A stretch of DNA of 64,000 bases from Bacillus sp. J37. GTDB lineage: Bacteria; Bacillota; Bacilli; Bacillales; Bacillaceae. Under the pieces are notes generated by a model. That model was not told the origin of the DNA. It was given only the letters and a program-made list of their open reading frames with translations, and made no database searches. The stretch is taken from NCBI RefSeq assembly GCF_000518865.1, contig NZ_JAEK01000007.1, positions 124,001-188,000 of the forward strand. Reading direction: 5' to 3'. Positions 1-64,000 of this stretch are shown piece by piece. The translations under genes and the position numbers were made by a program. Position 1 is the stretch's first letter. Each line of letters opens with the position of its first letter.

Positions 1-131
1 GTTATTTCTGCTAATTCACCGATTTTTAATTTTTCAGTCCCAAGTTTTAAAACCTCCAAACTGTCACGTGATGGTTGTATGATATTATTGCGGTGTGAAA
101 ATTCACAAACTACTTCCTTGCTCGATAACAT
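1..131 (-). CDS. Partial MerR-like transcription regulator (5' end only)
   Basis: An open minus-strand frame runs from an ATG at 131 off the left edge. The last visible residues, KLKIGELAEI, look like the first helix of a MerR-family winged-helix domain, which usually sits at the very N-terminus (KIGELAK.TG). About 30 residues precede it here and no good ribosome binding site lies before the ATG, so the true start may be further in. Only about 43 codons are visible. This is a family guess from one short motif; the protein could also be something else. Confidence 0.3.
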   Translation of the reverse strand, partial: MLSSKEVVCEFSHRNNIIQPSRDSLEVLKLGTEKLKIGELAEI

Positions 132-193
132 GTATTGGGTGGGGTGAGTGAAGCTCCATGTTGCTCGCTTTTTGCGGGGTGTACGGTGCTCCC

Positions 194-302
194 TTGTCTT
201 GCTCCGGTTCCTAGCCCCTCTAGGATCTAGTCACACTTTAACTGAAGACAAAGAACGTCTTCAATTCAAGTGCGTCTTATGCTTGTCGGGGCTAAACAGC
301 CG
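194..302 (-). repeat. Degenerate copy of a dispersed Bacillus repeat (family A)
   Basis: The segment holds CCTAGCCCCTC near one end and CTTATGCTTGTCGGGGCT near the other, with an inner inverted pair TTGAAGAC / GTCTTCAA. It resembles the element at 20391-20503 (CTAGGCGCTGGAGCTAGAC, GCGCAAGCGCCTTGGTCAG) read in the opposite direction. Elements of this type are common between genes in Bacillus relatives. The open frame that crosses it has no ribosome binding site and is not taken as a gene. Positions 303-436 are AT-rich and show nothing else I can name. Confidence 0.5.
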
Positions 303-436
303 ATTCCGCATTTCTAAGCAGGAGCCTCGCACCTTCCGCTTCACTCGACCTAATTTATTTTTCATATAGAACTTTTAAAAATTCTTAAATATCAACTAAA
401 CTTATTAAAGTTTTTTAAAAAATGTCTAGTAGAAAC

Positions 437-1498
437 TTACCCTGCAACGGATGGTTCTACACCTGTTTGTTCTTCTCGGATTTCACCGACGATTTCTTCC
501 AGGATGTCTTCCATTGTCACAAGGCCGGTTGTTTGCCCTGATTCGTCTTTGATGATGGCCATATGGACCCGGCTTTGCTGCATTTTCAATAGAACTTCTT
601 TGATTGGTGTTGATGCAGAGAGATGTGGCATTTCATGGATGAAATCTTCCAGTTTCCGCTCTCTTCCTGCAGCAATACTTGTTAGCATTTCTTTTGTGTT
701 AATAAACCCGATGATTTTGTTCTGCCCGGCTTCTTTGACCGGATAGCGGGTGTAGTCATATTGATCATGAACCTCGATGATATCAGTCAAGTTCATGTTT
801 TTTTCAAGCGTAATGATTTTCGTAGCGGGAATCATAATGTCTTTTACAACACGTTCGTCGAAAGCAAAAATATTTTCGAGGTATGCAAGCTCAGTTTGGT
901 TTATTTCCCCACCCTCATAGCTTTGCGTAACGATTAACTTTAACTCTTCCTCTGAGTGTGCTGTTTCATGGCCTGCAGGCTTTACACCAAACACACCGAG
1001 TATTCCGCGTGATGCCCCATTAAGAGCAAAAATAAATGGATTCATCACTTTTCCAAACCAGTAAAGCGGTGTAGCCAAAAGCAATGTCATTTTTTCCGCA
1101 AATTGAATCGCCAAGGTTTTTGGTGCCAATTCTCCGATTACAACATGTAAAAATGTTACAATCGCAAGGGCAATCGCATAAGAGAGTGCGGTTGATAGAG
1201 CCTCTGGTACGGCAAATCTTTCAAAAAGCGGATGAAGCATTTTTTCTACTGTTGGTTCCCCTAGTGCACCAAGAACGAGTGCAGTAATGGTTATGCCAAG
1301 CTGACAGGCTGATAAATAGTAGTCAAGATTATGAGCAACTTTTTTGGCCATAACCGCTTTTTTGTTTCCTTCTGCAATTAACTGATCAATTCGTGACATT
1401 CGCACTTTCAAAATCGCAAATTCAGCACCAACGAAAAAAGCAGTAAGGCCGATAAATACAGCCACTAAAAACAAGTTTAATCCAATTAATCCGTCCAA
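437..1498 (-). CDS. CNNM/CBS-domain membrane protein, short paralog
   Basis: A 353-residue protein of the CNNM-CBS (hemolysin/CorC-like) family, linked in other bacteria to divalent cation, especially Mg2+, transport. Residues 1-190 form the CNNM transmembrane domain (FVGAEFAILKVR, YLSACQLGITITALVLG, GELAPKTLAIQF), followed by paired CBS domains at about 205-335 ending in VTMEDILEEIVGEIREE. Unlike its upstream neighbour it stops right after CBS2 and lacks the C-terminal CorC/HlyC domain. The start is TTG at 1498. A GGAGG site is 25 nt upstream with a hairpin in between (1506-1519), so start choice rests on homology and the paralog. It lies 61 nt downstream of its paralog, probably co-transcribed. 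Confidence 0.85.
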   Translation of the reverse strand: MDGLIGLNLFLVAVFIGLTAFFVGAEFAILKVRMSRIDQLIAEGNKKAVMAKKVAHNLDYYLSACQLGITITALVLGALGEPTVEKMLHPLFERFAVPEALSTALSYAIALAIVTFLHVVIGELAPKTLAIQFAEKMTLLLATPLYWFGKVMNPFIFALNGASRGILGVFGVKPAGHETAHSEEELKLIVTQSYEGGEINQTELAYLENIFAFDERVVKDIMIPATKIITLEKNMNLTDIIEVHDQYDYTRYPVKEAGQNKIIGFINTKEMLTSIAAGRERKLEDFIHEMPHLSASTPIKEVLLKMQQSRVHMAIIKDESGQTTGLVTMEDILEEIVGEIREEQTGVEPSVAG

Positions 1499-1530
1499 TT
1501 ATTTCCCTTAAGTAAGGGATTCACCTCCAA
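1499..1530 (-). promoter_or_regulatory. Hairpin between ribosome binding site and TTG start (copy 1)
   Basis: On the minus strand GGAGG is followed by TGAAT, then CCCTT-ACTT-AAGGG, then AAATAA and the TTG start. The linear distance from GGAGG to TTG is 25 nt, too long for normal initiation. Folding the 14-nt hairpin would bring the effective spacing to about 11 nt. The same arrangement occurs before the paralog at 2876, with a changed but still paired stem. Confidence 0.6.
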
Positions 1531-1559
1531 GATTTTAAAGAGCTATTGCTATGACATCC

Positions 1560-2876
1560 TTACCCAACATTCGCCATGCATGCTCTTTTTAACACAACCT
1601 GTTTGATTTGATAATTATCCATTTCAATGACCGTCCATAAATCTTCACCATGGATGACTTCATCACCAATTGTAACCGGATCAACCTTTTGGTATTGAAT
1701 CCAGCCAGCGATTGTATCGACTTCTTCACTTTCCTCAAATATAAGCCCAAATTGCTCTTCAAGCTCGACTAAAAGAACACGACCATTGATTGTATATTGA
1801 TTTTCACCAGTAGTCCTAATATCAGCTACTTCATCATCATCAAATTCATCACGAATTTCACCAACAAGCTCTTCCAGTATGTCTTCCATCGTGATAATAC
1901 CGGATGTACCTCCGTATTCATCAATTACAAGAGACATATGAACTTGTTCCTGTTGCATTTTTAGCAAGGCATCCTGAAGACGTGTTGCTTCAAGAACAAA
2001 CGGAAGATCGCGGACAAATTCTTCGAGTTTACGTTCACGTTTTGCCGCAATATGGGTTAACATCTTTTTCACATTGACAAAGCCGACGATATTGTCTTTA
2101 TCGCCATTTTCTGTTACCGGATAACGTGTATAGTTATTTTCGTCCAATATGCTGACGATGTCGTTATCATCCATATCCTTATCAAGTGTAACAAGCTCTG
2201 TTCTTGGTACCATAATGTCTTTTACAACACGCTCATCAAACGAGAAGACATTTTCCATATAAGAGAGCTCCGTTTTATCAATTTCACCACCCTGATAGCT
2301 TTGGGTCATGATAATTTTTAATTCTTCCTCTGAATAGGCCTGTTCATGTCCAGCAGGCTGTACACCAAAGATTTTTAATAGAACACGTGCTGCACCATTT
2401 AATGCCCATATAAATGGTGACATGATTTTTCCGAACCAATATAATGGCGGGGCAAGCAGCAATGTCATTTTTTCCGAAAATTGAATGGCTAATGTTTTCG
2501 GTGCCATTTCTCCGACTACGACGTGGAGAAAGGTAACAAGGATAAAAGCAATCGCATATGAAGCAACAGATGCGATTGAATCTGATACATTCAGAAAGTC
2601 AAACACCGGGTACATCACACGCTCAACAGCCGGTTTTCCTAATGCTCCAAGACCTAGTGCCGTGACTGTAATCCCAAGCTGACAGGCTGACAAATAGTAA
2701 TCAAGATCACTTGCTACCTTTTTTGCGATGATTGCCTTTTTATTACCTTCTGCTATTAATTGATCTATTCTTGACATTCGAATTTTAACAACCGCAAATT
2801 CCGAACCAACAAAAAAAGCTGTCAGTACGAGTAAAATGACAAGTAAAAAAAGATTTGTGATTGTAATAATATCCAA
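1560..2876 (-). CDS. CNNM/CBS/CorC-domain membrane protein, full length
   Basis: A 438-residue hemolysin/CorC-like family protein (COG1253 type; B. subtilis YhdP/YugS-like). Residues 1-190 are the CNNM membrane domain (AFFVGSEFAVVKIR, YLSACQLGITVTALGLG, GEMAPKTLAIQF). Two CBS domains lie at about 205-335 (IVTQSYQGGEI-type linker, VTMEDILEELVGEIRDE). The C-terminal CorC/HlyC domain follows at about 350-430 (YTINGRVLLVELEEQFGL, DTIAGWI). Likely role: membrane transport or sensing of divalent cations. It starts with TTG at 2876 behind the same RBS-hairpin arrangement as its downstream paralog, with which it forms a two-gene unit. The last ten or so residues are Cys-containing and less conserved. 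Confidence 0.88.
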   Translation of the reverse strand: MDIITITNLFLLVILLVLTAFFVGSEFAVVKIRMSRIDQLIAEGNKKAIIAKKVASDLDYYLSACQLGITVTALGLGALGKPAVERVMYPVFDFLNVSDSIASVASYAIAFILVTFLHVVVGEMAPKTLAIQFSEKMTLLLAPPLYWFGKIMSPFIWALNGAARVLLKIFGVQPAGHEQAYSEEELKIIMTQSYQGGEIDKTELSYMENVFSFDERVVKDIMVPRTELVTLDKDMDDNDIVSILDENNYTRYPVTENGDKDNIVGFVNVKKMLTHIAAKRERKLEEFVRDLPFVLEATRLQDALLKMQQEQVHMSLVIDEYGGTSGIITMEDILEELVGEIRDEFDDDEVADIRTTGENQYTINGRVLLVELEEQFGLIFEESEEVDTIAGWIQYQKVDPVTIGDEVIHGEDLWTVIEMDNYQIKQVVLKRACMANVG

Positions 2877-2910
2877 TTATTTCCCTCAACCTGAGGGATT
2901 CACCTCCAGA
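2877..2910 (-). promoter_or_regulatory. Hairpin between ribosome binding site and TTG start (copy 2)
   Basis: GGAGG, then TGAAT, CCCTC-AGGTT-GAGGG, AAATAA and TTG. Relative to copy 1 the fifth stem pair has changed from T-A to C-G, so pairing is kept. Just upstream (2912-2937) lies an AACGTTACC/GTAACGTTAC inverted pair of unknown role. Confidence 0.6.
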
Positions 2911-3048
2911 AATAGTAACGTTACATGGTAACGTTTTTCATACCGTTTCAGTTCTCGTTATACATGTTTTTCTCTTCCTCATGTACACACATCATTCTTT
3001 GAGGATCTGATTACTTTATGACATTTCTAAAAGGAGATACTAGTTTGT

Positions 3049-3189
3049 TTAATAATCCCGTTTAAAGAAGACTGATGTACTAAGAAGAGATATGCATGGT
3101 GTACTGTAAAGATACATCTTTTGTGTTAATTCAGCCATTTGACGAGTATGCAATAACGCCTTCCCAATAAATCCAGCCCCCCTTCTCAT
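3049..3189 (-). CDS. Possible small protein in the long leader region (46 aa)
   Basis: The 900-base gap between the CNNM gene and the deaminase riboswitch holds one minus-strand frame of 46 codons, ATG at 3189 to TAA at 3049. It begins MRRGAGFIGKALLHTRQ and ends STSVFFKRDY. No clear ribosome binding site precedes the ATG, and a second, shorter frame starts at a TTG nearby after AAGGGGGG. I do not recognise it. It is listed only because the gap is otherwise unexplained and it would lie upstream of, and co-directional with, the CNNM genes. Confidence 0.2.
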   Translation of the reverse strand: MRRGAGFIGKALLHTRQMAELTQKMYLYSTPCISLLSTSVFFKRDY

Positions 3190-3389
3190 TTATTAGAATA
3201 AATCATAGCATATGTACAACCAAAGCGTACAGTAATACGTGTCGGTTTTGAGTAATTGTTTTAGTGGTGTTCACATGGTATTCATATTTGGTTCAAAAAA
3301 TTTATAAGGTTCATTCATTGTCTTTATTATAAAAGGGGCAGCTTTACCTTAAATTGTTTCTAAGAATACTATTTATAATCGGTTAGTGG

Positions 3390-3512
3390 AATGGAGCGGA
3401 AGACACTTGACTCCTGCGGGAAGTAGAGGAAAGGCTTAGACCCCACAGGCGAAGCCGTGGAGGCTTAGCTTCCTCCCCGCGGAAAGCAAGTGTCTGGAGC
3501 GCAATGAAACGA
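3390..3512 (+). repeat. GC-rich dispersed repeat (family B), copy 1
   Basis: A GC-rich island in AT-rich intergenic DNA. It starts ATGGAGCGGAAGACACTTGA, contains CTCCTGCGGG, GACCCCACAGGCGAAGCCG and CCCCGCGGAAAGCAAGTGTC, and ends GGAGCGCAATGAAACG. The ends form an imperfect inverted repeat (GAAGACACTTG / CAAGTGTCTGG). Related copies in the opposite orientation lie at 29182-29308 and 50506-50634. No coding potential. Confidence 0.75.
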
Positions 3513-3580
3513 AACTTTTTCTTACGCTACTGATATAAACAACCTATTGAAAAATACCGTCAGATTACCTGACAAACCAG

Positions 3581-3609
3581 TTGTATCAAAGATTTCAGCC
3601 ATCTATGAT
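3581..3609 (+). promoter_or_regulatory. Putative sigma-A promoter of the riboswitch-controlled deaminase
   Basis: TTGTAT (3581-3586), a 17-bp spacer, then TATGAT (3604-3609). Transcription would start near 3616, about 23 nt before the riboswitch aptamer, which leaves the P1 stem intact. A second TATGAT at 3633 would start inside P1 and is less likely. Confidence 0.5.
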
Positions 3610-3638
3610 TATTGTGAACTTAACATATTTCATATGAT

Positions 3639-3709
3639 TTTCACGTATATCCTTAATAATTGGTTTAAGGGTCTCTACAAAGAAACCGTAAATTTCTTAC
3701 TACGATGAA
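3639..3709 (+). ncRNA. Purine riboswitch aptamer (guanine-type residue at the selector site)
   Basis: The segment fits the purine riboswitch. P1 is TTCACGTA paired with TACGATGAA (one bulge). P2 is CCTTAA / TTAAGG with a GG-containing loop. J2/3 is GTCTCTAC, and P3 AAGAAA / TTTCTT closes the loop CCGTAAA, so the GG-CC loop-loop contact is possible. By hand alignment to the xpt aptamer the ligand-contact positions 22, 47 and 51 are U, and position 74 is C, which predicts a guanine-class ligand rather than adenine. Position 24 in J1/2, usually A, is U here. It precedes a deaminase gene. Confidence 0.85.
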
Positions 3710-3749
3710 AAGATGCTTTTACTGGCATATTTTTTCGTAGTTATTTTTG
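3699..3749 (+). terminator. Riboswitch expression platform: terminator overlapping P1
   Basis: The stem pairs 3699-3716 with 3725-3741 (ACTACGA with TCGTAGT, AAAA with TTTT, ATGC with GCAT; one bulge, one mismatch), followed by a T-rich tract. Its 5' arm contains the 3' strand of aptamer P1, so aptamer and terminator exclude each other. This is the architecture of an ON switch, as in the adenine-sensing pbuE leader: ligand binding should prevent termination. Confidence 0.75.
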
Positions 3750-3781
3750 TGTCTTAGTTTAAGATTGGGAGATGATCATAG

Positions 3782-5104
3782 ATGAATATACTCATAAAAA
3801 ATGCACAAATCATTACGATGAATAAGGAAAATGAAATCATCACAGGGGATATACACATTGTGGATGATCTCATAAAAAATATTGGACCTGATCTAACTGT
3901 TCAAAAACCTGATAAAATCATTGATGCAACAGGGAAAACCATCATACCCGGCTTTGTTCAAACACATATTCATCTATGTCAAACCGTTTTTCGTGGTCAA
4001 GGTGATGATTTGGAATTAATGGACTGGCTAAAACAGAGAATTTGGCCATTAGAAGCCGCACATGATGAGGAATCCATATATTACTCTGCGATGCTCGGAA
4101 TTGGTGAGCTCATTCAAAGCGGGACAACAACCATTGTTGATATGGAAACCGTCCACCATACTGAGTATGCATTTAAAGCGATTGCTGAAAGTGGAATGAG
4201 GGCTTTATCAGGCAAGGTGATGATGGATAAGGGAAATGAAGTACCTCTGCCTTTGCAGGAAAACACAGAAAGATCGATTAGAGAAAGCGTCGACTTACTA
4301 GAAAAATGGCATAACTATGATGAAGGCCGGATTAAATATGCATTCTCACCAAGATTTGTTGTTTCTTGTACAGAACAACTCCTACGTGAAGTCCAATCTT
4401 TATCAGAATACTATCATGTAATGGTCCATACACACGCTTCGGAAAATCGTGGTGAGATTGATATTGTCCAAAACGAAACCGGGATGAGAAATATAGTGTA
4501 TTTGGACCATTTAGGTTTAGCCAATAACAGGTTAATTCTCGCTCATTGTATTTGGCTGGATGAAGAGGAAAAACGTATCATCCGCGAAAAAGGGGTTCAT
4601 GTTAGTCATTGTCCCGGATCAAATCTGAAATTGGCGTCTGGTATCGCCGATACACCTTATATGGTAAATGAACAAGTGTCACTCAGCCTGGGAGCTGACG
4701 GAGCGTCTTGTAATAATAATTTAGATATGTTCAATGAAATGAGACTAGCCGCACTCATCCATAAACCAGTACACGGTCCAACCGCTATGGATGCACATAC
4801 TGTGTTTAAAATGGCGACAATTGGAGGTGCGAAGGCAGTTGGAATGGAAAATGAAATCGGGAGTATAGAAATCGGCAAAAAAGCCGACCTGGCCATCTTA
4901 AACTTACACGACTTTCATACCTACCCTTCTCATGGCGTTGATCCAATCTCCAGAATCGTCTACTCTGCCACAAGAGCCGACGTCGAAACAACCATCATCA
5001 ATGGTCAAATCGTAATGGAAAACCGCATCATGAAATCCATCAACAAAAAAGCCATCCTAACAGAAGCCAACCACTCAATCAAACGTTTGTTGGGTCGAAT
5101 ATGA
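3782..5104 (+). CDS. Amidohydrolase-family deaminase of 5'-deoxyadenosine / guanine-type compounds
   Basis: A 440-residue cytosolic metal-dependent deaminase of the TrzA/SsnA/MtaD group (COG0402). Metal ligands appear in the expected places: HIH near residues 62-64 (GFVQTHIHLCQ), His in MVHTHASE near 220, His in ILAHCIWL, and Asp in LGADGASCNN near 310. The stretch LELMDWLKQRIWPLEAAH resembles enzymes annotated as 5'-deoxyadenosine deaminase, but guanine, 8-oxoguanine or methylthioadenosine/S-adenosylhomocysteine deaminase are alternatives in the same family. It starts at ATG 3782 after GGGAGATG. It is a single gene controlled by a guanine-type purine riboswitch with ON architecture, which suggests a purine base or nucleoside induces its own breakdown. 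Confidence 0.8.
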   Translation: MNILIKNAQIITMNKENEIITGDIHIVDDLIKNIGPDLTVQKPDKIIDATGKTIIPGFVQTHIHLCQTVFRGQGDDLELMDWLKQRIWPLEAAHDEESIYYSAMLGIGELIQSGTTTIVDMETVHHTEYAFKAIAESGMRALSGKVMMDKGNEVPLPLQENTERSIRESVDLLEKWHNYDEGRIKYAFSPRFVVSCTEQLLREVQSLSEYYHVMVHTHASENRGEIDIVQNETGMRNIVYLDHLGLANNRLILAHCIWLDEEEKRIIREKGVHVSHCPGSNLKLASGIADTPYMVNEQVSLSLGADGASCNNNLDMFNEMRLAALIHKPVHGPTAMDAHTVFKMATIGGAKAVGMENEIGSIEIGKKADLAILNLHDFHTYPSHGVDPISRIVYSATRADVETTIINGQIVMENRIMKSINKKAILTEANHSIKRLLGRI

Positions 5105-5165
5105 CCCACGGGGACAGGTCCCCTGTTCCAACTTGGACGAGGGACCTGTCCCCCTGTTCCATTCA
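5101..5165. repeat. GGGACAGG inverted repeat (family C), cluster 1
   Basis: Two oppositely oriented units, GGGGACAGGTCCCCTGTTCC and GGACGAGGGACCTGTCCCC, follow the deaminase stop directly. They can fold into a hairpin and may act as a transcript end. Similar units recur at 6950, 7640, 11170 and 17300. Confidence 0.75.
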
Positions 5166-5203
5166 ATTGGAAACTTTATCCTCCTTCATCTATTTGATTA
5201 TTG

Positions 5204-5211
5204 GCCGATAT
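5204..5211 (+). promoter_or_regulatory. Putative sigma-D -10 element of the chemotaxis receptor gene
   Basis: GCCGATAT matches the sigma-D -10 consensus (GCCGATAA), a usual control for Bacillus chemotaxis receptors. No TAAA -35 box sits 14-16 bp upstream, so the match is only partial. It lies 31 bp before the start codon. Confidence 0.45.
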
Positions 5212-5241
5212 AAATAGAAAGTCAATAAAAGGAGGAAGACG

Positions 5242-6939
5242 ATGAAACATGTCTTTGTGTTTAAAAGTATAAGAGCAAAGCTAATGGCATCATTTTTATT
5301 TATTACATTATTAGTATTTGGCTTTGGGGTATATTTAATTTCTTCAATCGGAACGATGGGAGATCATACGAAAAAACTGGCAGAGGAAGATATTCCATTA
5401 CTTTCTTCGGATTTCAGCTTATTAGGTATCCTAACCCAGCAACAAAGTGAGCTTAGAGGCTATTTGTTGACAGGGGAAGAAAAATATAAAGAAATTTATT
5501 TCGCATTAAAAGAACCAGGCCTCTCTATTCAAGCAGAATTAGTGAAAGTATCTGATTCGCCGGTGATCGATGATGTAGCGGCACAAACAGAAACTGTCTA
5601 CAAGATCATCGAAGAGGAATTCTTCCCAGCCTATGAGCAAGGGAATATAGAAGAAGCTAAGCAATTACTAAACAATGAAATCGAACCGGTATTAGTCAAA
5701 ACCGTTGAACAGATGACGGAAATAGCGTTAGCAAGAAGTGAAAAAAGCAAGAATAATGGTGAAGAAGCATCAAAACAAGCAGAATTAACTTCTACCACCG
5801 CAATTGGATTTGGTTTTCTTTTATTAATCATCGTAATTCTTGTGTCTATTCTTATTTCAAGAAATATCGCAAAACCTATTAACCAACTAAAAATGCGCAT
5901 GGACGATATCGCAAGCGGAGACTTAAGTCATGAACCACTGAATACAACGTCCCAAGATCAAATTGGTATGCTTGTACAAGCTTCGAACGATGTAAATGAA
6001 CATCTGAGAGATGTGCTACAGAAAATCGGCGAAGTATCTGATTCATTATCAACACAAAGTGGAAATTTAACTCATATTTCAACAGAAGTGAATGAAAGCA
6101 GCAACCAAGTTGCGACTACCATGCAGGAACTCGCAAAAGGTTCGGAAACTCAAGCAGGCATCAGTCAGGAGGTTTTAGCTTCCATGACGAGTTTTTCTAT
6201 TAAAATTAAGGAAGCTAATAGCCGTGGTGAATCTGTTTTTTCATCGTCACAACAAGTCACGGGTTTAACAACAGAAGGCAGCAAATTGATGACATCTTCC
6301 ATTACACAAATGGGGCTCATTGATAGCATCGTAAAAGAAGCGGTCCAAAAAGTAATGGGCTTAGATAAAAAATCTCAGGAAATTTCCAAGCTTGTTGCCG
6401 TTATCAAGGCGATTGCAGAGCAGACAAATTTATTAGCTTTAAATGCAGCCATCGAAGCAGCACGTGCGGGTGATCAAGGGAAAGGCTTTGCGGTTGTTGC
6501 CGATGAGGTACGAAAATTAGCTGAACAAGTATCGATTTCTGTTACAGATATCACCCAAATCGTTACGATGATCCAACATGAAACAGAGTCTGTCACACAA
6601 TCTCTTCAAAACGGATATAAGGAAGTTGAAAAAGGGAAGGAACAAATCATTACAACTGGTCACACGTTTGAACAAATTGATTCTTCCCTTTCAGAAGTAG
6701 CGGTAGGAGTAAAATTCATCTCTGAAAATCTGGGAGACCTTGCGGAAAACAGTGATATTATCAACAAATCTATTGAAGAAATAGCATCTGTTTCCGAGCA
6801 ATCAGCCGCAGGAATAGAAGAAACAGCAGCATCTGCCGACCAATCAAACCATTCCATGAAACAAGTCTCAACAAGCGCAACAAGCCTATCACACCTAGCC
6901 AATGACCTAAAAGAACTAATGCAGAGATTTAAATTGTAA
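5242..6939 (+). CDS. Methyl-accepting chemotaxis protein
   Basis: A 565-residue transmembrane chemoreceptor. TM1 is at about residues 12-32, and an extracellular helical-bundle sensor at 33-185 ([15 protein letters not shown] resembles CHASE3/4HB-type domains). TM2 is at 187-207, a HAMP domain at 208-262, then a long cytoplasmic coiled coil. The conserved hairpin tip [15 protein letters not shown] (about 395-410) contacts CheA and CheW. The ligand cannot be deduced. Start ATG 5242 follows AAGGAGG. Monocistronic; a sigma-D -10 element upstream fits co-regulation with the flagellar genes in this window. It ends at a GGGACAGG repeat. Confidence 0.93.
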
Positions 6940-6947
6940 GGGCTGGT

Positions 6948-7006
6948 CCGGGGGGACAGGTTCCTCGTCCCAACATTTTGGGTCAAGGAACCTGTCCCTC
7001 TGTCCC
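6948..7006. repeat. GGGACAGG inverted repeat (family C), cluster 2
   Basis: GGGGGACAGGTTCCTCGTCC and AAGGAACCTGTCCCTCTGTC are opposed across a short loop right after the receptor gene. Same unit as cluster 1. Confidence 0.75.
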
Positions 7007-7110
7007 TTCTAAGCCTTAAGACTTAGAGCGAAATACAGCCACAGATTCTTCATTCGGTTGCTCAGATTCTTGATAATAGGATTTGGGTTACTGAAGGGGA
7101 GGAATTTAAG

Positions 7111-7677
7111 GTGGATGAAAAAAAGATCTATATTTTACTAACTGACACTGGAACATTGTTTACTAGACTTATCAAATTATTTACAAAAAAATCGTTCAAT
7201 CATGCATCCATTTCTTTTGACCGATCTTTATCTGAAGTATACAGCTTTGGAAGAAAAACACCTTCAAACCCCTTTATTGGCGGCTTTGTGAAGGAAAACA
7301 TGGAATCGCATTTTTTCAATCTAGCAAAATGTCGGGTGTACAGCTGTACAGTCTCTACTAGTCAATATGAAAAAATGAGATGCTTCATACAAAAAGTAAA
7401 TGACAATAAGGCCCTGTACCGTTATAACCTGCTGGGCTTATTTGCCATTCTATTAAACAAGCAAATGACTAGAAAAAATGCTTTTTTCTGTTCACAATTT
7501 GTCGCAACTGTCCTCCAGGAGGGTGAATGTGTACATTTTTCTAAACCACCTTCACTTATTACACCTCAAGATCTCATCACAGGAAACGATCTTCAATTTG
7601 TTTATGATGGGAATCTAAAAAACTATCGTGAATTAGAACAGAGGGACAGGTCCCCCCGTTCCTTACTCAGTATCTAA
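7111..7677 (+). CDS. Permuted NlpC/P60 (YiiX-like) cysteine hydrolase-like protein
   Basis: A 188-residue protein without signal peptide. KSFNHASISFD (about 29-39) and FFCSQFVATVL (about 128-139) supply the His and Cys expected of the permuted NlpC/P60 fold (YiiX/LRAT-like), a family acting on amide or thioester bonds, often of lipids or peptidoglycan. The substrate is unknown. GTG start at 7111 follows GGGGAGG with 9 nt spacing; the ATG three bases on is out of frame. The last dozen or so codons are contributed by a GGGACAGG repeat, so the C-terminal tail (QRDRSPRSLLSI) is probably acquired. The end overlaps the convergent gene by 15 bp. Confidence 0.6.
   Translation: MDEKKIYILLTDTGTLFTRLIKLFTKKSFNHASISFDRSLSEVYSFGRKTPSNPFIGGFVKENMESHFFNLAKCRVYSCTVSTSQYEKMRCFIQKVNDNKALYRYNLLGLFAILLNKQMTRKNAFFCSQFVATVLQEGECVHFSKPPSLITPQDLITGNDLQFVYDGNLKNYRELEQRDRSPRSLLSI
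7641..7662. repeat. GGGACAGG repeat unit (family C), inside a gene end
   Basis: A single unit, GGGACAGGTCCCCCCGTTCC, lies within the 3' end of the NlpC/P60-like gene and extends its reading frame. Unlike the other clusters it is not paired. Confidence 0.65.
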
Positions 7678-8160
7678 TAAATTTTTCAGGAAACCGTCCT
7701 GTCCGGTTTGGGTAAATAATAAGTCAAAACCGAAATATGAAAGAAGCCCCATCACAACTGCCCAGAAAACCACACTAACTGTGATCCAAAAGAAGATTTG
7801 TTTTCTTGTGCCGCCAAAGCTCATCGCTAAAATAACACCAAGATGGCTCCCGATTAAAAATGGCGCTACAAATGTTAATCCAGGCAAACCATACTTTTTC
7901 CAAATTGATTCTGCTCGCTTCTGCTTTTTATCTGATACTTCTTTGCCTTTCTTTTCCTTACGTCTTTGTAGCCACTCTTTTACTCGGTCCATTAATAAGA
8001 TGAGTAACCAAAGGGTCAGAATATTCCCCAATAACGCAAGAATGGCCACAGGAAGTGCCGGCAGTCCTGCTGCAACTCCGATTGGAATTACCCCGACTAC
8101 CTCAAAAAATGGTGTCGCCCCTAACAAAAAAATAATGACATACGCTAAAATAATACTCAC
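7663..8160 (-). CDS. Small multidrug export family membrane protein (COG2426)
   Basis: A 165-residue integral membrane protein of the family named small multi-drug export protein (PF06695-like). Hydrophobic segments lie at about 5-25, 33-55, 95-115 and 125-150, with a highly charged cytosolic loop between (RVKEWLQRRKEKKGKE). Typical family segments are FEVVGVIPIGVAAGLP and GLTFVAPFLIGSHLGV. The transport substrate is not established for this family. The start is GTG at 8160 after AAGGAGG. Its 3' end overlaps the convergent gene by 15 bp because a repeat lengthened that neighbour. Confidence 0.75.
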   Translation of the reverse strand: MSIILAYVIIFLLGATPFFEVVGVIPIGVAAGLPALPVAILALLGNILTLWLLILLMDRVKEWLQRRKEKKGKEVSDKKQKRAESIWKKYGLPGLTFVAPFLIGSHLGVILAMSFGGTRKQIFFWITVSVVFWAVVMGLLSYFGFDLLFTQTGQDGFLKNLLDTE

Positions 8161-8379
8161 GAATTCTTTTCCTCCTTCAATATCAACTATCTGATGTGCA
8201 TCTTAATTCGAAAGAAATCGATATTCTGGTTTTTTAAGGATATTATGTAATACGATTATTCTTAGAAAAAGTTCCCAATTTCATTATATTGATGCAATGC
8301 ATTTTCTTTTTCTGTAGAAATGCCTTAAAATAAATGGAAGGTATTGAATTTCAAAAATTCAGCATAAGGGGGAAAAGGA

Positions 8380-9204
8380 ATGAAATTCAAATTCCAGGAA
8401 TCATATGAACTTAAACAATTCTTTGAAAACAATATTCAAAGTTTTGAAGAGAGATTATTGGCGGAAGCAGTCAATGTAACAGATAAGATTGATGAAATCC
8501 TGGCAATTGGTAACATTGATCTCGTTAATAATGCAAAAAAGCTTGTTACGTATATCGTTGACGGCAAGGAAAAGGAGTTGCAACTCTTTGCAAAACAAGA
8601 AGGCATCGCCTGGTCTACACATTCCATTGATTTAACATTTAAACTTGAATGGATTCAAGCAATCCGCAGGACTGTGTGGTATTTTATTGAAAAATATAAC
8701 GAATATACAAACGGGAAAATTGTAGCCGACTTTTTTACCCTTGAAAAGAAAATAAATAATCATATTGATGAATTTTTAAATAGCTTTTTTATTAGTTATT
8801 CTACATACAAAGATTCTTTGATCAAAGCACATAGAAAATTAGTAGAAAACCTTTCTGTCCCAATTATTCCAATTAATTCATCTGTTTGTATCCTGCCTTT
8901 GATCGGGTCAATTGATGATTACCGGGCAAATATCCTGGAAGAAAAGGTTTTAACTGAAATTGGCATATCACGTATTCAAACCTTGATTATTGACTTATCC
9001 GGTATTGCAGATATGGAAGCTAATGTGATCGAACATTTATTAAAAATCATCCAAGGTGCTTCCATGATGGGCTGCAATTCTGTGATCACAGGATTGAGAA
9101 AAGAGGTTGTTCGGAAAGTGATCCATCTCGGGGTTTCATTTGACAGCAGAACAGAAACTCTTGGAACCTTGCAGCAAGCTTTAACTAAATACCTGGTCCT
9201 TTAA
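8380..9204 (+). CDS. RsbR-type STAS-domain stress sensor protein
   Basis: A 274-residue cytosolic protein. Residues 1-155 form an all-helical variable sensor region; 160-274 form a STAS domain (PIIPINSSVCILPLIGSIDD, TLIIDLSGIADMEANVIEHL, GCNSVITGLRKEVVRKVI). This layout is that of RsbR paralogs, components of the stressosome that controls sigma-B. The first RsbR phosphosite (DITG in RsbR) is DLSG here, so Ser could replace Thr. Start ATG 8380 follows AAGGGGGAAAAGG. It is monocistronic and no rsbS or rsbT is nearby, so it would feed into a stressosome encoded elsewhere. Confidence 0.8.
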   Translation: MKFKFQESYELKQFFENNIQSFEERLLAEAVNVTDKIDEILAIGNIDLVNNAKKLVTYIVDGKEKELQLFAKQEGIAWSTHSIDLTFKLEWIQAIRRTVWYFIEKYNEYTNGKIVADFFTLEKKINNHIDEFLNSFFISYSTYKDSLIKAHRKLVENLSVPIIPINSSVCILPLIGSIDDYRANILEEKVLTEIGISRIQTLIIDLSGIADMEANVIEHLLKIIQGASMMGCNSVITGLRKEVVRKVIHLGVSFDSRTETLGTLQQALTKYLVL

Positions 9205-9210
9205 TCCATC

Positions 9211-9243
9211 AAAAAAGTGTGGAAGCTACTCTTCCACACTTTC
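9211..9243. terminator. Bidirectional terminator between convergent genes
   Basis: AAGTGTGGAAG (9215-9225) pairs with CTTCCACACTT (9231-9241). Runs of A before and T-rich sequence after allow use in both directions. The minus-strand arm encodes the last residues of the LtaS-like protein. Confidence 0.8.
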
Positions 9244-11109
9244 CTCTTCTTTATTATAAAATCTCAGCAAATCCCCATAGATTATTTTATCTGAAAAACT
9301 GAGCTCATCATGAGCCATGTCTTCGTAGACATCACACGTTCCCTCACGTTCAATCTCTACACCTGATTCACGATCATAACACAAAGTTGAAACAGAAATA
9401 TAATCCTCAGTGATAAAACTTCCGTTTCTCAATACAGCAAATGGGGTCCGCTCAGGTGAAAACAAATCCTGACCAAATTGAATCCTATCAGTCGTATCGA
9501 CCCCTAACAAATGTAAAAGCGTCGGCTTTACATCAATTTGACCTGAAATATCTGAAATCAACTCCGGATGCTGATCTGTAAGACCAGGTATATGAATGAC
9601 AAATGGTACACGTTGAAGCTGAATCGTATCATATGGCGAGATTTCATCCTTGCCTAAAAATTGTGCTAATGCCTCATTATGATTTTCTGAAATTCCATAA
9701 TGATCCCCCATTAAGACGATAATCGAATTTTCATACAGGTTTTCTTCCTTTAATTTCTCAATAAATTGTTTTAATGCTTCATCCTGATAACGAACCGTCT
9801 GAAGATATCGGTTGAAGATCTCACTAGTTGAATCATATTCATCAATAAGCTTATCTTCTTCCTCAAGCTCAAAAGGAAAATGATTTGTCAGTGTAATTGA
9901 GTAGCTATAAAAAGGCTGTGGCAATGTTTTCATCAAATCAACCGTTTGCTCGAAAAACTCCTTATCCTTTAAGCCCCATCCGAATGAATTTTCAGGTGTG
10001 ATGTCATAGCTTTCGATATCAAAAAATCTATCCACCTCAAAAGAATCATACACAATATCTCTGTTCCAAAAGGTCGCATTATTCGCATGGAATGTCGCGG
10101 AGTAGTACCCATAATCCTTTAAGATTTCAGGTGTTGCATTGTACTCATTTTCACTATTTGTAAAAAAGACGGAACCCCTTCCCAGAGGATATAATGAATT
10201 CGCCACAATAAATTCCGAATCCGACGTTTTCCCCTGTTCTGTTTGGTGATAAAAATTTTCAAAGTAATAACTTTCATTTAAAAAATCATTTAAAAATGGT
10301 GTAATCTCCTTGCCATTTAATGTTTCATTCAACACAAAGCTTTGTGTCGATTCTAATGAAACAAAAATTACATTACGATTTTTCGCAATCCCAAACATCT
10401 CTTCACTTGGCTCTTTTTCATTTGCATTTACATAGTTTTGAATTTCCACAAGCTCATCACTATCTGCCAGTGCTCTCTGTGCCGTTGTTGCTGACTGCAC
10501 AATTCCATCATATATATGGAAATTAAAGATCCCAATATTTTTCACTAAAATCTCCCTGTCAAATGAACGTGTTAAAAACTGCGGGCGCTGTATTTCCGCT
10601 AATCCTACATTGAATATAAACACGACACAAACAACGAGAAAATATGATCTTCTTTCCTTAACCGTTACAGCACCATCATCTTTATGTCTATTTTTTCTCG
10701 CTAGCCAAATCAAAATAAGAATATCAACAAACATAAGGAAATAGCTCGGCTTCACGATTTCTTGAATACTGCTATCAAGGTCCCCCATATTACTTGACTG
10801 GAATAATACCGGGATTGTCAGAAAATCATTGTAAAAACTATAAAAACTCATATTTGAAATTAACAAAATCGTCCCCAGTGTACTAACAACGATCATGTAT
10901 ATATTTCTTATCCTCTGCTTCATAAATAAACCAAACCCAAAAACTAGTAAAAAGAAGCTTAATGGATTGATTAAGAGAATAAAAGATTGCATCGCATTTT
11001 CTATTTTTAAATCAAAACCTGTTAGATACACAATATATGTCTTCACCCACATAAAAACTGTGGCCAAACTCAAAAAAACATACTTGCTCCATAATGTTTT
11101 ATTCCGCAT
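9226..11109 (-). CDS. LtaS-type sulfatase-family polyglycerol phosphate synthase
   Basis: A 627-residue membrane enzyme of the lipoteichoic acid synthase family. Five N-terminal transmembrane segments lie at about 8-195. An extracellular sulfatase-fold domain spans about 245-590, with metal site ESTQ, catalytic Thr in [10 protein letters not shown] (about 297), and GDHYG. Such enzymes move glycerol phosphate from phosphatidylglycerol to a growing chain or to the glycolipid anchor. Bacillus has several paralogs (LtaS, YfnI, YqgS, YvgJ) and the sequence alone does not settle which this is. Start ATG 11109 has GGGGGT upstream. The gene is divergent from an alkaline phosphatase with PhoP boxes. 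Confidence 0.85.
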
Positions 11110-11169
11110 TGCTACCCCCGCTTAAACAAACTATTCCTATAATAAAAATACCTCTCTCTCCCTATATTT

Positions 11170-11210
11170 TCAAGTGGGACGGAGGGACAGGTTCCTTGTC
11201 CCACAATCAA
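11170..11210. repeat. GGGACAGG repeat (family C), cluster 4
   Basis: GGGACGGAGGGACAGGTTCC followed by TTGTCCCA, located 60 bp upstream of the LtaS-like start. The rest of 11110-11400 is AT-rich and shows no other feature. Confidence 0.65.
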
Positions 11211-11405
11211 GTAAGGTCGTTTTAGCATTTTAATGATCATCATAATCAACGTTTTCCCTTAGACTTACAATAAAAAACATCTAAACTACCTTTTCACAAA
11301 TATAAATTTTTTGGTAATTAATCAAACCTCCCGCTAAATACAAGATTCCATTCTACTATTTTAAAAATCAGGATAAAAATACTGTTTTTATCAATCTTCT
11401 TAAAC

Positions 11406-11448
11406 TTTACAATTCCTTAACGTTCAGTTTACATAGTGAACTTATAAT
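11406..11448 (+). promoter_or_regulatory. PhoP-box promoter of the alkaline phosphatase gene
   Basis: Three hexamers TTTACA (11406), TTAACG (11417) and TTTACA (11428) are separated by exactly 5 bp each, the spacing of PhoP boxes (TT(A/C/T)ACA repeats). A perfect TATAAT follows at 11443-11448. No normal -35 is present at the right place, as expected for PhoP-activated promoters. This predicts phosphate-starvation induction through PhoPR. Confidence 0.75.
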
Positions 11449-11574
11449 TACGTAAGCATAAGGGCTATAGAACATATTCATAGGAGTTGATTGTTACATT
11501 TACTAGATTTAACATTTTTCATTAACCATTACCCACAACAATCGAAAATGAAGCAAATATTGGAGGAAACATTC

Positions 11575-13209
11575 ATGAAATTAAACAAAAAAGTCGTTGG
11601 AATTACTCTTGCAAGTACATTAGCACTCGGTTCACTCGGTTTCTCCTCAGCTAACGAAAAAGTTGAAGCAAAAAAGGATTCTCAAAAGGCAAAAAACGTC
11701 ATTGTTCTTGTGATGGATGGTGTTAGTTCCAGTACAACAACTCTTGCAAGATGGTATAAAGGACAACCGCTTGCAATGGATGAGATTTTAACTGGAGGTG
11801 TTCGTACATACTCGGCCGAGTCTGCAATCACTGACTCAGCACCGGCAGGAACAGCAATGGCAACAGGCAATAAATCAAATGATAAATTTGTGGGCGTACT
11901 CCCTGAGAAAGTGGCCAATCCCGGAGTTGATCCTGACTTAGCAGATAATCCTTACAAACCTGTTGCAAACGTATTGGAAGGTGCAAAAATAAGCGGAAAA
12001 GCAACAGGAATTGTCTCAACATCAGAAATTCAGCACGCTACACCTGCTGCATTTTCTTCACATGCAGCACACAGAAGTGACTATGATAACATTGCCGAGC
12101 AGCAAGTATACCAAGATATGGATGTTGTCCTAGGCGGCGGTAAAAATTCTTTATTAGCTGAAAATCGTAAAGACGGCGAAAACCTGGTAGAGGTTATTGA
12201 CAATAAAGGGTATGATCTTGTTGAAACACGTGAAGAGCTATTAAAATCAAAATCAAGCAAGCTATGGGGATCATTCGCACCATCTGCACTTGCTTATGAT
12301 ATGGATCGTGAACAAACAAATCCAGATGAACCAACACTTGCTGAAATGACAAATAAGGCCATTTCAACTCTTTCCAAAGATAAAGACGGATTCTTCTTAT
12401 TTGTCGAAGGAAGCAAACCTGATTGGGCAGCACATGCAAACGATCCGATCGGCATGATCAGTGATACTCTTTCATTTGACGCTGCTGTAAAAGAAGCACT
12501 CGATTTTGCGAAAAAGAATAAGAATACGATGATTGTTGCCGTATCTGATCATGGTAACAGCGGAATTTCCATCGGAAACCAAAATACAAGCGGATCTTAC
12601 CCTTCTATCCCTGTTTCTACTTATATTGATCCACTGAAAGAAGCTGAAATGACGCTGGAAGGTGCATTAAAGCAACTAAAATCTGATAAATCAAATGTGT
12701 TGGAAGTTGCCGCATTATACGGAATTGACAATCCTACACAAGAAGAAACAAAAGCGATTCAACAATCAAAGGATTTAGGTAAAACACTTGTACAATTACT
12801 TGCAAATCGTGCTAACATCGGCTTTACAACAGGCGGTCATACTGGTGAAGATTTATTCCTGTATTCATACGGACCTGGAAGTCCAACAGGATTAGTTGAA
12901 AATACTGAGATTGCCCATACTGCTGCTACAGCAATGGGATTTGACTTAAAGAAATTAGATAACCAAGTATTTGTAAATGCAGAAGCTGAATTCAAGAAAA
13001 TCGGTGCAAAAGTAAAAGTAGATTCATCTGATGCAAATAACCCTGTATTAGTGGTGACAAAAGGAAAAACAAATGCTCAATTCCCTGTTAATAAAAACGT
13101 GTTAATTCTGAATGGAAAAGAAATTGACTTAGACACTGTTACTGTTCGAAGTAATGAAGAATTCTATGTGTCAAAAGAAGCGATTCAACTTGTGAAAAAA
13201 GGGAAATAA
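11575..13209 (+). CDS. Secreted alkaline phosphatase (PhoA family)
   Basis: A 544-residue exported phosphomonoesterase. A signal peptide is evident (MKLNKKVVGITLAS... to about residue 27). The active site is complete: VMDGVS metal Asp, nucleophile Ser in TDSAPAGTAMATG, HAAHRSDYD, FVEGSKPDWAAHAND, VSDHGNSG and GGHTGED. The C-terminal 80 residues (KVKVDSSDANN...) resemble a copper-amine-oxidase-N or surface add-on rather than the phosphatase core. ATG 11575 is chosen because TTGGAGGAAAC lies just upstream; a longer frame back to 11491 has no ribosome binding site. PhoP boxes upstream indicate control by phosphate starvation. Confidence 0.92.
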   Translation: MKLNKKVVGITLASTLALGSLGFSSANEKVEAKKDSQKAKNVIVLVMDGVSSSTTTLARWYKGQPLAMDEILTGGVRTYSAESAITDSAPAGTAMATGNKSNDKFVGVLPEKVANPGVDPDLADNPYKPVANVLEGAKISGKATGIVSTSEIQHATPAAFSSHAAHRSDYDNIAEQQVYQDMDVVLGGGKNSLLAENRKDGENLVEVIDNKGYDLVETREELLKSKSSKLWGSFAPSALAYDMDREQTNPDEPTLAEMTNKAISTLSKDKDGFFLFVEGSKPDWAAHANDPIGMISDTLSFDAAVKEALDFAKKNKNTMIVAVSDHGNSGISIGNQNTSGSYPSIPVSTYIDPLKEAEMTLEGALKQLKSDKSNVLEVAALYGIDNPTQEETKAIQQSKDLGKTLVQLLANRANIGFTTGGHTGEDLFLYSYGPGSPTGLVENTEIAHTAATAMGFDLKKLDNQVFVNAEAEFKKIGAKVKVDSSDANNPVLVVTKGKTNAQFPVNKNVLILNGKEIDLDTVTVRSNEEFYVSKEAIQLVKKGK

Positions 13210-13218
13210 TGTTGATGT

Positions 13219-13245
13219 AAACCTCATCCATACGATGAGGTTTTT
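13219..13245 (+). terminator. Terminator of the alkaline phosphatase gene
   Basis: AAACCTCATC pairs with GATGAGGTTT around a 5-nt loop, followed by T residues, 10 bp after the stop codon. Confidence 0.85.
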
Positions 13246-13384
13246 CATCGTTAAATTCCGATTATTGAAAAATAAAAACCCTATCAACTGTGTTAACATA
13301 TGAATTAGGTATACCTCATGACAAGCTAGATGAAAATGATGAAATAAGGAATAACGATTAACTAATTAAGGGAGTGCGTTCATA

Positions 13385-13819
13385 ATGGTAGGAGTAGAAA
13401 TTGATTTAGTTGTGACAGATAGTTTAAAAGCATTGGAATTATATGAAAAGATATTTGAAATCGAACGTGTTGAGGTTTCAGATCTACCAAAAGGTACAAA
13501 TGAAGCCGTTTTTACCCTTTACGGCGTACGTTTTCACATGTTGGATGAAAATCCGGAATTTCAATTGGTTGCACCAACCCAAGATGACCCTAAAACAACT
13601 TGGTTTAACGTCACTGTCCCTGATATTAAGGAAACCTATACAAAGGCAATGAGTTTGGGATGTACGGAGATTCAACCGGTTACTGACAACCCTGATTACG
13701 GATTGTCAAATGCAATCTTTTTGGACTCTTTTGGCTATGTATGGATGCTTCACCAAATTCATAAAGTAGTGAGTCATGAAGAGCGTATACGAATTTGGCA
13801 GGAAAAAAGAGATCATTAA
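13385..13819 (+). CDS. VOC-superfamily (glyoxalase/PhnB-like) protein
   Basis: A 144-residue cytosolic protein with the paired beta-alpha-beta-beta-beta modules of the vicinal oxygen chelate fold: IDLVVTDSLKALELYEKIF at the N-terminus and VTVPDIKETYTKAMSLGC in the second module, then IFLDSFGYVWMLHQ. It is closest in style to PhnB/YycE-like members. Start ATG 13385 follows AAGGGAGTG. Substrate unknown. It stands alone between two terminators. Confidence 0.75.
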   Translation: MVGVEIDLVVTDSLKALELYEKIFEIERVEVSDLPKGTNEAVFTLYGVRFHMLDENPEFQLVAPTQDDPKTTWFNVTVPDIKETYTKAMSLGCTEIQPVTDNPDYGLSNAIFLDSFGYVWMLHQIHKVVSHEERIRIWQEKRDH

Positions 13820-13866
13820 TTTTACGTTCATAAAACATTGGTGCTTTAGCTAGAACGTAAACCAAG

Positions 13867-13892
13867 AAACTCGCCAAGGCGAGTTTTTTTTA
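13867..13892 (+). terminator. Terminator after the VOC protein gene
   Basis: AAACTCGCC pairs with GGCGAGTTT around a 2-nt loop, followed by eight T residues. Confidence 0.85.
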
Positions 13893-13926
13893 TGCCAATA
13901 TAAATGTCATTTCGGCCTTCTTTCCC

Positions 13927-14670
13927 TTACTTTCTATTTCTCCTAATAACCTCAATCACAATCCCACCAACAAGGAACACAACAGCCACCTTACTTGCTT
14001 TAACAATTGCCGGATGGCCGCTTTGTTCCACCATCATCGCGATAAATGCCCATATAAAAGTTAGGGAATATGCAATGTCATGTTGTGTTAACGTAAATAT
14101 GACTCCAAGGATGGCACCGACAATCAGCATGATAATCGCCCACACTTGTTCATCTAAACCAATCAATCGTTCAATACCATTCGCCTCAAAAATAACGAAT
14201 ACGTTGACGATAGTGGCAACTGAAATCCAGCCAATATATACAGAAAAGGGAAACCTCATATACCAAGTTGAATGAGGTAACCGTTGAATATTCTTGTAAA
14301 TAATGATCAAAGTAAGCAAAATCCCTAACATGATAAAAATTGATACATTAAAGTACTCATTTTGAAACACAATAACCCATGAGCTATTAAGAATGGCATT
14401 TATAAAAAACCAAACACCAATTTTCCGATCATTTTCTTTTTGCTCATCATTTACAAAAAACTGACGAATGACCCATACTGTCAGCAGAAAATAAATCAAT
14501 CCCCATATAGCAAACGCATAACCTGCAGGTGTATAGAGTGTAAACACCTTGTCTGATACTTCCCCAGTTGTTTGACCGCCAATTGGCAATGCATTGGCTA
14601 AGTAATTCACTGCTAAAACAATTAGTAATCCAATTACATTTAAAATGGCATATAACCGAAAACGATTCAA
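13927..14670 (-). CDS. TspO/MBR-related membrane protein (large form)
   Basis: A 247-residue polytopic membrane protein with about seven hydrophobic segments. TYPAGYAFAIWGLIYFLL and SSWVIVFQNE are typical of the tryptophan-rich TspO/MBR superfamily, here in the longer form found in Bacillus rather than the 160-residue TspO. TspO proteins bind tetrapyrroles and other hydrophobic ligands; the role of the long form is not known to me. The TTG at 14670 is preferred because AAAGGTGG lies 7 nt upstream; the ATG at 14709 has no ribosome binding site. Confidence 0.65.
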   Translation of the reverse strand: MNRFRLYAILNVIGLLIVLAVNYLANALPIGGQTTGEVSDKVFTLYTPAGYAFAIWGLIYFLLTVWVIRQFFVNDEQKENDRKIGVWFFINAILNSSWVIVFQNEYFNVSIFIMLGILLTLIIIYKNIQRLPHSTWYMRFPFSVYIGWISVATIVNVFVIFEANGIERLIGLDEQVWAIIMLIVGAILGVIFTLTQHDIAYSLTFIWAFIAMMVEQSGHPAIVKASKVAVVFLVGGIVIEVIRRNRK

Positions 14671-14749
14671 CCGGGTTCCACCTTTCAAGGATGAGTGGCT
14701 TCCTTCCATCTTGATACGTTGATTATATTTTGGTTTTCCTCTTTACATA

Positions 14750-14944
14750 CTAAGAAATATTTTTTAATTTTTCCGTTAATCTCAGGAATTCACTCTTGTT
14801 TTTATCTTGTAAGGATTGGTCAATTTTCTGTTGAATTTTCTTTTTCCGAAAATCTAGTAACGCCTTTTCCAATACGATTTCAGCAGATATAGAATCTATG
14901 ATTGTGACATCAGGCTGTTGTGAACGAAATAAATCCTTTTTCAT
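14750..14944 (-). CDS. Small IDEAL-domain protein
   Basis: A 64-residue cytosolic protein. The second half, LLDFRKKKIQQKIDQSLQ then EFLRLTEKL, resembles the IDEAL domain (PF08858), a short helical motif found in Bacillus proteins such as competence and phage-related regulators. ATG 14944 follows AAGGAG with 9 nt spacing; three further upstream codons to a TTG are not needed. Partner and role are unknown. Confidence 0.6.
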   Translation of the reverse strand: MKKDLFRSQQPDVTIIDSISAEIVLEKALLDFRKKKIQQKIDQSLQDKNKSEFLRLTEKLKNIS

Positions 14945-15125
14945 AAAAAACAACTCCTTGATCTTTTTTCTATTTATATTAACCAGATTTAATAATCCGA
15001 AACATTTAAGTGAGATAAGGAGTTTGCCAGTTTACTAATCTCTGAAGAATTTCTTAATAACATGTTTAAACTTGCACACTAAGGGGTATTATTTATTTTA
15101 TGTTACCCGTGAAAACCTCATACTT

Positions 15126-15545
15126 CTATTTAACAATCAAAACTGGACATTGAGCATGCTTGGTAACCCGGTGACTTACACTTCCCAACAGCATTTCCTG
15201 AAAAGAATTAAGCCCTCTGCTTCCCATTACAATTAAATCAAATGGTTTATCTTTAGCATAAGTTAAAATAGTGTTGGCAGGATCTCCCCTTAAGATCTTA
15301 ATAGCATATTTCACACCTGCGTTATTAGCTAGATGAACGATTGCTTGAAGTTTCTTTTCTCTGCTTTCTCTAATACTTGCTGAATCCCAACTTCTCAACA
15401 CATCTTTTTTTGAGGTGTTTCCATCTACTACATAAATGACTTCAATTTCACTGTTTTCGCTCAGCTTGGCAATCTGAATTGCTTTCTCGGCAGCTCTAAT
15501 TGAGTGGATGGATCCATCAGTTGGAAGTAAAATATGACGAAACAT
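15126..15545 (-). CDS. Universal stress protein (UspA family)
   Basis: A 139-residue cytosolic UspA-fold protein. The N-terminal strand HILLPTDGS and the nucleotide-binding motif GSRGLNSFQEMLLGSVSHRV (G-2x-G-9x-GS) are intact, so ATP binding is likely. It ends in the usual CPVLIVK. It is downstream of a SulP transporter on the same strand but separated by that gene's terminator, so it probably has its own promoter. SulP-UspA neighbours are common and suggest a regulatory tie. Confidence 0.9.
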   Translation of the reverse strand: MFRHILLPTDGSIHSIRAAEKAIQIAKLSENSEIEVIYVVDGNTSKKDVLRSWDSASIRESREKKLQAIVHLANNAGVKYAIKILRGDPANTILTYAKDKPFDLIVMGSRGLNSFQEMLLGSVSHRVTKHAQCPVLIVK

Positions 15546-15650
15546 ATAATCCCCTCTCTCATCCAGGATTATTCATCCAGTATATTGGTGCATCAGTAAT
15601 TATTGAAGCGTTTACAATTAGTTTTAATGAAAGTCCTAGTATATTAGCGC

Positions 15651-15686
15651 AAAAAAAGAACACCAAATTAGATTTGATGTTCTTTT
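15651..15686 (-). terminator. Terminator of the SulP transporter gene
   Basis: On the minus strand GAACATCAAAT pairs with the GAACACCAAAT complement (one G-T pair) and is followed by seven T residues. Confidence 0.8.
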
Positions 15687-15698
15687 ATATTCACATTC

Positions 15699-17177
15699 TT
15701 AATGATTCGTTACTTTACTAAAACCGCCCGGCTTATTATGAATCGATATTTTTTCTAAAAGCTTATTGCTTTCCGTATTTACACCAATTAAATTAACTTT
15801 CACACCATGTTGATGGTATTTTAAAACGATTTTGTCAATGGCACCAACTGCCGAATCATCCCACAAATGTGCGTTTGTTAAATCTAAATCAACTTCTTTT
15901 ACATTTTCTTTGTAATCAAAGCTTTCCACAAAGTCAGTAACAGAAGCAAAGAATAGTTGACCCGTCACCCGGTATATCTTTTTATCAGATTGACCTGAAG
16001 ATAAGGTTGTAATTTTCACTTTAGATATTTTAGCCGCAAAGAAGATCGCACTTAAGATTATGCCCACAAGAACACCTTTAGATAAATCATGTGTCATAAT
16101 CACTGTAATAACGGTCACAACCATAACTAATGTATCCGTTAAAGGCACCTTGTGCAGAGTTTTTAATGCTGACCAATCAAATGTACCGATTGATACCATA
16201 AACATCACCCCTACAAGGGCTGCCATTGGAATTTGGACAAGAACGTCATTTAACAGCAGGATTAAAACCATCAAGAAAGCTCCTGCCACAAATGTTGATA
16301 AACGTCCTCTCCCACCTGATTTTACATTAATTACAGATTGTCCGATCATCGCGCAGCCAGCCATACCACCGAAGAAACCGGAGACGATATTGGCAATCCC
16401 CTGCCCACGCGCTTCTTTGTTTTTGTCACTTCCTGTATCTGTCATATCATCGACAATTTGAGCTGTTAGTAAAGACTCAACCAACCCGACAATGGCAATC
16501 GATATAGAATAAGGGAAAATGATTTGTAACGTCTCAAAGTTTAATGGAATATCAGGAAGTAAAAAAATTGGCAACGTTTGTGATAACTCCCCCATATCCC
16601 CTACAGTCCTAACGTTACTTCCAGTCATAACCGCGATAAGACTAATGACAATGATCGCAACCAATGGAGATGGAATAACTTTTGTGAAACGCGGCAAAAT
16701 ATAAATAATCGCTAGCGCTCCAGCTACCATCGCAAACATCGGCCAGGATTCTCCTACAAAATGAGGTAATTGTGCTGTGAAAATTAGAATCGCTAGCGCA
16801 TTTACAAAACCTGTCATAACAGAGCGAGGCACAAATTTCATTAGCCTTCCTAACTTTAATATACCCATGATGATTTGAATAACTCCAGTCAAAATAGTGG
16901 CTGCAAGTAAATATTGCAAACCATAATCAGCAACTAATGTCGTCATCAACAAAGCTGTTGCACCTGTTGCAGCCGAAATCATTCCGGGACGTCCCCCAAC
17001 AAAAGCTATAGTCACAGCAATACAAAACGACGCATACAAACCAATCATAGGATCTACACCCGCAATGATTGAGAAAGCAATTGCCTCAGGAATTAACGCA
17101 AGTGCTACTACTATACCTGCTAAAACATCGCCTTTAATATTTCCAAACCAAGAATATTTAATTGTACTTACATCCAA
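15699..17177 (-). CDS. SulP-family anion transporter with STAS domain
   Basis: A 492-residue membrane protein. Residues 10-390 hold the SulP core ([56 protein letters not shown]). A C-terminal STAS domain spans about 405-490 ([20 protein letters not shown]). SulP proteins carry sulfate, bicarbonate or other anions, often with Na+ or H+; the substrate is not readable here. The TTG start at 17177 follows GGGAGAGG. A TATAAT promoter and an 8-bp inverted repeat lie in its leader. Confidence 0.9.
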
Positions 17178-17217
17178 AAAAGATCCTCTCCCTTTTCATT
17201 TCTTATATAAGTTAATG

Positions 17218-17240
17218 ACTTTCAACTCTCATGAAAGTCG
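17218..17240 (-). promoter_or_regulatory. Inverted repeat in the SulP leader
   Basis: GACTTTCA and TGAAAGTC are separated by 7 nt, between the promoter and the SulP ribosome binding site. It could be an operator or an mRNA hairpin; no known regulator site is recognised. Confidence 0.4.
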
Positions 17241-17261
17241 GGGCCGATGTTAACAAATTGC

Positions 17262-17290
17262 ATTATAAACGATTTTGGATGTTTTGTGAA
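17262..17290 (-). promoter_or_regulatory. Putative sigma-A promoter of the SulP gene
   Basis: On the minus strand TTCACA (17290-17285), a 17-bp spacer and a perfect TATAAT (17267-17262), about 85 bp upstream of the start codon. Confidence 0.65.
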
Positions 17291-17295
17291 GTTTA

Positions 17296-17420
17296 ATGTG
17301 GGACGGGGGGTGGGTCGGGGGGACAGGTTTGTTAATTGTGTCTAACAATTGGGGTGCACCTCAGTTCCTTGTCCCAAATAAAAAATCGGGACGAGGTACC
17401 TGTCCCCCTGTCCCGATTTT
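17296..17420. repeat. GGGACAGG repeat (family C), cluster 5 with long hairpin
   Basis: The largest cluster. It includes GGGACGGGGGGTGGG, GGGGGGACAGG, TTCCTTGTCCC and a perfect 11-bp hairpin AAAATCGGGAC (17382-17392) / GTCCCGATTTT (17410-17420) enclosing another unit. A separate sequence (GTTAATTGTG...CAATTGGGGTGCACC) splits the outer units. The rest of 17421-17603 holds no gene I can support. Confidence 0.7.
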
Positions 17421-17566
17421 GAAATTAATAAGTGCCATTAAATTGACATATAATAAAAAAAGGAAGAATCAATTTAAAAAATTACGAACGTTTACCAGTG
17501 CCGCCTATGTCTCTTGTTACATCTTTTCTTTCATCTTTTGTCACGTTTAGCACCTCTCTTATTTTG

Positions 17567-17579
17567 TTAAGCATATCTT
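17567..17579 (+). repeat. 13-bp direct repeat, left copy, flanking the XRE gene
   Basis: TTAAGCATATCTT, repeated exactly at 18230-18242, with the XRE regulator gene between. It lies 25 bp before that gene's start codon. Confidence 0.6.
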
Positions 17580-17603
17580 GTCCACGTTTAGGAGGCGATA
17601 TAC

Positions 17604-18233
17604 ATGAACATGAGGAAAAAAACCAATGCCGATCATTCTAAAATTGTGTATATGGGCTTTGGTGAGAATGACACATCAGACACAGATGGTACACCGGAAG
17701 ATGATGGGTTTGTATATGTGAAAGTAGGGTTCAAAAAAGAGAATTTTGAAAAACTGCAAGCCTATACGACATATGCCAATGTGGAAGCTAAAATGGATAA
17801 AATTAAAGTTGAGTATACACCGGAAGATTTTATCAAGGGGGCAACTATGTATTTTATCGATTCTATGCTGGACAACATTGATGCCCATAAACCCAAAGAA
17901 ATAACCAGGAAATTGTATGAATCTCTTCCTGAGTTTCTTCCCATTTTAAATGAAGCAGCCAAAAATCTAAGGAATACTCCATTGGAAAATGTTGAACCGC
18001 TTATTCATTATCAAGATGGCTTGATAAAAAATAACATGAAGAAAATAATGAAAGAACGAAAAATGACTCAGAAAGAACTTTCAGAAATGACAGGCATCGA
18101 TAAAAGTAATTTATCCATTTATATGAATAATAAATCACAACCATCTATTGAATTCTTTCTTAGAATTTGGCATGCCCTTGATTATCCTCCACTCAACGAA
18201 ATCTTATATAGAGAAAAATCTCGCGATGCTTAA
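17604..18233 (+). CDS. XRE-family HTH protein with unknown N-terminal domain
   Basis: A 209-residue cytosolic protein. The C-terminal 65 residues form an XRE/Cro helix-turn-helix (MKERKMTQKELSEMTGID, NLSIYMNNKSQPSIEFFL). The first 140 residues are acidic, with no domain I can name. Start ATG 17604 follows TTAGGAGGCG. Exact 13-bp repeats flank the gene, the right one overlapping the stop codon, and a 14-bp perfect palindrome follows. This suggests autoregulation or a past insertion. It lies just before a candidate type I toxin-antitoxin locus, with no evidence that the two interact. Confidence 0.7.
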   Translation: MNMRKKTNADHSKIVYMGFGENDTSDTDGTPEDDGFVYVKVGFKKENFEKLQAYTTYANVEAKMDKIKVEYTPEDFIKGATMYFIDSMLDNIDAHKPKEITRKLYESLPEFLPILNEAAKNLRNTPLENVEPLIHYQDGLIKNNMKKIMKERKMTQKELSEMTGIDKSNLSIYMNNKSQPSIEFFLRIWHALDYPPLNEILYREKSRDA

Positions 18234-18242
18234 GCATATCTT
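18230..18242 (+). repeat. 13-bp direct repeat, right copy, flanking the XRE gene
   Basis: TTAAGCATATCTT, identical to 17567-17579; it includes the TAA stop of the XRE gene. Confidence 0.6.
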
Positions 18243-18256
18243 TTTTGGCATGAGAG

Positions 18257-18290
18257 TTGAAAATTTTTAACTTTTATTAAAAATTTTCAA
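18257..18290. repeat. Perfect 14-bp palindrome after the XRE gene
   Basis: TTGAAAATTTTTAA (18257-18270) and TTAAAAATTTTCAA (18277-18290) with a 6-nt loop. No T run follows on either strand, so it is not a standard terminator. It could be an operator or a transcript-end hairpin. Confidence 0.5.
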
Positions 18291-18452
18291 AAAAGGGTCA
18301 TAAGACATGCACTAAGCTCAATATCCTATATCATAACTGCCAAAGTTTATGGTTATCACGATTGGGAAGACAGGTCTACCTTTTCTGCGATGACAAAAAG
18401 ACACTCGCATAAGGGTTGGCGGTCTTAGCCTCTCATAAGGGAGGTGCAACTG

Positions 18453-18530
18453 ATGGATATGAACACAGCAATGTTTATGATAGCATTAGTGACTTTAATC
18501 GTCCTATTAATTGAGAAAACAAAAGAGTAA
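18453..18530 (+). CDS. Candidate type I toxin: short hydrophobic peptide (25 aa)
   Basis: ATG 18453 follows GGGAGGTG. The peptide begins MDMNTAMFMIALVT, continues as a hydrophobic helix and ends in a charged EKTKE tail. This is the pattern of holin-like type I toxins (TxpA/BsrG and Hol_Tox families) in Bacillus, though it is shorter than most. The leader repeats CTC(G/T)CATAAGGG twice and can pair CCTC with GGAGG, hiding the ribosome binding site. The stop codon lies in a 13-bp hairpin. Below the usual size cut-off and easily missed. Toxicity is inferred, not shown. Confidence 0.55.
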   Translation: MDMNTAMFMIALVTLIVLLIEKTKE

Positions 18531-18565
18531 TTCACCCTGCTGTTGGCGACAGGGGTGAATTACTC
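18525..18565. other. 13-bp hairpin covering the toxin stop codon
   Basis: GAGTAATTCACCC (18525-18537) is perfectly complementary to GGGTGAATTACTC (18553-18565), loop of 15 nt. It has no T run. In type I systems such structure stabilises the toxin mRNA and its antisense RNA. Confidence 0.6.
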
Positions 18566-18647
18566 TCAAGTTTAAAACCTTATTACTGCGAATCGCAATA
18601 GAATAGATAACCGTTGTGTTGGCGCACTGCGGTTATTTTTCATTATA
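18530..18647 (-). ncRNA. Possible antisense antitoxin RNA (RatA-like)
   Basis: In txpA/ratA systems an antisense RNA starts beyond the toxin 3' end and overlaps it. Here a minus-strand TATAAT (18647-18642) lies just past the toxin terminator, pointing back into the toxin. No good -35 box is present, and no clean minus-strand terminator was found, so the ends are guesses. Confidence 0.3.
18607..18640 (+). terminator. Terminator of the candidate toxin mRNA
   Basis: ATAACCG (18607-18613) pairs with CGGTTAT (18630-18636), followed by T residues, about 75 nt after the toxin stop. Confidence 0.65.
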
Positions 18648-18752
18648 TGTGTGAGGTAAATAATTATTCTTTTCACCTTTACTTTATGGATATTGCGACT
18701 ATTTTTTGAATCCTTTAAGTGCATTCCGTTACATTTATGCGCAAGTACACAA

Positions 18753-19928
18753 TTATACGGCTTCGTCTTCCCACTTCTTATGGTCCTGTACAAATAATAT
18801 TCCTAATTCATGGTGCTCTCCGTCATATAATGCGCGTTGGTCAAAGCGGATTTCTCCGTTGAAGCCAATGACTTCCAGCTTGCAGAATGCGCCGTTTTTT
18901 TGTAAGGCTTGGTAAAACTCGTCGACGGTGTGAACAGAGTATCCGTTTACTTTCATGATGATTTCGCCTACCTTGAGATTCATCTTTTCTGCTGGAGACT
19001 GCGGCAGAATCCCTAATATCATTAAGCCATGATCTCGTTTTGAAAAATAAAAAGCAGCAGAAGCATCATTCATTCGTTGACGAATGGTAATGAATTCACG
19101 ACCTACCATCGCAATACCTACAGCGATAAATGCTAGCGGTGTCCACCAAATACTGCCGGCAGCTAGTACAAGCGTCATCACACCGAGCCACATAACCCGC
19201 TGTCCTGTTATGGTTATGCTCTCTTGCGGCAATGAACCTTGAACACGTTGGCTAAATCCTAAGAAAAAGGGAATCACCAGTAATAAAAAGGGCTCACCAC
19301 TAATGGATAAAACCGGCCACCACGTTAAAGAGGAAGTTAAATCTCCACCAGGAACTAGCATGAGAAGCGGCAGCATCCATGTTCGATTTGCCTGGTGGAT
19401 ACCGATCGGCAATCCTCTTGTGCTCGTTTTTAAAAAAGGAGATGTATGCTGATGTGCTGTACGCATCACCAATATGCCTTCAGCAACAAGCAATACTCCT
19501 GCTAAAATACTAAGAGAAGCAAGGCTTGTCCCGGAAAAGCCCACAAAAAAAGACTCAAATCGGTCCGGCATGAACGCAACAGCCAATAATGTTAACCCGA
19601 TTGTAAAGGCAGCAGACAACCATCTTAGCTGAAGTGTAAAACTCAGCACCGCTGTAATGATGGCCAAGATAACAACTGTTCCAAACGGAAGACTCAGACC
19701 AAGCGCGAAAATTACGATCGAGACAAACAGTCCTATCAAAAGTCCCTTTGTATACGTAAACTTCATTTCATCATATATATCCTGTACACGAATATGAAAA
19801 GAACTTCGCTCACGCTTAATACGAAGCATGCCATACATGAATGAAATAAGAAAAAATAAATAAAATAGCGGATGGATAAAAAAGCGACCAATTGCCCACA
19901 GCAACTCTAGTAACCAATTTTCAACCAA
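18753..19928 (-). CDS. minJ: Division-site topology protein MinJ (PDZ domain)
   Basis: A 391-residue membrane protein close to the B. subtilis MinJ length (397). Several transmembrane segments fill residues 10-280, and a PDZ-like domain closes the protein at about 300-385 (RDHGLMILGILPQSPAEKMNLKVGEIIMKVNGYSVHTVDEFYQAL). MinJ bridges DivIVA and MinD at division sites and poles, and affects swarming. TTG start at 19928 follows AAGGTGGG. The order ctpB-swrA-minJ is conserved with B. subtilis, supporting the assignment. Confidence 0.88.
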   Translation of the reverse strand: MVENWLLELLWAIGRFFIHPLFYLFFLISFMYGMLRIKRERSSFHIRVQDIYDEMKFTYTKGLLIGLFVSIVIFALGLSLPFGTVVILAIITAVLSFTLQLRWLSAAFTIGLTLLAVAFMPDRFESFFVGFSGTSLASLSILAGVLLVAEGILVMRTAHQHTSPFLKTSTRGLPIGIHQANRTWMLPLLMLVPGGDLTSSLTWWPVLSISGEPFLLLVIPFFLGFSQRVQGSLPQESITITGQRVMWLGVMTLVLAAGSIWWTPLAFIAVGIAMVGREFITIRQRMNDASAAFYFSKRDHGLMILGILPQSPAEKMNLKVGEIIMKVNGYSVHTVDEFYQALQKNGAFCKLEVIGFNGEIRFDQRALYDGEHHELGILFVQDHKKWEDEAV

Positions 19929-20009
19929 AACAGAATCCCACCTTACTGTTTCTACCCGTTTCTACTAGGTTACTCATATTTTACCATCTCAAGGTATAAT
20001 TGAGTATGC

Positions 20010-20363
20010 TTATTTTAAGTTCTCCCAGAGACTGCTGTTCGAAAGCGAAAAATCACGAAAGTTTTGCTCTTCTTCCATTCCCAGTAAATCCACAATCACT
20101 TTCATCGACTTTTTAATATCACTTAAAGAAAGTGACAAACGCTTATGATTTTGCAGCAAGTATTGAAAATACTCCTTTACACAGTCCTCATCAATTTGTT
20201 CCACCTTTTTAATGGACGTGTAGTTTGCCACATACATGCTAAATAGCCTAATCGGCTTACTTGGGCTCGAATGAAACGGCTGTGCCGCACTGCTTTCGGT
20301 TAATTGTGTAAAAATCTCCTGATAAACCTGCTCCTTTTGAAAGCTTGAATTTCTCATTAACAT
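20010..20363 (-). CDS. swrA: Swarming motility regulator SwrA
   Basis: A 117-residue cytosolic protein, the same length as B. subtilis SwrA, with the conserved block YFQYLLQNHKRLSLSLSDI followed by SMKVIVDLL and DFSLSNSSLW. SwrA works with phosphorylated DegU at the fla/che promoter and raises flagellar gene expression. ATG 20363 follows GGGAGG; a second ATG at 20357 has a more usual spacing. The reading frame is intact with no homopolymer frameshift of the kind in domesticated B. subtilis. A family A repeat fills the upstream region. Confidence 0.85.
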   Translation of the reverse strand: MLMRNSSFQKEQVYQEIFTQLTESSAAQPFHSSPSKPIRLFSMYVANYTSIKKVEQIDEDCVKEYFQYLLQNHKRLSLSLSDIKKSMKVIVDLLGMEEEQNFRDFSLSNSSLWENLK

Positions 20364-20390
20364 AAAACCTCCCAAATTTACCCGACTATA

Positions 20391-20503
20391 AGAAAAGCGC
20401 AAGCGCCTTGGTCAGCCTAGCGATTTGGAATAAAAAGTGCTCTTACCCTTCAATTCCAAATTGGCTTATCACCTCGAGGGACTAGGCGCTGGAGCTAGAC
20501 ACT
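20391..20503 (+). repeat. Family A repeat in the swrA upstream region
   Basis: Starts GAAAAGCGCAAGCGCCTTGG and ends ACTAGGCGCTGGAGCTAGAC. The ends can pair (AGCGCCT with AGGCGCT), and an inner pair ATTTGGAAT / ATTCCAAAT is present. A known style of dispersed intergenic repeat in Bacillus relatives; a degenerate copy lies at 194-302. It sits between the ctpB terminator and the swrA ribosome binding site. Confidence 0.7.
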
Positions 20504-20561
20504 GTAGAATATGTTCTACTATATAAGTTCGGAAACACTTGAATTTTTACGTCCTTAAATG

Positions 20562-20594
20562 AAAAATAAGAACTAGCATCAGCCAGTTCTTATT
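20562..20594 (-). terminator. Terminator of ctpB
   Basis: AATAAGAACT and AGTTCTTATT pair around a 10-nt loop, followed on the minus strand by T residues; 6 bp past the ctpB stop. Confidence 0.8.
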
Positions 20595-20600
20595 CCATCC

Positions 20601-22064
20601 TTATTTAAAAAGAGCTTTAATCGCCATCTTCAGTTGTAAATCATTCTCTTCTTTTTCTCTTTGTTCCAATACTTTTTGATTCATTGTATTAGCTGTTTGT
20701 TGATCGATTTTTCCGCTAATCGGAAGTTCATTTGTTTGTTGAAAAGCTTTTACAGCAGTTTCTGTTCCTTTACTAAAATACCCATCTTCCCGTTCAGGTT
20801 CAAATCCTAAACCTTTTAGAGCAACCTGTGCCGTTTTCACCTGTTCATTGTTCATATCAGGTACTAATGGCTTTTCAATTTGGAGTGGGCTGGCCTGGTA
20901 CAATTCCGGTTGCTCTACTTTTATTGTCGGCTCGACTCCTTTTTTGTGAATCCAATTGCCTTCCGGTGTTAGCCATTTGTAGAGCGTTAATTTAATGTTA
21001 CTTCCATCCCCCATCGGAACGGCCTGTTGAACGGTTCCTTTTCCAAATGAAGTAACACCAACAATGTCATAGCCTGACGCTTCTTTTAACGCACCTGCAA
21101 GGATTTCAGAAGCGGATGCACTTCCTTTATCAATCAAAACTGTTACCGGATACTCTTTTTTCTTAGAAAGTGTTGAGAAATAGCGCTTTTTATCACCATT
21201 TCTCTCCTCAATCTGAATGTATGGAGAATCCTTTGTCACAAACTGCTTTAGAATTTCCTCAACGCTTTGTAAGTATCCGCCTGGATTTCCTCGAACATCT
21301 AAAACTAGACCTTCAATGTTTTCCTTTTCAAGCTTAGATAAAGTGTTCTTGAAATCTTCTGCGGTGTTTTCTGAGAAAGATGTAACTTCAATATACCCAA
21401 CCTTTTTGCCTTCATAATCTTTCGTTGATCCAAACACTGTTTCAAGTGGGATTTCATCGCGAACAACATCGAACGTTAGCTTTTCTCTTGAGTTGGGACG
21501 AAGTACCTCAATGGCTACCTTTGTTCCCTTTTTGCCGCGAATCTTTAAGACAGTTTGATGAAGATCTAAGCCCTCAACATTTTCTCCATTAATACTGATA
21601 ATCTGATCATTTGGTTGTAGACCTGCTTTTTCCGCCGGTGATCCTTTAAAAGGAGACACAATCGTTACTTTGCCATCATTCATTCCAACCTCTGCACCGA
21701 TTCCTTCGAAGGATGAATCAAGTGATTGAGAGAATTGCTTAGCTGTTTCTTTATCCATATACACAGAGTAAGGATCATCCAATGTAGAAAGCATGCCCTG
21801 TATCGCACCCTCTAAAAGTTCTTCCTGATCCACTTCCTCCACATATTTTGTTGAAATTAATTCAAGTGCTTGTTGAAACTTTTCATAGCCTTCAATTTCG
21901 GTTGCTTGTTTTTCTTCTTCAGCTTGAAACACATTTCCAAAGGTTGGGACTGCCTCAACCTCTTGTGATGATTTGTCTTCCGTTAATTCCATTCCGACAT
22001 ACATACCGCCAGCGCCAACTACTAAGGCTAGGGTCATTAACAGTGCTGTGATTTTCTGATTCAT
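20601..22064 (-). CDS. ctpB: Carboxy-terminal processing protease CtpB
   Basis: A 487-residue S41 serine protease. An N-terminal anchor/signal (residues 5-25) is followed by a PDZ domain at about 105-185 (GSPAEKAGLQPNDQIISING) and the S41 core. Catalytic Ser is in KGSASASEILAGAL and the Lys in FGKGTVQ. A C-terminal peptidoglycan-binding domain spans about 405-470 (VKTAQVALKGLGFEP). In B. subtilis CtpB cleaves SpoIVFA in the forespore-mother cell gap to trigger pro-sigma-K processing. Start ATG 22064 follows AGGAGGT. It neighbours swrA and minJ as in B. subtilis. Confidence 0.93.
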   Translation of the reverse strand: MNQKITALLMTLALVVGAGGMYVGMELTEDKSSQEVEAVPTFGNVFQAEEEKQATEIEGYEKFQQALELISTKYVEEVDQEELLEGAIQGMLSTLDDPYSVYMDKETAKQFSQSLDSSFEGIGAEVGMNDGKVTIVSPFKGSPAEKAGLQPNDQIISINGENVEGLDLHQTVLKIRGKKGTKVAIEVLRPNSREKLTFDVVRDEIPLETVFGSTKDYEGKKVGYIEVTSFSENTAEDFKNTLSKLEKENIEGLVLDVRGNPGGYLQSVEEILKQFVTKDSPYIQIEERNGDKKRYFSTLSKKKEYPVTVLIDKGSASASEILAGALKEASGYDIVGVTSFGKGTVQQAVPMGDGSNIKLTLYKWLTPEGNWIHKKGVEPTIKVEQPELYQASPLQIEKPLVPDMNNEQVKTAQVALKGLGFEPEREDGYFSKGTETAVKAFQQTNELPISGKIDQQTANTMNQKVLEQREKEENDLQLKMAIKALFK

Positions 22065-22302
22065 CGTTTACCTCCTATTTCCAACGTCGCCAGGTTATGT
22101 CATTCCTAATTTTTTTAGACTATTTTAGTATATGACAAGCTTGGCCAAATCATGTAAGGCAATTGGGAGGGGATTTAGGGGTGGATTTTAAGGGAAGGGG
22201 TGATGACATTCGAAGTGCATGTTTGCTTAATGAATAGGGCGTTTTCGGTCGCTTTCCATTGTTTTCTACTCAATAACTTCAGCTAGTGTTAACTGCTTTA
22301 GC

Positions 22303-22480
22303 TTGTTTTGTTTTTTATCTTTTTTTGGCAGACATATCTTTTTAGATTTTCATCTGTTTTGTACTTCATGACTCCGATGAAAGACATATCTTTTTTGGTT
22401 CTCACTTGTTTTGTTTCCCATCCCCTCTATAAAAGACATTTCCCACCATTACACCATTCATTTTGTCCTTCATCTATCAA
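22303..22480. repeat. Degenerate tandem repeat, period about 52 bp
   Basis: TTGTTTTG-like words recur at about 22303, 22355, 22408 and 22460, and GACAT(A/T)TC at 22331, 22383 and 22435, a constant step of 51-53 bp. Units are strongly T-rich on the plus strand. The gap 22065-22532 between ctpB and the M23 gene holds nothing else clear besides this and a terminator. Confidence 0.6.
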
Positions 22481-22532
22481 CACCCCCGAAAAACCGCCCC
22501 CAGTCACAGAGTTACTACCAATTCCAAACACA

Positions 22533-22568
22533 AAAAAACTCCTAAACAACGTGTTTTAGGAGTTTTTA
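22533..22568. terminator. Terminator of the M23 hydrolase gene
   Basis: AAACTCCTAAAAC-type arms: AAACTCCTAAAC pairs with GTTTTAGGAGTTT around a short loop, with A and T runs on both sides. It lies 13 bp past the M23 gene stop on the minus strand. Confidence 0.85.
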
Positions 22569-22580
22569 ATCCGGGTAATG

Positions 22581-23933
22581 TTATGGTAAATAGTTTAACG
22601 GGTTTACAGAACTTGCAGATCCGTTCCATGCACCTTTATGAATTTCAAAGTGTAAATGCTGTCCTGTTGAACGGCCTGTGTTCCCCATGATTCCAATTTG
22701 TTGGCCTTTTGATACTGATTGTCCCGAACTTACCATCAGTCTTTCTTGGTGTGCGTAAACAGTTGTAAAGACTTGTCCATTTATTCTATGAGAGATGTAC
22801 ACAACATTCCCAAAGCTGCTGGAGTAATTTGCGCGGATAACTGTTCCACTTGCAGCTGCAACAATTGGTACATCTGCACTGTTGGCAATATCAATTCCGC
22901 CATGCAGTTTTCTTCCGCCTGTTACAGGATGCTCTCGGTAACCATATCCTGACGTAAATGTTCCGGATGCCGGCCACATGAACGAACCACTGCTTACAGC
23001 TGGTTTTTGAGATGATGCTGAACTACTACTACTGCTTGAGCTTGATGATGACGAAGAAGATGATGAGCTTGACGGACTTGACTTCGCCGCTGCTGCCGCA
23101 GCTGCCTCTGCTTCAGCTCTTTTCTTAGCTTCTGCTGCTTCAGCTGCTGCACGTGCCGCTTCTTCACGTTGACGTTTTTCTTCTGCTTCAATTGCGCTTT
23201 TTTGTTCTGCTAGGAAGGCTGCTTCATCTTCCAATTCATGTATCTCATGAAGGGCATCATCTTGTTTTTGCATAACTTGTGACATTAACTCTTCTTTTTT
23301 CTTCTTTTGGACAGCTAACTGCTTTTTAAGAGATTCTAATTCTGTTAAAGCTGTCTCTAATTCTTTTAGCTTACTATTTAGATCTGCCTCTGATTGCTCT
23401 AAAAGCTGTTTATCAGCTTCATGTGCTTTAATAATTTCACGATCAGCTTCTACAATGGTTGATACAGCACTTACACGACCTACAAAGTCTCCAAAGTCCT
23501 GAGCACCAAGAAGCACATCTAAATAGCTAATCATTCCACCTGTTTCTTGAAGTGCACGTGCTCGATCTTCAAGTAACTTATTGCGCTCTTCGATACGCGC
23601 CTTTACTTCAGCAATCTGTACTTTTAACTCTTCGATTTGCTTTTGCGTTTCTTTTATTTTTTCTTCTTGCTCTCTAATTTTCCCATTTGTTTCTGAGTAT
23701 TGAGTGTCAATTTTTTGAATCTCCGAATCGATATTTGCCTGTTTGCCTTTTAGTTCATTGATTTCACTTTCTTTTTCACTTAAGCTTGATGACACATCTG
23801 ATTGTTTACTTTCAATTTCCTGCTTCTTTTCCTGTAGTGTTTCTGCAAGGGCGAGGTGGTTATTCGGAAGTAACAACCCGCTTGTCCCAACTACAGCAGC
23901 CAAGCTATACGCAACTAGCTTTCTTTTCATCAT
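22581..23933 (-). CDS. EnvC/PcsB-like cell-wall hydrolase with M23 peptidase domain
   Basis: A 450-residue secreted protein: signal peptide (to about residue 30, LALAE), two long coiled-coil segments (30-120, 165-280), an Ala/Glu then poly-Ser linker (about 270-312), and a C-terminal M23 metallopeptidase (325-450) with Zn ligands in HGGIDIAN and HLHFEIH. In B. subtilis FtsEX activates CwlO, an NlpC/P60 enzyme with a similar coiled coil; in other bacteria EnvC or PcsB fill this role. Its position directly after ftsX makes it the likely FtsEX-controlled hydrolase or activator here. ATG 23933 or 23930 follows GGGGGAGG. Confidence 0.88.
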   Translation of the reverse strand: MMKRKLVAYSLAAVVGTSGLLLPNNHLALAETLQEKKQEIESKQSDVSSSLSEKESEINELKGKQANIDSEIQKIDTQYSETNGKIREQEEKIKETQKQIEELKVQIAEVKARIEERNKLLEDRARALQETGGMISYLDVLLGAQDFGDFVGRVSAVSTIVEADREIIKAHEADKQLLEQSEADLNSKLKELETALTELESLKKQLAVQKKKKEELMSQVMQKQDDALHEIHELEDEAAFLAEQKSAIEAEEKRQREEAARAAAEAAEAKKRAEAEAAAAAAAKSSPSSSSSSSSSSSSSSSSSSASSQKPAVSSGSFMWPASGTFTSGYGYREHPVTGGRKLHGGIDIANSADVPIVAAASGTVIRANYSSSFGNVVYISHRINGQVFTTVYAHQERLMVSSGQSVSKGQQIGIMGNTGRSTGQHLHFEIHKGAWNGSASSVNPLNYLP

Positions 23934-23991
23934 TCATCCTCCCCCATATTTATGTAAAAACTAGTAAACTAGCAATTAAGAAATTGCTAGT

Positions 23992-24882
23992 TTACACTTT
24001 TAAGAATTTACGAACAGACATTAAACTTCCCCAAACACCAATCAACGCACCAATTAACAATAGTAGAGCTGAAACTTGGAACACAAACGGGCTAAATGGT
24101 AATACTTCAACAAATGATCCTTGAAGCTTAGGTAGTGCCCATGTATATAACGATTGATAGCTGACGCTAATTAATACGATTGGAACAACTGAGCCAAGTA
24201 CACCTAATAATAATCCTTCAAGGAAAAATGGCCAGCGGATAAACCCGTTAGTTGCACCAACTAATTTCATAATTTCAATTTCACGTCTACGAGCAATAAT
24301 CGTAATTTTAATTGTATTTGAAATTAAGAACATCGCCGTGAAAATCAAACCGATAATCAACGCAATACCAATGTTTCGTGCAACAGAAATGGCATTAAAT
24401 AATTTATCAACCTGATCCTGTCCATAACGAACTTTTGACGCATTATCTAATTTTTCTAGTTTCTCTGCAACAACAGTTGTATCACGCGGTTCTTTTGCTT
24501 TTACAACAAACACATCATTCAACGGATTGTTTTGCTCAAATAGTTCAAACGATTTTCCTTCTTCTCCCAAGCTATCTACTAAGTTTTCTAATTCTTTTTC
24601 CTTAGGTGAGAAAACAACCGAATCAACTTGGCTTATTTTTTCAATTTCGCCTTTCAGTGTTTGCTGGGCTTTTTCATCAGCTGTGACATCAATTAAAACG
24701 CGAATTTCTACGTCTTTTTCAAGATTATCTGCGACATGATTCAGGTTCATCATAATCACAAGGAATGTTCCGACTAAAATTAACGTGACAGTTACAGCAC
24801 TGACGGATGCAAATGTCATCCATGTATTTCTCGCTAAACTTTTTAAACTTTCACGTAAATGACGGCCAAGAGTATTAATCAT
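23992..24882 (-). CDS. ftsX: Cell division ABC transporter permease-like protein FtsX
   Basis: A 296-residue membrane protein with TM1 at about 22-45, an extracellular domain to about 165 and three further TM segments. INTLGRHLRESLKSLARNTW and ARRREIEIMKLVGAT are typical. With FtsE it relays a cytoplasmic signal to extracellular wall hydrolases. ATG 24882 is chosen: AGGGGAG lies upstream and the start overlaps the ftsE stop by 8 nt (ATGATTAA), showing translational coupling. The longer frame from 24945 lies wholly inside ftsE. Confidence 0.95.
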   Translation of the reverse strand: MINTLGRHLRESLKSLARNTWMTFASVSAVTVTLILVGTFLVIMMNLNHVADNLEKDVEIRVLIDVTADEKAQQTLKGEIEKISQVDSVVFSPKEKELENLVDSLGEEGKSFELFEQNNPLNDVFVVKAKEPRDTTVVAEKLEKLDNASKVRYGQDQVDKLFNAISVARNIGIALIIGLIFTAMFLISNTIKITIIARRREIEIMKLVGATNGFIRWPFFLEGLLLGVLGSVVPIVLISVSYQSLYTWALPKLQGSFVEVLPFSPFVFQVSALLLLIGALIGVWGSLMSVRKFLKV

Positions 24883-25561
24883 ATATACCGTACTCCCCTC
24901 TTGCTTCGTCACGCACAATTTTTCCATCTTCAACAGCAATAACACGTTTTTTCAATGTATTTACAATCTCTTTATTATGAGTTGCCATTACAATGGTTGT
25001 GCCACGATTATTAATTTCTTCAAACAGATTCATAATTTCCCATGATGTATCTGGGTCAAGGTTTCCTGTCGGCTCATCCGCGATCATCACTGCCGGATTG
25101 TTGACAATCGAGCGGGCGATGGACACACGCTGCTGCTCCCCACCAGATAACTCATCAGGGAAAAACCTTGCTTTATGTTTAAGCTGAACTAAATCTAAAA
25201 CATCTAGTACTCTCTTTTTAATACTTTTCGGATTTTCACCGATAACTTCTAATGCAAATGCGACATTTTCAAAGACTGTTAGTTTTGGTAATAGTTTAAA
25301 GTCCTGGAAAACGACACCGATTTGACGTCGTAACATCGGAACCTTAGATTCTTTCAGGGTTGAAAGATCAACACCATTAATGACGATTTTTCCGCTTGAA
25401 GGCTTTTCTTCGCGGTACATCATTTTAATAAATGTCGATTTCCCTGCACCACTTGGTCCGACCACATATACAAATTCGCCTTGATTTATCATAATATCTA
25501 TTCCATTTATAGCTAACACACCATTTGGATATGTTTTATATACTTCTGACATTTCAATCAT
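24875..25561 (-). CDS. ftsE: Cell division ATP-binding protein FtsE
   Basis: A 228-residue ABC ATPase of usual length. Walker A GPSGAGKST (about 35-43), signature LSGGEQQR (about 139-146), Walker B VMIADEPTGNLDP and the switch His in MATHNKE are intact. It forms the FtsEX complex at the membrane and drives septal or lateral wall hydrolase activation. First gene of the ftsE-ftsX-M23 set. Nested inverted repeats lie about 40 bp upstream of its start. Confidence 0.96.
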   Translation of the reverse strand: MIEMSEVYKTYPNGVLAINGIDIMINQGEFVYVVGPSGAGKSTFIKMMYREEKPSSGKIVINGVDLSTLKESKVPMLRRQIGVVFQDFKLLPKLTVFENVAFALEVIGENPKSIKKRVLDVLDLVQLKHKARFFPDELSGGEQQRVSIARSIVNNPAVMIADEPTGNLDPDTSWEIMNLFEEINNRGTTIVMATHNKEIVNTLKKRVIAVEDGKIVRDEARGEYGIYD

Positions 25562-25600
25562 AGATATAAACCACCTAAAGTTGTTTTTTTACACTTTGAA

Positions 25601-25645
25601 ACTATGTCAATACCTGTCGATAAATGTCGACGATGTAGACATAGT
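25601..25645. promoter_or_regulatory. Nested inverted repeats in the ftsE leader
   Basis: Outer arms ACTATGTC (25601-25608) and GACATAGT (25638-25645) enclose GTCGA (25616-25620) and TCGAC (25627-25631). It could be an mRNA structure or an operator. No T run follows. Confidence 0.45.
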
Positions 25646-25811
25646 AACCCCTTGTCCTTAAATTACAAAATTAATTATACCATCAAATTTCGGCAAATAT
25701 AGACTAAATTATATTACATTTTTATTTCATCTGTGTGAAGTGCCGTCGAAACGTTGGCATATAAGGGGTTTCCTGAAGAAATAATGGGATAATGTAACAG
25801 ACATATTTCAC

Positions 25812-25850
25812 AAAAAAATAAAAAGATAACCTTTTGCGGGCTATCTCTTT
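25812..25850 (-). terminator. Terminator of cccB
   Basis: On the minus strand AGATAGCC pairs with GGTTATCT (one G-T pair), followed by TTTTTATTTTTTT. It lies 11 bp past the cccB stop. Confidence 0.8.
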
Positions 25851-25861
25851 TGCATTTTGCC

Positions 25862-26197
25862 TTATTTCTTTTCTGCTAACCAAGATGCTACAACTTCTGC
25901 ATCTGCATCATTTAATAATCCTTTTGGCATACCGCCTTGTCCATTTATAATGATGCTTTTAATTTCATCTTCACTGTATTTCGCACCAACTTCTTGTAAA
26001 TTTGGACCAGATCCGCCTTCAAGGTCCCGACCATGACAGCCGATGCAGCTTTTTTGGACAATTTCCTCAGCATTGCCTGCTGTTTCAGTTGTAGTACCGC
26101 CGCCTTCAGTTGTTTCTTCTGCTGGTTCTTCAGCACCTCCGCATGCACTTAACACAAGAACTGTTCCGAATAATAAGGCCATCAATTTTGTTTTCAT
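25862..26197 (-). CDS. cccB: Cytochrome c-551 lipoprotein CccB
   Basis: A 111-residue exported lipoprotein. Lipobox LSAC is followed by a Glu/Thr-rich flexible linker, then a class I cytochrome c domain with heme motif CIGCH and a distal Met in GGMPKGL. It carries electrons at the outer face of the membrane, probably to cytochrome oxidase. ATG 26197 follows TAGGAG with 8 nt spacing; six further upstream codons are not needed. Gene order ftsE-cccB-yvjA matches B. subtilis. Confidence 0.93.
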   Translation of the reverse strand: MKTKLMALLFGTVLVLSACGGAEEPAEETTEGGGTTTETAGNAEEIVQKSCIGCHGRDLEGGSGPNLQEVGAKYSEDEIKSIIINGQGGMPKGLLNDADAEVVASWLAEKK

Positions 26198-26259
26198 AAC
26201 TGCCACTCCTAGCACACGTATTATGGTAAATACTCCAATTCAAGGATATTATAACCTAT

Positions 26260-27123
26260 CTATACCCGTTTGAAACCCTCACCCAGCACCTCAGATGCGT
26301 CTGTCACCGTCACAAAAGCATGTGGATCGATATGTCTGACAACTTGTTTCAATTTTGTGAATTCTGTTTGATCAACCACACACATTAACACCGGCCGTTC
26401 ATTATTCGTGAATCCCCCATGTGCGGCAAGCCTTGTGACACCGCGATCAATTTCATGTAGAATCGCATCCTGTACTTCCTGCTGTTTATTCGTAATAATC
26501 ATCGTCATCTTCGAACGACCCCAGCCAATTTGAACAATATCAATCGTTTTGCTTGTCACATATAAACCAATTAACGCATAAAGACCTCTTTCTATATCAA
26601 ACACAAAAGCTGCTGATAACACAATCAATCCATCTATAAGTGCCACACATGTCCCAAGTGATAAACCTGTATATTTATGTATAATTTGTGCCGCAAGATC
26701 TGTTCCGCCTGTAGACGCTTTTCCCCGGAAGACAATGCCAAGACCAAGTCCTATACAAATCCCGCCAAACAGTGATCCTAGCAACGGATCCATCGTGGCC
26801 GGCTCCCATTCTCTGGTGAGGTATACGACGAATGGAACAAAAATCGTCCCAATCAGTGTTTTGAATCCAAATTGTTTTCCTAAAAGGATAACCCCTGCAA
26901 TAAATAACGGGATATTAAAAGCCCATTGCACATAAGCTGGCTCAAATCCAAATGTGGCATCAAGAATTGTACTGATTCCACTAACACCACCGGAGGCCAC
27001 ACGATTAGGTAATAAAAACAAATTAAAACCGATCGCGACAAAAGCAGAACCAACTATTATGTATATATACTCCAAAATTTTTTCAAGCTTAGGATTTTCG
27101 ATGTTTCTTCTTTTCATGTTCAA
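26260..27123 (-). CDS. yvjA: YitT-family membrane protein (YvjA-like, DUF161/DUF2179)
   Basis: A 287-residue protein with about five membrane segments in residues 15-200 (YIIVGSAFVAIGFNLFLLPN, GKASTGGTDLAAQIIHK) and a cytosolic DUF2179 ferredoxin-like domain at about 215-285. The function of the family is unknown. TTG at 27123 sits 7 nt after GGAGG and is preferred; the ATG two codons on (27117) is 14 nt away. The gene lies next to cccB as yvjA does in B. subtilis. Confidence 0.85.
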   Translation of the reverse strand: MNMKRRNIENPKLEKILEYIYIIVGSAFVAIGFNLFLLPNRVASGGVSGISTILDATFGFEPAYVQWAFNIPLFIAGVILLGKQFGFKTLIGTIFVPFVVYLTREWEPATMDPLLGSLFGGICIGLGLGIVFRGKASTGGTDLAAQIIHKYTGLSLGTCVALIDGLIVLSAAFVFDIERGLYALIGLYVTSKTIDIVQIGWGRSKMTMIITNKQQEVQDAILHEIDRGVTRLAAHGGFTNNERPVLMCVVDQTEFTKLKQVVRHIDPHAFVTVTDASEVLGEGFKRV

Positions 27124-27296
27124 ACCATTTTCCTCCCTATTCACATAGTGAATGATCCTAGAAGAGTATAGCACCGGATTTTTCCTATGTGAATAACAGC
27201 TAGATAACGTGGTAGTGAGGTAAAGAAGTTATGGTTAGTGTTTGTTAGATGTGGGGATTTTACACTAGGAAACTTTGAGGTGATGTTACTTTTGGA

Positions 27297-27324
27297 GAAA
27301 AAAACGCACTTAGATAGGCGTTAG
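27297..27324 (-). terminator. Terminator of the coiled-coil repeat protein gene
   Basis: On the minus strand AACGCC...GCGTT form a short stem followed by TTTTTTT; 60 bp past the stop of the repeat-protein gene. Confidence 0.55.
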
Positions 27325-27386
27325 TTATTTTCACGATTTACAAGAATATAGAGTCGTTTATTATTTTGTGTCATTCGATTGTTCAA

Positions 27387-27896
27387 TTAATGGAAATCAC
27401 CCTCCGTTTTTTTGTTCAAAAGATTTAATAAAGTAATAACATCTTCCGTTTGTGATGTTTCTATTCGATTTACCGTTTCTTTAATATCTACTACATCTGA
27501 TTTTAATTTTCCGGTGTCATTTTTCAGTAGTTTAACATCAGTCTTTAATTCTTGTGTATCGTTTTTTAATAACTGAACATTCACCTTAAGTTCTTTCGTA
27601 TCTGTTTTTAGAAGCTTGACGTCTCCTTTTAGTTCTTTCGTGTCTGTTTTTAATAGCTGCACATCTCCTCTTAGTTCTTTCGTGTCCTCTTTTAATTGCT
27701 GGACATCCCCCTTTAGTTCTTTCGTGTCCGTCTTTAATTGCTGGACATCTCCCCTTAATTCTTTCGTGTCCGTTTTTAATGACTGGACATCTCCTCTTAG
27801 TTCTTTCGAGTCTACTTTTAATATCTTGACGTTAGATATGACTCCTTTCATATCCTTTTGTAGTTCTAATAAGATGTTCAGTATTTGTTTTTCCAC
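27387..27896 (-). CDS. Coiled-coil protein with tandem 14-residue repeats
   Basis: A 169-residue hydrophilic protein. Residues about 25-140 are built of eight to nine 14-residue units of the form LKTDTKEL(K/R)GDVQ(L/Q), encoded by 42-bp DNA repeats; hydrophobic positions follow a coiled-coil heptad pattern. No signal peptide or membrane segment. No family is recognised. GTG at 27896 is preferred since GAGAGGTGAT precedes it by 7-8 nt; a GTG at 27926 lacks a ribosome binding site. Repeat number is likely to vary between strains by slippage or recombination. Function unknown. Confidence 0.7.
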   Translation of the reverse strand: MEKQILNILLELQKDMKGVISNVKILKVDSKELRGDVQSLKTDTKELRGDVQQLKTDTKELKGDVQQLKEDTKELRGDVQLLKTDTKELKGDVKLLKTDTKELKVNVQLLKNDTQELKTDVKLLKNDTGKLKSDVVDIKETVNRIETSQTEDVITLLNLLNKKTEGDFH

Positions 27897-27984
27897 AGTC
27901 TCTATCACCTCTCTTAGATTTTTCACCTTAGGTACTTACCATTATTATGACATGTTTTTTGGCAGAAGAAAAATCGCCAAAAAT

Positions 27985-28027
27985 AAAAAATCACACTGAT
28001 TTTGATACATAAACAGTGTGATTTTTT
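27985..28027. terminator. Bidirectional terminator after prfB
   Basis: AAAAAATCACACTG (27985-27998) pairs perfectly with CAGTGTGATTTTTT (28014-28027). It ends prfB and lies upstream of the coiled-coil gene. Confidence 0.9.
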
Positions 28028-28036
28028 ACTTTTATA

Positions 28037-29138
28037 TTATGAAAGCTTTGAACGTAAAAAGGCATCAATAAATGGATCCAGCTCTCCATCCATCACTGCA
28101 TGTACGTTTCCGATTTCTGTGTTTGTACGGTGGTCTTTTACCATTGAGTATGGGTGGAATACGTATGAACGAATTTGGCTTCCCCAGCCAATGTCCTTTT
28201 GTTCACCACGAATTTCCGCAAGCTCCGCTTCCTGCTCTTCAATACGCTTTTGATAGAGCTTAGCTTGAAGCATTTTCATCGCACGTTCACGGTTTTTAAT
28301 TTGTGAACGCTCTGTTTGACATGTTACAACGATGTTTGTTGGTGTATGTGTGATACGAACGGCAGAGTCAGTTGTATTGATATGCTGTCCACCCGCTCCA
28401 CTTGCACGGTACGTATCAATTTTTAAATCTTCTGTACGAATTTCAATGTCGATTTCTTCATTGAATTCAGGCATGACTTCACAGGAAACGAATGATGTAT
28501 GACGACGACCTGATGAGTCAAATGGTGAAATACGGACTAAACGGTGAACCCCTTTTTCAGCTTTTAAATAACCATATGCGTTATGACCTTTAATAAGAAG
28601 GGTTACACTCTTGATTCCGGCTTCGTCACCTGGTAGGTAATCAAGTGTTTCAACCTTAAAACCTTTTTTCTCTGCCCAACGAGTGTACATACGCAGAAGC
28701 ATGGAGCCCCAGTCCTGTGACTCAGTTCCGCCTGCACCCGGGTGAAGCTCAAGGATGGCGTTGTTTTTATCATGTTGTTCGCTTAGTAATAGTTGAAGTT
28801 CAAAGTCGTTTAGTTGTGTAACAAGTTCTTTCATTTCAGATACAAGTTCACCTTGGAGATCTTCGTCTTCTTCTTCTTTTACAAGTTCATATGTTAGTTG
28901 AAGATTTTCGTAGGATTCGTTTAGGTTGTGGAATTGGTCCACCATTTCTTTAAGTGCGTTTGTTTCATTGATAATGGCTTGTGCTGCGTTTTGGCTGTCC
29001 CAGAAGTCCGGGGCAGTCATTTGTGCTTCTAGTTGTTGGATTCGTGCTTCTTTGATGTCGAGGTCAAAGAGACCCCCTGAAGTCCGCTAAACGTTTAGCT
29101 GTTTTTTCAAGTTCTTGTCGAATTTCTACTAGTTCCAT
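28037..29138 (-). CDS. prfB: Peptide chain release factor 2 with programmed +1 frameshift
   Basis: RF2 releases peptides at UGA and UAA. Translation starts at ATG 29138 (GGAG upstream), reads 24 codons ending ...DFRGSL, and meets an in-frame TGA at 29066-29064. The slip site CTT TGA is preceded by AGGGGG, the internal Shine-Dalgarno-like element that drives the +1 shift. The main frame then continues [17 protein letters not shown] to the stop at 28037, giving 366 residues, the usual length. The SPF anticodon-like tripeptide (RISPFDSS) and the GGQ catalytic motif ([10 protein letters not shown]) are present. The frameshift autoregulates RF2 level. Confidence 0.96.
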
Positions 29139-29181
29139 ATTGTTCACTCCATTTATAAAATATGTTTCTTGAAAATTTGCC

Positions 29182-29308
29182 GTTGATTTCCGCTGCAGGC
29201 ATTCGCTTTCCGTGGGCGGTCCGGGAGCCTCCTCGGCGCTGTGCGCCTGTGGGGTCTCCCTAGGACACGTACTCCCACAGGAGTCTCATGCCTTCCGCTC
29301 CAATCAAC
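29182..29308 (-). repeat. GC-rich dispersed repeat (family B), copy 2
   Basis: Starts GTTGATTTCCGCTGCAGGCA and ends CCTTCCGCTCCAATCAAC, so outer GTTGATT/AATCAAC are inverted. The middle has GGCGGTCCGGGAGCCTCCTC. Very similar to 50506-50634. It lies between secA and prfB. Confidence 0.8.
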
Positions 29309-29368
29309 TACTTGCTATATTACATCGTAGCTCTTGAAATAATATTTTTAACTACTTTAAACTCGCAA

Positions 29369-29406
29369 ACAAGAGAGAGGTGATCTGCTATCAACCTCTC
29401 TCTTCT
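29369..29406 (-). terminator. Terminator-like hairpin after secA
   Basis: AAGAGAGAGGT (29371-29381) pairs perfectly with ACCTCTCTCTT (29394-29404). The T run after it on the minus strand is weak. Confidence 0.6.
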
Positions 29407-29450
29407 TCAATAATTGTTTATTATATCCTGTAATGGCTGTGGAATGCTAG

Positions 29451-31961
29451 TTATTGTCCGCAGCAGTTTTTATATTTTTTTCCGCTTCCGCAGATACAAG
29501 CGTCGTTGCGGCCGATTTCGACCACTTTACGTTTTGGTTTCTTTTTCGGTGCTTCGTCGCCTTCTTTTGGGTGTACGGCTGTTTGTCCTTGTGCCACTTC
29601 CTGGCGTTCAAGGTTGTTGCGGATTTGGGCTTTCATGATGAATTTTGCTACATCTTCTTCGATGGCAGCGATCATGTTTTCAAACATGGCGAAGCCTTCC
29701 ATTTGGTATTCACGTAGCGGGTCGTTTTGACCGTATGCACGTAAATGGATACCTTGACGAAGTTGATCCATTGCATCGATGTGGTCCATCCACTTCGTAT
29801 CAACGGCACGAAGAAGGATCACTTTTTCAAATTCGCGCATTTGTTCTTGGCCGAAATCTTCTTCCTTCGTATCGTAGTGTGCATGTGCTTTTGCATAGAT
29901 AAACTCGACCATTTCTTCCGGATCTTTACGGCGAAGGTCTCCGATTGTCAGCTCATCCTCTTGAAGAATATTCGCGTTCATATAATCAAGAATCCCTTCA
30001 AGATTCCACTCTTCCTCTACCTCATCTTTTGGAGTGTACATCGCAACGACACGCTCGATTGTTGATTTAAGCATTTTCTCAACGATTTCACGCAGGTTGT
30101 CAGAATCAAGAACCTCGAAACGCTGTTTATAAATAACTTCACGTTGTTGACGAAGAACATCATCATATTGAAGAAGCTGTTTACGTGCATCAAAGTTATT
30201 GCCCTCTACACGTTTTTGCGCTGATTCAACTGCACGTGAAACGATTTTACTTTGAATTGGCTGTGTATCATCCATGCCAAGACGATCCATCATGTTCATC
30301 ATGTTTTCTGAGCCAAAGCGGCGCATTAATTCATCTTCCATAGAAAGATAGAATTGCGTAATACCAGGATCACCTTGACGACCTGAACGTCCGCGAAGCT
30401 GGTTATCGATACGACGTGATTCATGGCGCTCTGTCCCGATAACGGCTAACCCGCCAAGTTCACGGACACCTTCACCAAGCTTGATATCTGTACCACGACC
30501 AGCCATGTTTGTCGCAATCGTTACTGATCCACGATGACCTGCGTTTTCGATGATCTCCGCTTCTTTTTCATGGTTTTTCGCATTCAAGACATGATGCGGT
30601 ACACCTTTTTTCTTTAAAAGCTGTGAAAGTAATTCAGAAGTTTCAACCGCAACTGTCCCAACTAACACGGGCTGACCTAAGTCATAACGTTGCTTCACTT
30701 CTTCCACAACAGCCCGGAATTTCCCTTCCATAGAACGATACACCAAGTCTGCTCTATCATCACGAGCGATCTGTCTGTTCGTTGGAATCGCCACAACCTG
30801 CATGTTGTAAATATTACGGAACTCTTCTTCCTCTGTTTTCGCTGTACCTGTCATACCAGACAGCTTTTTGTACATACGGAAGTAGTTTTGGAATGTAATG
30901 GTTGCTAATGTCATGCTTTCATTTTGGATTTCAAGGCCTTCTTTTGCTTCAATTGCCTGGTGAAGTCCATCACTATAGCGACGTCCTTTCATTAAACGAC
31001 CTGTAAACGAGTCAACGATGACAACTTGTCCTTCTTCGACAACATAGTCCACATCATTTTGCATAACGAACTGTGCTTTTAACGCCTGGTTAATGTGGTG
31101 AAGTAGCGCAACATGTGAAATATCATAGAGATTTTCAATTCCGAACGCTTTTTCAGCTTTTGTCATTCCATCCTCTGTAAGCTGAACAGCCTTTGTTTTC
31201 ACATCATAGGTGAAGTCCTCTTCTTGTTTAAGTTGACGGACAAATCCGTTCGCTTGAATATATAGCTTCGTCGATTTCGCCGCCTGTCCGGAGATAATCA
31301 GCGGTGTTCTCGCTTCATCGACTAAAATCGAGTCAACTTCATCGATAACGGCAAAATTAAGCGGACGCTGTACCATCTGTTCACGATAAAGAACCATGTT
31401 ATCACGTAAGTAATCAAAACCTAATTCATTATTTGTTGAATACGTAATATCTGCAGCATATGCTTCACGCTTTTCATCTTTACTTAATGAATTTAAATTA
31501 AGACCTACTGTTAAGCCTAAAAACTCAAACAGCTGTCCCATTTCATGAGCATCACGACTAGCTAAGTATTCATTGACTGTCACAACATGCACACCTTCAC
31601 CAGAAAGTGCATTTAAATAAACAGGCATCGTGGAAGTTAATGTTTTCCCTTCCCCTGTTTTCATCTCGGAAATATTCCCTTCATGTAAGGAAATACCACC
31701 CATTAACTGTACTTTATAAGGATATAATCCCAATACACGCTTCGCTGCTTCACGAACAACAGCAAACGCCTCTATTAATAAATCATCAAGCGAAGCACCT
31801 TTTGCTACGCGTTCTTTAAATTCTTCTGTTTTTGCTTTTAGTGCCTCATCAGATAAGCCGCTCATTTGACCGCTTAATGCATCAATTTGATCAGCCATCT
31901 TTTCATAACGATTTAACGCACGTTTGTTAAAATCAAACACCTTATTTAAAATTCCAAGCAT
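29451..31961 (-). CDS. secA: Preprotein translocase ATPase SecA
   Basis: An 836-residue motor of the Sec pathway. It holds DEAD-type motor motifs (MKTGEGKTL Walker A at about 100, [23 protein letters not shown]), the preprotein-binding and helical scaffold regions, and a C-terminal SEC-C zinc motif ([13 protein letters not shown]) that in other bacteria contacts SecB or the ribosome. ATG 31961 follows GAGGAG with 8 nt spacing; twelve codons of the longer frame are discarded. The position upstream of prfB matches B. subtilis. Confidence 0.97.
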
Positions 31962-32139
31962 GTAATACGCTCCTCTGTGTTTAGAGTGAAAGATCATATA
32001 AAACTATTGTCTACCCTTTATTTTAGCACTATTTATGGTGAGGGACAACTGAACAGATGCCTATGTAAAAAAATGATAGATAGGTTGTTACTAACTAGAC
32101 TGATACTTCATTTATCTCATTCAAGGTAAAGAGATTATC

Positions 32140-32170
32140 AACCAAAAAAAGCACTTGAAGTGTGCTTTTA
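32140..32170 (-). terminator. Terminator of the CBO0543-like gene
   Basis: AAAAGCAC and GTGCTTTT arms around a 7-nt loop with a seven-T run on the minus strand, 10 bp past the stop. Confidence 0.75.
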
Positions 32171-32179
32171 ACATGTTTT

Positions 32180-32776
32180 CTACTCTGCTTCGCTCACTTT
32201 AGCCTTGGATTTAAGGTGTAGAAACACATTTGTAATGACTCTAGAAAATAGAACAACAAATACATATAACAAAAAAATATAAAAGTAATTGGCACCATTT
32301 TTTAGATGAAAGAGATGATGAGCAACGATTATTGGCTTAAATATAAAAGATAAAAATAAGATTAACCCAAAATTATAAAGATAAAAGTTTTTCTTATTTT
32401 TTAAGATCCATTGATATAACAGAATAAATAGCACCGGTACTAAAGAAGTGTCAATTCCAACATGGATTGGTAAAAAAGGGACTGCTTTATACGGATATTC
32501 AAAAAAATTATATCTAGTCCCTATCGCGTCCGTGTATACCATCCATGCATGGATATTAAAACCATAAAAACCTAATAAAAATACCCTTTTTTTATCAATA
32601 AGAAGATATAGAACAACTAATGGAATTATAATAAAACTAACATTTAACCAAAATTGCCAAGTATCGAAAGCTGAATAATCCAGCCAGTAATCAATCCATC
32701 CGTTTGAAACCTTTTCTTGCGTTTCTTTTAATTCGTTTAGCTGATTCAGCTGTTCTTGTGGGAGATCTTTCCTCAT
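32180..32776 (-). CDS. Polytopic membrane protein, CBO0543-like
   Basis: A 198-residue protein. After a charged N-terminal helix (QEQLNQLNELKETQEKVS) come five to six membrane segments. The block FNIHAWMVYTDAIGTRYNFF followed by EYPYKAVPFLP resembles the CBO0543 family of Firmicute membrane proteins, whose role is unknown. ATG 32776 follows AGAGGTGG; an upstream ATG has no ribosome binding site. Monocistronic between secA and a ribokinase gene. Confidence 0.55.
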   Translation of the reverse strand: MRKDLPQEQLNQLNELKETQEKVSNGWIDYWLDYSAFDTWQFWLNVSFIIIPLVVLYLLIDKKRVFLLGFYGFNIHAWMVYTDAIGTRYNFFEYPYKAVPFLPIHVGIDTSLVPVLFILLYQWILKNKKNFYLYNFGLILFLSFIFKPIIVAHHLFHLKNGANYFYIFLLYVFVVLFSRVITNVFLHLKSKAKVSEAE

Positions 32777-32883
32777 ACATCCACCTCTTATATAAGTTGG
32801 TCGTCTTATTATTGGCAATTGTATGGAAATAAAATCCCCCTTTTTTATTCTACAAAAAATTAATTTATATGGTTAAGTAAATA

Positions 32884-33774
32884 TCAGTGAAGCAAAGACT
32901 CAACTTCTTTCTTTGTCGGCATTCCTGATTGTGCACCGAGCTTTGTGACAGAAAGAGCAGCTGCTGCATTGGCAAATCGACTGGCCTCCAACAACGATTG
33001 TCCACTGCTAAGAGAAAAAGCCAATGCTCCATTGAACGTATCTCCCGCCCCAGTGGAGTCAACTACGTCTACCTGATATCCGCTAATAAGCTGTTCCTCT
33101 CCATCTTGTTGGAGCTGAATTCCCTTTGATCCTCTTGTGACAATGCTTTTGGCTTTTAATGCCTCTGTTTCTTCCTGAGATAAATTTGTACTCGAAAGAA
33201 GGCTTTCTAGTTCATGTTCGTTTGGTGTGAGATAGGAAGACTTGAGAATCAGCTTTTTAGGCAGCTCCTGCATGGGTGCTGGATTTAAGATAACCGGTAC
33301 GTTATGTTTATTTGCTATTTTGGCTGCATTTACTACACTGTCCAACGGGATTTCTAATTGTAATAAAACAATATCCGCATCGGTGATCAACTGTTCATGT
33401 TGTTGGACAAGTGCCGGTGTGAGTTTATGATTGGCACCTGGAACCACGATAATGCTGTTGTCTCCTTCTGATAATGTGATCGCTGCAATGCCACTTGAAG
33501 TATCGGAAATGGTTTGGATGTAAGATGTGTCGACACCTTGCTTCTGTAAATGTTGTGTTAGCTCACTGCCAAACGCATCGTCGCCCACACAACCAAGAAT
33601 TGTGACATCCCCTCCCAGTTTTGCAGCAGCCACCGCTTGATTCGCACCTTTTCCACCCGGGACTGTCATAAAATCTTTCCCTAGAACAGTTTCACCAACT
33701 CTTGGAATAGTGTTTGTTTGTGTCACAAGATCCATGTTGATACTGCCAATGACAACGATTTTAGGTTTCTTCAT
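32884..33774 (-). CDS. rbsK: Ribokinase
   Basis: A 296-residue PfkB-family sugar kinase. The first signature GGKGANQAVAAAKLGG (about 41-56) and second signature DSTGAGDTFNGALA (about 245-258, with catalytic Asp) are intact, as is the substrate motif GSINMDLV near the start. It phosphorylates ribose to ribose-5-phosphate. No ribose transporter (rbs) genes or LacI regulator are next to it, so it is isolated here; another PfkB sugar kinase specificity is possible. Start ATG 33774 has GGGGGAAT upstream. Confidence 0.85.
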   Translation of the reverse strand: MKKPKIVVIGSINMDLVTQTNTIPRVGETVLGKDFMTVPGGKGANQAVAAAKLGGDVTILGCVGDDAFGSELTQHLQKQGVDTSYIQTISDTSSGIAAITLSEGDNSIIVVPGANHKLTPALVQQHEQLITDADIVLLQLEIPLDSVVNAAKIANKHNVPVILNPAPMQELPKKLILKSSYLTPNEHELESLLSSTNLSQEETEALKAKSIVTRGSKGIQLQQDGEEQLISGYQVDVVDSTGAGDTFNGALAFSLSSGQSLLEASRFANAAAALSVTKLGAQSGMPTKKEVESLLH

Positions 33775-33792
33775 AGTGATTCCCCCTCAACG

Positions 33793-33820
33793 TAAAACAG
33801 CGCCCTTATAGGCGCTGCTC
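33793..33820 (-). terminator. Terminator of hpf
   Basis: AGCGCC (33799-33804) pairs with GGCGCT (33811-33816), extended by flanking bases, with TTTTA following on the minus strand. Confidence 0.75.
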
Positions 33821-33823
33821 ATT

Positions 33824-34378
33824 TTATACATGTGGCTCAATTAAGCCGTATTTTCCATCTTTACGTTTATAAACAACATTTGTTTTATTCGTTTTAGCAT
33901 CTGTGTAAACGAAGAAGCTATGTCCAAGCATATCCATTTGAAGAATGGCTTCCTCACTGTCCATCGGCTTAAGATTGAAACGTTTCGTACGAACAACCTC
34001 TTCCTCTTCATCCAGCTCATCCTGCGGCAGTTCCTCAGGTTGGTAATTACTAAACACAAACTTTGGAGCACCCTGCTCGCGAAGCTTGCGGTTCACTTTT
34101 GTTTTATGTTTACGAATTTGTCGCTCTAATTTATTCACAACAAGATCAATCGCTGCGTACATATCCTGGTGATTTTCCTCTGCACGTAGAACCAGATCTG
34201 TCATTGGAATGGTCACTTCTATTTTAGATTCCTGATCATTATAGTACTTTAAGTTAACATTGACATTAGCGTCAACTGACTCTTCAAAGTATCTCTCAAG
34301 CTTACCAATTTTCTTTTCTGCATATTCTCTTAATGCTGGAGTTATTTCAATGTTTTCCCCTCTGACGTTATATCTCAT
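33824..34378 (-). CDS. hpf: Ribosome hibernation promoting factor, long form
   Basis: A 184-residue long HPF (YvyD/HPF type). The N-terminal domain (about 1-100, NVRGENIEITPALREYAEKK) binds the small subunit. The C-terminal dimerisation domain (about 125-182, KRFNLKPMDSEEAILQMDML, FFVYTDAKTNKTNVVYKRKD) joins two 70S into 100S particles. It acts in stationary phase and stress. ATG 34378 follows GGAGGAG. A sigma-B-like promoter lies 48 bp upstream, consistent with known sigma-B/sigma-H control of the B. subtilis gene. Confidence 0.95.
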   Translation of the reverse strand: MRYNVRGENIEITPALREYAEKKIGKLERYFEESVDANVNVNLKYYNDQESKIEVTIPMTDLVLRAEENHQDMYAAIDLVVNKLERQIRKHKTKVNRKLREQGAPKFVFSNYQPEELPQDELDEEEEVVRTKRFNLKPMDSEEAILQMDMLGHSFFVYTDAKTNKTNVVYKRKDGKYGLIEPHV

Positions 34379-34425
34379 GATTGAACTCCTCCTTTATGAT
34401 AAAGCTATGTAGTACTACTTCTATA

Positions 34426-34451
34426 CTTCCCTGCTTGTCTCCTGCATAAAC
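34426..34451 (-). promoter_or_regulatory. Putative sigma-B promoter of hpf
   Basis: On the minus strand GTTTAT (34451-34446), 14 bp, then GGGAAG (34431-34426), against the sigma-B consensus GTTTAA-N13/14-GGGTAT. One mismatch in the -35 and two in the -10. Confidence 0.45.
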
Positions 34452-34559
34452 TTAAAAATACTTTGTGACTTTTTGTAGAAATTTGTATGATTCAGTAAAG
34501 TTTGTGAAGGGGACATTAAGGGTATGTAAATAGTTTATGATTTGTGAATTGAGAAAATG

Positions 34560-34590
34560 AAAAAACTCACCTGATATTGGTGAGTTTTTT
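34560..34590. terminator. Terminator after the fliT-hpf intergenic gene
   Basis: AAAAAACTCACC pairs perfectly with GGTGAGTTTTTT around a 7-nt loop. It closes the flaG-fliD-fliS-fliT unit. Confidence 0.88.
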
Positions 34591-34600
34591 ACATACTAAG

Positions 34601-34987
34601 TTAATGAGTAATATAGATTTTTAGTTTTTCCTGAACTGACTCTTTCCATGCTATAAATCCAGGTGTGAGTTGATTTTTGATATAGCTATGCCTTTTGTCA
34701 GGATTCATAAAGTGTTGCTCCAAGCCCTCCAATGCTTTAATAACCTGATCAAATTTATTCACTTCTTCTGATAGAGGTTTATCATTTTCAAAACACCCTA
34801 TGATGAATGAATTAGAAGAATCTATTTGATTAAAAGCAGCAAGTATATCCGAAAAAATCCGATCACTCTCAGTATTCCCCAGATTATCAGAAACCTTATT
34901 CACATAATCAAATCCATCCTCAATTGTATTTAAAAGATGATAGTAAAAATTAATTATCTGGTATTGGTCAGTTGTTAAAGATTCCAT
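34601..34987 (-). CDS. Unknown helical protein at the end of the fliDST operon
   Basis: A 128-residue soluble, mainly helical protein (MESLTTDQYQIINFYYHLLN..., ending KESVQEKLKIYITH). It lies 7 bp after fliT on the same strand and before the operon terminator, so it is co-transcribed with the filament cap and chaperone genes. Its small acidic helical character resembles flagellar export chaperones, but no family is recognised and this is only inference. B. subtilis has hpf directly after fliT. ATG 34987 follows AGGTGAC. Confidence 0.6.
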   Translation of the reverse strand: MESLTTDQYQIINFYYHLLNTIEDGFDYVNKVSDNLGNTESDRIFSDILAAFNQIDSSNSFIIGCFENDKPLSEEVNKFDQVIKALEGLEQHFMNPDKRHSYIKNQLTPGFIAWKESVQEKLKIYITH

Positions 34988-34994
34988 ATGTCAC

Positions 34995-35345
34995 CTATTT
35001 CCTTTTGTCATAGAACATTCCGTCAGTTGATGTGTGCTGATAAGGGTTTATATAGTGATTAGTCGACTCTTTAGTTTTCTTAAGTTGCGCTCTATCAAAT
35101 TGGACTTGCTTCTGAATCGATATCAACTGTTTATCTATTTGTTTGTTCATACCTAAAATTCCCTTAATATAAGGTTCATCTTCTTTTAAATAAGGTGGTT
35201 TAATCTCTTGTATTAACTCCTCACGCTCATCCAAAAGACTTGTAAGTTTATCTATTACTTCATCCCGTTTTTCCTTATCAGAAGGATTCTTAGTAAGAGT
35301 ATATAGCTCCTTAGTAAGAGAATATACTCTTTTTATTATACTCAC
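34995..35345 (-). CDS. fliT: Flagellar protein FliT
   Basis: A 116-residue helical chaperone-like protein, near the B. subtilis FliT length (113). In other bacteria FliT binds the cap protein FliD. GTG 35345 overlaps the last base of the fliS stop (TAGTG), indicating coupling. The longer frame back to 35405 lies inside fliS. Divergent in sequence, so the name rests largely on position after fliS and on size. Confidence 0.75.
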   Translation of the reverse strand: MSIIKRVYSLTKELYTLTKNPSDKEKRDEVIDKLTSLLDEREELIQEIKPPYLKEDEPYIKGILGMNKQIDKQLISIQKQVQFDRAQLKKTKESTNHYINPYQHTSTDGMFYDKRK

Positions 35346-35746
35346 TACGCATGACCGCCCATTCCAAATTGTTGTTGGCGTGATGTTTGTATAACTTGTT
35401 TCCATGTGTCCCGAAAATCAACTACATAACCCTCTACTTCTTCAAGGATTTCTACGTCGTTTTTTGTATTTGCTTCAATTAATCGATACGACATGTAATC
35501 ATACATGACTTGCATTTCTTTAGAGATCTCTAGATCCATGTTAAGAGTAAGCATTAATTCTGAAATGATTTTATTTGCTTTTTGGATATTCGTGTTTTTG
35601 TCTTCAATATTAGAATCTTCTATTGCTTTACTCGCTTGTTTGATAAATTTAAGACACCCATTATAAAGCATTAACGTTAATTCTCCTGGAGAAGCTGTTC
35701 CGACTGAATTTTGTTGATATGCCTGATAGGGATTGTTAATAGCCAT
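35345..35746 (-). CDS. fliS: Flagellin export chaperone FliS
   Basis: A 133-residue four-helix chaperone. Typical start NPYQAYQQNSVGTASPGEL, then LMLYNGCLKFI and the C-terminal helix containing VDFRDTWKQV. It binds the flagellin C-terminus in the cytosol before export, and in B. subtilis also helps FliW release. Between fliD and fliT in the operon; spacing to fliD is 24 bp. Confidence 0.95.
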   Translation of the reverse strand: MAINNPYQAYQQNSVGTASPGELTLMLYNGCLKFIKQASKAIEDSNIEDKNTNIQKANKIISELMLTLNMDLEISKEMQVMYDYMSYRLIEANTKNDVEILEEVEGYVVDFRDTWKQVIQTSRQQQFGMGGHA

Positions 35747-35770
35747 TACTCACACTCCTAATTTCTTTCT

Positions 35771-37822
35771 TTAGTATGCACTAAACTGCTGTGATAAATA
35801 GGTTGATTGTTGATTAGCTTTTTGTATAGCCTTTTCCATAGCAGTGAACTGACGCCAGTAACGGTCTTCAATCTGTGTTAAGCGTGTTTCAAAACGATCT
35901 ATTTGTTTATCTACGTTAGTTAAATTCTTACCAATGACAAAGCTATCAGCTGTAGTTGTAGCGTTACCAGCTTTTTCTCTAACTTTGTTCATTGTTTCAG
36001 TTACACTGTCATAAAGTCTTGTTAAAATTCCTTTTTCCCCGGTAGTGGAACCCTCACTGGTAAATAAAGCTTCAATAGCTTCTGGATTTTCTTCAATTGC
36101 TTTCTTCAATTTTGCTTCATCTATTTCAAGCTTTCCACCTGACAAATAATCAGCAGTTGTTGAGATGCCAATACTAGTCATTTGTTTGTAATTTGCATCC
36201 ACTTTACTTCCACTTACAGGAGATGAAAAGGCTTGTCTCATCTTTGTTAACAATGAAGTAAATAACGGATCTCTTCTAAGCAAACCACTTTTTGCTTTAT
36301 CTTCCCATTGTTCTTGCTGCTTATCTGTTAGTGATTCTCTCTGCTCGTCCGTCAAAGGTGTATAGGTTCTGTACCTTTCTTCACCAATCTTTGTTTGAAT
36401 CTTATCTATAAGTTCATTGTATTTATCTACGAAATTTTTAATATTATCAAATACTTTAGTTGAATCATTAGAAATATTAATTGAAACACTTGGCTCTGTT
36501 GAAGTTATTGCATTAAGTGTATCCTTTAATGTAAACGAAACTCCACTCATTTCAAATGTATTTGATGTTCTCTCAGTATCAAGTCCATTGATGGTAAACT
36601 TCGCATTTTGTCCACCAGTCTCTGTCGATCCTACTCCAAACCCTAATACATCATTTAAAAAACCGGATGAAGTAATAATTTCATCCCCTGCTGTATTAAA
36701 ATTACCTGTCTCTTTTCTTGTTAATGTAACTTTATCTGAAAAGCTATCATAAAATGCGGTAACACCTACATTTGAGCTCGAAATTTTATTTAAAACTGTA
36801 TCTAAAGACTCTGTACCTTGAACAAGGAACCTCTCATTCATTGTTCCCTTTGAAGTACTAGTACTCAGATCAAATGTAAAGTACTCTTGTTGATAAGAAA
36901 CCTTAATCTCCTGATTAGCAGCAACTTCATTTGTAAAAGATAGTTTTCCGTTTTCATCAAAAGTAGCAAAAACATTACCTGTAATTGGGTCTAATAATTG
37001 ATTCTTATTCGTACCACTATTTTTATATTCAATTCCATTGACAGTTACAGCAACACTTGCACGTGAAGAGATAGCTCCTTTTGAAAGTTGGATATCTTTA
37101 AGTGCTTCTGTAGAATTAAAAGTTTCTATTTTATTTGTTGCTGTATAATCGACTTTAATAGAACTACCTTTTGAAATAATATTACCAAATTCCATAGTAC
37201 CGTCTGCTGAAACTCGGACTTGTCCACTAGTTAAAGTAGCAGCTGCATCAGTAACAATTTGATAAGACTTTCCATCTACCTTTACAGATGTATCAGTTGC
37301 AATATTTTGTAGAGATACACCATCCTGTAGTGTTAGTTTAAAAGTTTTCTTATCTTCTGTAACTGCAAGCGATTCTGACTCCACACTTCCTACTTGCCAA
37401 TTAAAGCTTTCATTAGCAAAGTTCGTCCGAATACTATATAACCCTTTACTGGAATCAACTTTTGTTCCACCTTCATCTGAAATTTTTCCTGCATTAACTT
37501 TTGTAGCTGCTGTTGCTAATCTTTCAATCTTTGATATATTGTATGATGCAAGTGCCGCACTACTAGTTGCCGTAGCTGTTACTTTACTTTCACTTGAAGA
37601 ACTTGTTGATCTTGACTTAAATGTACTCGAAAGCTTCGTATCGAAAGTCAAGTTACGAAATGATAATAATAAACTGTTTAATTCACGATATCCATCTCGT
37701 TGCCATTCTAGAGTTTGCTTTTTTTGCTTTAATTTATCAAGTGGAAGTCGCTCAGCCTTCATTAGCTCAGAAACCATTGTATCAATATCCATACCACTTG
37801 CTAATCCACCGATTCGAACCAT
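35771..37822 (-). CDS. fliD: Flagellar filament cap protein FliD (enlarged)
   Basis: A 683-residue cap protein, much longer than B. subtilis FliD (498). The conserved N-terminus RIGGLASGMDIDTMVSELMK and C-terminal coiled region (about 590-683, ending QQSTYLSQQFSAY) are present. The extra length is in the central exposed domains, rich in Ser/Thr/Asp. It caps the filament and guides flagellin assembly. Start ATG 37822 follows GGTGTTC. The flagellin here is also enlarged, suggesting matched growth of cap and filament. Confidence 0.94.
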   Translation of the reverse strand: MVRIGGLASGMDIDTMVSELMKAERLPLDKLKQKKQTLEWQRDGYRELNSLLLSFRNLTFDTKLSSTFKSRSTSSSSESKVTATATSSAALASYNISKIERLATAATKVNAGKISDEGGTKVDSSKGLYSIRTNFANESFNWQVGSVESESLAVTEDKKTFKLTLQDGVSLQNIATDTSVKVDGKSYQIVTDAAATLTSGQVRVSADGTMEFGNIISKGSSIKVDYTATNKIETFNSTEALKDIQLSKGAISSRASVAVTVNGIEYKNSGTNKNQLLDPITGNVFATFDENGKLSFTNEVAANQEIKVSYQQEYFTFDLSTSTSKGTMNERFLVQGTESLDTVLNKISSSNVGVTAFYDSFSDKVTLTRKETGNFNTAGDEIITSSGFLNDVLGFGVGSTETGGQNAKFTINGLDTERTSNTFEMSGVSFTLKDTLNAITSTEPSVSINISNDSTKVFDNIKNFVDKYNELIDKIQTKIGEERYRTYTPLTDEQRESLTDKQQEQWEDKAKSGLLRRDPLFTSLLTKMRQAFSSPVSGSKVDANYKQMTSIGISTTADYLSGGKLEIDEAKLKKAIEENPEAIEALFTSEGSTTGEKGILTRLYDSVTETMNKVREKAGNATTTADSFVIGKNLTNVDKQIDRFETRLTQIEDRYWRQFTAMEKAIQKANQQSTYLSQQFSAY

Positions 37823-37833
37823 GTGAACACCAC

Positions 37834-38187
37834 CTAAATCTTTTTATCTACAATGAGTCCTAAAAAATCAGTCATTGATGCATATATATCCAGCATTTTT
37901 TCAGAAGGAATTTCTCGAATAACTTTATCCTGATCATCAACGATCGTTACATAATATTCGTTTAGTTTATCATGTAGCTTAAATTTGATATGCGTGTTTG
38001 ACGCTTGTAGGAAATCGTTCATAATATTAATTGTTTTTTCGAGATCATCTCTTGAAGGTTTTTCTTTTAATTGTAAATCCTGATCTTGTTTTTCTGAATT
38101 TGTTGTTCTATTTTCTGCTTTTGCGCTGCTTTGAGTTTGGTCTATGTTGCGAAGTGCAGACTGCGAAGAGATATTTTCTACAGACAT
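37834..38187 (-). CDS. flaG: FlaG-family flagellar protein (YvyC)
   Basis: A 117-residue protein. The C-terminal half, FLQASNTHIKFKLHDKLNEY followed by VIREIPSEKMLDIYASM, is the FlaG domain; the N-terminal half is polar and likely disordered. The role in filament length is only partly known. ATG 38187 follows AAGGAG. First gene of flaG-fliD-fliS-fliT, with a sigma-D promoter upstream. Confidence 0.9.
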   Translation of the reverse strand: MSVENISSQSALRNIDQTQSSAKAENRTTNSEKQDQDLQLKEKPSRDDLEKTINIMNDFLQASNTHIKFKLHDKLNEYYVTIVDDQDKVIREIPSEKMLDIYASMTDFLGLIVDKKI

Positions 38188-38224
38188 GAGTAACACTCCT
38201 TGGACTATATTTTATCTATTTATA

Positions 38225-38250
38225 ATATCGGATAAGATTTAAAATATTTA
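38225..38250 (-). promoter_or_regulatory. Sigma-D promoter of flaG-fliDST
   Basis: On the minus strand TAAA (38250-38247), 14 bp, then TCCGATAT (38232-38225), a close match to the sigma-D consensus TAAA-N14/16-GCCGATAA. Confidence 0.75.
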
Positions 38251-38298
38251 ATAGAGTGGAGGAATTTTCTAATTAGGGATTTATATTATTATTGATAA

Positions 38299-38335
38299 GA
38301 AAAACTCTAGGCAAAGCTAGAGTCCTTCTTTTGAA
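38299..38335 (-). terminator. Terminator-like hairpin downstream of the glycosyltransferase gene
   Basis: ACTCTAG (38304-38310) and CTAGAGT (38317-38323) pair; TTTTTC follows on the minus strand. It lies 290 bp past the glycosyltransferase stop. The AT-rich stretch 38336-38624 shows no gene. Confidence 0.6.
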
Positions 38336-38624
38336 ATTGAGGTGCACATTGTGAATGTTGACTAAATTATCTAACATAGATTGAGGAGCTTGAATTATTA
38401 AATTGAGTCATTATTTCACCATGTTTCGACACAGATTATAGACTTAGTAGCTGTTAAGTTTTAAGTTTTTATAAAAGATATTACTAAGTTGCTTGCTTGT
38501 TTAAATACTAGTGAATTAAACATATTATATCTAAATTTATAGATAACTGGAACTATAATAGACCAGTATAAATTTTCAAAATTATTAAGTTTTTTTATTA
38601 TATGAAATAAAGAAAGCTGAATAT

Positions 38625-39407
38625 CTATAGTTGTTTTGAATATTCTTTTATAAGTGCACGGGCATTTTCCTTATGAGGGGAATCTAGTAACGGTTCTATA
38701 CGTTTTAATAAATTGATACTTTTACTTTTATCAAAATATGAATAGTCTCTTGCAAAGTAATATAAAGAAAGTTGATCATAAGGATCTTCTGCTATCATTT
38801 CATTAAGTAAAGCTATGTTTCGTTTTCTTTTATCTACAAAAGAGGGCAGAGTGGTATCATAACCATCATGCATAATTCTAAAATTTATATTAAAACCTTG
38901 CTTATTGGATACTAATTTAAGTGAATCATCAATAGATTCATGACATTTCCTTGAATAACGAATCTTAGAACGATTAGACCACAATCTTAATATGGATTCG
39001 GGGGTGGTTTGTAATCTACCATCTATCGTTTCATTAATTATTTTCATATAAAAGAAATAAACCTTTCGTATATCTTTACACATTTTTTTTAGAGAAGGTT
39101 TTATCAGTTCAACATCATCAGGATGGAGATATTCATCTGCATCAAGTTGCAAGATAAAATCCCCTCTCGCATGCTCTACTGCATAATTCCGTGCACTTGC
39201 AAAATCACCACACCACTCATAATGAAACAGCTTTATTTTCGATCCAAATTCTGGTTGACCAGATAACCTATCAACAATATCTAATGTTTGATCAGTTGAG
39301 CCTGTATCCACAATAATAAATTCATCTACTACGTTTAATACTGACCTCAGGCAGCGCTCTAAAGACCTTTCTTCATTTTTAACGATTATACACAAAGAAA
39401 TAGACAT
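38625..39407 (-). CDS. Family 2 glycosyltransferase next to flagellin
   Basis: A 260-residue cytosolic GT-A transferase. Nucleotide-sugar motifs SLCIIVKNEERSLERCLRSV, IIVDTGSTDQT and the DxD in LQLDADEYLHPDD (about 92-96) are intact. A C-terminal helical tail resembles TPR-like ends of GT2 enzymes such as SunS. ATG 39407 follows AAGGAGG. It is a single gene between hag and flaG, and no homolog sits there in B. subtilis. Location suggests glycosylation of flagellin Ser/Thr residues; not proven. Confidence 0.8.
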   Translation of the reverse strand: MSISLCIIVKNEERSLERCLRSVLNVVDEFIIVDTGSTDQTLDIVDRLSGQPEFGSKIKLFHYEWCGDFASARNYAVEHARGDFILQLDADEYLHPDDVELIKPSLKKMCKDIRKVYFFYMKIINETIDGRLQTTPESILRLWSNRSKIRYSRKCHESIDDSLKLVSNKQGFNINFRIMHDGYDTTLPSFVDKRKRNIALLNEMIAEDPYDQLSLYYFARDYSYFDKSKSINLLKRIEPLLDSPHKENARALIKEYSKQL

Positions 39408-39527
39408 TTTATCCTCCTTAATCATTATCCTTATAGTGATTTGACCTATAGTTAGGATAGGGATATTGATGTTATTAGTCTATCAAAATATATTTTTTAT
39501 ATGCTCCTACTTATTATAGGGAGTTAA

Positions 39528-39564
39528 TAAAAAGGGAACCCTATAGAATCTAGAGTTCCCTATA
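39528..39564 (-). terminator. Terminator of hag
   Basis: AGGGAAC (minus) pairs with GTTCCCT, followed by TTTTTATT; 10 bp past the hag stop. Confidence 0.85.
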
Positions 39565-39573
39565 TTAATATAA

Positions 39574-41268
39574 TTAACGAAGTAATTGAAGTACACCTTG
39601 TGGTTGTTGGTTAGCTTGAGCTAACATTGCTTGAGCAGCTTGAGAAAGAATTGAGTTCTTAGTTTGAGCCATCATTTCTTTCGCCATGTCAACGTCACGG
39701 ATGCGAGACTCAGCAGCTGTTAAGTTTTCAGACGAAGTTCCCAAGTTGTTGATTGTGTGCTCTAAACGATTTTGAACAGCACCTAGTTTTGCTCGTTCTG
39801 AAGACACTGATTTAATAGCAGTATCTAACTTTGAAAGCGCATCTTGTGCTCCTGTTTGAGAAGAAATATCTAAACCAGAAATTCCAAGAGCATTTGTTCT
39901 CATATCAGAAACAGAGAATGCTATAGTTTGACCTTTATTAGCTCCAATTTGGAATGTCATTGCTCCACTTCCAGCTGATTCCCTAGAAGCCTGATCTAAA
40001 CCTAACTTTTTAAGTGCAGAACCATTTGTTACATCCTGTAAATCTACTGCTCCGCTTGGGCTATTAATTAATAAACGACCATCTTTTACAGTTACCTCTA
40101 CATCTTTAATCTTTTGTGCATCACTTGTAAACCCAGCTGTGCTATTATATGCAGAGATTGCATTATTAATTGCAGTTTCTAATGAATCTGCGTAAGTATT
40201 AGCATCACTGTTTGCTCCTCCTACAGGTGATGTAATTTGCATTGTATGCCCATTGATAGAAAGTTGGAATTTATCAGCAGCAGTCATAGCATCTAGCACT
40301 TGGTTGGTACCATCTACTTGAGTAGCACCTCCTGCTGCAAGTTCAGTGCCTGCATTTCCTAAAAATGTGTCAAAAATTGAGTTTGAACCAGATGCATCAG
40401 TAGTACCATCAGCTAACTTTGCATTAGTACTACTAGAACTATCACCAATGTAAACTTCTACCTTAGATTCATTCCCTACACTTCCACTTTCAAACTTAAA
40501 AGTACCTGCAGTTGAATCACTTACTTTAATATGAGATACACCTGTACCAGATTCATCAATTGATGCATTAATAACACGTTCTAAAACATCTCTAACTTTT
40601 CCACTTTCTTCAGTTGTCATATTATTAGAAAAGTCTTTATCTAATGCTGCTTTATCAGCCTCAGTCAAATGTTTATTCCAGTCGATAGTAATCTTTTTAC
40701 CATCAACAAGCAATGCATCCTTCTGTGTAAAGTCTACAGAAGTTGCATCAACTGCAACTGCTGCTTGACCAGTTAAATTTCCTGCAGTTTGTTTGAATAC
40801 TTGAGAACCTGAAACTGAATTGATTCCATCTGTAGCTCCAGCTCCCGAAAGGTTACCATTAAGCAGTTTTTGAGTATTAAACTCAGTTGTATTACCAATA
40901 CGATCAATTTCATCTTTTAATTGCTTTACTTCGTCTTGAAGTGCTTTACGGTCATCAGCAGTATTCGTTCCGTTAGCTGATTGGTCAGCAAGTTCACGCA
41001 TACGTTGTAAGATGTCATGAGTTTCGTTTAATGCACCTTCAGCTGTTTGGATTAAAGAAATACCATCTTGTGCATTACGTTGAGCTGTATCTAAACCACG
41101 GATTTGAGCGCGCATTTTTTCAGAGATTGCTAGACCTGCAGCATCGTCACCAGCACGGTTGATACGAAGACCTGAAGATAATTTTTCCATTGATTTAGCT
41201 TGACCAGCAGAAGCGCTAGTTAATTGACGGTGTGTGTTTAACGCCGCGATATTGTGATTGATTCTCAT
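39574..41268 (-). CDS. hag: Flagellin (long form)
   Basis: A 564-residue flagellin. Conserved ends build the filament core: [16 protein letters not shown]... to about 150 and [10 protein letters not shown]-type region with [18 protein letters not shown] near the C-terminus. The central 200-400 region is a Ser/Thr/Asp-rich insertion absent from the 304-residue B. subtilis protein, probably surface-exposed. ATG 41268 follows AAGGAGG. An in-frame ATG 14 codons upstream falls inside a regulatory hairpin and is not used as start. Sigma-D promoter and CsrA site upstream; exported through the flagellar system with FliS. Confidence 0.95.
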
Positions 41269-41299
41269 TTTTAATTTCCTCCTTGAATGTACGTTCTTA

Positions 41300-41315
41300 T
41301 TCACATCCATGTGAA
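41300..41315 (-). promoter_or_regulatory. CsrA-binding hairpin in the hag leader
   Basis: On the mRNA TTCACA-TGGA-TGTGAA places GGA in a hairpin loop; ACAUGGAUGU is close to the CsrA consensus (RUACARGGAUGU). A second GGA lies in the AAGGAGGA ribosome binding site 25 nt further on. Two-site binding of CsrA in this leader is known for B. subtilis hag. Confidence 0.75.
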
Positions 41316-41375
41316 TATTTTTGATTGAAAGGAAGCCTCCTGTCGGCCGCCATTCAGCTGTCCTTCTTACTTATA

Positions 41376-41401
41376 TTATCGACACGATTTTTGGATGTTT
41401 A
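41376..41401 (-). promoter_or_regulatory. Sigma-D promoter of hag
   Basis: On the minus strand TAAA (41401-41398), 14 bp, GTCGATAA (41383-41376). One mismatch to the sigma-D -10 consensus. The leader to the hag start is about 100 nt. Confidence 0.8.
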
Positions 41402-41441
41402 ATAGTTTTAGATAAGTTTTTATAAAAATATATTATGCAAA

Positions 41442-41475
41442 ATAAATGCCACACTTCTTTGATGAAATGCGGCAA
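41442..41475 (-). terminator. Terminator after csrA
   Basis: On the minus strand GCCGCA pairs with TGTGGC (G-T pairs) around a 14-nt loop, followed by ATTTATTTT. It separates the flg-fliW-csrA unit from hag. Confidence 0.55.
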
Positions 41476-41500
41476 GATAAAGTATATTATTTACTTCATT

Positions 41501-41725
41501 TTAAGATTTTTTTTTGAAAAGTAAATCTAACAACTCGTTAGAGATGGAAGCAGCTTCACTGTTCGATTCCTTAATGGAAAGGTAAACTTCTTTTCGGTGT
41601 ATTTCAATGTCTTTTGGTGCACTTATACCCAGCTTAATCTGGTCACCTTTTATCGATAAAATTGTGATTTCAATATTTTCACCTATTTGTATAGATTCGT
41701 TTAGTTTCCTTGTTAATACGAGCAT
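41501..41725 (-). CDS. csrA: Carbon storage/flagellin translation regulator CsrA
   Basis: A 74-residue RNA-binding protein with the canonical start [15 protein letters not shown] and the RNA-contact segment [18 protein letters not shown]. As a dimer it binds GGA hairpins in the hag leader and blocks the ribosome binding site. FliW antagonises it. Located 12 bp after fliW; start follows GGGAGGTGG. Confidence 0.96.
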
Positions 41726-41737
41726 TCTTCCACCTCC

Positions 41738-42175
41738 CTATGTGCTTTCCTGTCCAATCGTTAATTTGTGCTTTGTTGTAAGTTTCTGATCATTTAATAC
41801 AATTTGTTTTGCTTTGCGATTTGATTGATTAATTATAATAGGAGCTAATAAATTGATAGTTGATTCTTCAAATGATTCTCTTAACGTCATGATCCCCCAT
41901 ACGGCGACATCATTTTCATCTGTTAACTCCAACAATTCTTTATCTGATTCACTTATTTCAAATTCATATTCTTTATTAAATAAAAATGGATTTACTACAA
42001 CAAACCCTAGATTGGCTGTTTGCGTTGATTGCAAAATATAATATGGAGATTCCTTTTCTAAAGGTAGGAGGACAAAACTCTTTTCTTCCGCAAAGCCTGG
42101 CAATCCATTAACAAAGTGTATTTTCTCATCACTCGTAATTTCAACTTCACCATGATATTTCGTTTGTAAGATCAT
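41738..42175 (-). CDS. fliW: Flagellar assembly factor FliW
   Basis: A 145-residue protein with the family start LQTKYHGEVEI and VNGLPGFAEEKSFVLLPLE. FliW binds flagellin when export lags and otherwise binds CsrA to free hag mRNA, forming a three-node homeostatic switch with csrA and hag encoded just downstream. The start ATG 42175 follows AAGGATGG. Confidence 0.95.
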   Translation of the reverse strand: MILQTKYHGEVEITSDEKIHFVNGLPGFAEEKSFVLLPLEKESPYYILQSTQTANLGFVVVNPFLFNKEYEFEISESDKELLELTDENDVAVWGIMTLRESFEESTINLLAPIIINQSNRKAKQIVLNDQKLTTKHKLTIGQEST

Positions 42176-42199
42176 ATTTCACCATCCTTTATTTTATTA

Positions 42200-42769
42200 T
42201 TATGTCTTAATATCAACTGTTTCAAAATCAATCTTTAAATTATTCCGTTGGATTAAATCAATATTTACCTTTCCCGGTGTATAATCGACGACCGGTTTAT
42301 TTATCTCTGCATCAATAGCTGGCTTATTTGGTTTGAAATTAATAGATACTTTAGAAGGTTCATACTGGATTTTTACACTTCCAGCTGAAGGAATGAACCC
42401 AAGGCCAAATTCTTTCTTAGGTTTTTGACTATTCTCTCTAGCTTGACTAGCAATAGAATTTCCACCATGCTCAATTTTCATTAATTGTTCTCCCTGTGAA
42501 GATCTTCGTGCCAATCCTTCTAACCAATCTTGATATCCCTTTTGGGCGAATTCTTGAATTCTCTTAGAGATGTGCTTCAAATCCATATCTTCCCAAGCCT
42601 CAGTCTGGTCAATTGTCAATTTAGAAGGTGTTGTTTCTATAGACAATTCACCCTTTGGTTGTTGAATGGAAAGGTCTGCTTGTGGTTGTTGAATCTCTAC
42701 TTTAGCTTGAACTGTATCGTGACCTATCTTCGCAGGAGTTGATTCCAATCGAATTTGAGTTATCTTCAC
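42200..42769 (-). CDS. yviE: YviE-like protein (DUF6470)
   Basis: A 189-residue cytosolic protein with repeated short beta motifs (QPQADLSIQQPKGELSIETT; KVSINFKPNKPAIDAEIN) around a central helix. Found between flgL and fliW in Bacillus; function unknown. GTG 42769 lies 6 nt after AGAGGTG; the GTG at 42778 is inside that site and less likely. Confidence 0.85.
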   Translation of the reverse strand: MKITQIRLESTPAKIGHDTVQAKVEIQQPQADLSIQQPKGELSIETTPSKLTIDQTEAWEDMDLKHISKRIQEFAQKGYQDWLEGLARRSSQGEQLMKIEHGGNSIASQARENSQKPKKEFGLGFIPSAGSVKIQYEPSKVSINFKPNKPAIDAEINKPVVDYTPGKVNIDLIQRNNLKIDFETVDIKT

Positions 42770-42812
42770 TACATTCACCTCTAGTAAAAAAGCTATCTTA
42801 ATAAAAGATAGC

Positions 42813-43697
42813 TTATCTTAAAAAGTCCATTAATGTTGGTTGTATAATCTTTGCTCCAGCAGATAATGCTGCTCGATGGATGCTTTCCTGAATAGTTAGG
42901 TCTGTAATAATCCGTTCCATATCAGCATCCTCATTTTCTGATAAAATACGATTTGCGATAACTTCCTGCTCATTAACACGAGAATCAATTAATTCAAGAC
43001 GGTTATATCGGGCACCTAATTCAGAGCGCTCTGCAGTTAATGTTTCAAAGTGTTCATCTAAGTCTCCTAGAAGTTGATCGGCATTATCCAGTTTCCCTTC
43101 AGAAAGAGAACTTCCAATATCCTCAATCGTTTTAAAAAAGTCTTCACTAAAAACATTTGTCGGGTTTGCATTAACTTTAAGCTGTATTCCCTTTGAAACC
43201 TCAACTTCAAATTTAGATGAATTCATATTTGAGAAATCTAATGACCCATCTGATTTAATTGTAATTGGAGCAACCTTTGTTTGGGAACCATTGAAGATGT
43301 ATCTTCCGGCAACTTGAGTGTTCGCAACACCAACTAAATCTTCTTTCAATTGAGATATTTCTACACCAATTGCTTTTAAATCATCAGAACTGTTTGAACC
43401 ATTTTTAGCTTGTAATAACAATTCACGAATACGCTGAACTGCTTCATTTGTATGCTCAATCCCAGCTTCAGAATTTTCAATCCATGTGTAAGCATCAGTT
43501 AAGTTTCTTTTATATTGTTCTACCTCAGTTAAATTAGTACGATAGAACATACCCTTTATTGCAACTACCGGGTCATCAGATGGTCGATTAATCTTCTTTC
43601 CCGTTGCCAACTGATCTTGATATTTGCCCAAATTTTCATAACTTTTACTTAGATTTCTAAGTGAGTTACTAGCAAGCATACTTTGGGTGACTCTCAT
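42813..43697 (-). CDS. flgL: Flagellar hook-filament junction protein FlgL
   Basis: A 294-residue flagellin-like junction protein. MRVTQSMLASNSLRNL at the N-terminus and LTIQESIHRAALSAGAKIIQ at the C-terminus form the core coiled coil. Length matches B. subtilis FlgL (298). ATG 43697 follows TAGGTGG; 13 bp after flgK. Confidence 0.95.
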   Translation of the reverse strand: MRVTQSMLASNSLRNLSKSYENLGKYQDQLATGKKINRPSDDPVVAIKGMFYRTNLTEVEQYKRNLTDAYTWIENSEAGIEHTNEAVQRIRELLLQAKNGSNSSDDLKAIGVEISQLKEDLVGVANTQVAGRYIFNGSQTKVAPITIKSDGSLDFSNMNSSKFEVEVSKGIQLKVNANPTNVFSEDFFKTIEDIGSSLSEGKLDNADQLLGDLDEHFETLTAERSELGARYNRLELIDSRVNEQEVIANRILSENEDADMERIITDLTIQESIHRAALSAGAKIIQPTLMDFLR

Positions 43698-43710
43698 TAT
43701 ATCCACCTAC

Positions 43711-45315
43711 CTATCTTCCTGATAATCCCATCCCATTGATAATTTTATCCAAAATTTCATCCTGTAAGGTAATCATTCGAGCTGAAGCATTGTATGCATG
43801 TTGAAATTGGATCATATTTGTCATTTCTTCATCCAATGAAACAGCACTAACAGATTGTCTTCTTTGATCTACTGAATCACGAAGGACAGTACTGTTTGTA
43901 GATAATCGTTCTGCCTCTTGAGCATTAACAGCCATACCTCCAATTAAACCTTCATAATAATTTTGGAAAGTTGATTGACTGTTGTCAATAGTTAAGTTTT
44001 TATTTTTAACTTCTGCCAAGTTAATAGCGTTCGCACCATTTCCATCAAGAATATTGCCATCTTCATCTACAGCTGATGCAGCTATATTATCGGTTGATTG
44101 ATTAATCAACTCAGAAATACGAATTAGACTTGCTGCACCTTTAACATTCGTTAAGCTAAACTGTTCTTCATTATTTGCATTATCACCGAAGGAAAAGAAG
44201 TTCACATCTTGCTTTGTCGTATTTAACTTATGATCACTATCAAAATCGTTTAATGTATAACCTGAACGATGAATATTATTAAACTCCTGTACAAACTGAT
44301 GTGCTAATGTATCTAAACTATTAAGCATTTCTGGATATAAACCCGCTTCAGTACCATTACTTGTGTAACCATAAGAATCTATTAGGCTGCTTATTTTTCC
44401 AGCACTATTAAAATCGAGTATATCAATGGATTTTGAACCAATTTTAACAGTTTGGACAAGACCATACACTTGCTTCCCATTTTCAGTTAGTTTTTCAAAA
44501 CCAATGCCAACTTCATTAGTACGTTGCTGTTTAGCATCTACTAAAGTGCCAAGACTTTTACCTGTATCATCTACTATCTCTACCGTCGCTGTTCCTTCTG
44601 CTATTTTTAATGCATTACCACCAGAAGGATTATAGGTTACTTTTACATTAGCTAAAGATGAAAGTTTATCTAGTATCCGATCTCTTTCGTCATATAAATC
44701 ATTAGGTAAATAGCCGTGTGGCTCTATTTGTGATATTTGTTTGTTTAAATTGTTCAGTTGATTTGCTAAAGAGTTTATTTCCTTAACTGAAACATCCAAC
44801 TCATTCTTTATATCACCTTGGACAGATTTTAGAGATTTTGCTAAATAGTTAAACGTATCTGCCACAGCATTTCCACGTTCACGAACAACTGAACGGGCTC
44901 CTGCATTGGTTGGATCAAGAGCTAAATCTTGAAGGGACTGCCAGAAACGATCTAATGTTTTGGATAAACCAGTATCAGAAGGTTCATTCATGATCTCTTC
45001 CATTTTTTGAAGGGCATTCGCTCTTGAATCCCAGTATGATAGTTTATTATTCTCTGCTCGATATTGAATATCTAGAAAACTCTCTCTTACACGCTGGACA
45101 CTATCAGCTTCCACCCCAGTTCCCATCTGTCCAGGAATCTGTGGTCTATTTATCCCTAATGAAGGATAAGATTCTGTAGGCTTCATATTCACCCGCTGAC
45201 GAGTGTAGCCTTCTGTATTCGCATTTGCAATATTGTTGCCAGTTGTATGAAGTGCACTCTGCTGGACAAACATCCCACGCTTAGCTGTTTCTAACCCCAT
45301 AAAAGTTGAACGCAT
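43711..45315 (-). CDS. flgK: Flagellar hook-filament junction protein FlgK
   Basis: A 534-residue hook-associated protein 1. N-terminal TFMGLETAKRGMFVQQSAL and TTGNNIANANTEGYTRQRV, C-terminal SLDEEMTNMIQFQHAYNASA are the rod/hook core motifs. Slightly longer than B. subtilis FlgK (507). Part of the flgM-flgN-flgK-flgL operon; FlgN is its export chaperone, encoded just upstream. Confidence 0.95.
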   Translation of the reverse strand: MRSTFMGLETAKRGMFVQQSALHTTGNNIANANTEGYTRQRVNMKPTESYPSLGINRPQIPGQMGTGVEADSVQRVRESFLDIQYRAENNKLSYWDSRANALQKMEEIMNEPSDTGLSKTLDRFWQSLQDLALDPTNAGARSVVRERGNAVADTFNYLAKSLKSVQGDIKNELDVSVKEINSLANQLNNLNKQISQIEPHGYLPNDLYDERDRILDKLSSLANVKVTYNPSGGNALKIAEGTATVEIVDDTGKSLGTLVDAKQQRTNEVGIGFEKLTENGKQVYGLVQTVKIGSKSIDILDFNSAGKISSLIDSYGYTSNGTEAGLYPEMLNSLDTLAHQFVQEFNNIHRSGYTLNDFDSDHKLNTTKQDVNFFSFGDNANNEEQFSLTNVKGAASLIRISELINQSTDNIAASAVDEDGNILDGNGANAINLAEVKNKNLTIDNSQSTFQNYYEGLIGGMAVNAQEAERLSTNSTVLRDSVDQRRQSVSAVSLDEEMTNMIQFQHAYNASARMITLQDEILDKIINGMGLSGR

Positions 45316-45333
45316 TTAGTCCCCTCCTATCCC

Positions 45334-45816
45334 TTATGCCTTCGAATCAAAAATTGATCGACGCTGTTTTTCTTGTGTTGATTTATTTAAAGGTTTGTCA
45401 TAATTCATACTTGTTTCTTTTGGTAACAATGTATCAAGTGTAATCGATGTTAACTGTATAGCTTGCTTTGTCAGTTCTTTATTTAGTTCATTTTGATTTT
45501 TCAGCTGATTCATAACATTTGTGAAGTCAGCAAAAATGTCTTGAAGAACTTCCTTCTCTGGTCCAGTCGCTTTATTGATACACGCTGTGAGAGTGACTTC
45601 CTCACTCCCATCTAAGTATTCTGCAGTTTTACTAACCCGTTCATCCTCTATCTGTTTTATGGCCTGGACATACATTTGCTCTTTATTAAGTAGTTCCTTT
45701 AATTCTTCTACTTGATTCTGCTTAAGTATCTCAGTTTTTTGAAGGGCTACCTCATAGAGATTTTGATGAAGTTTTAGGAGTTTGTTTAAGGTCTGTATTA
45801 ATTGTTCACCAGTCAT
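45334..45816 (-). CDS. flgN: Flagellar export chaperone FlgN
   Basis: A 160-residue helical, coiled-coil protein of the FlgN family that binds FlgK and FlgL before export. The C-terminal LNKSTQEKQRRSIFDSKA tail is typical. Start ATG 45816 has GGAGGG upstream. Between flgM and flgK as in B. subtilis. Confidence 0.92.
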   Translation of the reverse strand: MTGEQLIQTLNKLLKLHQNLYEVALQKTEILKQNQVEELKELLNKEQMYVQAIKQIEDERVSKTAEYLDGSEEVTLTACINKATGPEKEVLQDIFADFTNVMNQLKNQNELNKELTKQAIQLTSITLDTLLPKETSMNYDKPLNKSTQEKQRRSIFDSKA

Positions 45817-45837
45817 CCATAACCCTCCTTTTTTTTG

Positions 45838-46101
45838 TTATTTTTTATAGAACTCAACTAACCCCTTCGCAATCGCCTGCGGATCAATTGTATAAGTCCC
45901 ATTCTCTACTTGAGATTTAATTGCTTGTACTTTTTCCTGTCTTGCTTTAACCAAATCATTTGATTGCTGTAAATTTTTTGCTTTTGAAGAGATCTCTACT
46001 TTATCTTCTCTTGATTGTGCTTTTGATGGTGTTGCTATATTTTTATCAATGCTTTTTTTATATGGGTTTACACCCATTGAGCCTATATTATTTATTTTCA
46101 T
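45838..46101 (-). CDS. flgM: Anti-sigma-D factor FlgM
   Basis: An 87-residue protein. The sigma-binding C-terminal half has SREDKVEISSKAKNLQQ, then VKAIKSQVENGTY-like and IDPQAIAKGLVEFYKK. It holds sigma-D inactive until the hook-basal body is complete. Start ATG 46101; a sigma-D promoter 45 bp upstream gives feedback control. Confidence 0.94.
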   Translation of the reverse strand: MKINNIGSMGVNPYKKSIDKNIATPSKAQSREDKVEISSKAKNLQQSNDLVKARQEKVQAIKSQVENGTYTIDPQAIAKGLVEFYKK

Positions 46102-46146
46102 AAGAAATCCTCACTTTCAAAGAGAACGTGCTTTGTCATAATATTA

Positions 46147-46172
46147 GTATCGGTATCTTTATTAAAACTTTA
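46147..46172 (-). promoter_or_regulatory. Sigma-D promoter of flgM-flgN-flgK-flgL
   Basis: On the minus strand TAAA (46172-46169), 14 bp, ACCGATAC (46154-46147). It partly overlaps the region just before the yvyF stop. Confidence 0.75.
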
Positions 46173-46181
46173 AGCATTTCA

Positions 46182-46601
46182 TCATTTTTTAGGACTTTGG
46201 GAGTAGAAAGTTGTTTCTCGGGCAGTTTGTTTATTACGATCACTAATCATTTTTTCCTGTTCTAGTTGGTGGATTTGTTTGTGTATGCCTTCTTTGCATT
46301 CCTCACATAACCGATCCTCTCTAATTGTTTTCCCACATTTTTCGCATGGATAGCCTAAATTAGGAAAGTTAATTAACTGTATTCTTCCTTGACGGATAAA
46401 TTTGAGAATCAAATCCTTTGAAACTCCTGTTTCATCAACAACTTCATCTAATTGTGCTTTGCGATTTTCACGCTTTCTTAAAAATTTATAGACTGTTTCA
46501 TAAGCTTGTTCTTCTTCTTTAAAACACTTATCACATACAGTCCTAAACTGACTTTGAACAAATAATGTATTACACTTTGGACAATTCGCTAATTCACCCA
46601 T
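46182..46601 (-). CDS. yvyF: Flagellar-operon zinc-ribbon protein YvyF
   Basis: A 139-residue protein of the flagellar operon protein family TIGR03826. Two zinc-binding pairs at the N-terminus (CPKCNTLF, CDKCF) and two near the middle (CEKCG, CEECK) flank a helix-turn-helix-like segment (LDEVVDETGVSKDLILKFI). It sits between comFC and flgM, joining the competence and flagellar operons. Function not established. Confidence 0.9.
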   Translation of the reverse strand: MGELANCPKCNTLFVQSQFRTVCDKCFKEEEQAYETVYKFLRKRENRKAQLDEVVDETGVSKDLILKFIRQGRIQLINFPNLGYPCEKCGKTIREDRLCEECKEGIHKQIHQLEQEKMISDRNKQTARETTFYSQSPKK

Positions 46602-46659
46602 TATTATATCTCCTATCGATTCAGTATCTACTTTTTATATCGGCTAGGTTTTCTACTTT

Positions 46660-47352
46660 TTAACTTCTAATTAATGTAAAAGAAGAAATGGATATTGCAC
46701 CAGAGTCTTTTAGACGTTTGGCGGCGTGTCTTAGTGTGGTTCCTGTTGTATAGATGTCATCAATTAATAAAATGTTTTTCCCTTTTATTATACTACGGTC
46801 TGTAATAGAAAACACATTGGTAGAAGTTAGTCGTGCGTGACGGGATTTTTTTGATTGTTTTTCATGATGTGTTCGCTCGAGGACGTCCAGTTGTGGAAGA
46901 GGAAGAAAGTCTGCTAAAAGTTTTGCTTGGTTAAAGCCGCGTTCGTAGAGTCGCTCAGGACTTAGTGGGATTGGGATGGTTGCATCGAATTTAGTTGTCT
47001 TGAAGTTTGCTTTATAGCTTGTTTTGAAGTCTTTTTTAAAAACAGCTGCAAGGGCTGCGTCACCGCGGAATTTAAAAGTTGAGAGAATGTCCTTCATGGC
47101 GTCATTGTATTCATAGACAGATACATTACGCTCTAGAATTCCTTTCCATTTAGGGGCATTTTCCCATGACTCGCAGTCTGAACAAATATCTAGATTACTT
47201 TGGGGCCTGAAGCAGCTTGGACAGGTGGGGTTATTAATTTTCACCAGAGTTTCATAGCAGGTGACACATGTATTCGTTTCCGAACTTGGCAGGAGACTTT
47301 TCCATGTAATTTGAATATTTACCTGCTCGTTACAAATTAAACAATATGTAAT
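46660..47352 (-). CDS. comFC: Competence protein ComFC, probable ATT start
   Basis: A 230-residue phosphoribosyltransferase-fold protein needed for DNA uptake/transformation. The PRPP motif ILLIDDIYTTGTTL lies near the C-terminus. Upstream of the first conventional start (GTG 47244) the frame stays open and encodes YCLICNEQ and CVTCYE, which with CPSC and CSDC make the N-terminal zinc fingers expected in Bacillus ComFC. No ATG/GTG/TTG exists there. AGGGGGAGG followed 5 nt later by ATT (47352), right after the comFB stop, makes ATT the likely start. The gene ends in SSFTLIRS as in B. subtilis. Confidence 0.88.
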   Translation of the reverse strand: MTYCLICNEQVNIQITWKSLLPSSETNTCVTCYETLVKINNPTCPSCFRPQSNLDICSDCESWENAPKWKGILERNVSVYEYNDAMKDILSTFKFRGDAALAAVFKKDFKTSYKANFKTTKFDATIPIPLSPERLYERGFNQAKLLADFLPLPQLDVLERTHHEKQSKKSRHARLTSTNVFSITDRSIIKGKNILLIDDIYTTGTTLRHAAKRLKDSGAISISSFTLIRS

Positions 47353-47366
47353 AAAAACCTCCCCCT

Positions 47367-47639
47367 TTATCGGTAGTTCTCACAGGTTGGATTATCAGAA
47401 ACAATTTTTGCACATTCTGCTAATTTCACTAGCAACGAGGTCATTTCCTGCTTGTCTATAAATTCGGCTTTAATATACATCGCTTTGTCTATATTTGTTA
47501 CATAGCGAGGAGTGGTTTTGTTGAGGCTTAATGCCAGAATATCGTCAAGGCATGTGCTGCATGAGCAAGTTAATTGCAGACGATCTTTATATTCATCTAA
47601 TAAATCCTTCATAATTTGTTCCATTGCGTTAATGACCAT
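47367..47639 (-). CDS. comFB: Competence protein ComFB
   Basis: A 90-residue small protein with CSCSTCLDDILALSLNKTTPRYVT, a late-competence/ComFB domain. Dispensable for transformation in B. subtilis as far as known; related domains bind cyclic di-nucleotides in cyanobacteria. Four Cys suggest metal binding. Sits between comFA and comFC, 14 bp before comFC. Confidence 0.9.
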   Translation of the reverse strand: MVINAMEQIMKDLLDEYKDRLQLTCSCSTCLDDILALSLNKTTPRYVTNIDKAMYIKAEFIDKQEMTSLLVKLAECAKIVSDNPTCENYR

Positions 47640-47705
47640 AAACTAGTCTCCTTGTCCTCCATATAATACTCTATTATGCCATAGAGAACAGGTTTCTAAA
47701 AGTAT

Positions 47706-49193
47706 CTACTCTTTTAGGAAGCCACCACGTTTTGCTTCATCATTCATTTTCAAAATATGCTTCCTTGCTTCTACCATCGCTTGTGTTTTGCCATAATGAA
47801 AAAACGTAACATTCCCGGTTGGATAGCTTGCACTTCTCCCAACCCGACCTGAGATTTGTACAAGGGCGCTTTCTGTAAAAATATCATCTTCACTTCCTAA
47901 AACTGCAACATCACTGTTTGGGATCGTGACTCCTCTTTCCAAAATGGTAGATGTGATAATAACAGGCATGCTGCCACTTCGAAATTTTGACACCTTTTCA
48001 CGTCGTTCAGGGTCTTCAGCGTGGACACCTTCGATTCTTTCATCTAGTTTTCTGCATATCTTTACGACCTCATCAATGATTGAGACCGACGGGACAAAAA
48101 GAAATGCCTGCTTATTAGCTTTAATTCTTGTTTTTAGCCATTCTATTACTTTTGAAGGTAATCTTCCCTTTTCAAGATGCTTTTTCCAATTCCCTACCCA
48201 AACAAATTCCGGAACAGGCAAGGGATGACCATGATATCGCGCTGGAATTAGAACAGCCTTCCTCTTATTTTGCTGAACTTCATTTTTCCATTTTTTATTG
48301 GGAGTTGCAGTCAGATAAATGAGGGAGCTTTTGTCTTTACGGGATTTTTGTACAGCGAATTGAAGAGACGCATCAGCCGAGTATGGAAAGGCGTCAACTT
48401 CATCAACGATGATGCAATCAAACGTTTGTTTAAAGCGTAGAAGCTGGTGGGTTGTTGATATCGTGAGGGTTGCGTGTTTGTGGCGATCTTCGCTGCCACC
48501 GTATAACGCAGCAACAGATGTTGAAGGAAAAACTTTTTGAAGACGTGGCGCTAATTCTAAGACGACATCTGTACGTGGAGTTGCAATACAGATTTTTTTG
48601 TTATCGGAGAGGGCCTGCTCAATTCCTTTGAAAAGAACTTCTGTTTTTCCAGCGCCACAGACTGCCCAGATCAGCAGCTCTGTGTGGTCTTTCACCGCTT
48701 GGACAACTTTATCTGACGCAAGGGCTTGTCCCTTTGATAAATCACCTTCCCAATCTAAACCGGAGGAGTGCGGTACCTGAACTGTCGGTCCACTCCAGCT
48801 ATAAAGAGGTGTACACTCACTCACCCGCCCCATCATGATGCAGTTTCGGCAGTAATGACAGCTCTGTTCCCCACATTTCGAGCAAGAAAATGAAGCAAAT
48901 AACGAGGAATTCGAATTCCCACAACGCTTACATAGTAAGCCCTTTTGTATTTTCTCGATTCCAACAGTTAATTTCACATAGCCTTGCTCATAGTGAGCTT
49001 GCAATGTTTCAAGGGGGAATGGAATTTCAGTTAAAAGTAACTCTTTTCCATCTAGATGTGTTTGGAGTTCAGGTAAATATGAAAAATGCGGATAAGGTGT
49101 AATCTCAGGTAGTCGGTGATGTTGTGATATTGGCAGGCCTTCTTCTTCGGAGAATGTTGGAGTTAGGGAACCATTTACCAAGTGAAACCTCAT
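47706..49193 (-). CDS. comFA: Competence DNA translocase ATPase ComFA
   Basis: A 495-residue DEAD/DEAH-like helicase-related ATPase that drives single-stranded DNA through ComEC. A four-Cys zinc finger lies at about 90-130 (CKRCGN, CSKCGEQSCHYC). Walker A AVCGAGKTE, DEVD box IIVDEVDAFPYS and motif VI SGRVGRSASYP are intact. ATG 49193 overlaps the stop of the upstream small gene (ATGA), with AGGTGG close before it. First com gene of the comF operon. Confidence 0.93.
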   Translation of the reverse strand: MRFHLVNGSLTPTFSEEEGLPISQHHRLPEITPYPHFSYLPELQTHLDGKELLLTEIPFPLETLQAHYEQGYVKLTVGIEKIQKGLLCKRCGNSNSSLFASFSCSKCGEQSCHYCRNCIMMGRVSECTPLYSWSGPTVQVPHSSGLDWEGDLSKGQALASDKVVQAVKDHTELLIWAVCGAGKTEVLFKGIEQALSDNKKICIATPRTDVVLELAPRLQKVFPSTSVAALYGGSEDRHKHATLTISTTHQLLRFKQTFDCIIVDEVDAFPYSADASLQFAVQKSRKDKSSLIYLTATPNKKWKNEVQQNKRKAVLIPARYHGHPLPVPEFVWVGNWKKHLEKGRLPSKVIEWLKTRIKANKQAFLFVPSVSIIDEVVKICRKLDERIEGVHAEDPERREKVSKFRSGSMPVIITSTILERGVTIPNSDVAVLGSEDDIFTESALVQISGRVGRSASYPTGNVTFFHYGKTQAMVEARKHILKMNDEAKRGGFLKE

Positions 49194-49399
49194 GATCCAC
49201 CTAAATAGGTTTGGCATATTTTTCGATAGCGTTTTTCTACACTGATTGGTGTACGTGATAATTGTTCTGCAATATGTCTGAATCTCATTCCACTTCGACG
49301 TAATTCTAATAGCTTTCGGTCCTCAAGGGTTGTCCAGTGGCGATATGTACGTTTTTTTTCTTCATTTTCTTGCATTGTTTGATTTGTGTATTCACTCAA
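49190..49399 (-). CDS. Small Myb/SANT-like DNA-binding protein upstream of comFA
   Basis: A 69-residue basic protein. RTYRHWTTLEDRKLLELRRS followed by RFRHIAEQLSRTPISVEKRY has the tri-helical tryptophan-containing pattern of Myb/SANT or GcrA-like domains. TTG 49399 is 9 nt after a perfect AAGGAGGT, and its stop overlaps the comFA start (ATGA), so the two are translationally coupled. B. subtilis has no such gene at this place as far as I know. A DNA-binding helper or regulator of the comF operon is a guess. Confidence 0.7.
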   Translation of the reverse strand: MSEYTNQTMQENEEKKRTYRHWTTLEDRKLLELRRSGMRFRHIAEQLSRTPISVEKRYRKICQTYLGGS

Positions 49400-49480
49400 T
49401 TTTTTATGACCTCCTTGCAATTTCTATACATAGTATGAGGCAATAATAACCAAATGTCCATGATTAGACATAAATATGAG

Positions 49481-49523
49481 AGGTTAGTACCATGTATAAC
49501 TAGTACTTTCCTCTCATAAACAT
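49481..49523. other. Large hairpin between degV and the comF operon
   Basis: ATGAGAGG and CCTCTCAT enclose a second pair AGTAC/GTACT. It follows the degV stop directly. The T run is weak on both strands, so it may be a poor terminator or an attenuator upstream of the comF genes. Confidence 0.45.
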
Positions 49524-50366
49524 TCACTTTTTATACCATCCGACCCCAACTGCACCTTCACCAAGATGTGTACCGATCACAGGACCAAAATAACTGATCA
49601 TGCATTCGACATTAGGATACTTCACTGAAAGCTCTTGTTGCATCTTTTCCGCTTCTTCAGACCGGTTTGCATGGATGACAACGACACGCATTGGTTCGTT
49701 TTGGCCCGCTACTTCATCAAGAAGCTCAAACACCCGATTTAACGCTTTTTTACGGGTACGTACTTTTTCAAATGGAACAATGACTTTGTCTTCAAAATGA
49801 AGGATCGGCTTCACTTGAAGCAGACTGCCGATCAAGGCTTGCGCTCCGCTTAATCGTCCACCCTTTTGAAGGTTGCTTAAATCATCGACCATAAAATAGG
49901 CATTGATTGTTTTTTTCATTTCATCCATCCGTGCCAAAATATCTTTTGGGTCAGCACCTTCATGAGCCATTTCTGCTGCTTCCAGGGCATAGAATCCTTG
50001 AACCATGCAGCTGATTTCGGAATCATATGCATAAACGTCAATGTTATCTACCATATCTCCTGCTGTTGCCGCACCGTTGTATGTCCCACTAATTCCGCTA
50101 GAGAGGTGGATTGAAATCACTGCATCATATTCTTTGGAAAGTGCTTCGAATAGTTCAACAAACTTTCCTACCGGTGGCTGTGATGTGGTTGGAAGTTGTT
50201 GCTGTCCCCGCATTTTTTCAAAAAATTGTTCTGATGTGATTTCGATTTCTTCCTGGTAGGATTCAGTTCCGAAGTTAACGCTTAAGGGAATCATATGTAT
50301 GTCATATTTTTTACGAATTTGTTCAGGGATGTAGGCTGTACTATCTGTGACAATCGCCGTTTTCAT
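49524..50366 (-). CDS. DegV-family fatty acid-binding protein
   Basis: A 280-residue DegV protein (B. subtilis YviA at this position). TAIVTDSTAYIPEQ opens the EDD fold, and TSQPPVGKFVELFE and SSGISGTYNGA hold the fatty-acid carboxylate contacts. In other Firmicutes such proteins (FakB) present fatty acids to the kinase FakA. ATG 50366 follows AAGGAAGGAAT; eight upstream codons are discarded. Confidence 0.9.
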   Translation of the reverse strand: MKTAIVTDSTAYIPEQIRKKYDIHMIPLSVNFGTESYQEEIEITSEQFFEKMRGQQQLPTTSQPPVGKFVELFEALSKEYDAVISIHLSSGISGTYNGAATAGDMVDNIDVYAYDSEISCMVQGFYALEAAEMAHEGADPKDILARMDEMKKTINAYFMVDDLSNLQKGGRLSGAQALIGSLLQVKPILHFEDKVIVPFEKVRTRKKALNRVFELLDEVAGQNEPMRVVVIHANRSEEAEKMQQELSVKYPNVECMISYFGPVIGTHLGEGAVGVGWYKK

Positions 50367-50505
50367 AAGTTTTATTCCTTCCTTGTCCATGTTATTATCA
50401 CCATTTTAACGGATAATCCTTAAGATTTCACTATTCGTTTAGTATATGGGGTAAGTTCGGATTATTATGACTTTTTCATTTTAAATAACAGGCTCTATAC
50501 ATGGT

Positions 50506-50634
50506 TGTTGATTTCCGCTGCAGGCATTCGCTTTCCGCGGGCGGTCCGGGAGCCTCCTCGGCGCGTTGCACCTGTGGGGTCTCCCCTTGACTCGCACTCC
50601 CGCAGGAGTCTCATGCCTTCCGCTCCAATCAACA
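50506..50634 (-). repeat. GC-rich dispersed repeat (family B), copy 3
   Basis: Starts TTGTTGATTTCCGCTGCAGG and ends CGCTCCAATCAACA. Near-identical to 29182-29308 with changes in the middle (GGCGCGTTGCACC against GGCGCTGTGCGCC). It lies between degV and degU; 50635-50783 holds nothing else clear. Confidence 0.8.
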
Positions 50635-50783
50635 AAGTGCTATATATTAATGAACATTAATTAGTAATAAATATGAGAACTCTGCCTACTGAGAAGTCAT
50701 AGGAGCAATTGTACTAATACTAAATTTTTAATAGTAGGACTGCATAGAAAAACAGTTCTCCCCTGTTAGTTTATTTTAATGTA

Positions 50784-50818
50784 CAAAAAAAGCCAGAACC
50801 TAAAAAGATCCTGACTCT
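50784..50818 (-). terminator. Terminator of degU
   Basis: On the minus strand AGTCAGGA pairs with TTCTGGCT (G-T pairs) around a 10-nt loop, followed by seven T residues. Confidence 0.75.
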
Positions 50819-50829
50819 TGTGACGTTCC

Positions 50830-51516
50830 TTATTTCACTTCAACCCAACCATTTTTAATCGCGACAACAACCGCTTGTGTACGGTCATTCACATTCATTT
50901 TCTGAAGAATGTTACTTACATGGTTTTTAACAGTTTTTTCACTGATAAATAATGCTTCTCCTATGCCGCGGTTGCTTTTACCGTCTGCAAGCATTTGAAG
51001 AACTTCGCATTCGCGACGTGTTAAGATATGTAGTGGTCGACGAATTTCTGGTTGTAATGGCTGCATGGTTGCAGCTTGTCCATTTGCTGCGGCAAGTCGT
51101 CTAAATTCGTTTACTAAGTTATGTGTTACTTTTGGATGTAGGTATGAGCCGCCGTCTGCAACAACTTTGACAGCTTCAATTAATGTATCAGCATCCATTT
51201 CTTTTAATAGATAGCCTCTTGCACCTGTTTTTAGCGCATGTGTTACATAGTTTTCATCGTCATGAATTGATAAAATAATGACTTTTGTGTCTTCGTTTGC
51301 TTCAATCAATTGCTTCGTCGCTTCTACACCATTTACTTTTGGCATGTTGATGTCCATGATGACAACGTCCGGTTTATGAGCATCGACTAGTGCTAATGCT
51401 TCTTCCCCGTCATCACCTTCAGCAATTACCTCAAAGCTTGGTTCGAAATCCAAAATGCGTTTTACACCTTCACGAAATAATTGATGATCATCTATAATAA
51501 CAATTTTCGTCTTCAT
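50830..51516 (-). CDS. degU: Response regulator DegU
   Basis: A 228-residue NarL/FixJ-type regulator. The receiver domain (1-125) has phospho-acceptor Asp in VVIMDINMP (about 56). The LuxR-type HTH is at about 160-225 ([20 protein letters not shown]). DegU controls exoenzymes, competence, motility and biofilm; unphosphorylated DegU helps comK, and DegU-P with SwrA acts on fla/che. Start ATG 51516; just downstream of degS. Confidence 0.96.
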
Positions 51517-51597
51517 GCTTACGCCTCCCCATTATCTCTTTTAGTCTAGTTGCCAGTTCATTCCTACGTCAATATGCCTATAGTCATGCAACCTGGC

Positions 51598-52764
51598 TTA
51601 ATTTCCATTAAACGGAACTTGAAACATGATAAAAGTCCCTAAATCGATCTTGGAGTCAATTGTCATTTTTCCTCCTAACAGATCGATTCTCTCCTTCATG
51701 CCAATAAGCCCAAATGATTTCTTATCTTTATTTCCTTTAGCTTCTTTAATATTAAACCCTTTTCCATTGTCTTTTATGACCATGGTGATACTTTCACAGG
51801 TGACCTCGACTTTAACAGATATCTCTGATGCCTCTGAATGTTTTAACGCATTTGTGACAGCCTCTTGGGCAAGACGAAATAAAGCCACCTCAAAGCGGGG
51901 TGGAAGTCGCTTGTCTTCCATTTTCCCTACACTTTGGAAAAGAATCTTAGTTTTGCCATTATATTCTTCGATTGTATCCATATATTTTCTGAGGGTCGGA
52001 ATGAGTCCTAAGTCATCCAATGCCATTGGCCTTAGGTCATAAATGATTCGCCTTACTTCATATAAGGCGTTCCTTACATTCACCTTGAGGCTCTTAATTT
52101 CCTTAAAGCCTTCCTCAGTTCCTCGCTCTCGGAAAATCCGTTCGATTAACTCAGAACGCATCATCACATTAGCAAGCATCTGCGCAGGACCGTCATGAAT
52201 CTCCCGCGAAACCCGTTTTCTTTCTTCCTCCTGCGCCTCAATGATCCTTAAGCCAAAATCCTGCTTTTGCTGAGCATCCTCGAGTAGCATGCCCACCTGA
52301 CGTAAATCACTATTTAAGTAATTCAGCACAACTGAAATTTGGCCAACAAGCGCCTCTGATCGTTCTATGATTTCCTGAAGGCCTAAAAGACGTCTTTCCA
52401 AATCATCACGGCGATCACGCAACTGTTTTTCATGCTGCTGAAGCATTGTGTGTTCCACCTGAAGTCCATGTGCTTTTTCATATGCTTCCCTAATTTCATC
52501 CTCAGAGAACTCTCTGAAGTTTTTACTCACCTGTGAGAGGCGATTGCGAGCAAGACGAGCTTGTATCTCAAGCTTATCCCCTTCGTCAATGACTTTGCTT
52601 ACTTGAATTTTAATATCTTTTAATTCTTCAACCAATGATTCGTATTGCTGTCGGGAATTTTCACCAATTTTAAATATTTCATCCTTGCTCCCGGCAACCG
52701 TACCAATCATCTTATCTAAAATGAGATCAAGCATTTCGCTATCTAATTTTTTATAGGAGTTCAC
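51598..52764 (-). CDS. degS: Sensor histidine kinase DegS
   Basis: A 388-residue cytosolic kinase without transmembrane segments. N-terminal coiled-coil sensor (about 1-175), HisKA_3 dimerisation domain with phospho-His in SREIHDGPAQML (about 188) and HATPase domain with N box NALKHSEA and G boxes DNGKGF. It phosphorylates and dephosphorylates DegU. GTG 52764 follows GGAGGG with 6 nt spacing; 15 upstream codons are discarded. Divergent from yvyE. Confidence 0.95.
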   Translation of the reverse strand: MNSYKKLDSEMLDLILDKMIGTVAGSKDEIFKIGENSRQQYESLVEELKDIKIQVSKVIDEGDKLEIQARLARNRLSQVSKNFREFSEDEIREAYEKAHGLQVEHTMLQQHEKQLRDRRDDLERRLLGLQEIIERSEALVGQISVVLNYLNSDLRQVGMLLEDAQQKQDFGLRIIEAQEEERKRVSREIHDGPAQMLANVMMRSELIERIFRERGTEEGFKEIKSLKVNVRNALYEVRRIIYDLRPMALDDLGLIPTLRKYMDTIEEYNGKTKILFQSVGKMEDKRLPPRFEVALFRLAQEAVTNALKHSEASEISVKVEVTCESITMVIKDNGKGFNIKEAKGNKDKKSFGLIGMKERIDLLGGKMTIDSKIDLGTFIMFQVPFNGN

Positions 52765-52897
52765 ACGTATCCCTCCGCTTTTTCGACAGATATTTTTAGT
52801 TTGCCACATTTTTTACGATTGAAGTAAAAATTATGTCGTTTTATAATAAAAGAATGTGCTATTCTATTTTTGCTTGCTTGTCAGGAGGTGTACAAGC

Positions 52898-53536
52898 ATG
52901 CTTTCACATTATTATACCGTAAAAGGCTATGGAGAGCATGAGATAATTATCCAAAAATCGCGTTTTATTTGTTATGTAGAACGTGCCACAACAGAAGAAG
53001 AAGCAATCGAGTTCATTCAAAAGATAAAAAAGAAGCATTACGATGCAAATCATAATTGCTCAGCCTATTTAATCGGGGAAAATGATCATATCCAAAAAGC
53101 AAATGATGATGGCGAACCAAGTGGAACGGCCGGAGTGCCAATGCTTGAGGTGTTAAAGAAAAAGAAACTAAAAGACACCGTTGTCGTTGTCACACGCTAT
53201 TTTGGCGGCATTAAACTTGGGACAGGCGGTTTAATCCGCGCATACGGAAAATCTGTTTCTGAGGGCTTACAGGCGACTGGAATGGTGGAACGGAAGCTTA
53301 TGCGTATCATGAATACAAACATTGACTATACATGGCTGGGGAAAGTGGAAAATGAATTACGATCTTCCACATATTTATTAAAGGAAATCCACTATTTAAA
53401 TGATGTAAATGTGGAAGCCTATGTAGAAGAAGAGAAAAAGACAGACTTTATTAAGTGGATGACAGAGCTGACGAATGGACAAGGTGACATTTCGGAAGGT
53501 GATGTTGTGTACTTGGAAGAAGATGTCCAAATTTAA
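52898..53536 (+). CDS. yvyE: YigZ/IMPACT-family protein YvyE
   Basis: A 212-residue protein of the UPF0029/IMPACT N-terminal family with DUF1949 C-terminal domain. DGEPSGTAGVPMLEVL and VVTRYFGGIKLGTGGLIRAY are the family hallmarks. Function not established; some relatives are linked to proline peptidase or translation control. ATG 52898 follows AGGAGGTG. Divergent from degS, followed at 17 bp by the LCP gene. Confidence 0.92.
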   Translation: MLSHYYTVKGYGEHEIIIQKSRFICYVERATTEEEAIEFIQKIKKKHYDANHNCSAYLIGENDHIQKANDDGEPSGTAGVPMLEVLKKKKLKDTVVVVTRYFGGIKLGTGGLIRAYGKSVSEGLQATGMVERKLMRIMNTNIDYTWLGKVENELRSSTYLLKEIHYLNDVNVEAYVEEEKKTDFIKWMTELTNGQGDISEGDVVYLEEDVQI

Positions 53537-53553
53537 TTTAGAGGAGAAACTTT

Positions 53554-54591
53554 ATGAATAGAAGAGATATGAAGAGAGTGAAAAAGAAGAAAAAACGTCC
53601 AATTCTTAGGCGGTTACTTTTTCTCGCTCTTGTATTATTAATTGGAATTGGATCATATGTTGGATATGTCTTTTATCAGACATTAGAGGCAGCAAATAAT
53701 TCTTATGATGATCTTGGTCGAGAAAAGTCCAAGCTGCGTGATAGTGCAGTAAGTATATCGAATGACCCGGTATCTATATTACTCCTTGGTGTCGAAGATT
53801 ATTCAAGTGGTGGAAAAGGTGGACGATCAGATACTTTAATGGTCGCAACGTTTAACCCGGAAGATCAATCCATGAAACTTTTAAGTATTCCACGTGATTC
53901 AAGGGTTGAGATACCTGGAAAAGGTTTAGATAAAATTAACCACTCCTTTTCCAAAGGTGGAAAAGAACTAACAATTGAAACAGTAGAAGATTTTCTGGAA
54001 ATACCTATTGATTACTATGCAACAGTTAATTTTGATGGGTTTAAAAACATTGTAGATATTGTTGGCGGAATTACTGTTGATGTACCTTTTGATTTTGTAC
54101 AAAACAGTGATGACCGTAAAGCTGAGAAACTTCAGTTTTATGAAGGGCCTATGGAGCTAGACGGACGCTACGCACTTGCCTATGCACGGATGAGACATGA
54201 AGATATTAAGGGCGACATAGGGCGAAATGAGCGACAGCAACAGGTAGTGAAAGCCATTATTGACGAAATTGCTTCGGCAGGTACACTATTGAAAGTCGAC
54301 AAACTAACAAATGAAGTTGGTAATAATGTTGAAACAAATATGAAGGTTTCTGAATTACTAGGCTTTTATCAAAAGTACTCAGGATTTAGCACAAGCAATA
54401 TCGAAACTCTTACATTAGATGGTGTTGGGGAATACATTAACGGAATTTCTTATTGGTTACCTGAAGAGGAAAGTGTTATTGAAATTCAAGATGAATTAAA
54501 GGGACACTTAGGTATAACAGTTACTGATAGTTCTGATGAAACAGATTCTACAACAACAGATGATTTTGACACTTCCGCTGCATCTGAATAA
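53554..54591 (+). CDS. LytR-CpsA-Psr family wall teichoic acid ligase (TagV-like)
   Basis: A 345-residue membrane-anchored enzyme: a basic N-terminus, TM at about 20-42 and an extracellular LCP domain at about 75-250. Catalytic/pyrophosphate-binding residues are in GGRSDTLMV, SIPRDSRVEIPG and the Arg pair of RMRHEDIKGDIGRNERQQQV. The tail is acidic Ser/Thr-rich. LCP enzymes attach wall teichoic acid to peptidoglycan. Position after yvyE and before tagO matches B. subtilis yvhJ (tagV). Start follows AGAGGAG. Confidence 0.9.
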   Translation: MNRRDMKRVKKKKKRPILRRLLFLALVLLIGIGSYVGYVFYQTLEAANNSYDDLGREKSKLRDSAVSISNDPVSILLLGVEDYSSGGKGGRSDTLMVATFNPEDQSMKLLSIPRDSRVEIPGKGLDKINHSFSKGGKELTIETVEDFLEIPIDYYATVNFDGFKNIVDIVGGITVDVPFDFVQNSDDRKAEKLQFYEGPMELDGRYALAYARMRHEDIKGDIGRNERQQQVVKAIIDEIASAGTLLKVDKLTNEVGNNVETNMKVSELLGFYQKYSGFSTSNIETLTLDGVGEYINGISYWLPEEESVIEIQDELKGHLGITVTDSSDETDSTTTDDFDTSAASE

Positions 54592-54596
54592 ATGGT

Positions 54597-54628
54597 AAGA
54601 GGACCAAAATGACTGGTCCTCTTTTTAG
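54597..54628. terminator. Bidirectional terminator between LCP gene and tagO
   Basis: AAGAGGACC (54598-54606) pairs with GGTCCTCTT (54615-54623). The far end overlaps the tagO stop region. Confidence 0.85.
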
Positions 54629-55698
54629 TTATCCTTTTGCGGCTTCATTATACGTCTAAACGTATTTATAAGCGGCTTACGATTCATACCAATCAATCCT
54701 ACAATTTCTGCAATGACCTGAATGGCAAGTAGCAATATGATTAAAATCAACAAGGATAACCATAATGTCGCATTTGAAAAAATGATAGCTGATAAGCCAA
54801 AACAAGCGCTAAAGAAGTAAATCACCAGCACAGCCGCTCTATGACTAAACCCTAAATCCACTAAACAATAGTGAAGATGAAGTTTATCCGGTGCTGCAAT
54901 ACTGCGTTTATTCAAAAACCTTCTAATTATTGCAAAAATAGTATCAAATATTGGCACTGCTAAAACAATAATTGGAATAATAAAACTGAATAAAGTAATG
55001 TTTTTAAACAATCCTAACATTGATATGACCGATATTGAGTATCCTAGAAACAAGGCACCTGTATCACCCATAAAAATTTTTGCAGGATAAAAGTTATGAA
55101 CTAAGAAACCTAATGAACTACCAATCAAAATAGTACATAAAGCTATTACGACAAGTTGAGAATCAGCGATGGCCATAATAAGAATGCTTGTCATCGCTAT
55201 AGAAGAAACCCCTGCTGCTAATCCGTCAAGACCGTCGATTAAGTTAATCGCGTTCGTAATCGCAACAATCCATAAAACTGTAACAGGATAACTAAAATAG
55301 TCTAAATAAATAACCCCAAAGAAGGGAACTGTAAGCTTCGAGATAAGTAAACCCGATGAAGCAACCACAATCGCTGCAACAAGTTGACCTAAAAATTTAT
55401 ATTGAGCTGGTAATGTAAATCGATCATCCAGGATTCCGACGATGATGATGATAACCGCTCCGATAACAACCTCAGTCATATACATGGATTGAGGCTTCAA
55501 ATACAGGAACCCGGCAATAACTCCAATAAAGATTGCAAGACCACCAAGTCGAGGCATGATATCCTTATGGATTTTTCTTTTATTCGGTTGATCTGTAGCT
55601 CCAATTTTAATCGCAAGCTTTTTTACTAATGGTGTAATAAGTATGGCGACAGCAAAAGAAAGAATAAAAGCTACAATATAGTCAATATAAGAATGCAT
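54625..55698 (-). CDS. tagO: Undecaprenyl-phosphate GlcNAc-1-phosphate transferase TagO
   Basis: A 357-residue polytopic membrane enzyme of the WecA/MraY family with about 11 membrane segments. Motifs GILDDRF, NLIDGLDGLAAG, FMGDTGALFLG and the cytosolic His-rich LHLHY loop are present. It starts wall teichoic acid linkage-unit synthesis. Start ATG 55698 has GGGG upstream. The neighbouring mnaA and LCP genes act in the same pathway. Confidence 0.94.
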   Translation of the reverse strand: MHSYIDYIVAFILSFAVAILITPLVKKLAIKIGATDQPNKRKIHKDIMPRLGGLAIFIGVIAGFLYLKPQSMYMTEVVIGAVIIIIVGILDDRFTLPAQYKFLGQLVAAIVVASSGLLISKLTVPFFGVIYLDYFSYPVTVLWIVAITNAINLIDGLDGLAAGVSSIAMTSILIMAIADSQLVVIALCTILIGSSLGFLVHNFYPAKIFMGDTGALFLGYSISVISMLGLFKNITLFSFIIPIIVLAVPIFDTIFAIIRRFLNKRSIAAPDKLHLHYCLVDLGFSHRAAVLVIYFFSACFGLSAIIFSNATLWLSLLILIILLLAIQVIAEIVGLIGMNRKPLINTFRRIMKPQKDN

Positions 55699-55862
55699 CG
55701 TTTACCCCCACTTGTGTGAGAAATTTTCACTTCTTACATCATAGCAAAAATATATAAAGTTTCAATTGTTTTTTTCTTAAAGTTATATGACAAATATCTA
55801 TCTATACATTAGCATGGACATTTGAATGTAAACATATAGCTTAATAAAGATCAATGAAATAT

Positions 55863-56993
55863 TTACCTACTTTTCTTTAAAAGCTTTTCATAGAAAGAAA
55901 ATAACTTTTCTTCTTCAGATCCCCAATTATATGTATTTGAAAAAGCTACTTCCCCATTTTCTCCCATTTCCTTAGCTAAGCTTTCATTTTCTAATAAAGT
56001 CAGCATCGCCTTTGAAATGGACTGAGGTCTTTCCGGATTCACAAGCAGCCCGCTGTTGGAAGATTCAACAACTTTGCGATAATGCGGGAAATCCGACGCT
56101 ATAACGGCTACTCCTGCTGCCATATATTCAAATAGTTTGTTCGGTAAGCATACTAGGTGGTTAGGAACAGGTAAATAGGGAATAATACCGATGGTCGCTT
56201 CAGATAAGTACTTTTCTATTTCCTGATAAGGAACCTTCCCTTTAAATTCGACTTTATCCTTTATACCTAACATACTAATTTTTTCATGAATGTTCTCTTC
56301 AAATGAGGTAGATTCAAAACTACCAACAAATAAAAGCTTTGCTTCAGGCTTATGCTTCGAAACATGTGAGAACCCTTCAATCAGCTCCTCTATTCCCCTA
56401 ATAGCCGTTATACCCCCTAAATATAAAAGGTACGCATCCTTTTTATTTACCCGACTTGTTGGCGGAAACATCTCAGGCAAGGGATAGTTTTCAATTTTAC
56501 ATGACGTGTATTTTCTATACCGCTCCCCTACCTCTTCTGTTGTATAGATGATGCCTGAAAGAAGAGGCAATGAGATCTTTTCTATTACTTCGTAAGCTAT
56601 ACGAACAGGGTTCTTCAACCAATTCTTTAAATATTTTTTACTCATAATTGCATTAGGATAATGCTCATGAACATCGAAAATAACTGGCTTTCTTGTAAAG
56701 AGACGTAGTAAAACTCCTACTGGAAGCAATTCCGGATCATGAAAATGATACAAATCTGCATTTGTTTGCTTTGCTTGCTTAAATACAGTAAAAGTATGTA
56801 AAAATCTCTTCCATTCCTTTTTAGGCTTCTCAATCGGTATCAAGTGGATTCCGTCATTCTTCATTTGTTTATCCGGCTTAGGAGCAAGAAGTGTGACCTC
56901 ATATCCTGCCTTTTTTAAAGATTTACATTGTTTATGATAGATTCGTCCATCATACGCCTGATGAACCGTTGTAATCACACTAATTTTTGTCAT
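55863..56993 (-). CDS. Family 4 glycosyltransferase A
   Basis: A 376-residue GT-B enzyme. N-terminal acceptor domain (ISVITTVHQAYDGRIYHKQC), central DLYHFHDPELLPVG and C-terminal nucleotide-sugar domain with LVCLPNKLFEYMAAGVAVIA containing the conserved Glu. ATG 56993 follows AAAGGAAATG; upstream codons are discarded. Divergent from a second GT4 gene with an intergenic space of about 100 bp. Likely roles are wall polymer, teichuronic-acid-like or exopolysaccharide synthesis; the sugar is unknown. Confidence 0.85.
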   Translation of the reverse strand: MTKISVITTVHQAYDGRIYHKQCKSLKKAGYEVTLLAPKPDKQMKNDGIHLIPIEKPKKEWKRFLHTFTVFKQAKQTNADLYHFHDPELLPVGVLLRLFTRKPVIFDVHEHYPNAIMSKKYLKNWLKNPVRIAYEVIEKISLPLLSGIIYTTEEVGERYRKYTSCKIENYPLPEMFPPTSRVNKKDAYLLYLGGITAIRGIEELIEGFSHVSKHKPEAKLLFVGSFESTSFEENIHEKISMLGIKDKVEFKGKVPYQEIEKYLSEATIGIIPYLPVPNHLVCLPNKLFEYMAAGVAVIASDFPHYRKVVESSNSGLLVNPERPQSISKAMLTLLENESLAKEMGENGEVAFSNTYNWGSEEEKLFSFYEKLLKKSR

Positions 56994-57091
56994 AATATCA
57001 TTTCCTTTTACATATCCAAGTTGTAACTTTTCCACTAATACTTTACACTATTATATTGATAATTCCTAATTTTTTATGGAAAGGAATCTCT

Positions 57092-58330
57092 ATGAAAATT
57101 GTTTATATCACTCAGCATTTCCCACCTGAAATAGGTGCTGCACAAGGACGGGCATATGACATGAGCTCTAATCTTTCAAATTTAGGTCATGATCTGCATG
57201 TGCTGACGACCTTCCCTAATTCAAAACCGATAAATAAGTTCTTTAAGAAAGAAAACATTAATGAATTGACAGTGTACAGATCCTTCCGTATACGAGATAC
57301 AAAAACAAGCTCCATTCGGAGGCTTGCAAATTACCTGTCGTTTATGGTCTCAAGTTGCATATCCGGCTTATTAGTAAAAAAAACTGATGTCATTTATGCA
57401 ACCTCTCCACAATTATTCCAAGGAGTAACAGGGTACTTTTTAAGCAGGGTTCACAGAGCGAAATTTGTCTTTGAAATTCGTGATCTTTGGGTTGATTTTG
57501 CTGAACTATTAGGCCAATTCAAAAATAAAAAACTTCTGCAGCTTGCACGAAGTCTTGAAAGCTTTCTTTATAAGAAAGCAGATCATATCGTTGTTGTAAC
57601 AAATGGTTATAAACAACGTCTCATCGACCTTGGAATACAGGAAGAAAAAATTACTGTGATACCTAACGGTGTTAATCCTAACTCTTTACCATCCTTAAAA
57701 GGTACATCCTCTGTAAAGCACCAGTATGGAATAGAAGATAAATTCCTTGTGTTATACGCTGGAAATATCGGGGCTGCACAAGGATTAACAACGATTATTT
57801 CAGCAGCTGAAAAATTAAAGGATGATCCATCTGTTGTTTTTATGTTCATCGGTGAAGGTGTTGAAAAGCAAATATTGATGGAAAAAGCAACATCCCTCAA
57901 CCTTTCAAACGTATTGTTTATAGACAGCAAAAGAAAGGAAGAACTCCTTGGCTATTATGAAGCAGCTGATGTTGGTATTGTTTCGTTAAAAAAACATCCT
58001 TTGTTTGAAATAACAATTCCTTCTAAGGTTTTTGACTACATGTCAATGTCAACACCGATTCTTATAGGTGTTGATGGAGAAGCAAAAGAAATTGTTGAAG
58101 AGCATGAAGCCGGATTTTACTTTGAACCTGAAAATGCTGATGATTTTGTTCGGGTGTTGAAAGATGCTCAAAATCATCCTAAAAAGCTAAATGAAATAAA
58201 ACTTCACGTGAAAGATAAGCTTCTACAATCATTTAATCGGGAAAAACAAGCAGAACAACTTTCTGAAACTCTAATTAATTTGACGAAACCAACCCAAAAA
58301 GAGTTGCAAAAAAAGTCAACTAGTTTTTAA
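57092..58330 (+). CDS. Family 4 glycosyltransferase B (WbuB-like)
   Basis: A 412-residue GT-B enzyme. Start motif ITQHFPPEIGAAQGRAYDMS resembles WbuB-type L-fucosamine or related transferases. The C-terminal domain has VLYAGNIGAAQGL and ITIPSKVFDYMSMSTPILIG. ATG 57092 follows GGAAAGGA. A terminator lies 37 bp past the stop. Forms a divergent pair with the GT4 at 55863. Confidence 0.85.
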   Translation: MKIVYITQHFPPEIGAAQGRAYDMSSNLSNLGHDLHVLTTFPNSKPINKFFKKENINELTVYRSFRIRDTKTSSIRRLANYLSFMVSSCISGLLVKKTDVIYATSPQLFQGVTGYFLSRVHRAKFVFEIRDLWVDFAELLGQFKNKKLLQLARSLESFLYKKADHIVVVTNGYKQRLIDLGIQEEKITVIPNGVNPNSLPSLKGTSSVKHQYGIEDKFLVLYAGNIGAAQGLTTIISAAEKLKDDPSVVFMFIGEGVEKQILMEKATSLNLSNVLFIDSKRKEELLGYYEAADVGIVSLKKHPLFEITIPSKVFDYMSMSTPILIGVDGEAKEIVEEHEAGFYFEPENADDFVRVLKDAQNHPKKLNEIKLHVKDKLLQSFNREKQAEQLSETLINLTKPTQKELQKKSTSF

Positions 58331-58366
58331 GGGATTCGTTTTGAATGAACATCCATAGACATATTA

Positions 58367-58408
58367 AAAATGACGCATGTTTGGTTTGGCATCCACGCGT
58401 CATTTTCT
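58367..58408 (+). terminator. Terminator of glycosyltransferase B
   Basis: AAAATGACGC (58367-58376) pairs perfectly with GCGTCATTTT (58397-58406). The following 58409-58600 shows no gene. Confidence 0.85.
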
Positions 58409-58600
58409 TTATTTTTGACTTTTCTTCATATTATAAAAACTACCTTTTTAATGAAATACTCGTATCTACTATTTGGTGGTTGTTTGATTACTGTCCAAAC
58501 TCTTTTTTATCAAAACAATCCTTTTTATTTTAGTTTTGAATTATTTCGAGTCTTCTCCGTCATGTCGAACAAACCTTACATTTACTTCACTGCTTATATT

Positions 58601-58636
58601 AAAAAAGCGTCAATCTCTTCTAAGATTCACGCTTCC
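58601..58636 (-). terminator. Terminator of the DUF4240 gene
   Basis: On the minus strand AAGCGT...AATCT pair with AGATT...ACGCTT, followed by TTTTTTAA; about 110 bp past the stop. Confidence 0.6.
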
Positions 58637-58748
58637 TGTTTTCCCGTTTATCAAATCATTTATTCCCCATCAGCAACAATCCTGTTAAAGAACAATGACT
58701 ACCTTCACTTTTAATAAATGTTACTAAGAAAGCCTAACTAATCTTTTT

Positions 58749-59297
58749 TTAACCTAGTGGTTCTTCACCAAATCTTTCCCATAGAATAGGAAATAAATTT
58801 TCCAGATCCTCTTCTTCCCAATCAAATTCAATATCAGTCATCGGCTCCACCCCTCTTTTGTCAAGGGCTTCTAGAAACTCATTATATATATTGTCATCCC
58901 ATTCAATATCACCAGTCTTTAACAGGCTATAAGCATCAAATCCAGCCGAAAGCAACTCTTCATTTTGCGGAACTCCCTCATCATCAAGGTTGTCTTCATT
59001 TATGTACTCTACTAAAAACTCAGGGTCTTTCATTACCTTATAAAATATATCTTCTCCCTGTCCAATCAGCCATCCGCGAAAATAATCAAAAGCATCGTCT
59101 GAACAACCACCCATCAAAACAAATGCCGCTCCCCATAAACGAGATTTATAGCTACTGTTCATCAATTTTTGAAACAAAAACTCAAAATCTAAAACTTCCT
59201 CTACTTCTTTTTTTGCTAGTACCTCTGTTAAGAAATATGCTTGATCATCATATTCTCTGGACCTTTCAATTAATCTCCAAAATTCTTTCTGATCCAT
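58749..59297 (-). CDS. DUF4240-like acidic protein
   Basis: A 182-residue acidic cytosolic protein. MDQKEFWRLIERSREYDDQA and ALWGAAFVLMGGCSDDAFDY-type segment followed by FRGWLIGQGED are typical of DUF4240 proteins, of unknown function but often found near polymorphic-toxin immunity genes. No toxin gene is seen beside it. The C-terminus FDWEEEDLENLFPILWERFG is strongly acidic. ATG 59297 follows GGAGGTTATAT. Confidence 0.75.
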   Translation of the reverse strand: MDQKEFWRLIERSREYDDQAYFLTEVLAKKEVEEVLDFEFLFQKLMNSSYKSRLWGAAFVLMGGCSDDAFDYFRGWLIGQGEDIFYKVMKDPEFLVEYINEDNLDDEGVPQNEELLSAGFDAYSLLKTGDIEWDDNIYNEFLEALDKRGVEPMTDIEFDWEEEDLENLFPILWERFGEEPLG

Positions 59298-59417
59298 TAT
59301 ATAACCTCCAAATTACTTTATATAATGATTACATTCGACATTATGTAAGCTACTTCCTTCTTCAACTTACCCGGCGCTTTTGTTTACGTACTATTAATGA
59401 AGAATCTTTTTCTAACG

Positions 59418-59451
59418 AAAAAACTCGTCATTCACTGACGAGTTTTTATCT
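59418..59451. terminator. Terminator of mnaA
   Basis: AAAACTCGTC (59420-59429) pairs perfectly with GACGAGTTTT (59437-59446). It serves the minus-strand mnaA; it also suits the plus direction. Confidence 0.8.
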
Positions 59452-59536
59452 TTGTTATTTTAAAAAACCTGATTAATCAAGTATAGATTGAACATGCACT
59501 TCAAAACGAATAATTATTTTCAAGTCGCTTTTTTCT

Positions 59537-60682
59537 TTACGGTCTAAAAGACTCAGGTTTCTTTTCACGTTTACCAAAATGATGTAAAATTGCTTTTACT
59601 ATACGATTAGAAGCATTTCCATCACCATACGGATTAGATGCCTGTGACATTTTTTCATATGCATCTTTATCGTTCAAAAGCTCATAAGCCATTTTATAAA
59701 TGGTTTCTTCATCGGTACCTGCTAATTTTAGCGTACCTGCTTCAATTCCTTCAGGACGTTCTGTTGTATCACGTAATACAAGAACAGGTACTCCTAGAGA
59801 AGGTGCTTCCTCTTGAACACCGCCGGAATCAGTTAGAATGATATGAGCACGTGATGCGAAATTATGGAAATCATAAACACCAAGTGGTTCAATCAAATGG
59901 ATTCTATTGTCATCACCCAGAATTTCATCCGCTACCTCACGAACAGCAGGGTTTAGATGTACAGGATAAACAACTTGAACATCATCATGTTCTGTCACAA
60001 GGCGCTTAATTGCACGGAACATATTTCGCATTGGCTCTCCAAGATTTTCTCTACGATGAGCTGTTAATAGAATTAAGCGATCAGATCCAACTTTATCCAA
60101 CACTTCGTGTGTGTAAGAATCTTTTACAGTTGTTTTTAAAGCATCGATAGCTGTATTACCAGTTACAAAAATCGTTTCAGCTTTTTTGTTTTCTTGAAGT
60201 AAATTTTGCTCTGACTTATCTGTTGGTGAGAAATGCAAGTCAGCAATTACACCTGTAATTTGGCGATTTACTTCCTCAGGGAATGGTGAGTACTTATTCC
60301 ATGTTCTTAAACCAGCTTCTACGTGACCAACTGCAATCTGATTGTAGAAAGCAGCTAAGCTTGCTACAAATGTAGTAGTTGTATCACCATGTACAAGGAC
60401 TAAATCTGGTTTAACGTCTTTCATTACCTCATCTAAACCTTCTAACGCACGTGTTGTCACACCTGTTAATGTTTGACGATCTTTCATAATATTTAAATCA
60501 TGATCTGGTGTTACCTTAAAAAGCTCAAGGACTTGATCAAGCATTTGACGGTGCTGAGCTGTAACTGTTACGATTGAGTCAATTTCATCTGGATATTTTT
60601 CAAGTTCAAGCACTAGAGGTGCCATCTTAATGGCTTCCGGTCTAGTACCGAAGATTGTCATTACTTTTATTCTTCGTTCCAT
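59537..60682 (-). CDS. mnaA: UDP-GlcNAc 2-epimerase MnaA
   Basis: A 381-residue non-hydrolysing epimerase converting UDP-GlcNAc to UDP-ManNAc for the wall teichoic acid linkage unit. FGTRPEAIKMAPLV, HGDTTTT, GHVEAGLRTWNKYSPFPEE, TAHRRENLG and LTDSGGVQEEAPSLG carry the active-site residues. Start ATG 60682 follows AAGGAG. Matches B. subtilis YvyH/MnaA length (380). Confidence 0.95.
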   Translation of the reverse strand: MERRIKVMTIFGTRPEAIKMAPLVLELEKYPDEIDSIVTVTAQHRQMLDQVLELFKVTPDHDLNIMKDRQTLTGVTTRALEGLDEVMKDVKPDLVLVHGDTTTTFVASLAAFYNQIAVGHVEAGLRTWNKYSPFPEEVNRQITGVIADLHFSPTDKSEQNLLQENKKAETIFVTGNTAIDALKTTVKDSYTHEVLDKVGSDRLILLTAHRRENLGEPMRNMFRAIKRLVTEHDDVQVVYPVHLNPAVREVADEILGDDNRIHLIEPLGVYDFHNFASRAHIILTDSGGVQEEAPSLGVPVLVLRDTTERPEGIEAGTLKLAGTDEETIYKMAYELLNDKDAYEKMSQASNPYGDGNASNRIVKAILHHFGKREKKPESFRP

Positions 60683-60756
60683 TTGTTATTCTCCTTTTAA
60701 AAAGTTGAAATTCATTCATAGATTACCATATGAAATTCATTCCAACAAATCATTCA

Positions 60757-62280
60757 TTATAGAGTTTTCATGATATCTGCTTCAGTTCCAATTACAATCG
60801 CTGGATTCCTTTTAGGATCAATTTCTTTTAATAAAGTAAGAACATTGGATTCAGGTAGTGCAATACATCCTAATGTAGGACTGGTTTGATTTCTCCAAAC
60901 ATGGATAAAAATCGCACTCCCCTTCCCTTTAACAACTGGATTCGTATTATATTCAACAACTAGCCCATATTTATATAACGAATTCGTCATTCGTTCAAAG
61001 GATTTCCACTTTTTATTAGGATCTCCACTATATTTTACCCACTTGTTATAATCTGACGAAGTTGTATCATCAATCCAGTAATCCTGATTAGAAGTAACTT
61101 TAAATGGAACTTTTGTATCTGCAGGTCTATTTACTCCAAAACCATGTCCTATAGCATATAAACCAACAGGTGATTTCTTATCCCCTTCCTTTTTTGATAA
61201 AGAAACACCTAATTTCCCAAGAACTGCAGGAGAGGTTAATGTCTTCTCCCACTCATCACCATTTTTTTCATAAAGTACAGCTTCTGCTTTATAAGACTTA
61301 TTTGAACTTGCCGTAACCACCAGCATTTGACTGTACTTTGTTTGTTTTGAAAGTTTATCAGTTAATGCATTTTTTTCAGTTAGATTGCTTTTATATATAT
61401 ATCCAGTTTGATTTGCTACTGATACCTCATACCAATTACCATATGGCCTAGTAATCGAAACAGTGGTTCCTTCTTTGACACTGGACATTTGCACTAACTT
61501 ATTATTTTTCCTAACATAGACTGGACTTTCTCTTTTTACAGTAAATTGTTTATTCGAACTCTCCTTCAATGAATTACCTGGTTTATAAATTGCTGTTACA
61601 TTCGAGTTGTATATAAATGCTGTTTGTCCGGCATAAGTTATTTTATGCCAATTGCCATAATCACTTGTTCTTTGAAAAGTAGTTCCTGAGTGTAAAGTTG
61701 CAATTTTAACTAATTTTCCATTTTTGTTAATATAAACTGGAGTTGATGAGGAATCTACTTTAAACATCTTAGTTTCTTTAGTAAATTGGTTAATCACATT
61801 ACTTTTGTAAATATAAACAATTCGTTCTCCAACAGCAATCTGCAACCAATTGCCATAATCCTTAACAACAGGGTAAGTCCTATTAGCCATCAACTCACCA
61901 AACAGAACTAATTTCCCGGTACTATTATCATACACCGCAATATCCGTTGTTGTTTTAATTGATCCAAGATATGAAGGTACAGTTTGGAATGAACCTTTTA
62001 ATTTTGATTTCGTTAATTTCACTTGTTGCTTATTAATAAAACCAATTTCTCTTCCAACTTTTACTTTGTACCATTTTCCATAATCACCCTCATGTTTAAT
62101 CGTTGCTCCTTTAGAAAATTCCATAACCTTTTTTAACTGGTGATTAGCCAAAACATATAAAGGTGCATCATCTTTAACAACCACTAAGTTTTCATTTCCA
62201 GCGAAAGCCTCTTTTGTTGTAATACCTACTAGTAACCCTATAAATAAAATAAAAAATAGCAAACTTCTAAACTTTAACAA
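60757..62280 (-). CDS. Secreted L,D-transpeptidase-like protein with SH3-like repeats
   Basis: A 507-residue exported protein: signal peptide (to about 27, AFAG), four SH3-like repeats (about 30-105, 110-185, 190-250, 262-325) each ending in a DYGNW or PYGNW motif, and a C-terminal YkuD-like L,D-transpeptidase domain (about 345-505) with His in IFIHVWR and Cys in TLGCIALPE. Such domains form 3-3 cross-links or attach proteins to peptidoglycan. The SH3-like repeats likely bind the wall. Divergent from a subtilase carrying the same repeat type. Confidence 0.82.
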   Translation of the reverse strand: MLKFRSLLFFILFIGLLVGITTKEAFAGNENLVVVKDDAPLYVLANHQLKKVMEFSKGATIKHEGDYGKWYKVKVGREIGFINKQQVKLTKSKLKGSFQTVPSYLGSIKTTTDIAVYDNSTGKLVLFGELMANRTYPVVKDYGNWLQIAVGERIVYIYKSNVINQFTKETKMFKVDSSSTPVYINKNGKLVKIATLHSGTTFQRTSDYGNWHKITYAGQTAFIYNSNVTAIYKPGNSLKESSNKQFTVKRESPVYVRKNNKLVQMSSVKEGTTVSITRPYGNWYEVSVANQTGYIYKSNLTEKNALTDKLSKQTKYSQMLVVTASSNKSYKAEAVLYEKNGDEWEKTLTSPAVLGKLGVSLSKKEGDKKSPVGLYAIGHGFGVNRPADTKVPFKVTSNQDYWIDDTTSSDYNKWVKYSGDPNKKWKSFERMTNSLYKYGLVVEYNTNPVVKGKGSAIFIHVWRNQTSPTLGCIALPESNVLTLLKEIDPKRNPAIVIGTEADIMKTL

Positions 62281-62407
62281 TATCTCTCTTTCCTTTCTAA
62301 TACATTTATATCAATATTTTACTACATTTATCTTATTCTATGGTTTTCTATTTTAACTTTCTTTATTAAAATAAATAGATGTAAGATAAATACGAGGAGG
62401 ATAAATA

Positions 62408-64000
62408 ATGAAAAACAAATTCCTCACCATTCTAGTGTTCTTAACATTTTTCACATATAGTTCAAATGTAAATGCTAGTAGTGAGTTAACTGAAAAACAA
62501 AATGTCATACTGCTATTTAATGAAAAAGTTGATGAAAGAATTATAATTGAAAATAGCGGGACTATTTTGCATACCTTTGACAATATACCTGCTGTATCTG
62601 CATCATTTCCAATTACAGAAGACCTTTCCGAACTAGAGCAAGATCACAAACTTAATATTATCGTACCTGAAAAAAAAATTGAGATTATGTCCCAAGTTAA
62701 TAATTGGGGATATGACTTACTAGAAGCAAATCGATTTAAAGAAAACAACCTTACCGGAAAAAACATCAACATTTCTGTTATAGATACTGGTATTGATTCA
62801 GAGCATGAAGATTTAAAGGTTGCTGGAGGTAAATCATTCGTTAGTTATACAAATCTCTATACTGACGACAACGGACACGGAAGTCATATTGCTGGTATTA
62901 TTGCTGCAAAAGATAATAATGTTGGTGTAACAGGAATAGCACCTAATGCTAATATTTATTCACTAAAAGCATTTAATCAAAAAGGTGAAGGAACTACGAT
63001 TGATCTCGCTGAGGCAGTTGATTATGCGATGGAAATAAATTCTGACGTAATTAATTTAAGTTTTGAATACAATACCTATGACCCTATCGTAGAAGCATTA
63101 TTAAACGAGGCATACAAACAAAATATCTTAATAGTTGGTGCTGCAGGTAATAGTGGCACTAATATTTCTTATCCGGCGGTACATTCTTCGGTAATAGCTG
63201 TTGGTGCGATTGACACTAACCTTAAAAAGGCAAGCTTCTCTTCAACTGGAAACACTCTGGAAATTGTTGCTCCTGGAGTAGATATCAATAGTACCTGGAA
63301 GAACAACAGGTATAATAATATGTCAGGAACTTCTATGGCAACAGCATTCGTTTCTGGTTATCTAGCAATTTTAAAAGAAGCAAATCCTAGTATGTCAGCT
63401 ATAGAACTTAGAGATTTGTTACATTCCCACACAATAGACCTTGGTAAACCTGGAAAGGATACTTCCTATGGTTACGGTCTTATAGAAAACTTTCTCCCTA
63501 TAGAGGATGTTGAAGAAGAAGAGAAAAATGATGTCCAAACTCCTAATAAGGAGGACAAGCAAGAAAGCTACTCTAATTATTTTAAAGTGATAAAGTCTTC
63601 ACCACCTATCTATATAAAAGATACTAATGGTCAATTAATTAAAGCAGGTACACTCCAAAAAGATACTGTATTTCCAAGAGTTCAGGATTACGGGAATTGG
63701 CATGAAATAAGACTCGGAAACCAATTTGCTTATATTCATAAAGACCATACAGAACCAATATCAAATAATTCCGGGAATACAATAACCAAAGGAAACTCTA
63801 AAGGATCTGAAAAATTCACAACATTAACAGCAACGACTGTATATGATAGTTCAAATGGACAGCTATCCAAAATTGGCATGATTGAAAAAGGTATGAAATA
63901 TACAATTGAAGAGGATTATGGTAACTGGGTAATTGTAAACTTTGCTGGTAGAAAAGGGTACGTTAATAAAAATAATATTAAAACCGAACAACAAACCAGT
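62408..64000 (+). CDS. Secreted subtilisin-like protease with SH3-like repeats (partial)
   Basis: An S8 serine protease cut off by the right edge after 531 codons. Signal peptide (to about 22), short propeptide, then the catalytic domain with Asp126 (SVIDTGID), His157 (NGHGSHIAG) and Ser309 (MSGTSMATA). After an acidic linker (about 375-395) come at least two SH3-like repeats with DYGNW motifs, like those of the divergent L,D-transpeptidase. ATG 62408 follows GAGGAGG. The layout resembles wall-associated proteases. The end is not visible, so the total number of repeats is unknown. Confidence 0.88.
   Translation, partial: MKNKFLTILVFLTFFTYSSNVNASSELTEKQNVILLFNEKVDERIIIENSGTILHTFDNIPAVSASFPITEDLSELEQDHKLNIIVPEKKIEIMSQVNNWGYDLLEANRFKENNLTGKNINISVIDTGIDSEHEDLKVAGGKSFVSYTNLYTDDNGHGSHIAGIIAAKDNNVGVTGIAPNANIYSLKAFNQKGEGTTIDLAEAVDYAMEINSDVINLSFEYNTYDPIVEALLNEAYKQNILIVGAAGNSGTNISYPAVHSSVIAVGAIDTNLKKASFSSTGNTLEIVAPGVDINSTWKNNRYNNMSGTSMATAFVSGYLAILKEANPSMSAIELRDLLHSHTIDLGKPGKDTSYGYGLIENFLPIEDVEEEEKNDVQTPNKEDKQESYSNYFKVIKSSPPIYIKDTNGQLIKAGTLQKDTVFPRVQDYGNWHEIRLGNQFAYIHKDHTEPISNNSGNTITKGNSKGSEKFTTLTATTVYDSSNGQLSKIGMIEKGMKYTIEEDYGNWVIVNFAGRKGYVNKNNIKTEQQTS

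Follow-up and report, generated by a model that had tools for sequence, protein, structure and literature searches.

Well-known guanine riboswitches turn synthesis and uptake genes off. In the adenine riboswitch pbuE of B. subtilis, a terminator takes up the 3′ strand of P1 in its 5′ arm, and the ligand allows expression. An 8-oxoguanine ON switch located before an 8-oxoguanine deaminase gene in Paenibacillaceae was reportedly described by Hamal Dhakal et al. in 2023. The existence of an 8-oxoguanine riboswitch is confirmed in the accessible parts of three reports (PMC11625349, PMC9881172, PMC9971707), and the published class is mentioned in one sentence of the accessible part of a fourth, which also describes guanine-II, a guanine ON switch predicted in Paenibacillus with insertions in J3-1 and J2-3 (PMC9295807). 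An ON arrangement before a guanine deaminase gene is not described in the accessible parts of PMC7373994, PMC9430930, PMC2258182, PMC10907184, PMC7287874, and PMC8191784. A description was likewise not found in the literature searched, where most subscription papers were beyond reach, and we make no claim of novelty in print.

The DNA analysed here (the window) comprises 64,000 nucleotides of Bacillus sp. J37 (contig NZ_JAEK01000007.1, positions 124,001–188,000 of the forward strand). Judged by deaminase identity, its source is a Metabacillus; in the protein search, the deaminase shares 97% identity with the orthologue of M. halosaccharovorans and 96% with the M. niabensis one. The genome carries seven purine aptamers, the one in the window included. 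By reading of the first downstream protein, five of the other six precede xpt, guaA, purE, and two pbuG-like permease genes, and the sixth, which has U74, precedes an MFS transporter gene.

Aptamer and terminator of the window

The sole Rfam match above the gathering score in the whole window is to the purine riboswitch model RF00167, and it stops 58 bases short of an amidohydrolase gene. The features of the locus are:

3581..3609, + strand: promoter-like pair TTGTAT - 17 nt - TATGAT (read from the sequence; a weak assignment)
3623..3723, + strand: purine riboswitch aptamer (RF00167, 68.2 bits, E 7.6e-10)
3638..3647, + strand: 5′ strand of P1 (Rfam match, alignment, folding)
3648..3650, + strand: J1/2 with U22, A23, and U24 (Rfam match)
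3651..3670, + strand: P2 hairpin with L2 (alignment, folding)
3671..3679, + strand: J2/3 with G46, U47, C48, U49, C50, U51, A52, C53, and one extra A before P3
3680..3698, + strand: P3 hairpin with L3 CCGUAAA (alignment, folding)
3699..3700, + strand: J3/1 with A73, at which the pairing of the terminator begins, and the ligand-selecting C74
3701..3711, + strand: 3′ strand of P1, in which A3705 is bulged; also part of the 5′ arm of the terminator
3699..3741, + strand: hairpin of the intrinsic terminator, sharing bases with J3/1 and P1 (−15.2 kcal/mol; same position in orthologues)
3742..3748, + strand: U-rich tract TATTTTT of the terminator (sequence)
3767..3771, + strand: ribosome-binding-site-like GGGAG, 10 nt before the ATG (read from the sequence)
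3782..5104, + strand: amidohydrolase of 440 amino acids carrying the active-site residues of guanine deaminases; labelled PRK07228 (5′-deoxyadenosine deaminase) by NCBIfam

We take the pocket numbering of J1/2 to be that of published structures, and the GG at 3662–3663 in L2 presumably forms the loop–loop contact. The pocket consists of U22 (3648), U47 (3672), U51 (3676), A73 (3699), and C74 (3700), which is the guanine-I set; most relatives deviate from it at A73. The guanine contacts U22, U51, and C74 reported in the accessible part of PMC9295807 are all present in the window aptamer. The sequence-only reading had proposed a guanine-type purine aptamer with C at the ligand-selecting position, followed by a deaminase-type gene. 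The selecting base is indeed C74, the covariance model scores nearly twice its gathering score of 37, and the downstream gene encodes an amidohydrolase; the guanine-type riboswitch is real. In an alignment of 35 sequences, one of them the window, both sides are changed in 15 of the 23 pairs; as high a count was reached in 0 of 500 shuffles, a comparison that relatedness can inflate. In the family alignment, all seven pairs of P2 are changed on both sides.

The three-stem junction, U22, U47, U51, A73, C74, and the conserved loops are common to the window and to guanine-I (B. subtilis xpt type). The window differs in being arranged as an ON switch before a deaminase gene and in having a 6-bp P3 and one extra A, and most of its relatives have G73. 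Guanine-II resembles the window in its predicted ON direction and in a one-nucleotide insertion in J2-3; the paired insertions in J3-1 and J2-3 that define it are not found in the window, where J3/1 has two nucleotides (A73 and C74), and there is no phosphoribosyltransferase gene. The base at position 24 of J1/2 (3650) is U, as had been read earlier from the sequence. Its value as a clue to an altered ligand did not hold up: U24 occurs in 22 of 55 family aptamers and also in 3 of 34 controls (both sets are defined below), so position 24 is not diagnostic and was rejected as the key variation.

The terminator hairpin starts with A73 and C74 and therefore competes with P1. Since J3/1 and the 3′ strand of P1 lie inside the 5′ arm of the terminator, the ligand should permit transcription, in agreement with the ON architecture that the sequence-only reading had proposed. 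The same overlap of P1 and terminator is seen in pbuE, from which the window differs in having C74 rather than U74 and in controlling a deaminase rather than an efflux pump. The usual guanine-I behaviour, in which the ligand turns genes off, does not match this layout, and the riboswitch is very probably wired ON. Folding without ligand gives −23.2 kcal/mol for the terminator with P2 and P3, −13.0 kcal/mol for the aptamer alone, and −19.7 kcal/mol for the best fold with the aptamer enforced, energies that ignore tertiary contacts and co-transcriptional folding. On this model, the terminator should win without ligand, and the ligand would have to tip the balance. A 43-nt fold as stable as the hairpin was obtained in 1 of 2000 mononucleotide shuffles. 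A consensus scan listed no terminator on the + strand at the leader, perhaps owing to the interruptions in the stem. The corresponding scan for promoters found no promoter-like site at the leader; TATGAT is kept in 4/4 and TTGTAT in 3/4 aligned Metabacillus leaders.

Two repeat-like stretches flank the locus. Directly after the deaminase stop codon is a GC-rich inverted repeat (5107–5156) with 16-nt arms that are 94% complementary, a candidate dispersed element or terminator. Upstream of the leader, positions 3395–3510 are GC-richer and resemble a dispersed repeat; a search of 3300–3620 found no inverted repeat of at least 12.

Relatives of the aptamer and nucleotide 73

In the protein search, 80 of 376 encoding loci were retained as orthologous deaminases. 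A script requiring U20-A23, A52-C53, and U75-A76 parsed 55 of the 80 upstream regions. The covariance model, run on the remaining 25 regions and on nine more, gave six matches with E ≤2.1e-14, one weak match (L034, E 0.0014), and one doubtful match (L064, E 0.087). The aptamer is clearly present at 61 of the 80 deaminase loci, in Paenibacillus, Niallia, Domibacillus, Halalkalibacter, Amphibacillus, Metabacillus, and others (Bacillaceae and Paenibacillaceae). The deaminase gene lacks it in several Cytobacillus and at nine of 16 same-genus loci. U47, U51, and C74 are found in all 55 parsed family aptamers. One deaminase-linked aptamer (L053:3864-3932) is missing five bases around the CUAC of J2/3 and is perhaps broken or a sequencing fault. 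An aptamer of purine type that reads CUAG instead of CUAC is located on the reverse strand of L198, about 100–250 bases from the end; its hairpin seems to include the 3′ strands of P3 and P1 before a T run, and the gene that follows reads like an FAD-dependent oxidoreductase.

Two control sets were used. The first comprises 34 aptamers, namely top-scoring matches and the six others of the own genome, and is biased towards the consensus. The second, chosen to mend this bias, comprises the 40 lowest-scoring matches, with the own genome and six deaminase-linked matches excluded; 30 of the 40 were parsed, 28 with a terminator, and no relative of the deaminase is encoded in any of the 40 stretches at E 1e-40.

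The script found a terminator in 54 of the 55 parsed family leaders. Nucleotide 73 is exactly where its 5′ arm begins in 45 of the 54, compared with 0/33 top-scoring and 0/28 low-scoring control terminators, a comparison that supports the hairpin of the window. On a looser measure (a start from nucleotide 73 to +7), the counts are 52/54 for the family, 3/33 for the top-scoring controls (L004, L006 (U74), and L123), and 12/28 for the low-scoring controls, six of them U74 and six C74. Two of the six C74 cases (L229 and L231) are guaA leaders in which the terminator is further on and the hairpin looks like an antiterminator. Because 12 of the 28 low-scoring controls fit, the looser measure is unspecific and was given up as proof of an ON switch; the exact start at nucleotide 73 is specific.

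The sequence-only reading had overlooked both that nucleotide 73 is G in most relatives and that it is the first base of the terminator. G73 is present in 52 of the 55 parsed aptamers and in all six found by the covariance model (58/61 of the family), and A73 in L008, L009, and L060 among the 55 parsed and in the window. G73 is found in none of the 74 controls (0/34 top-scoring, 0/40 low-scoring). The first set has A73 in 34/34; the parsed part of the second has A73 in 26 and U73 in 4 of 30, and the ten unparsed aptamers lack G73 by eye. Counted as distinct core sequences, the family has 45 with G and 3 with A at this position, and the first controls have 30 with A. The low-scoring controls L215, L216, L222, and L225 are guanine type with U73, so nucleotide 73 is not fixed among guanine-type aptamers.

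The G73 pattern was matched in 17 of 397 genomes sampled from the order, and 14 of the matches precede the deaminase gene. The remaining three are a chance match (L170), one ahead of an NCS2-like permease gene (L164:1463-1538), and one ahead of an adenine deaminase gene (L165:1463-1600), a C74/G73 guanine-type aptamer with the 3′ strand of P1 in a terminator-like hairpin. Within one Paenibacillus genus, the pattern is carried by 29 of the 30 genomes, and it precedes the deaminase gene in all 10 of the 29 that were fetched.

A73 sits in a base triple adjoining the ligand, and G73 in most relatives might reflect another ligand. The family could then sense a guanine analogue (for example, an N2-alkylated guanine, xanthine, or hypoxanthine), with G73 tuning the pocket and the enzyme hydrolysing the analogue. 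The sharp difference in G73 between family and controls argues for such an analogue, as does the existence of N2,N2-dimethylguanine hydrolases among GuaD-like enzymes (PMC13054789); a guanine riboswitch can also bind N2-modified guanines, according to the accessible part of PMC7287874. We nevertheless find an analogue doubtful: the direct ligand contacts are those of guanine-I, A73 occurs in two lineages with the same gene, and U73 occurs in guanine-type controls. Nucleotide 73 is also paired in the terminator. In a count of 88 leaders that takes in L164, L165, and repeated species, hairpins whose first base is 73 match G73 to C in 58 leaders and to U in 4, and match A73 to U in all six A73 leaders (four species); 20 leaders have no such hairpin. 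Thus, the terminator could by itself account for the exchange, with the ligand staying the same.

A quick protein tree with 94 rows requires two changes for A73, which is therefore most simply derived twice from G73. The first change falls in the clade of the window, L008, and L009 (support 93, or 95 with the G73 sister L091); the second is in L060, whose placement is less sure. It is in our view unlikely that the G73 deaminase-linked aptamers, spread over Bacillaceae and Paenibacillaceae, are a further, undescribed specificity class on the guanine scaffold, sensing a derivative that is degraded downstream, and that the three-species clade of the window is an A73 revertant whose specificity may be back to guanine with the wiring kept.

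In the window clade, P1 is bulged, and the terminator of the window is less stable than that of the sister L091 (−15.2 versus −27.4). A degenerate switch in this clade was considered on these grounds and set aside, as A73 has its U partner in the terminator. The core (3644–3704) is identical in three species, a weak argument for retention because the window and L089 are nearly identical in their flanks too. We think that, as far as the sequences tell, the switch has been kept.

The deaminase and the 8-oxoguanine class

The enzyme belongs to NCBIfam PRK07228 (5′-deoxyadenosine deaminase), with 718.9 bits against a cut-off of 522. It falls below the cut-offs of the guanine deaminase model TIGR02967 (259.9; cut-off 375.4) and of the 8-oxoguanine deaminase model PRK08203 (289.6 bits; cut-off 532). 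Among solved structures, whole-length matches are best to MTA/SAH deaminases (225.9 bits), followed by 8-oxoguanine deaminases (193.9) and guanine deaminases (168.8). Taken at face value, the name and these matches would make the gene a 5′-deoxyadenosine (or MTA/SAH) deaminase, with guanine or hypoxanthine signalling purine status. The adenine deaminase gene at L165 (TIGR01178, 538.5 bits; cut-off 472.5) lends this some weight, since a guanine-type aptamer precedes it and sensor and substrate therefore need not match. The active-site residues weaken the assignment. Q67, R191, F192, E221, H255, and D306 are present in 96/96 orthologues (80 from the protein search and 16 from a genus search, partly overlapping) and in E. 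coli GuaD, whereas six other paralogues have M and H-A/S where the orthologues have Q and R-F. By motif, the six paralogues are SAH/MTA-like; five were scanned and none is over an NCBIfam cut-off. We regard 5′-deoxyadenosine deamination as improbable, and the NCBIfam name appears doubtful for PRK07228 members of this type.

The residues expected of a guanine deaminase (Q after β-strand 1, E, H, D, and PRF) are all found in the enzyme. The structurally characterised guanine deaminases of E. coli and human both contain THIHxxQ and TPRF. The window enzyme shares with these two proteins (GuaD and GDA) the HxHxxQ, PRF, E, H, and D residues; it differs in scoring below the model cut-offs and in being closer over its whole length to MTA/SAH deaminases. 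In guanine deaminases, the glutamine after β-strand 1 holds the exocyclic oxygen of guanine (PMC12828455, accessible part). PRK07228 is the third-best NCBIfam family of E. coli GuaD (256.6 bits), after two guanine deaminase models. B. subtilis has a short guanine deaminase. The four PF00383 proteins of the own genome are TadA, ComEB, RibD, and Cdd, each over its cut-off; as all are otherwise assigned, no short guanine deaminase of the B. subtilis (PF00383) type is seen among them. Xanthine dehydrogenase genes are present in the genome (pucD over its cut-off; pucB-, C-, and E-like genes below theirs), grouped with a gene for 2-oxo-4-hydroxy-4-carboxy-5-ureidoimidazoline decarboxylase. The active-site residues, the GuaD match, and the genome content together speak for guanine or one of its analogues as the substrate, and the enzyme is probably a guanine deaminase.

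PRK08203-type 8-oxoguanine deaminases are over the cut-off in 14 of the 30 genomes of one Paenibacillus genus. Thirteen of these 14 loci were scanned with Rfam, and all 13 gave purine matches (49.1–56.8 bits), filed under RF00167. The aptamers, which lie upstream of the PRK08203-type genes (L146-L159), have G47 and A73 in 13/13 parsed; the fourteenth (L149, unparsed) has the same G47 in the alignment. Their terminators start within +7 in 9/13 and at +9 in 4. They are probably the published 8-oxoguanine class. A shortened PRK08203-like gene of another genome (L132) had no Rfam match. All 14 genomes also carry the G73 pattern and thus hold two aptamer types beside two deaminases. The G73 family was first assumed to be the 8-oxoguanine class, an assumption dropped because the PRK08203-type genes have G47 aptamers of their own. 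U47 adjoins the C8 side of the ligand (PMC7287874, accessible part), and U47G would seem to mark the published class.

The 8-oxoguanine riboswitch, too, reportedly turns on the gene of an amidohydrolase-superfamily deaminase, and the window could on that likeness be a Bacillaceae branch of this class, controlling an 8-oxoguanine deaminase. In the aptamers that precede PRK08203-type genes, base 47 is G and L3 is short, whereas the window keeps U47 and has L3 CCGUAAA. The enzyme, well below the PRK08203 cut-off, lacks the C-S pair that accompanies Q in 14/14 8-oxoguanine deaminases. Such a branch is very unlikely, and the aptamer is probably not of the published 8-oxoguanine class. 8-Oxoguanine, which the sequence-only reading had kept among the candidate ligands, is now an unlikely one.

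Proposed mechanism and significance

Without ligand, the terminator would take J3/1 and the 3′ strand of P1, and transcription would stop before the gene. Guanine or a close guanine-like base is predicted to bind the three-way junction through C74, U51, U47, and U22. Binding would stabilise P1, the terminator would be blocked, and the deaminase would be made. The enzyme most likely converts guanine or one of its analogues to xanthine by removing the 2-amino group, and the xanthine dehydrogenase of the genome may oxidise this product. As the ligand would open the deaminase gene and the enzyme would degrade the ligand, the presence of the substrate would induce its degradation. Substrate-induced breakdown had already been suggested from the sequence and, with the guanine-deaminase residues, seems the natural reading. 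The aptamer, its overlap with the terminator, their conservation among relatives, and the pocket and active-site residues are seen in the sequences. We infer the ligand, the direction of switching, the substrate, and the pathway, and consider guanine-induced guanine breakdown by an ON switch with a guanine-I pocket a reasonably probable account of the locus.

Nucleotide 73 serves both the joining region of the pocket and the terminator, with G-C, G-U, and A-U partners. Owing to this dual role, selectivity for the ligand and the switching itself may each limit the other, and the natural A73/G73 species pairs (the window clade and L091) are a ready test of the part played by the nucleotide. If guanine is the ligand, a guanine-I pocket would be coupled to an ON platform and to a gene for guanine breakdown, and a large, uniform gene family would gain a testable function instead of a doubtful name.
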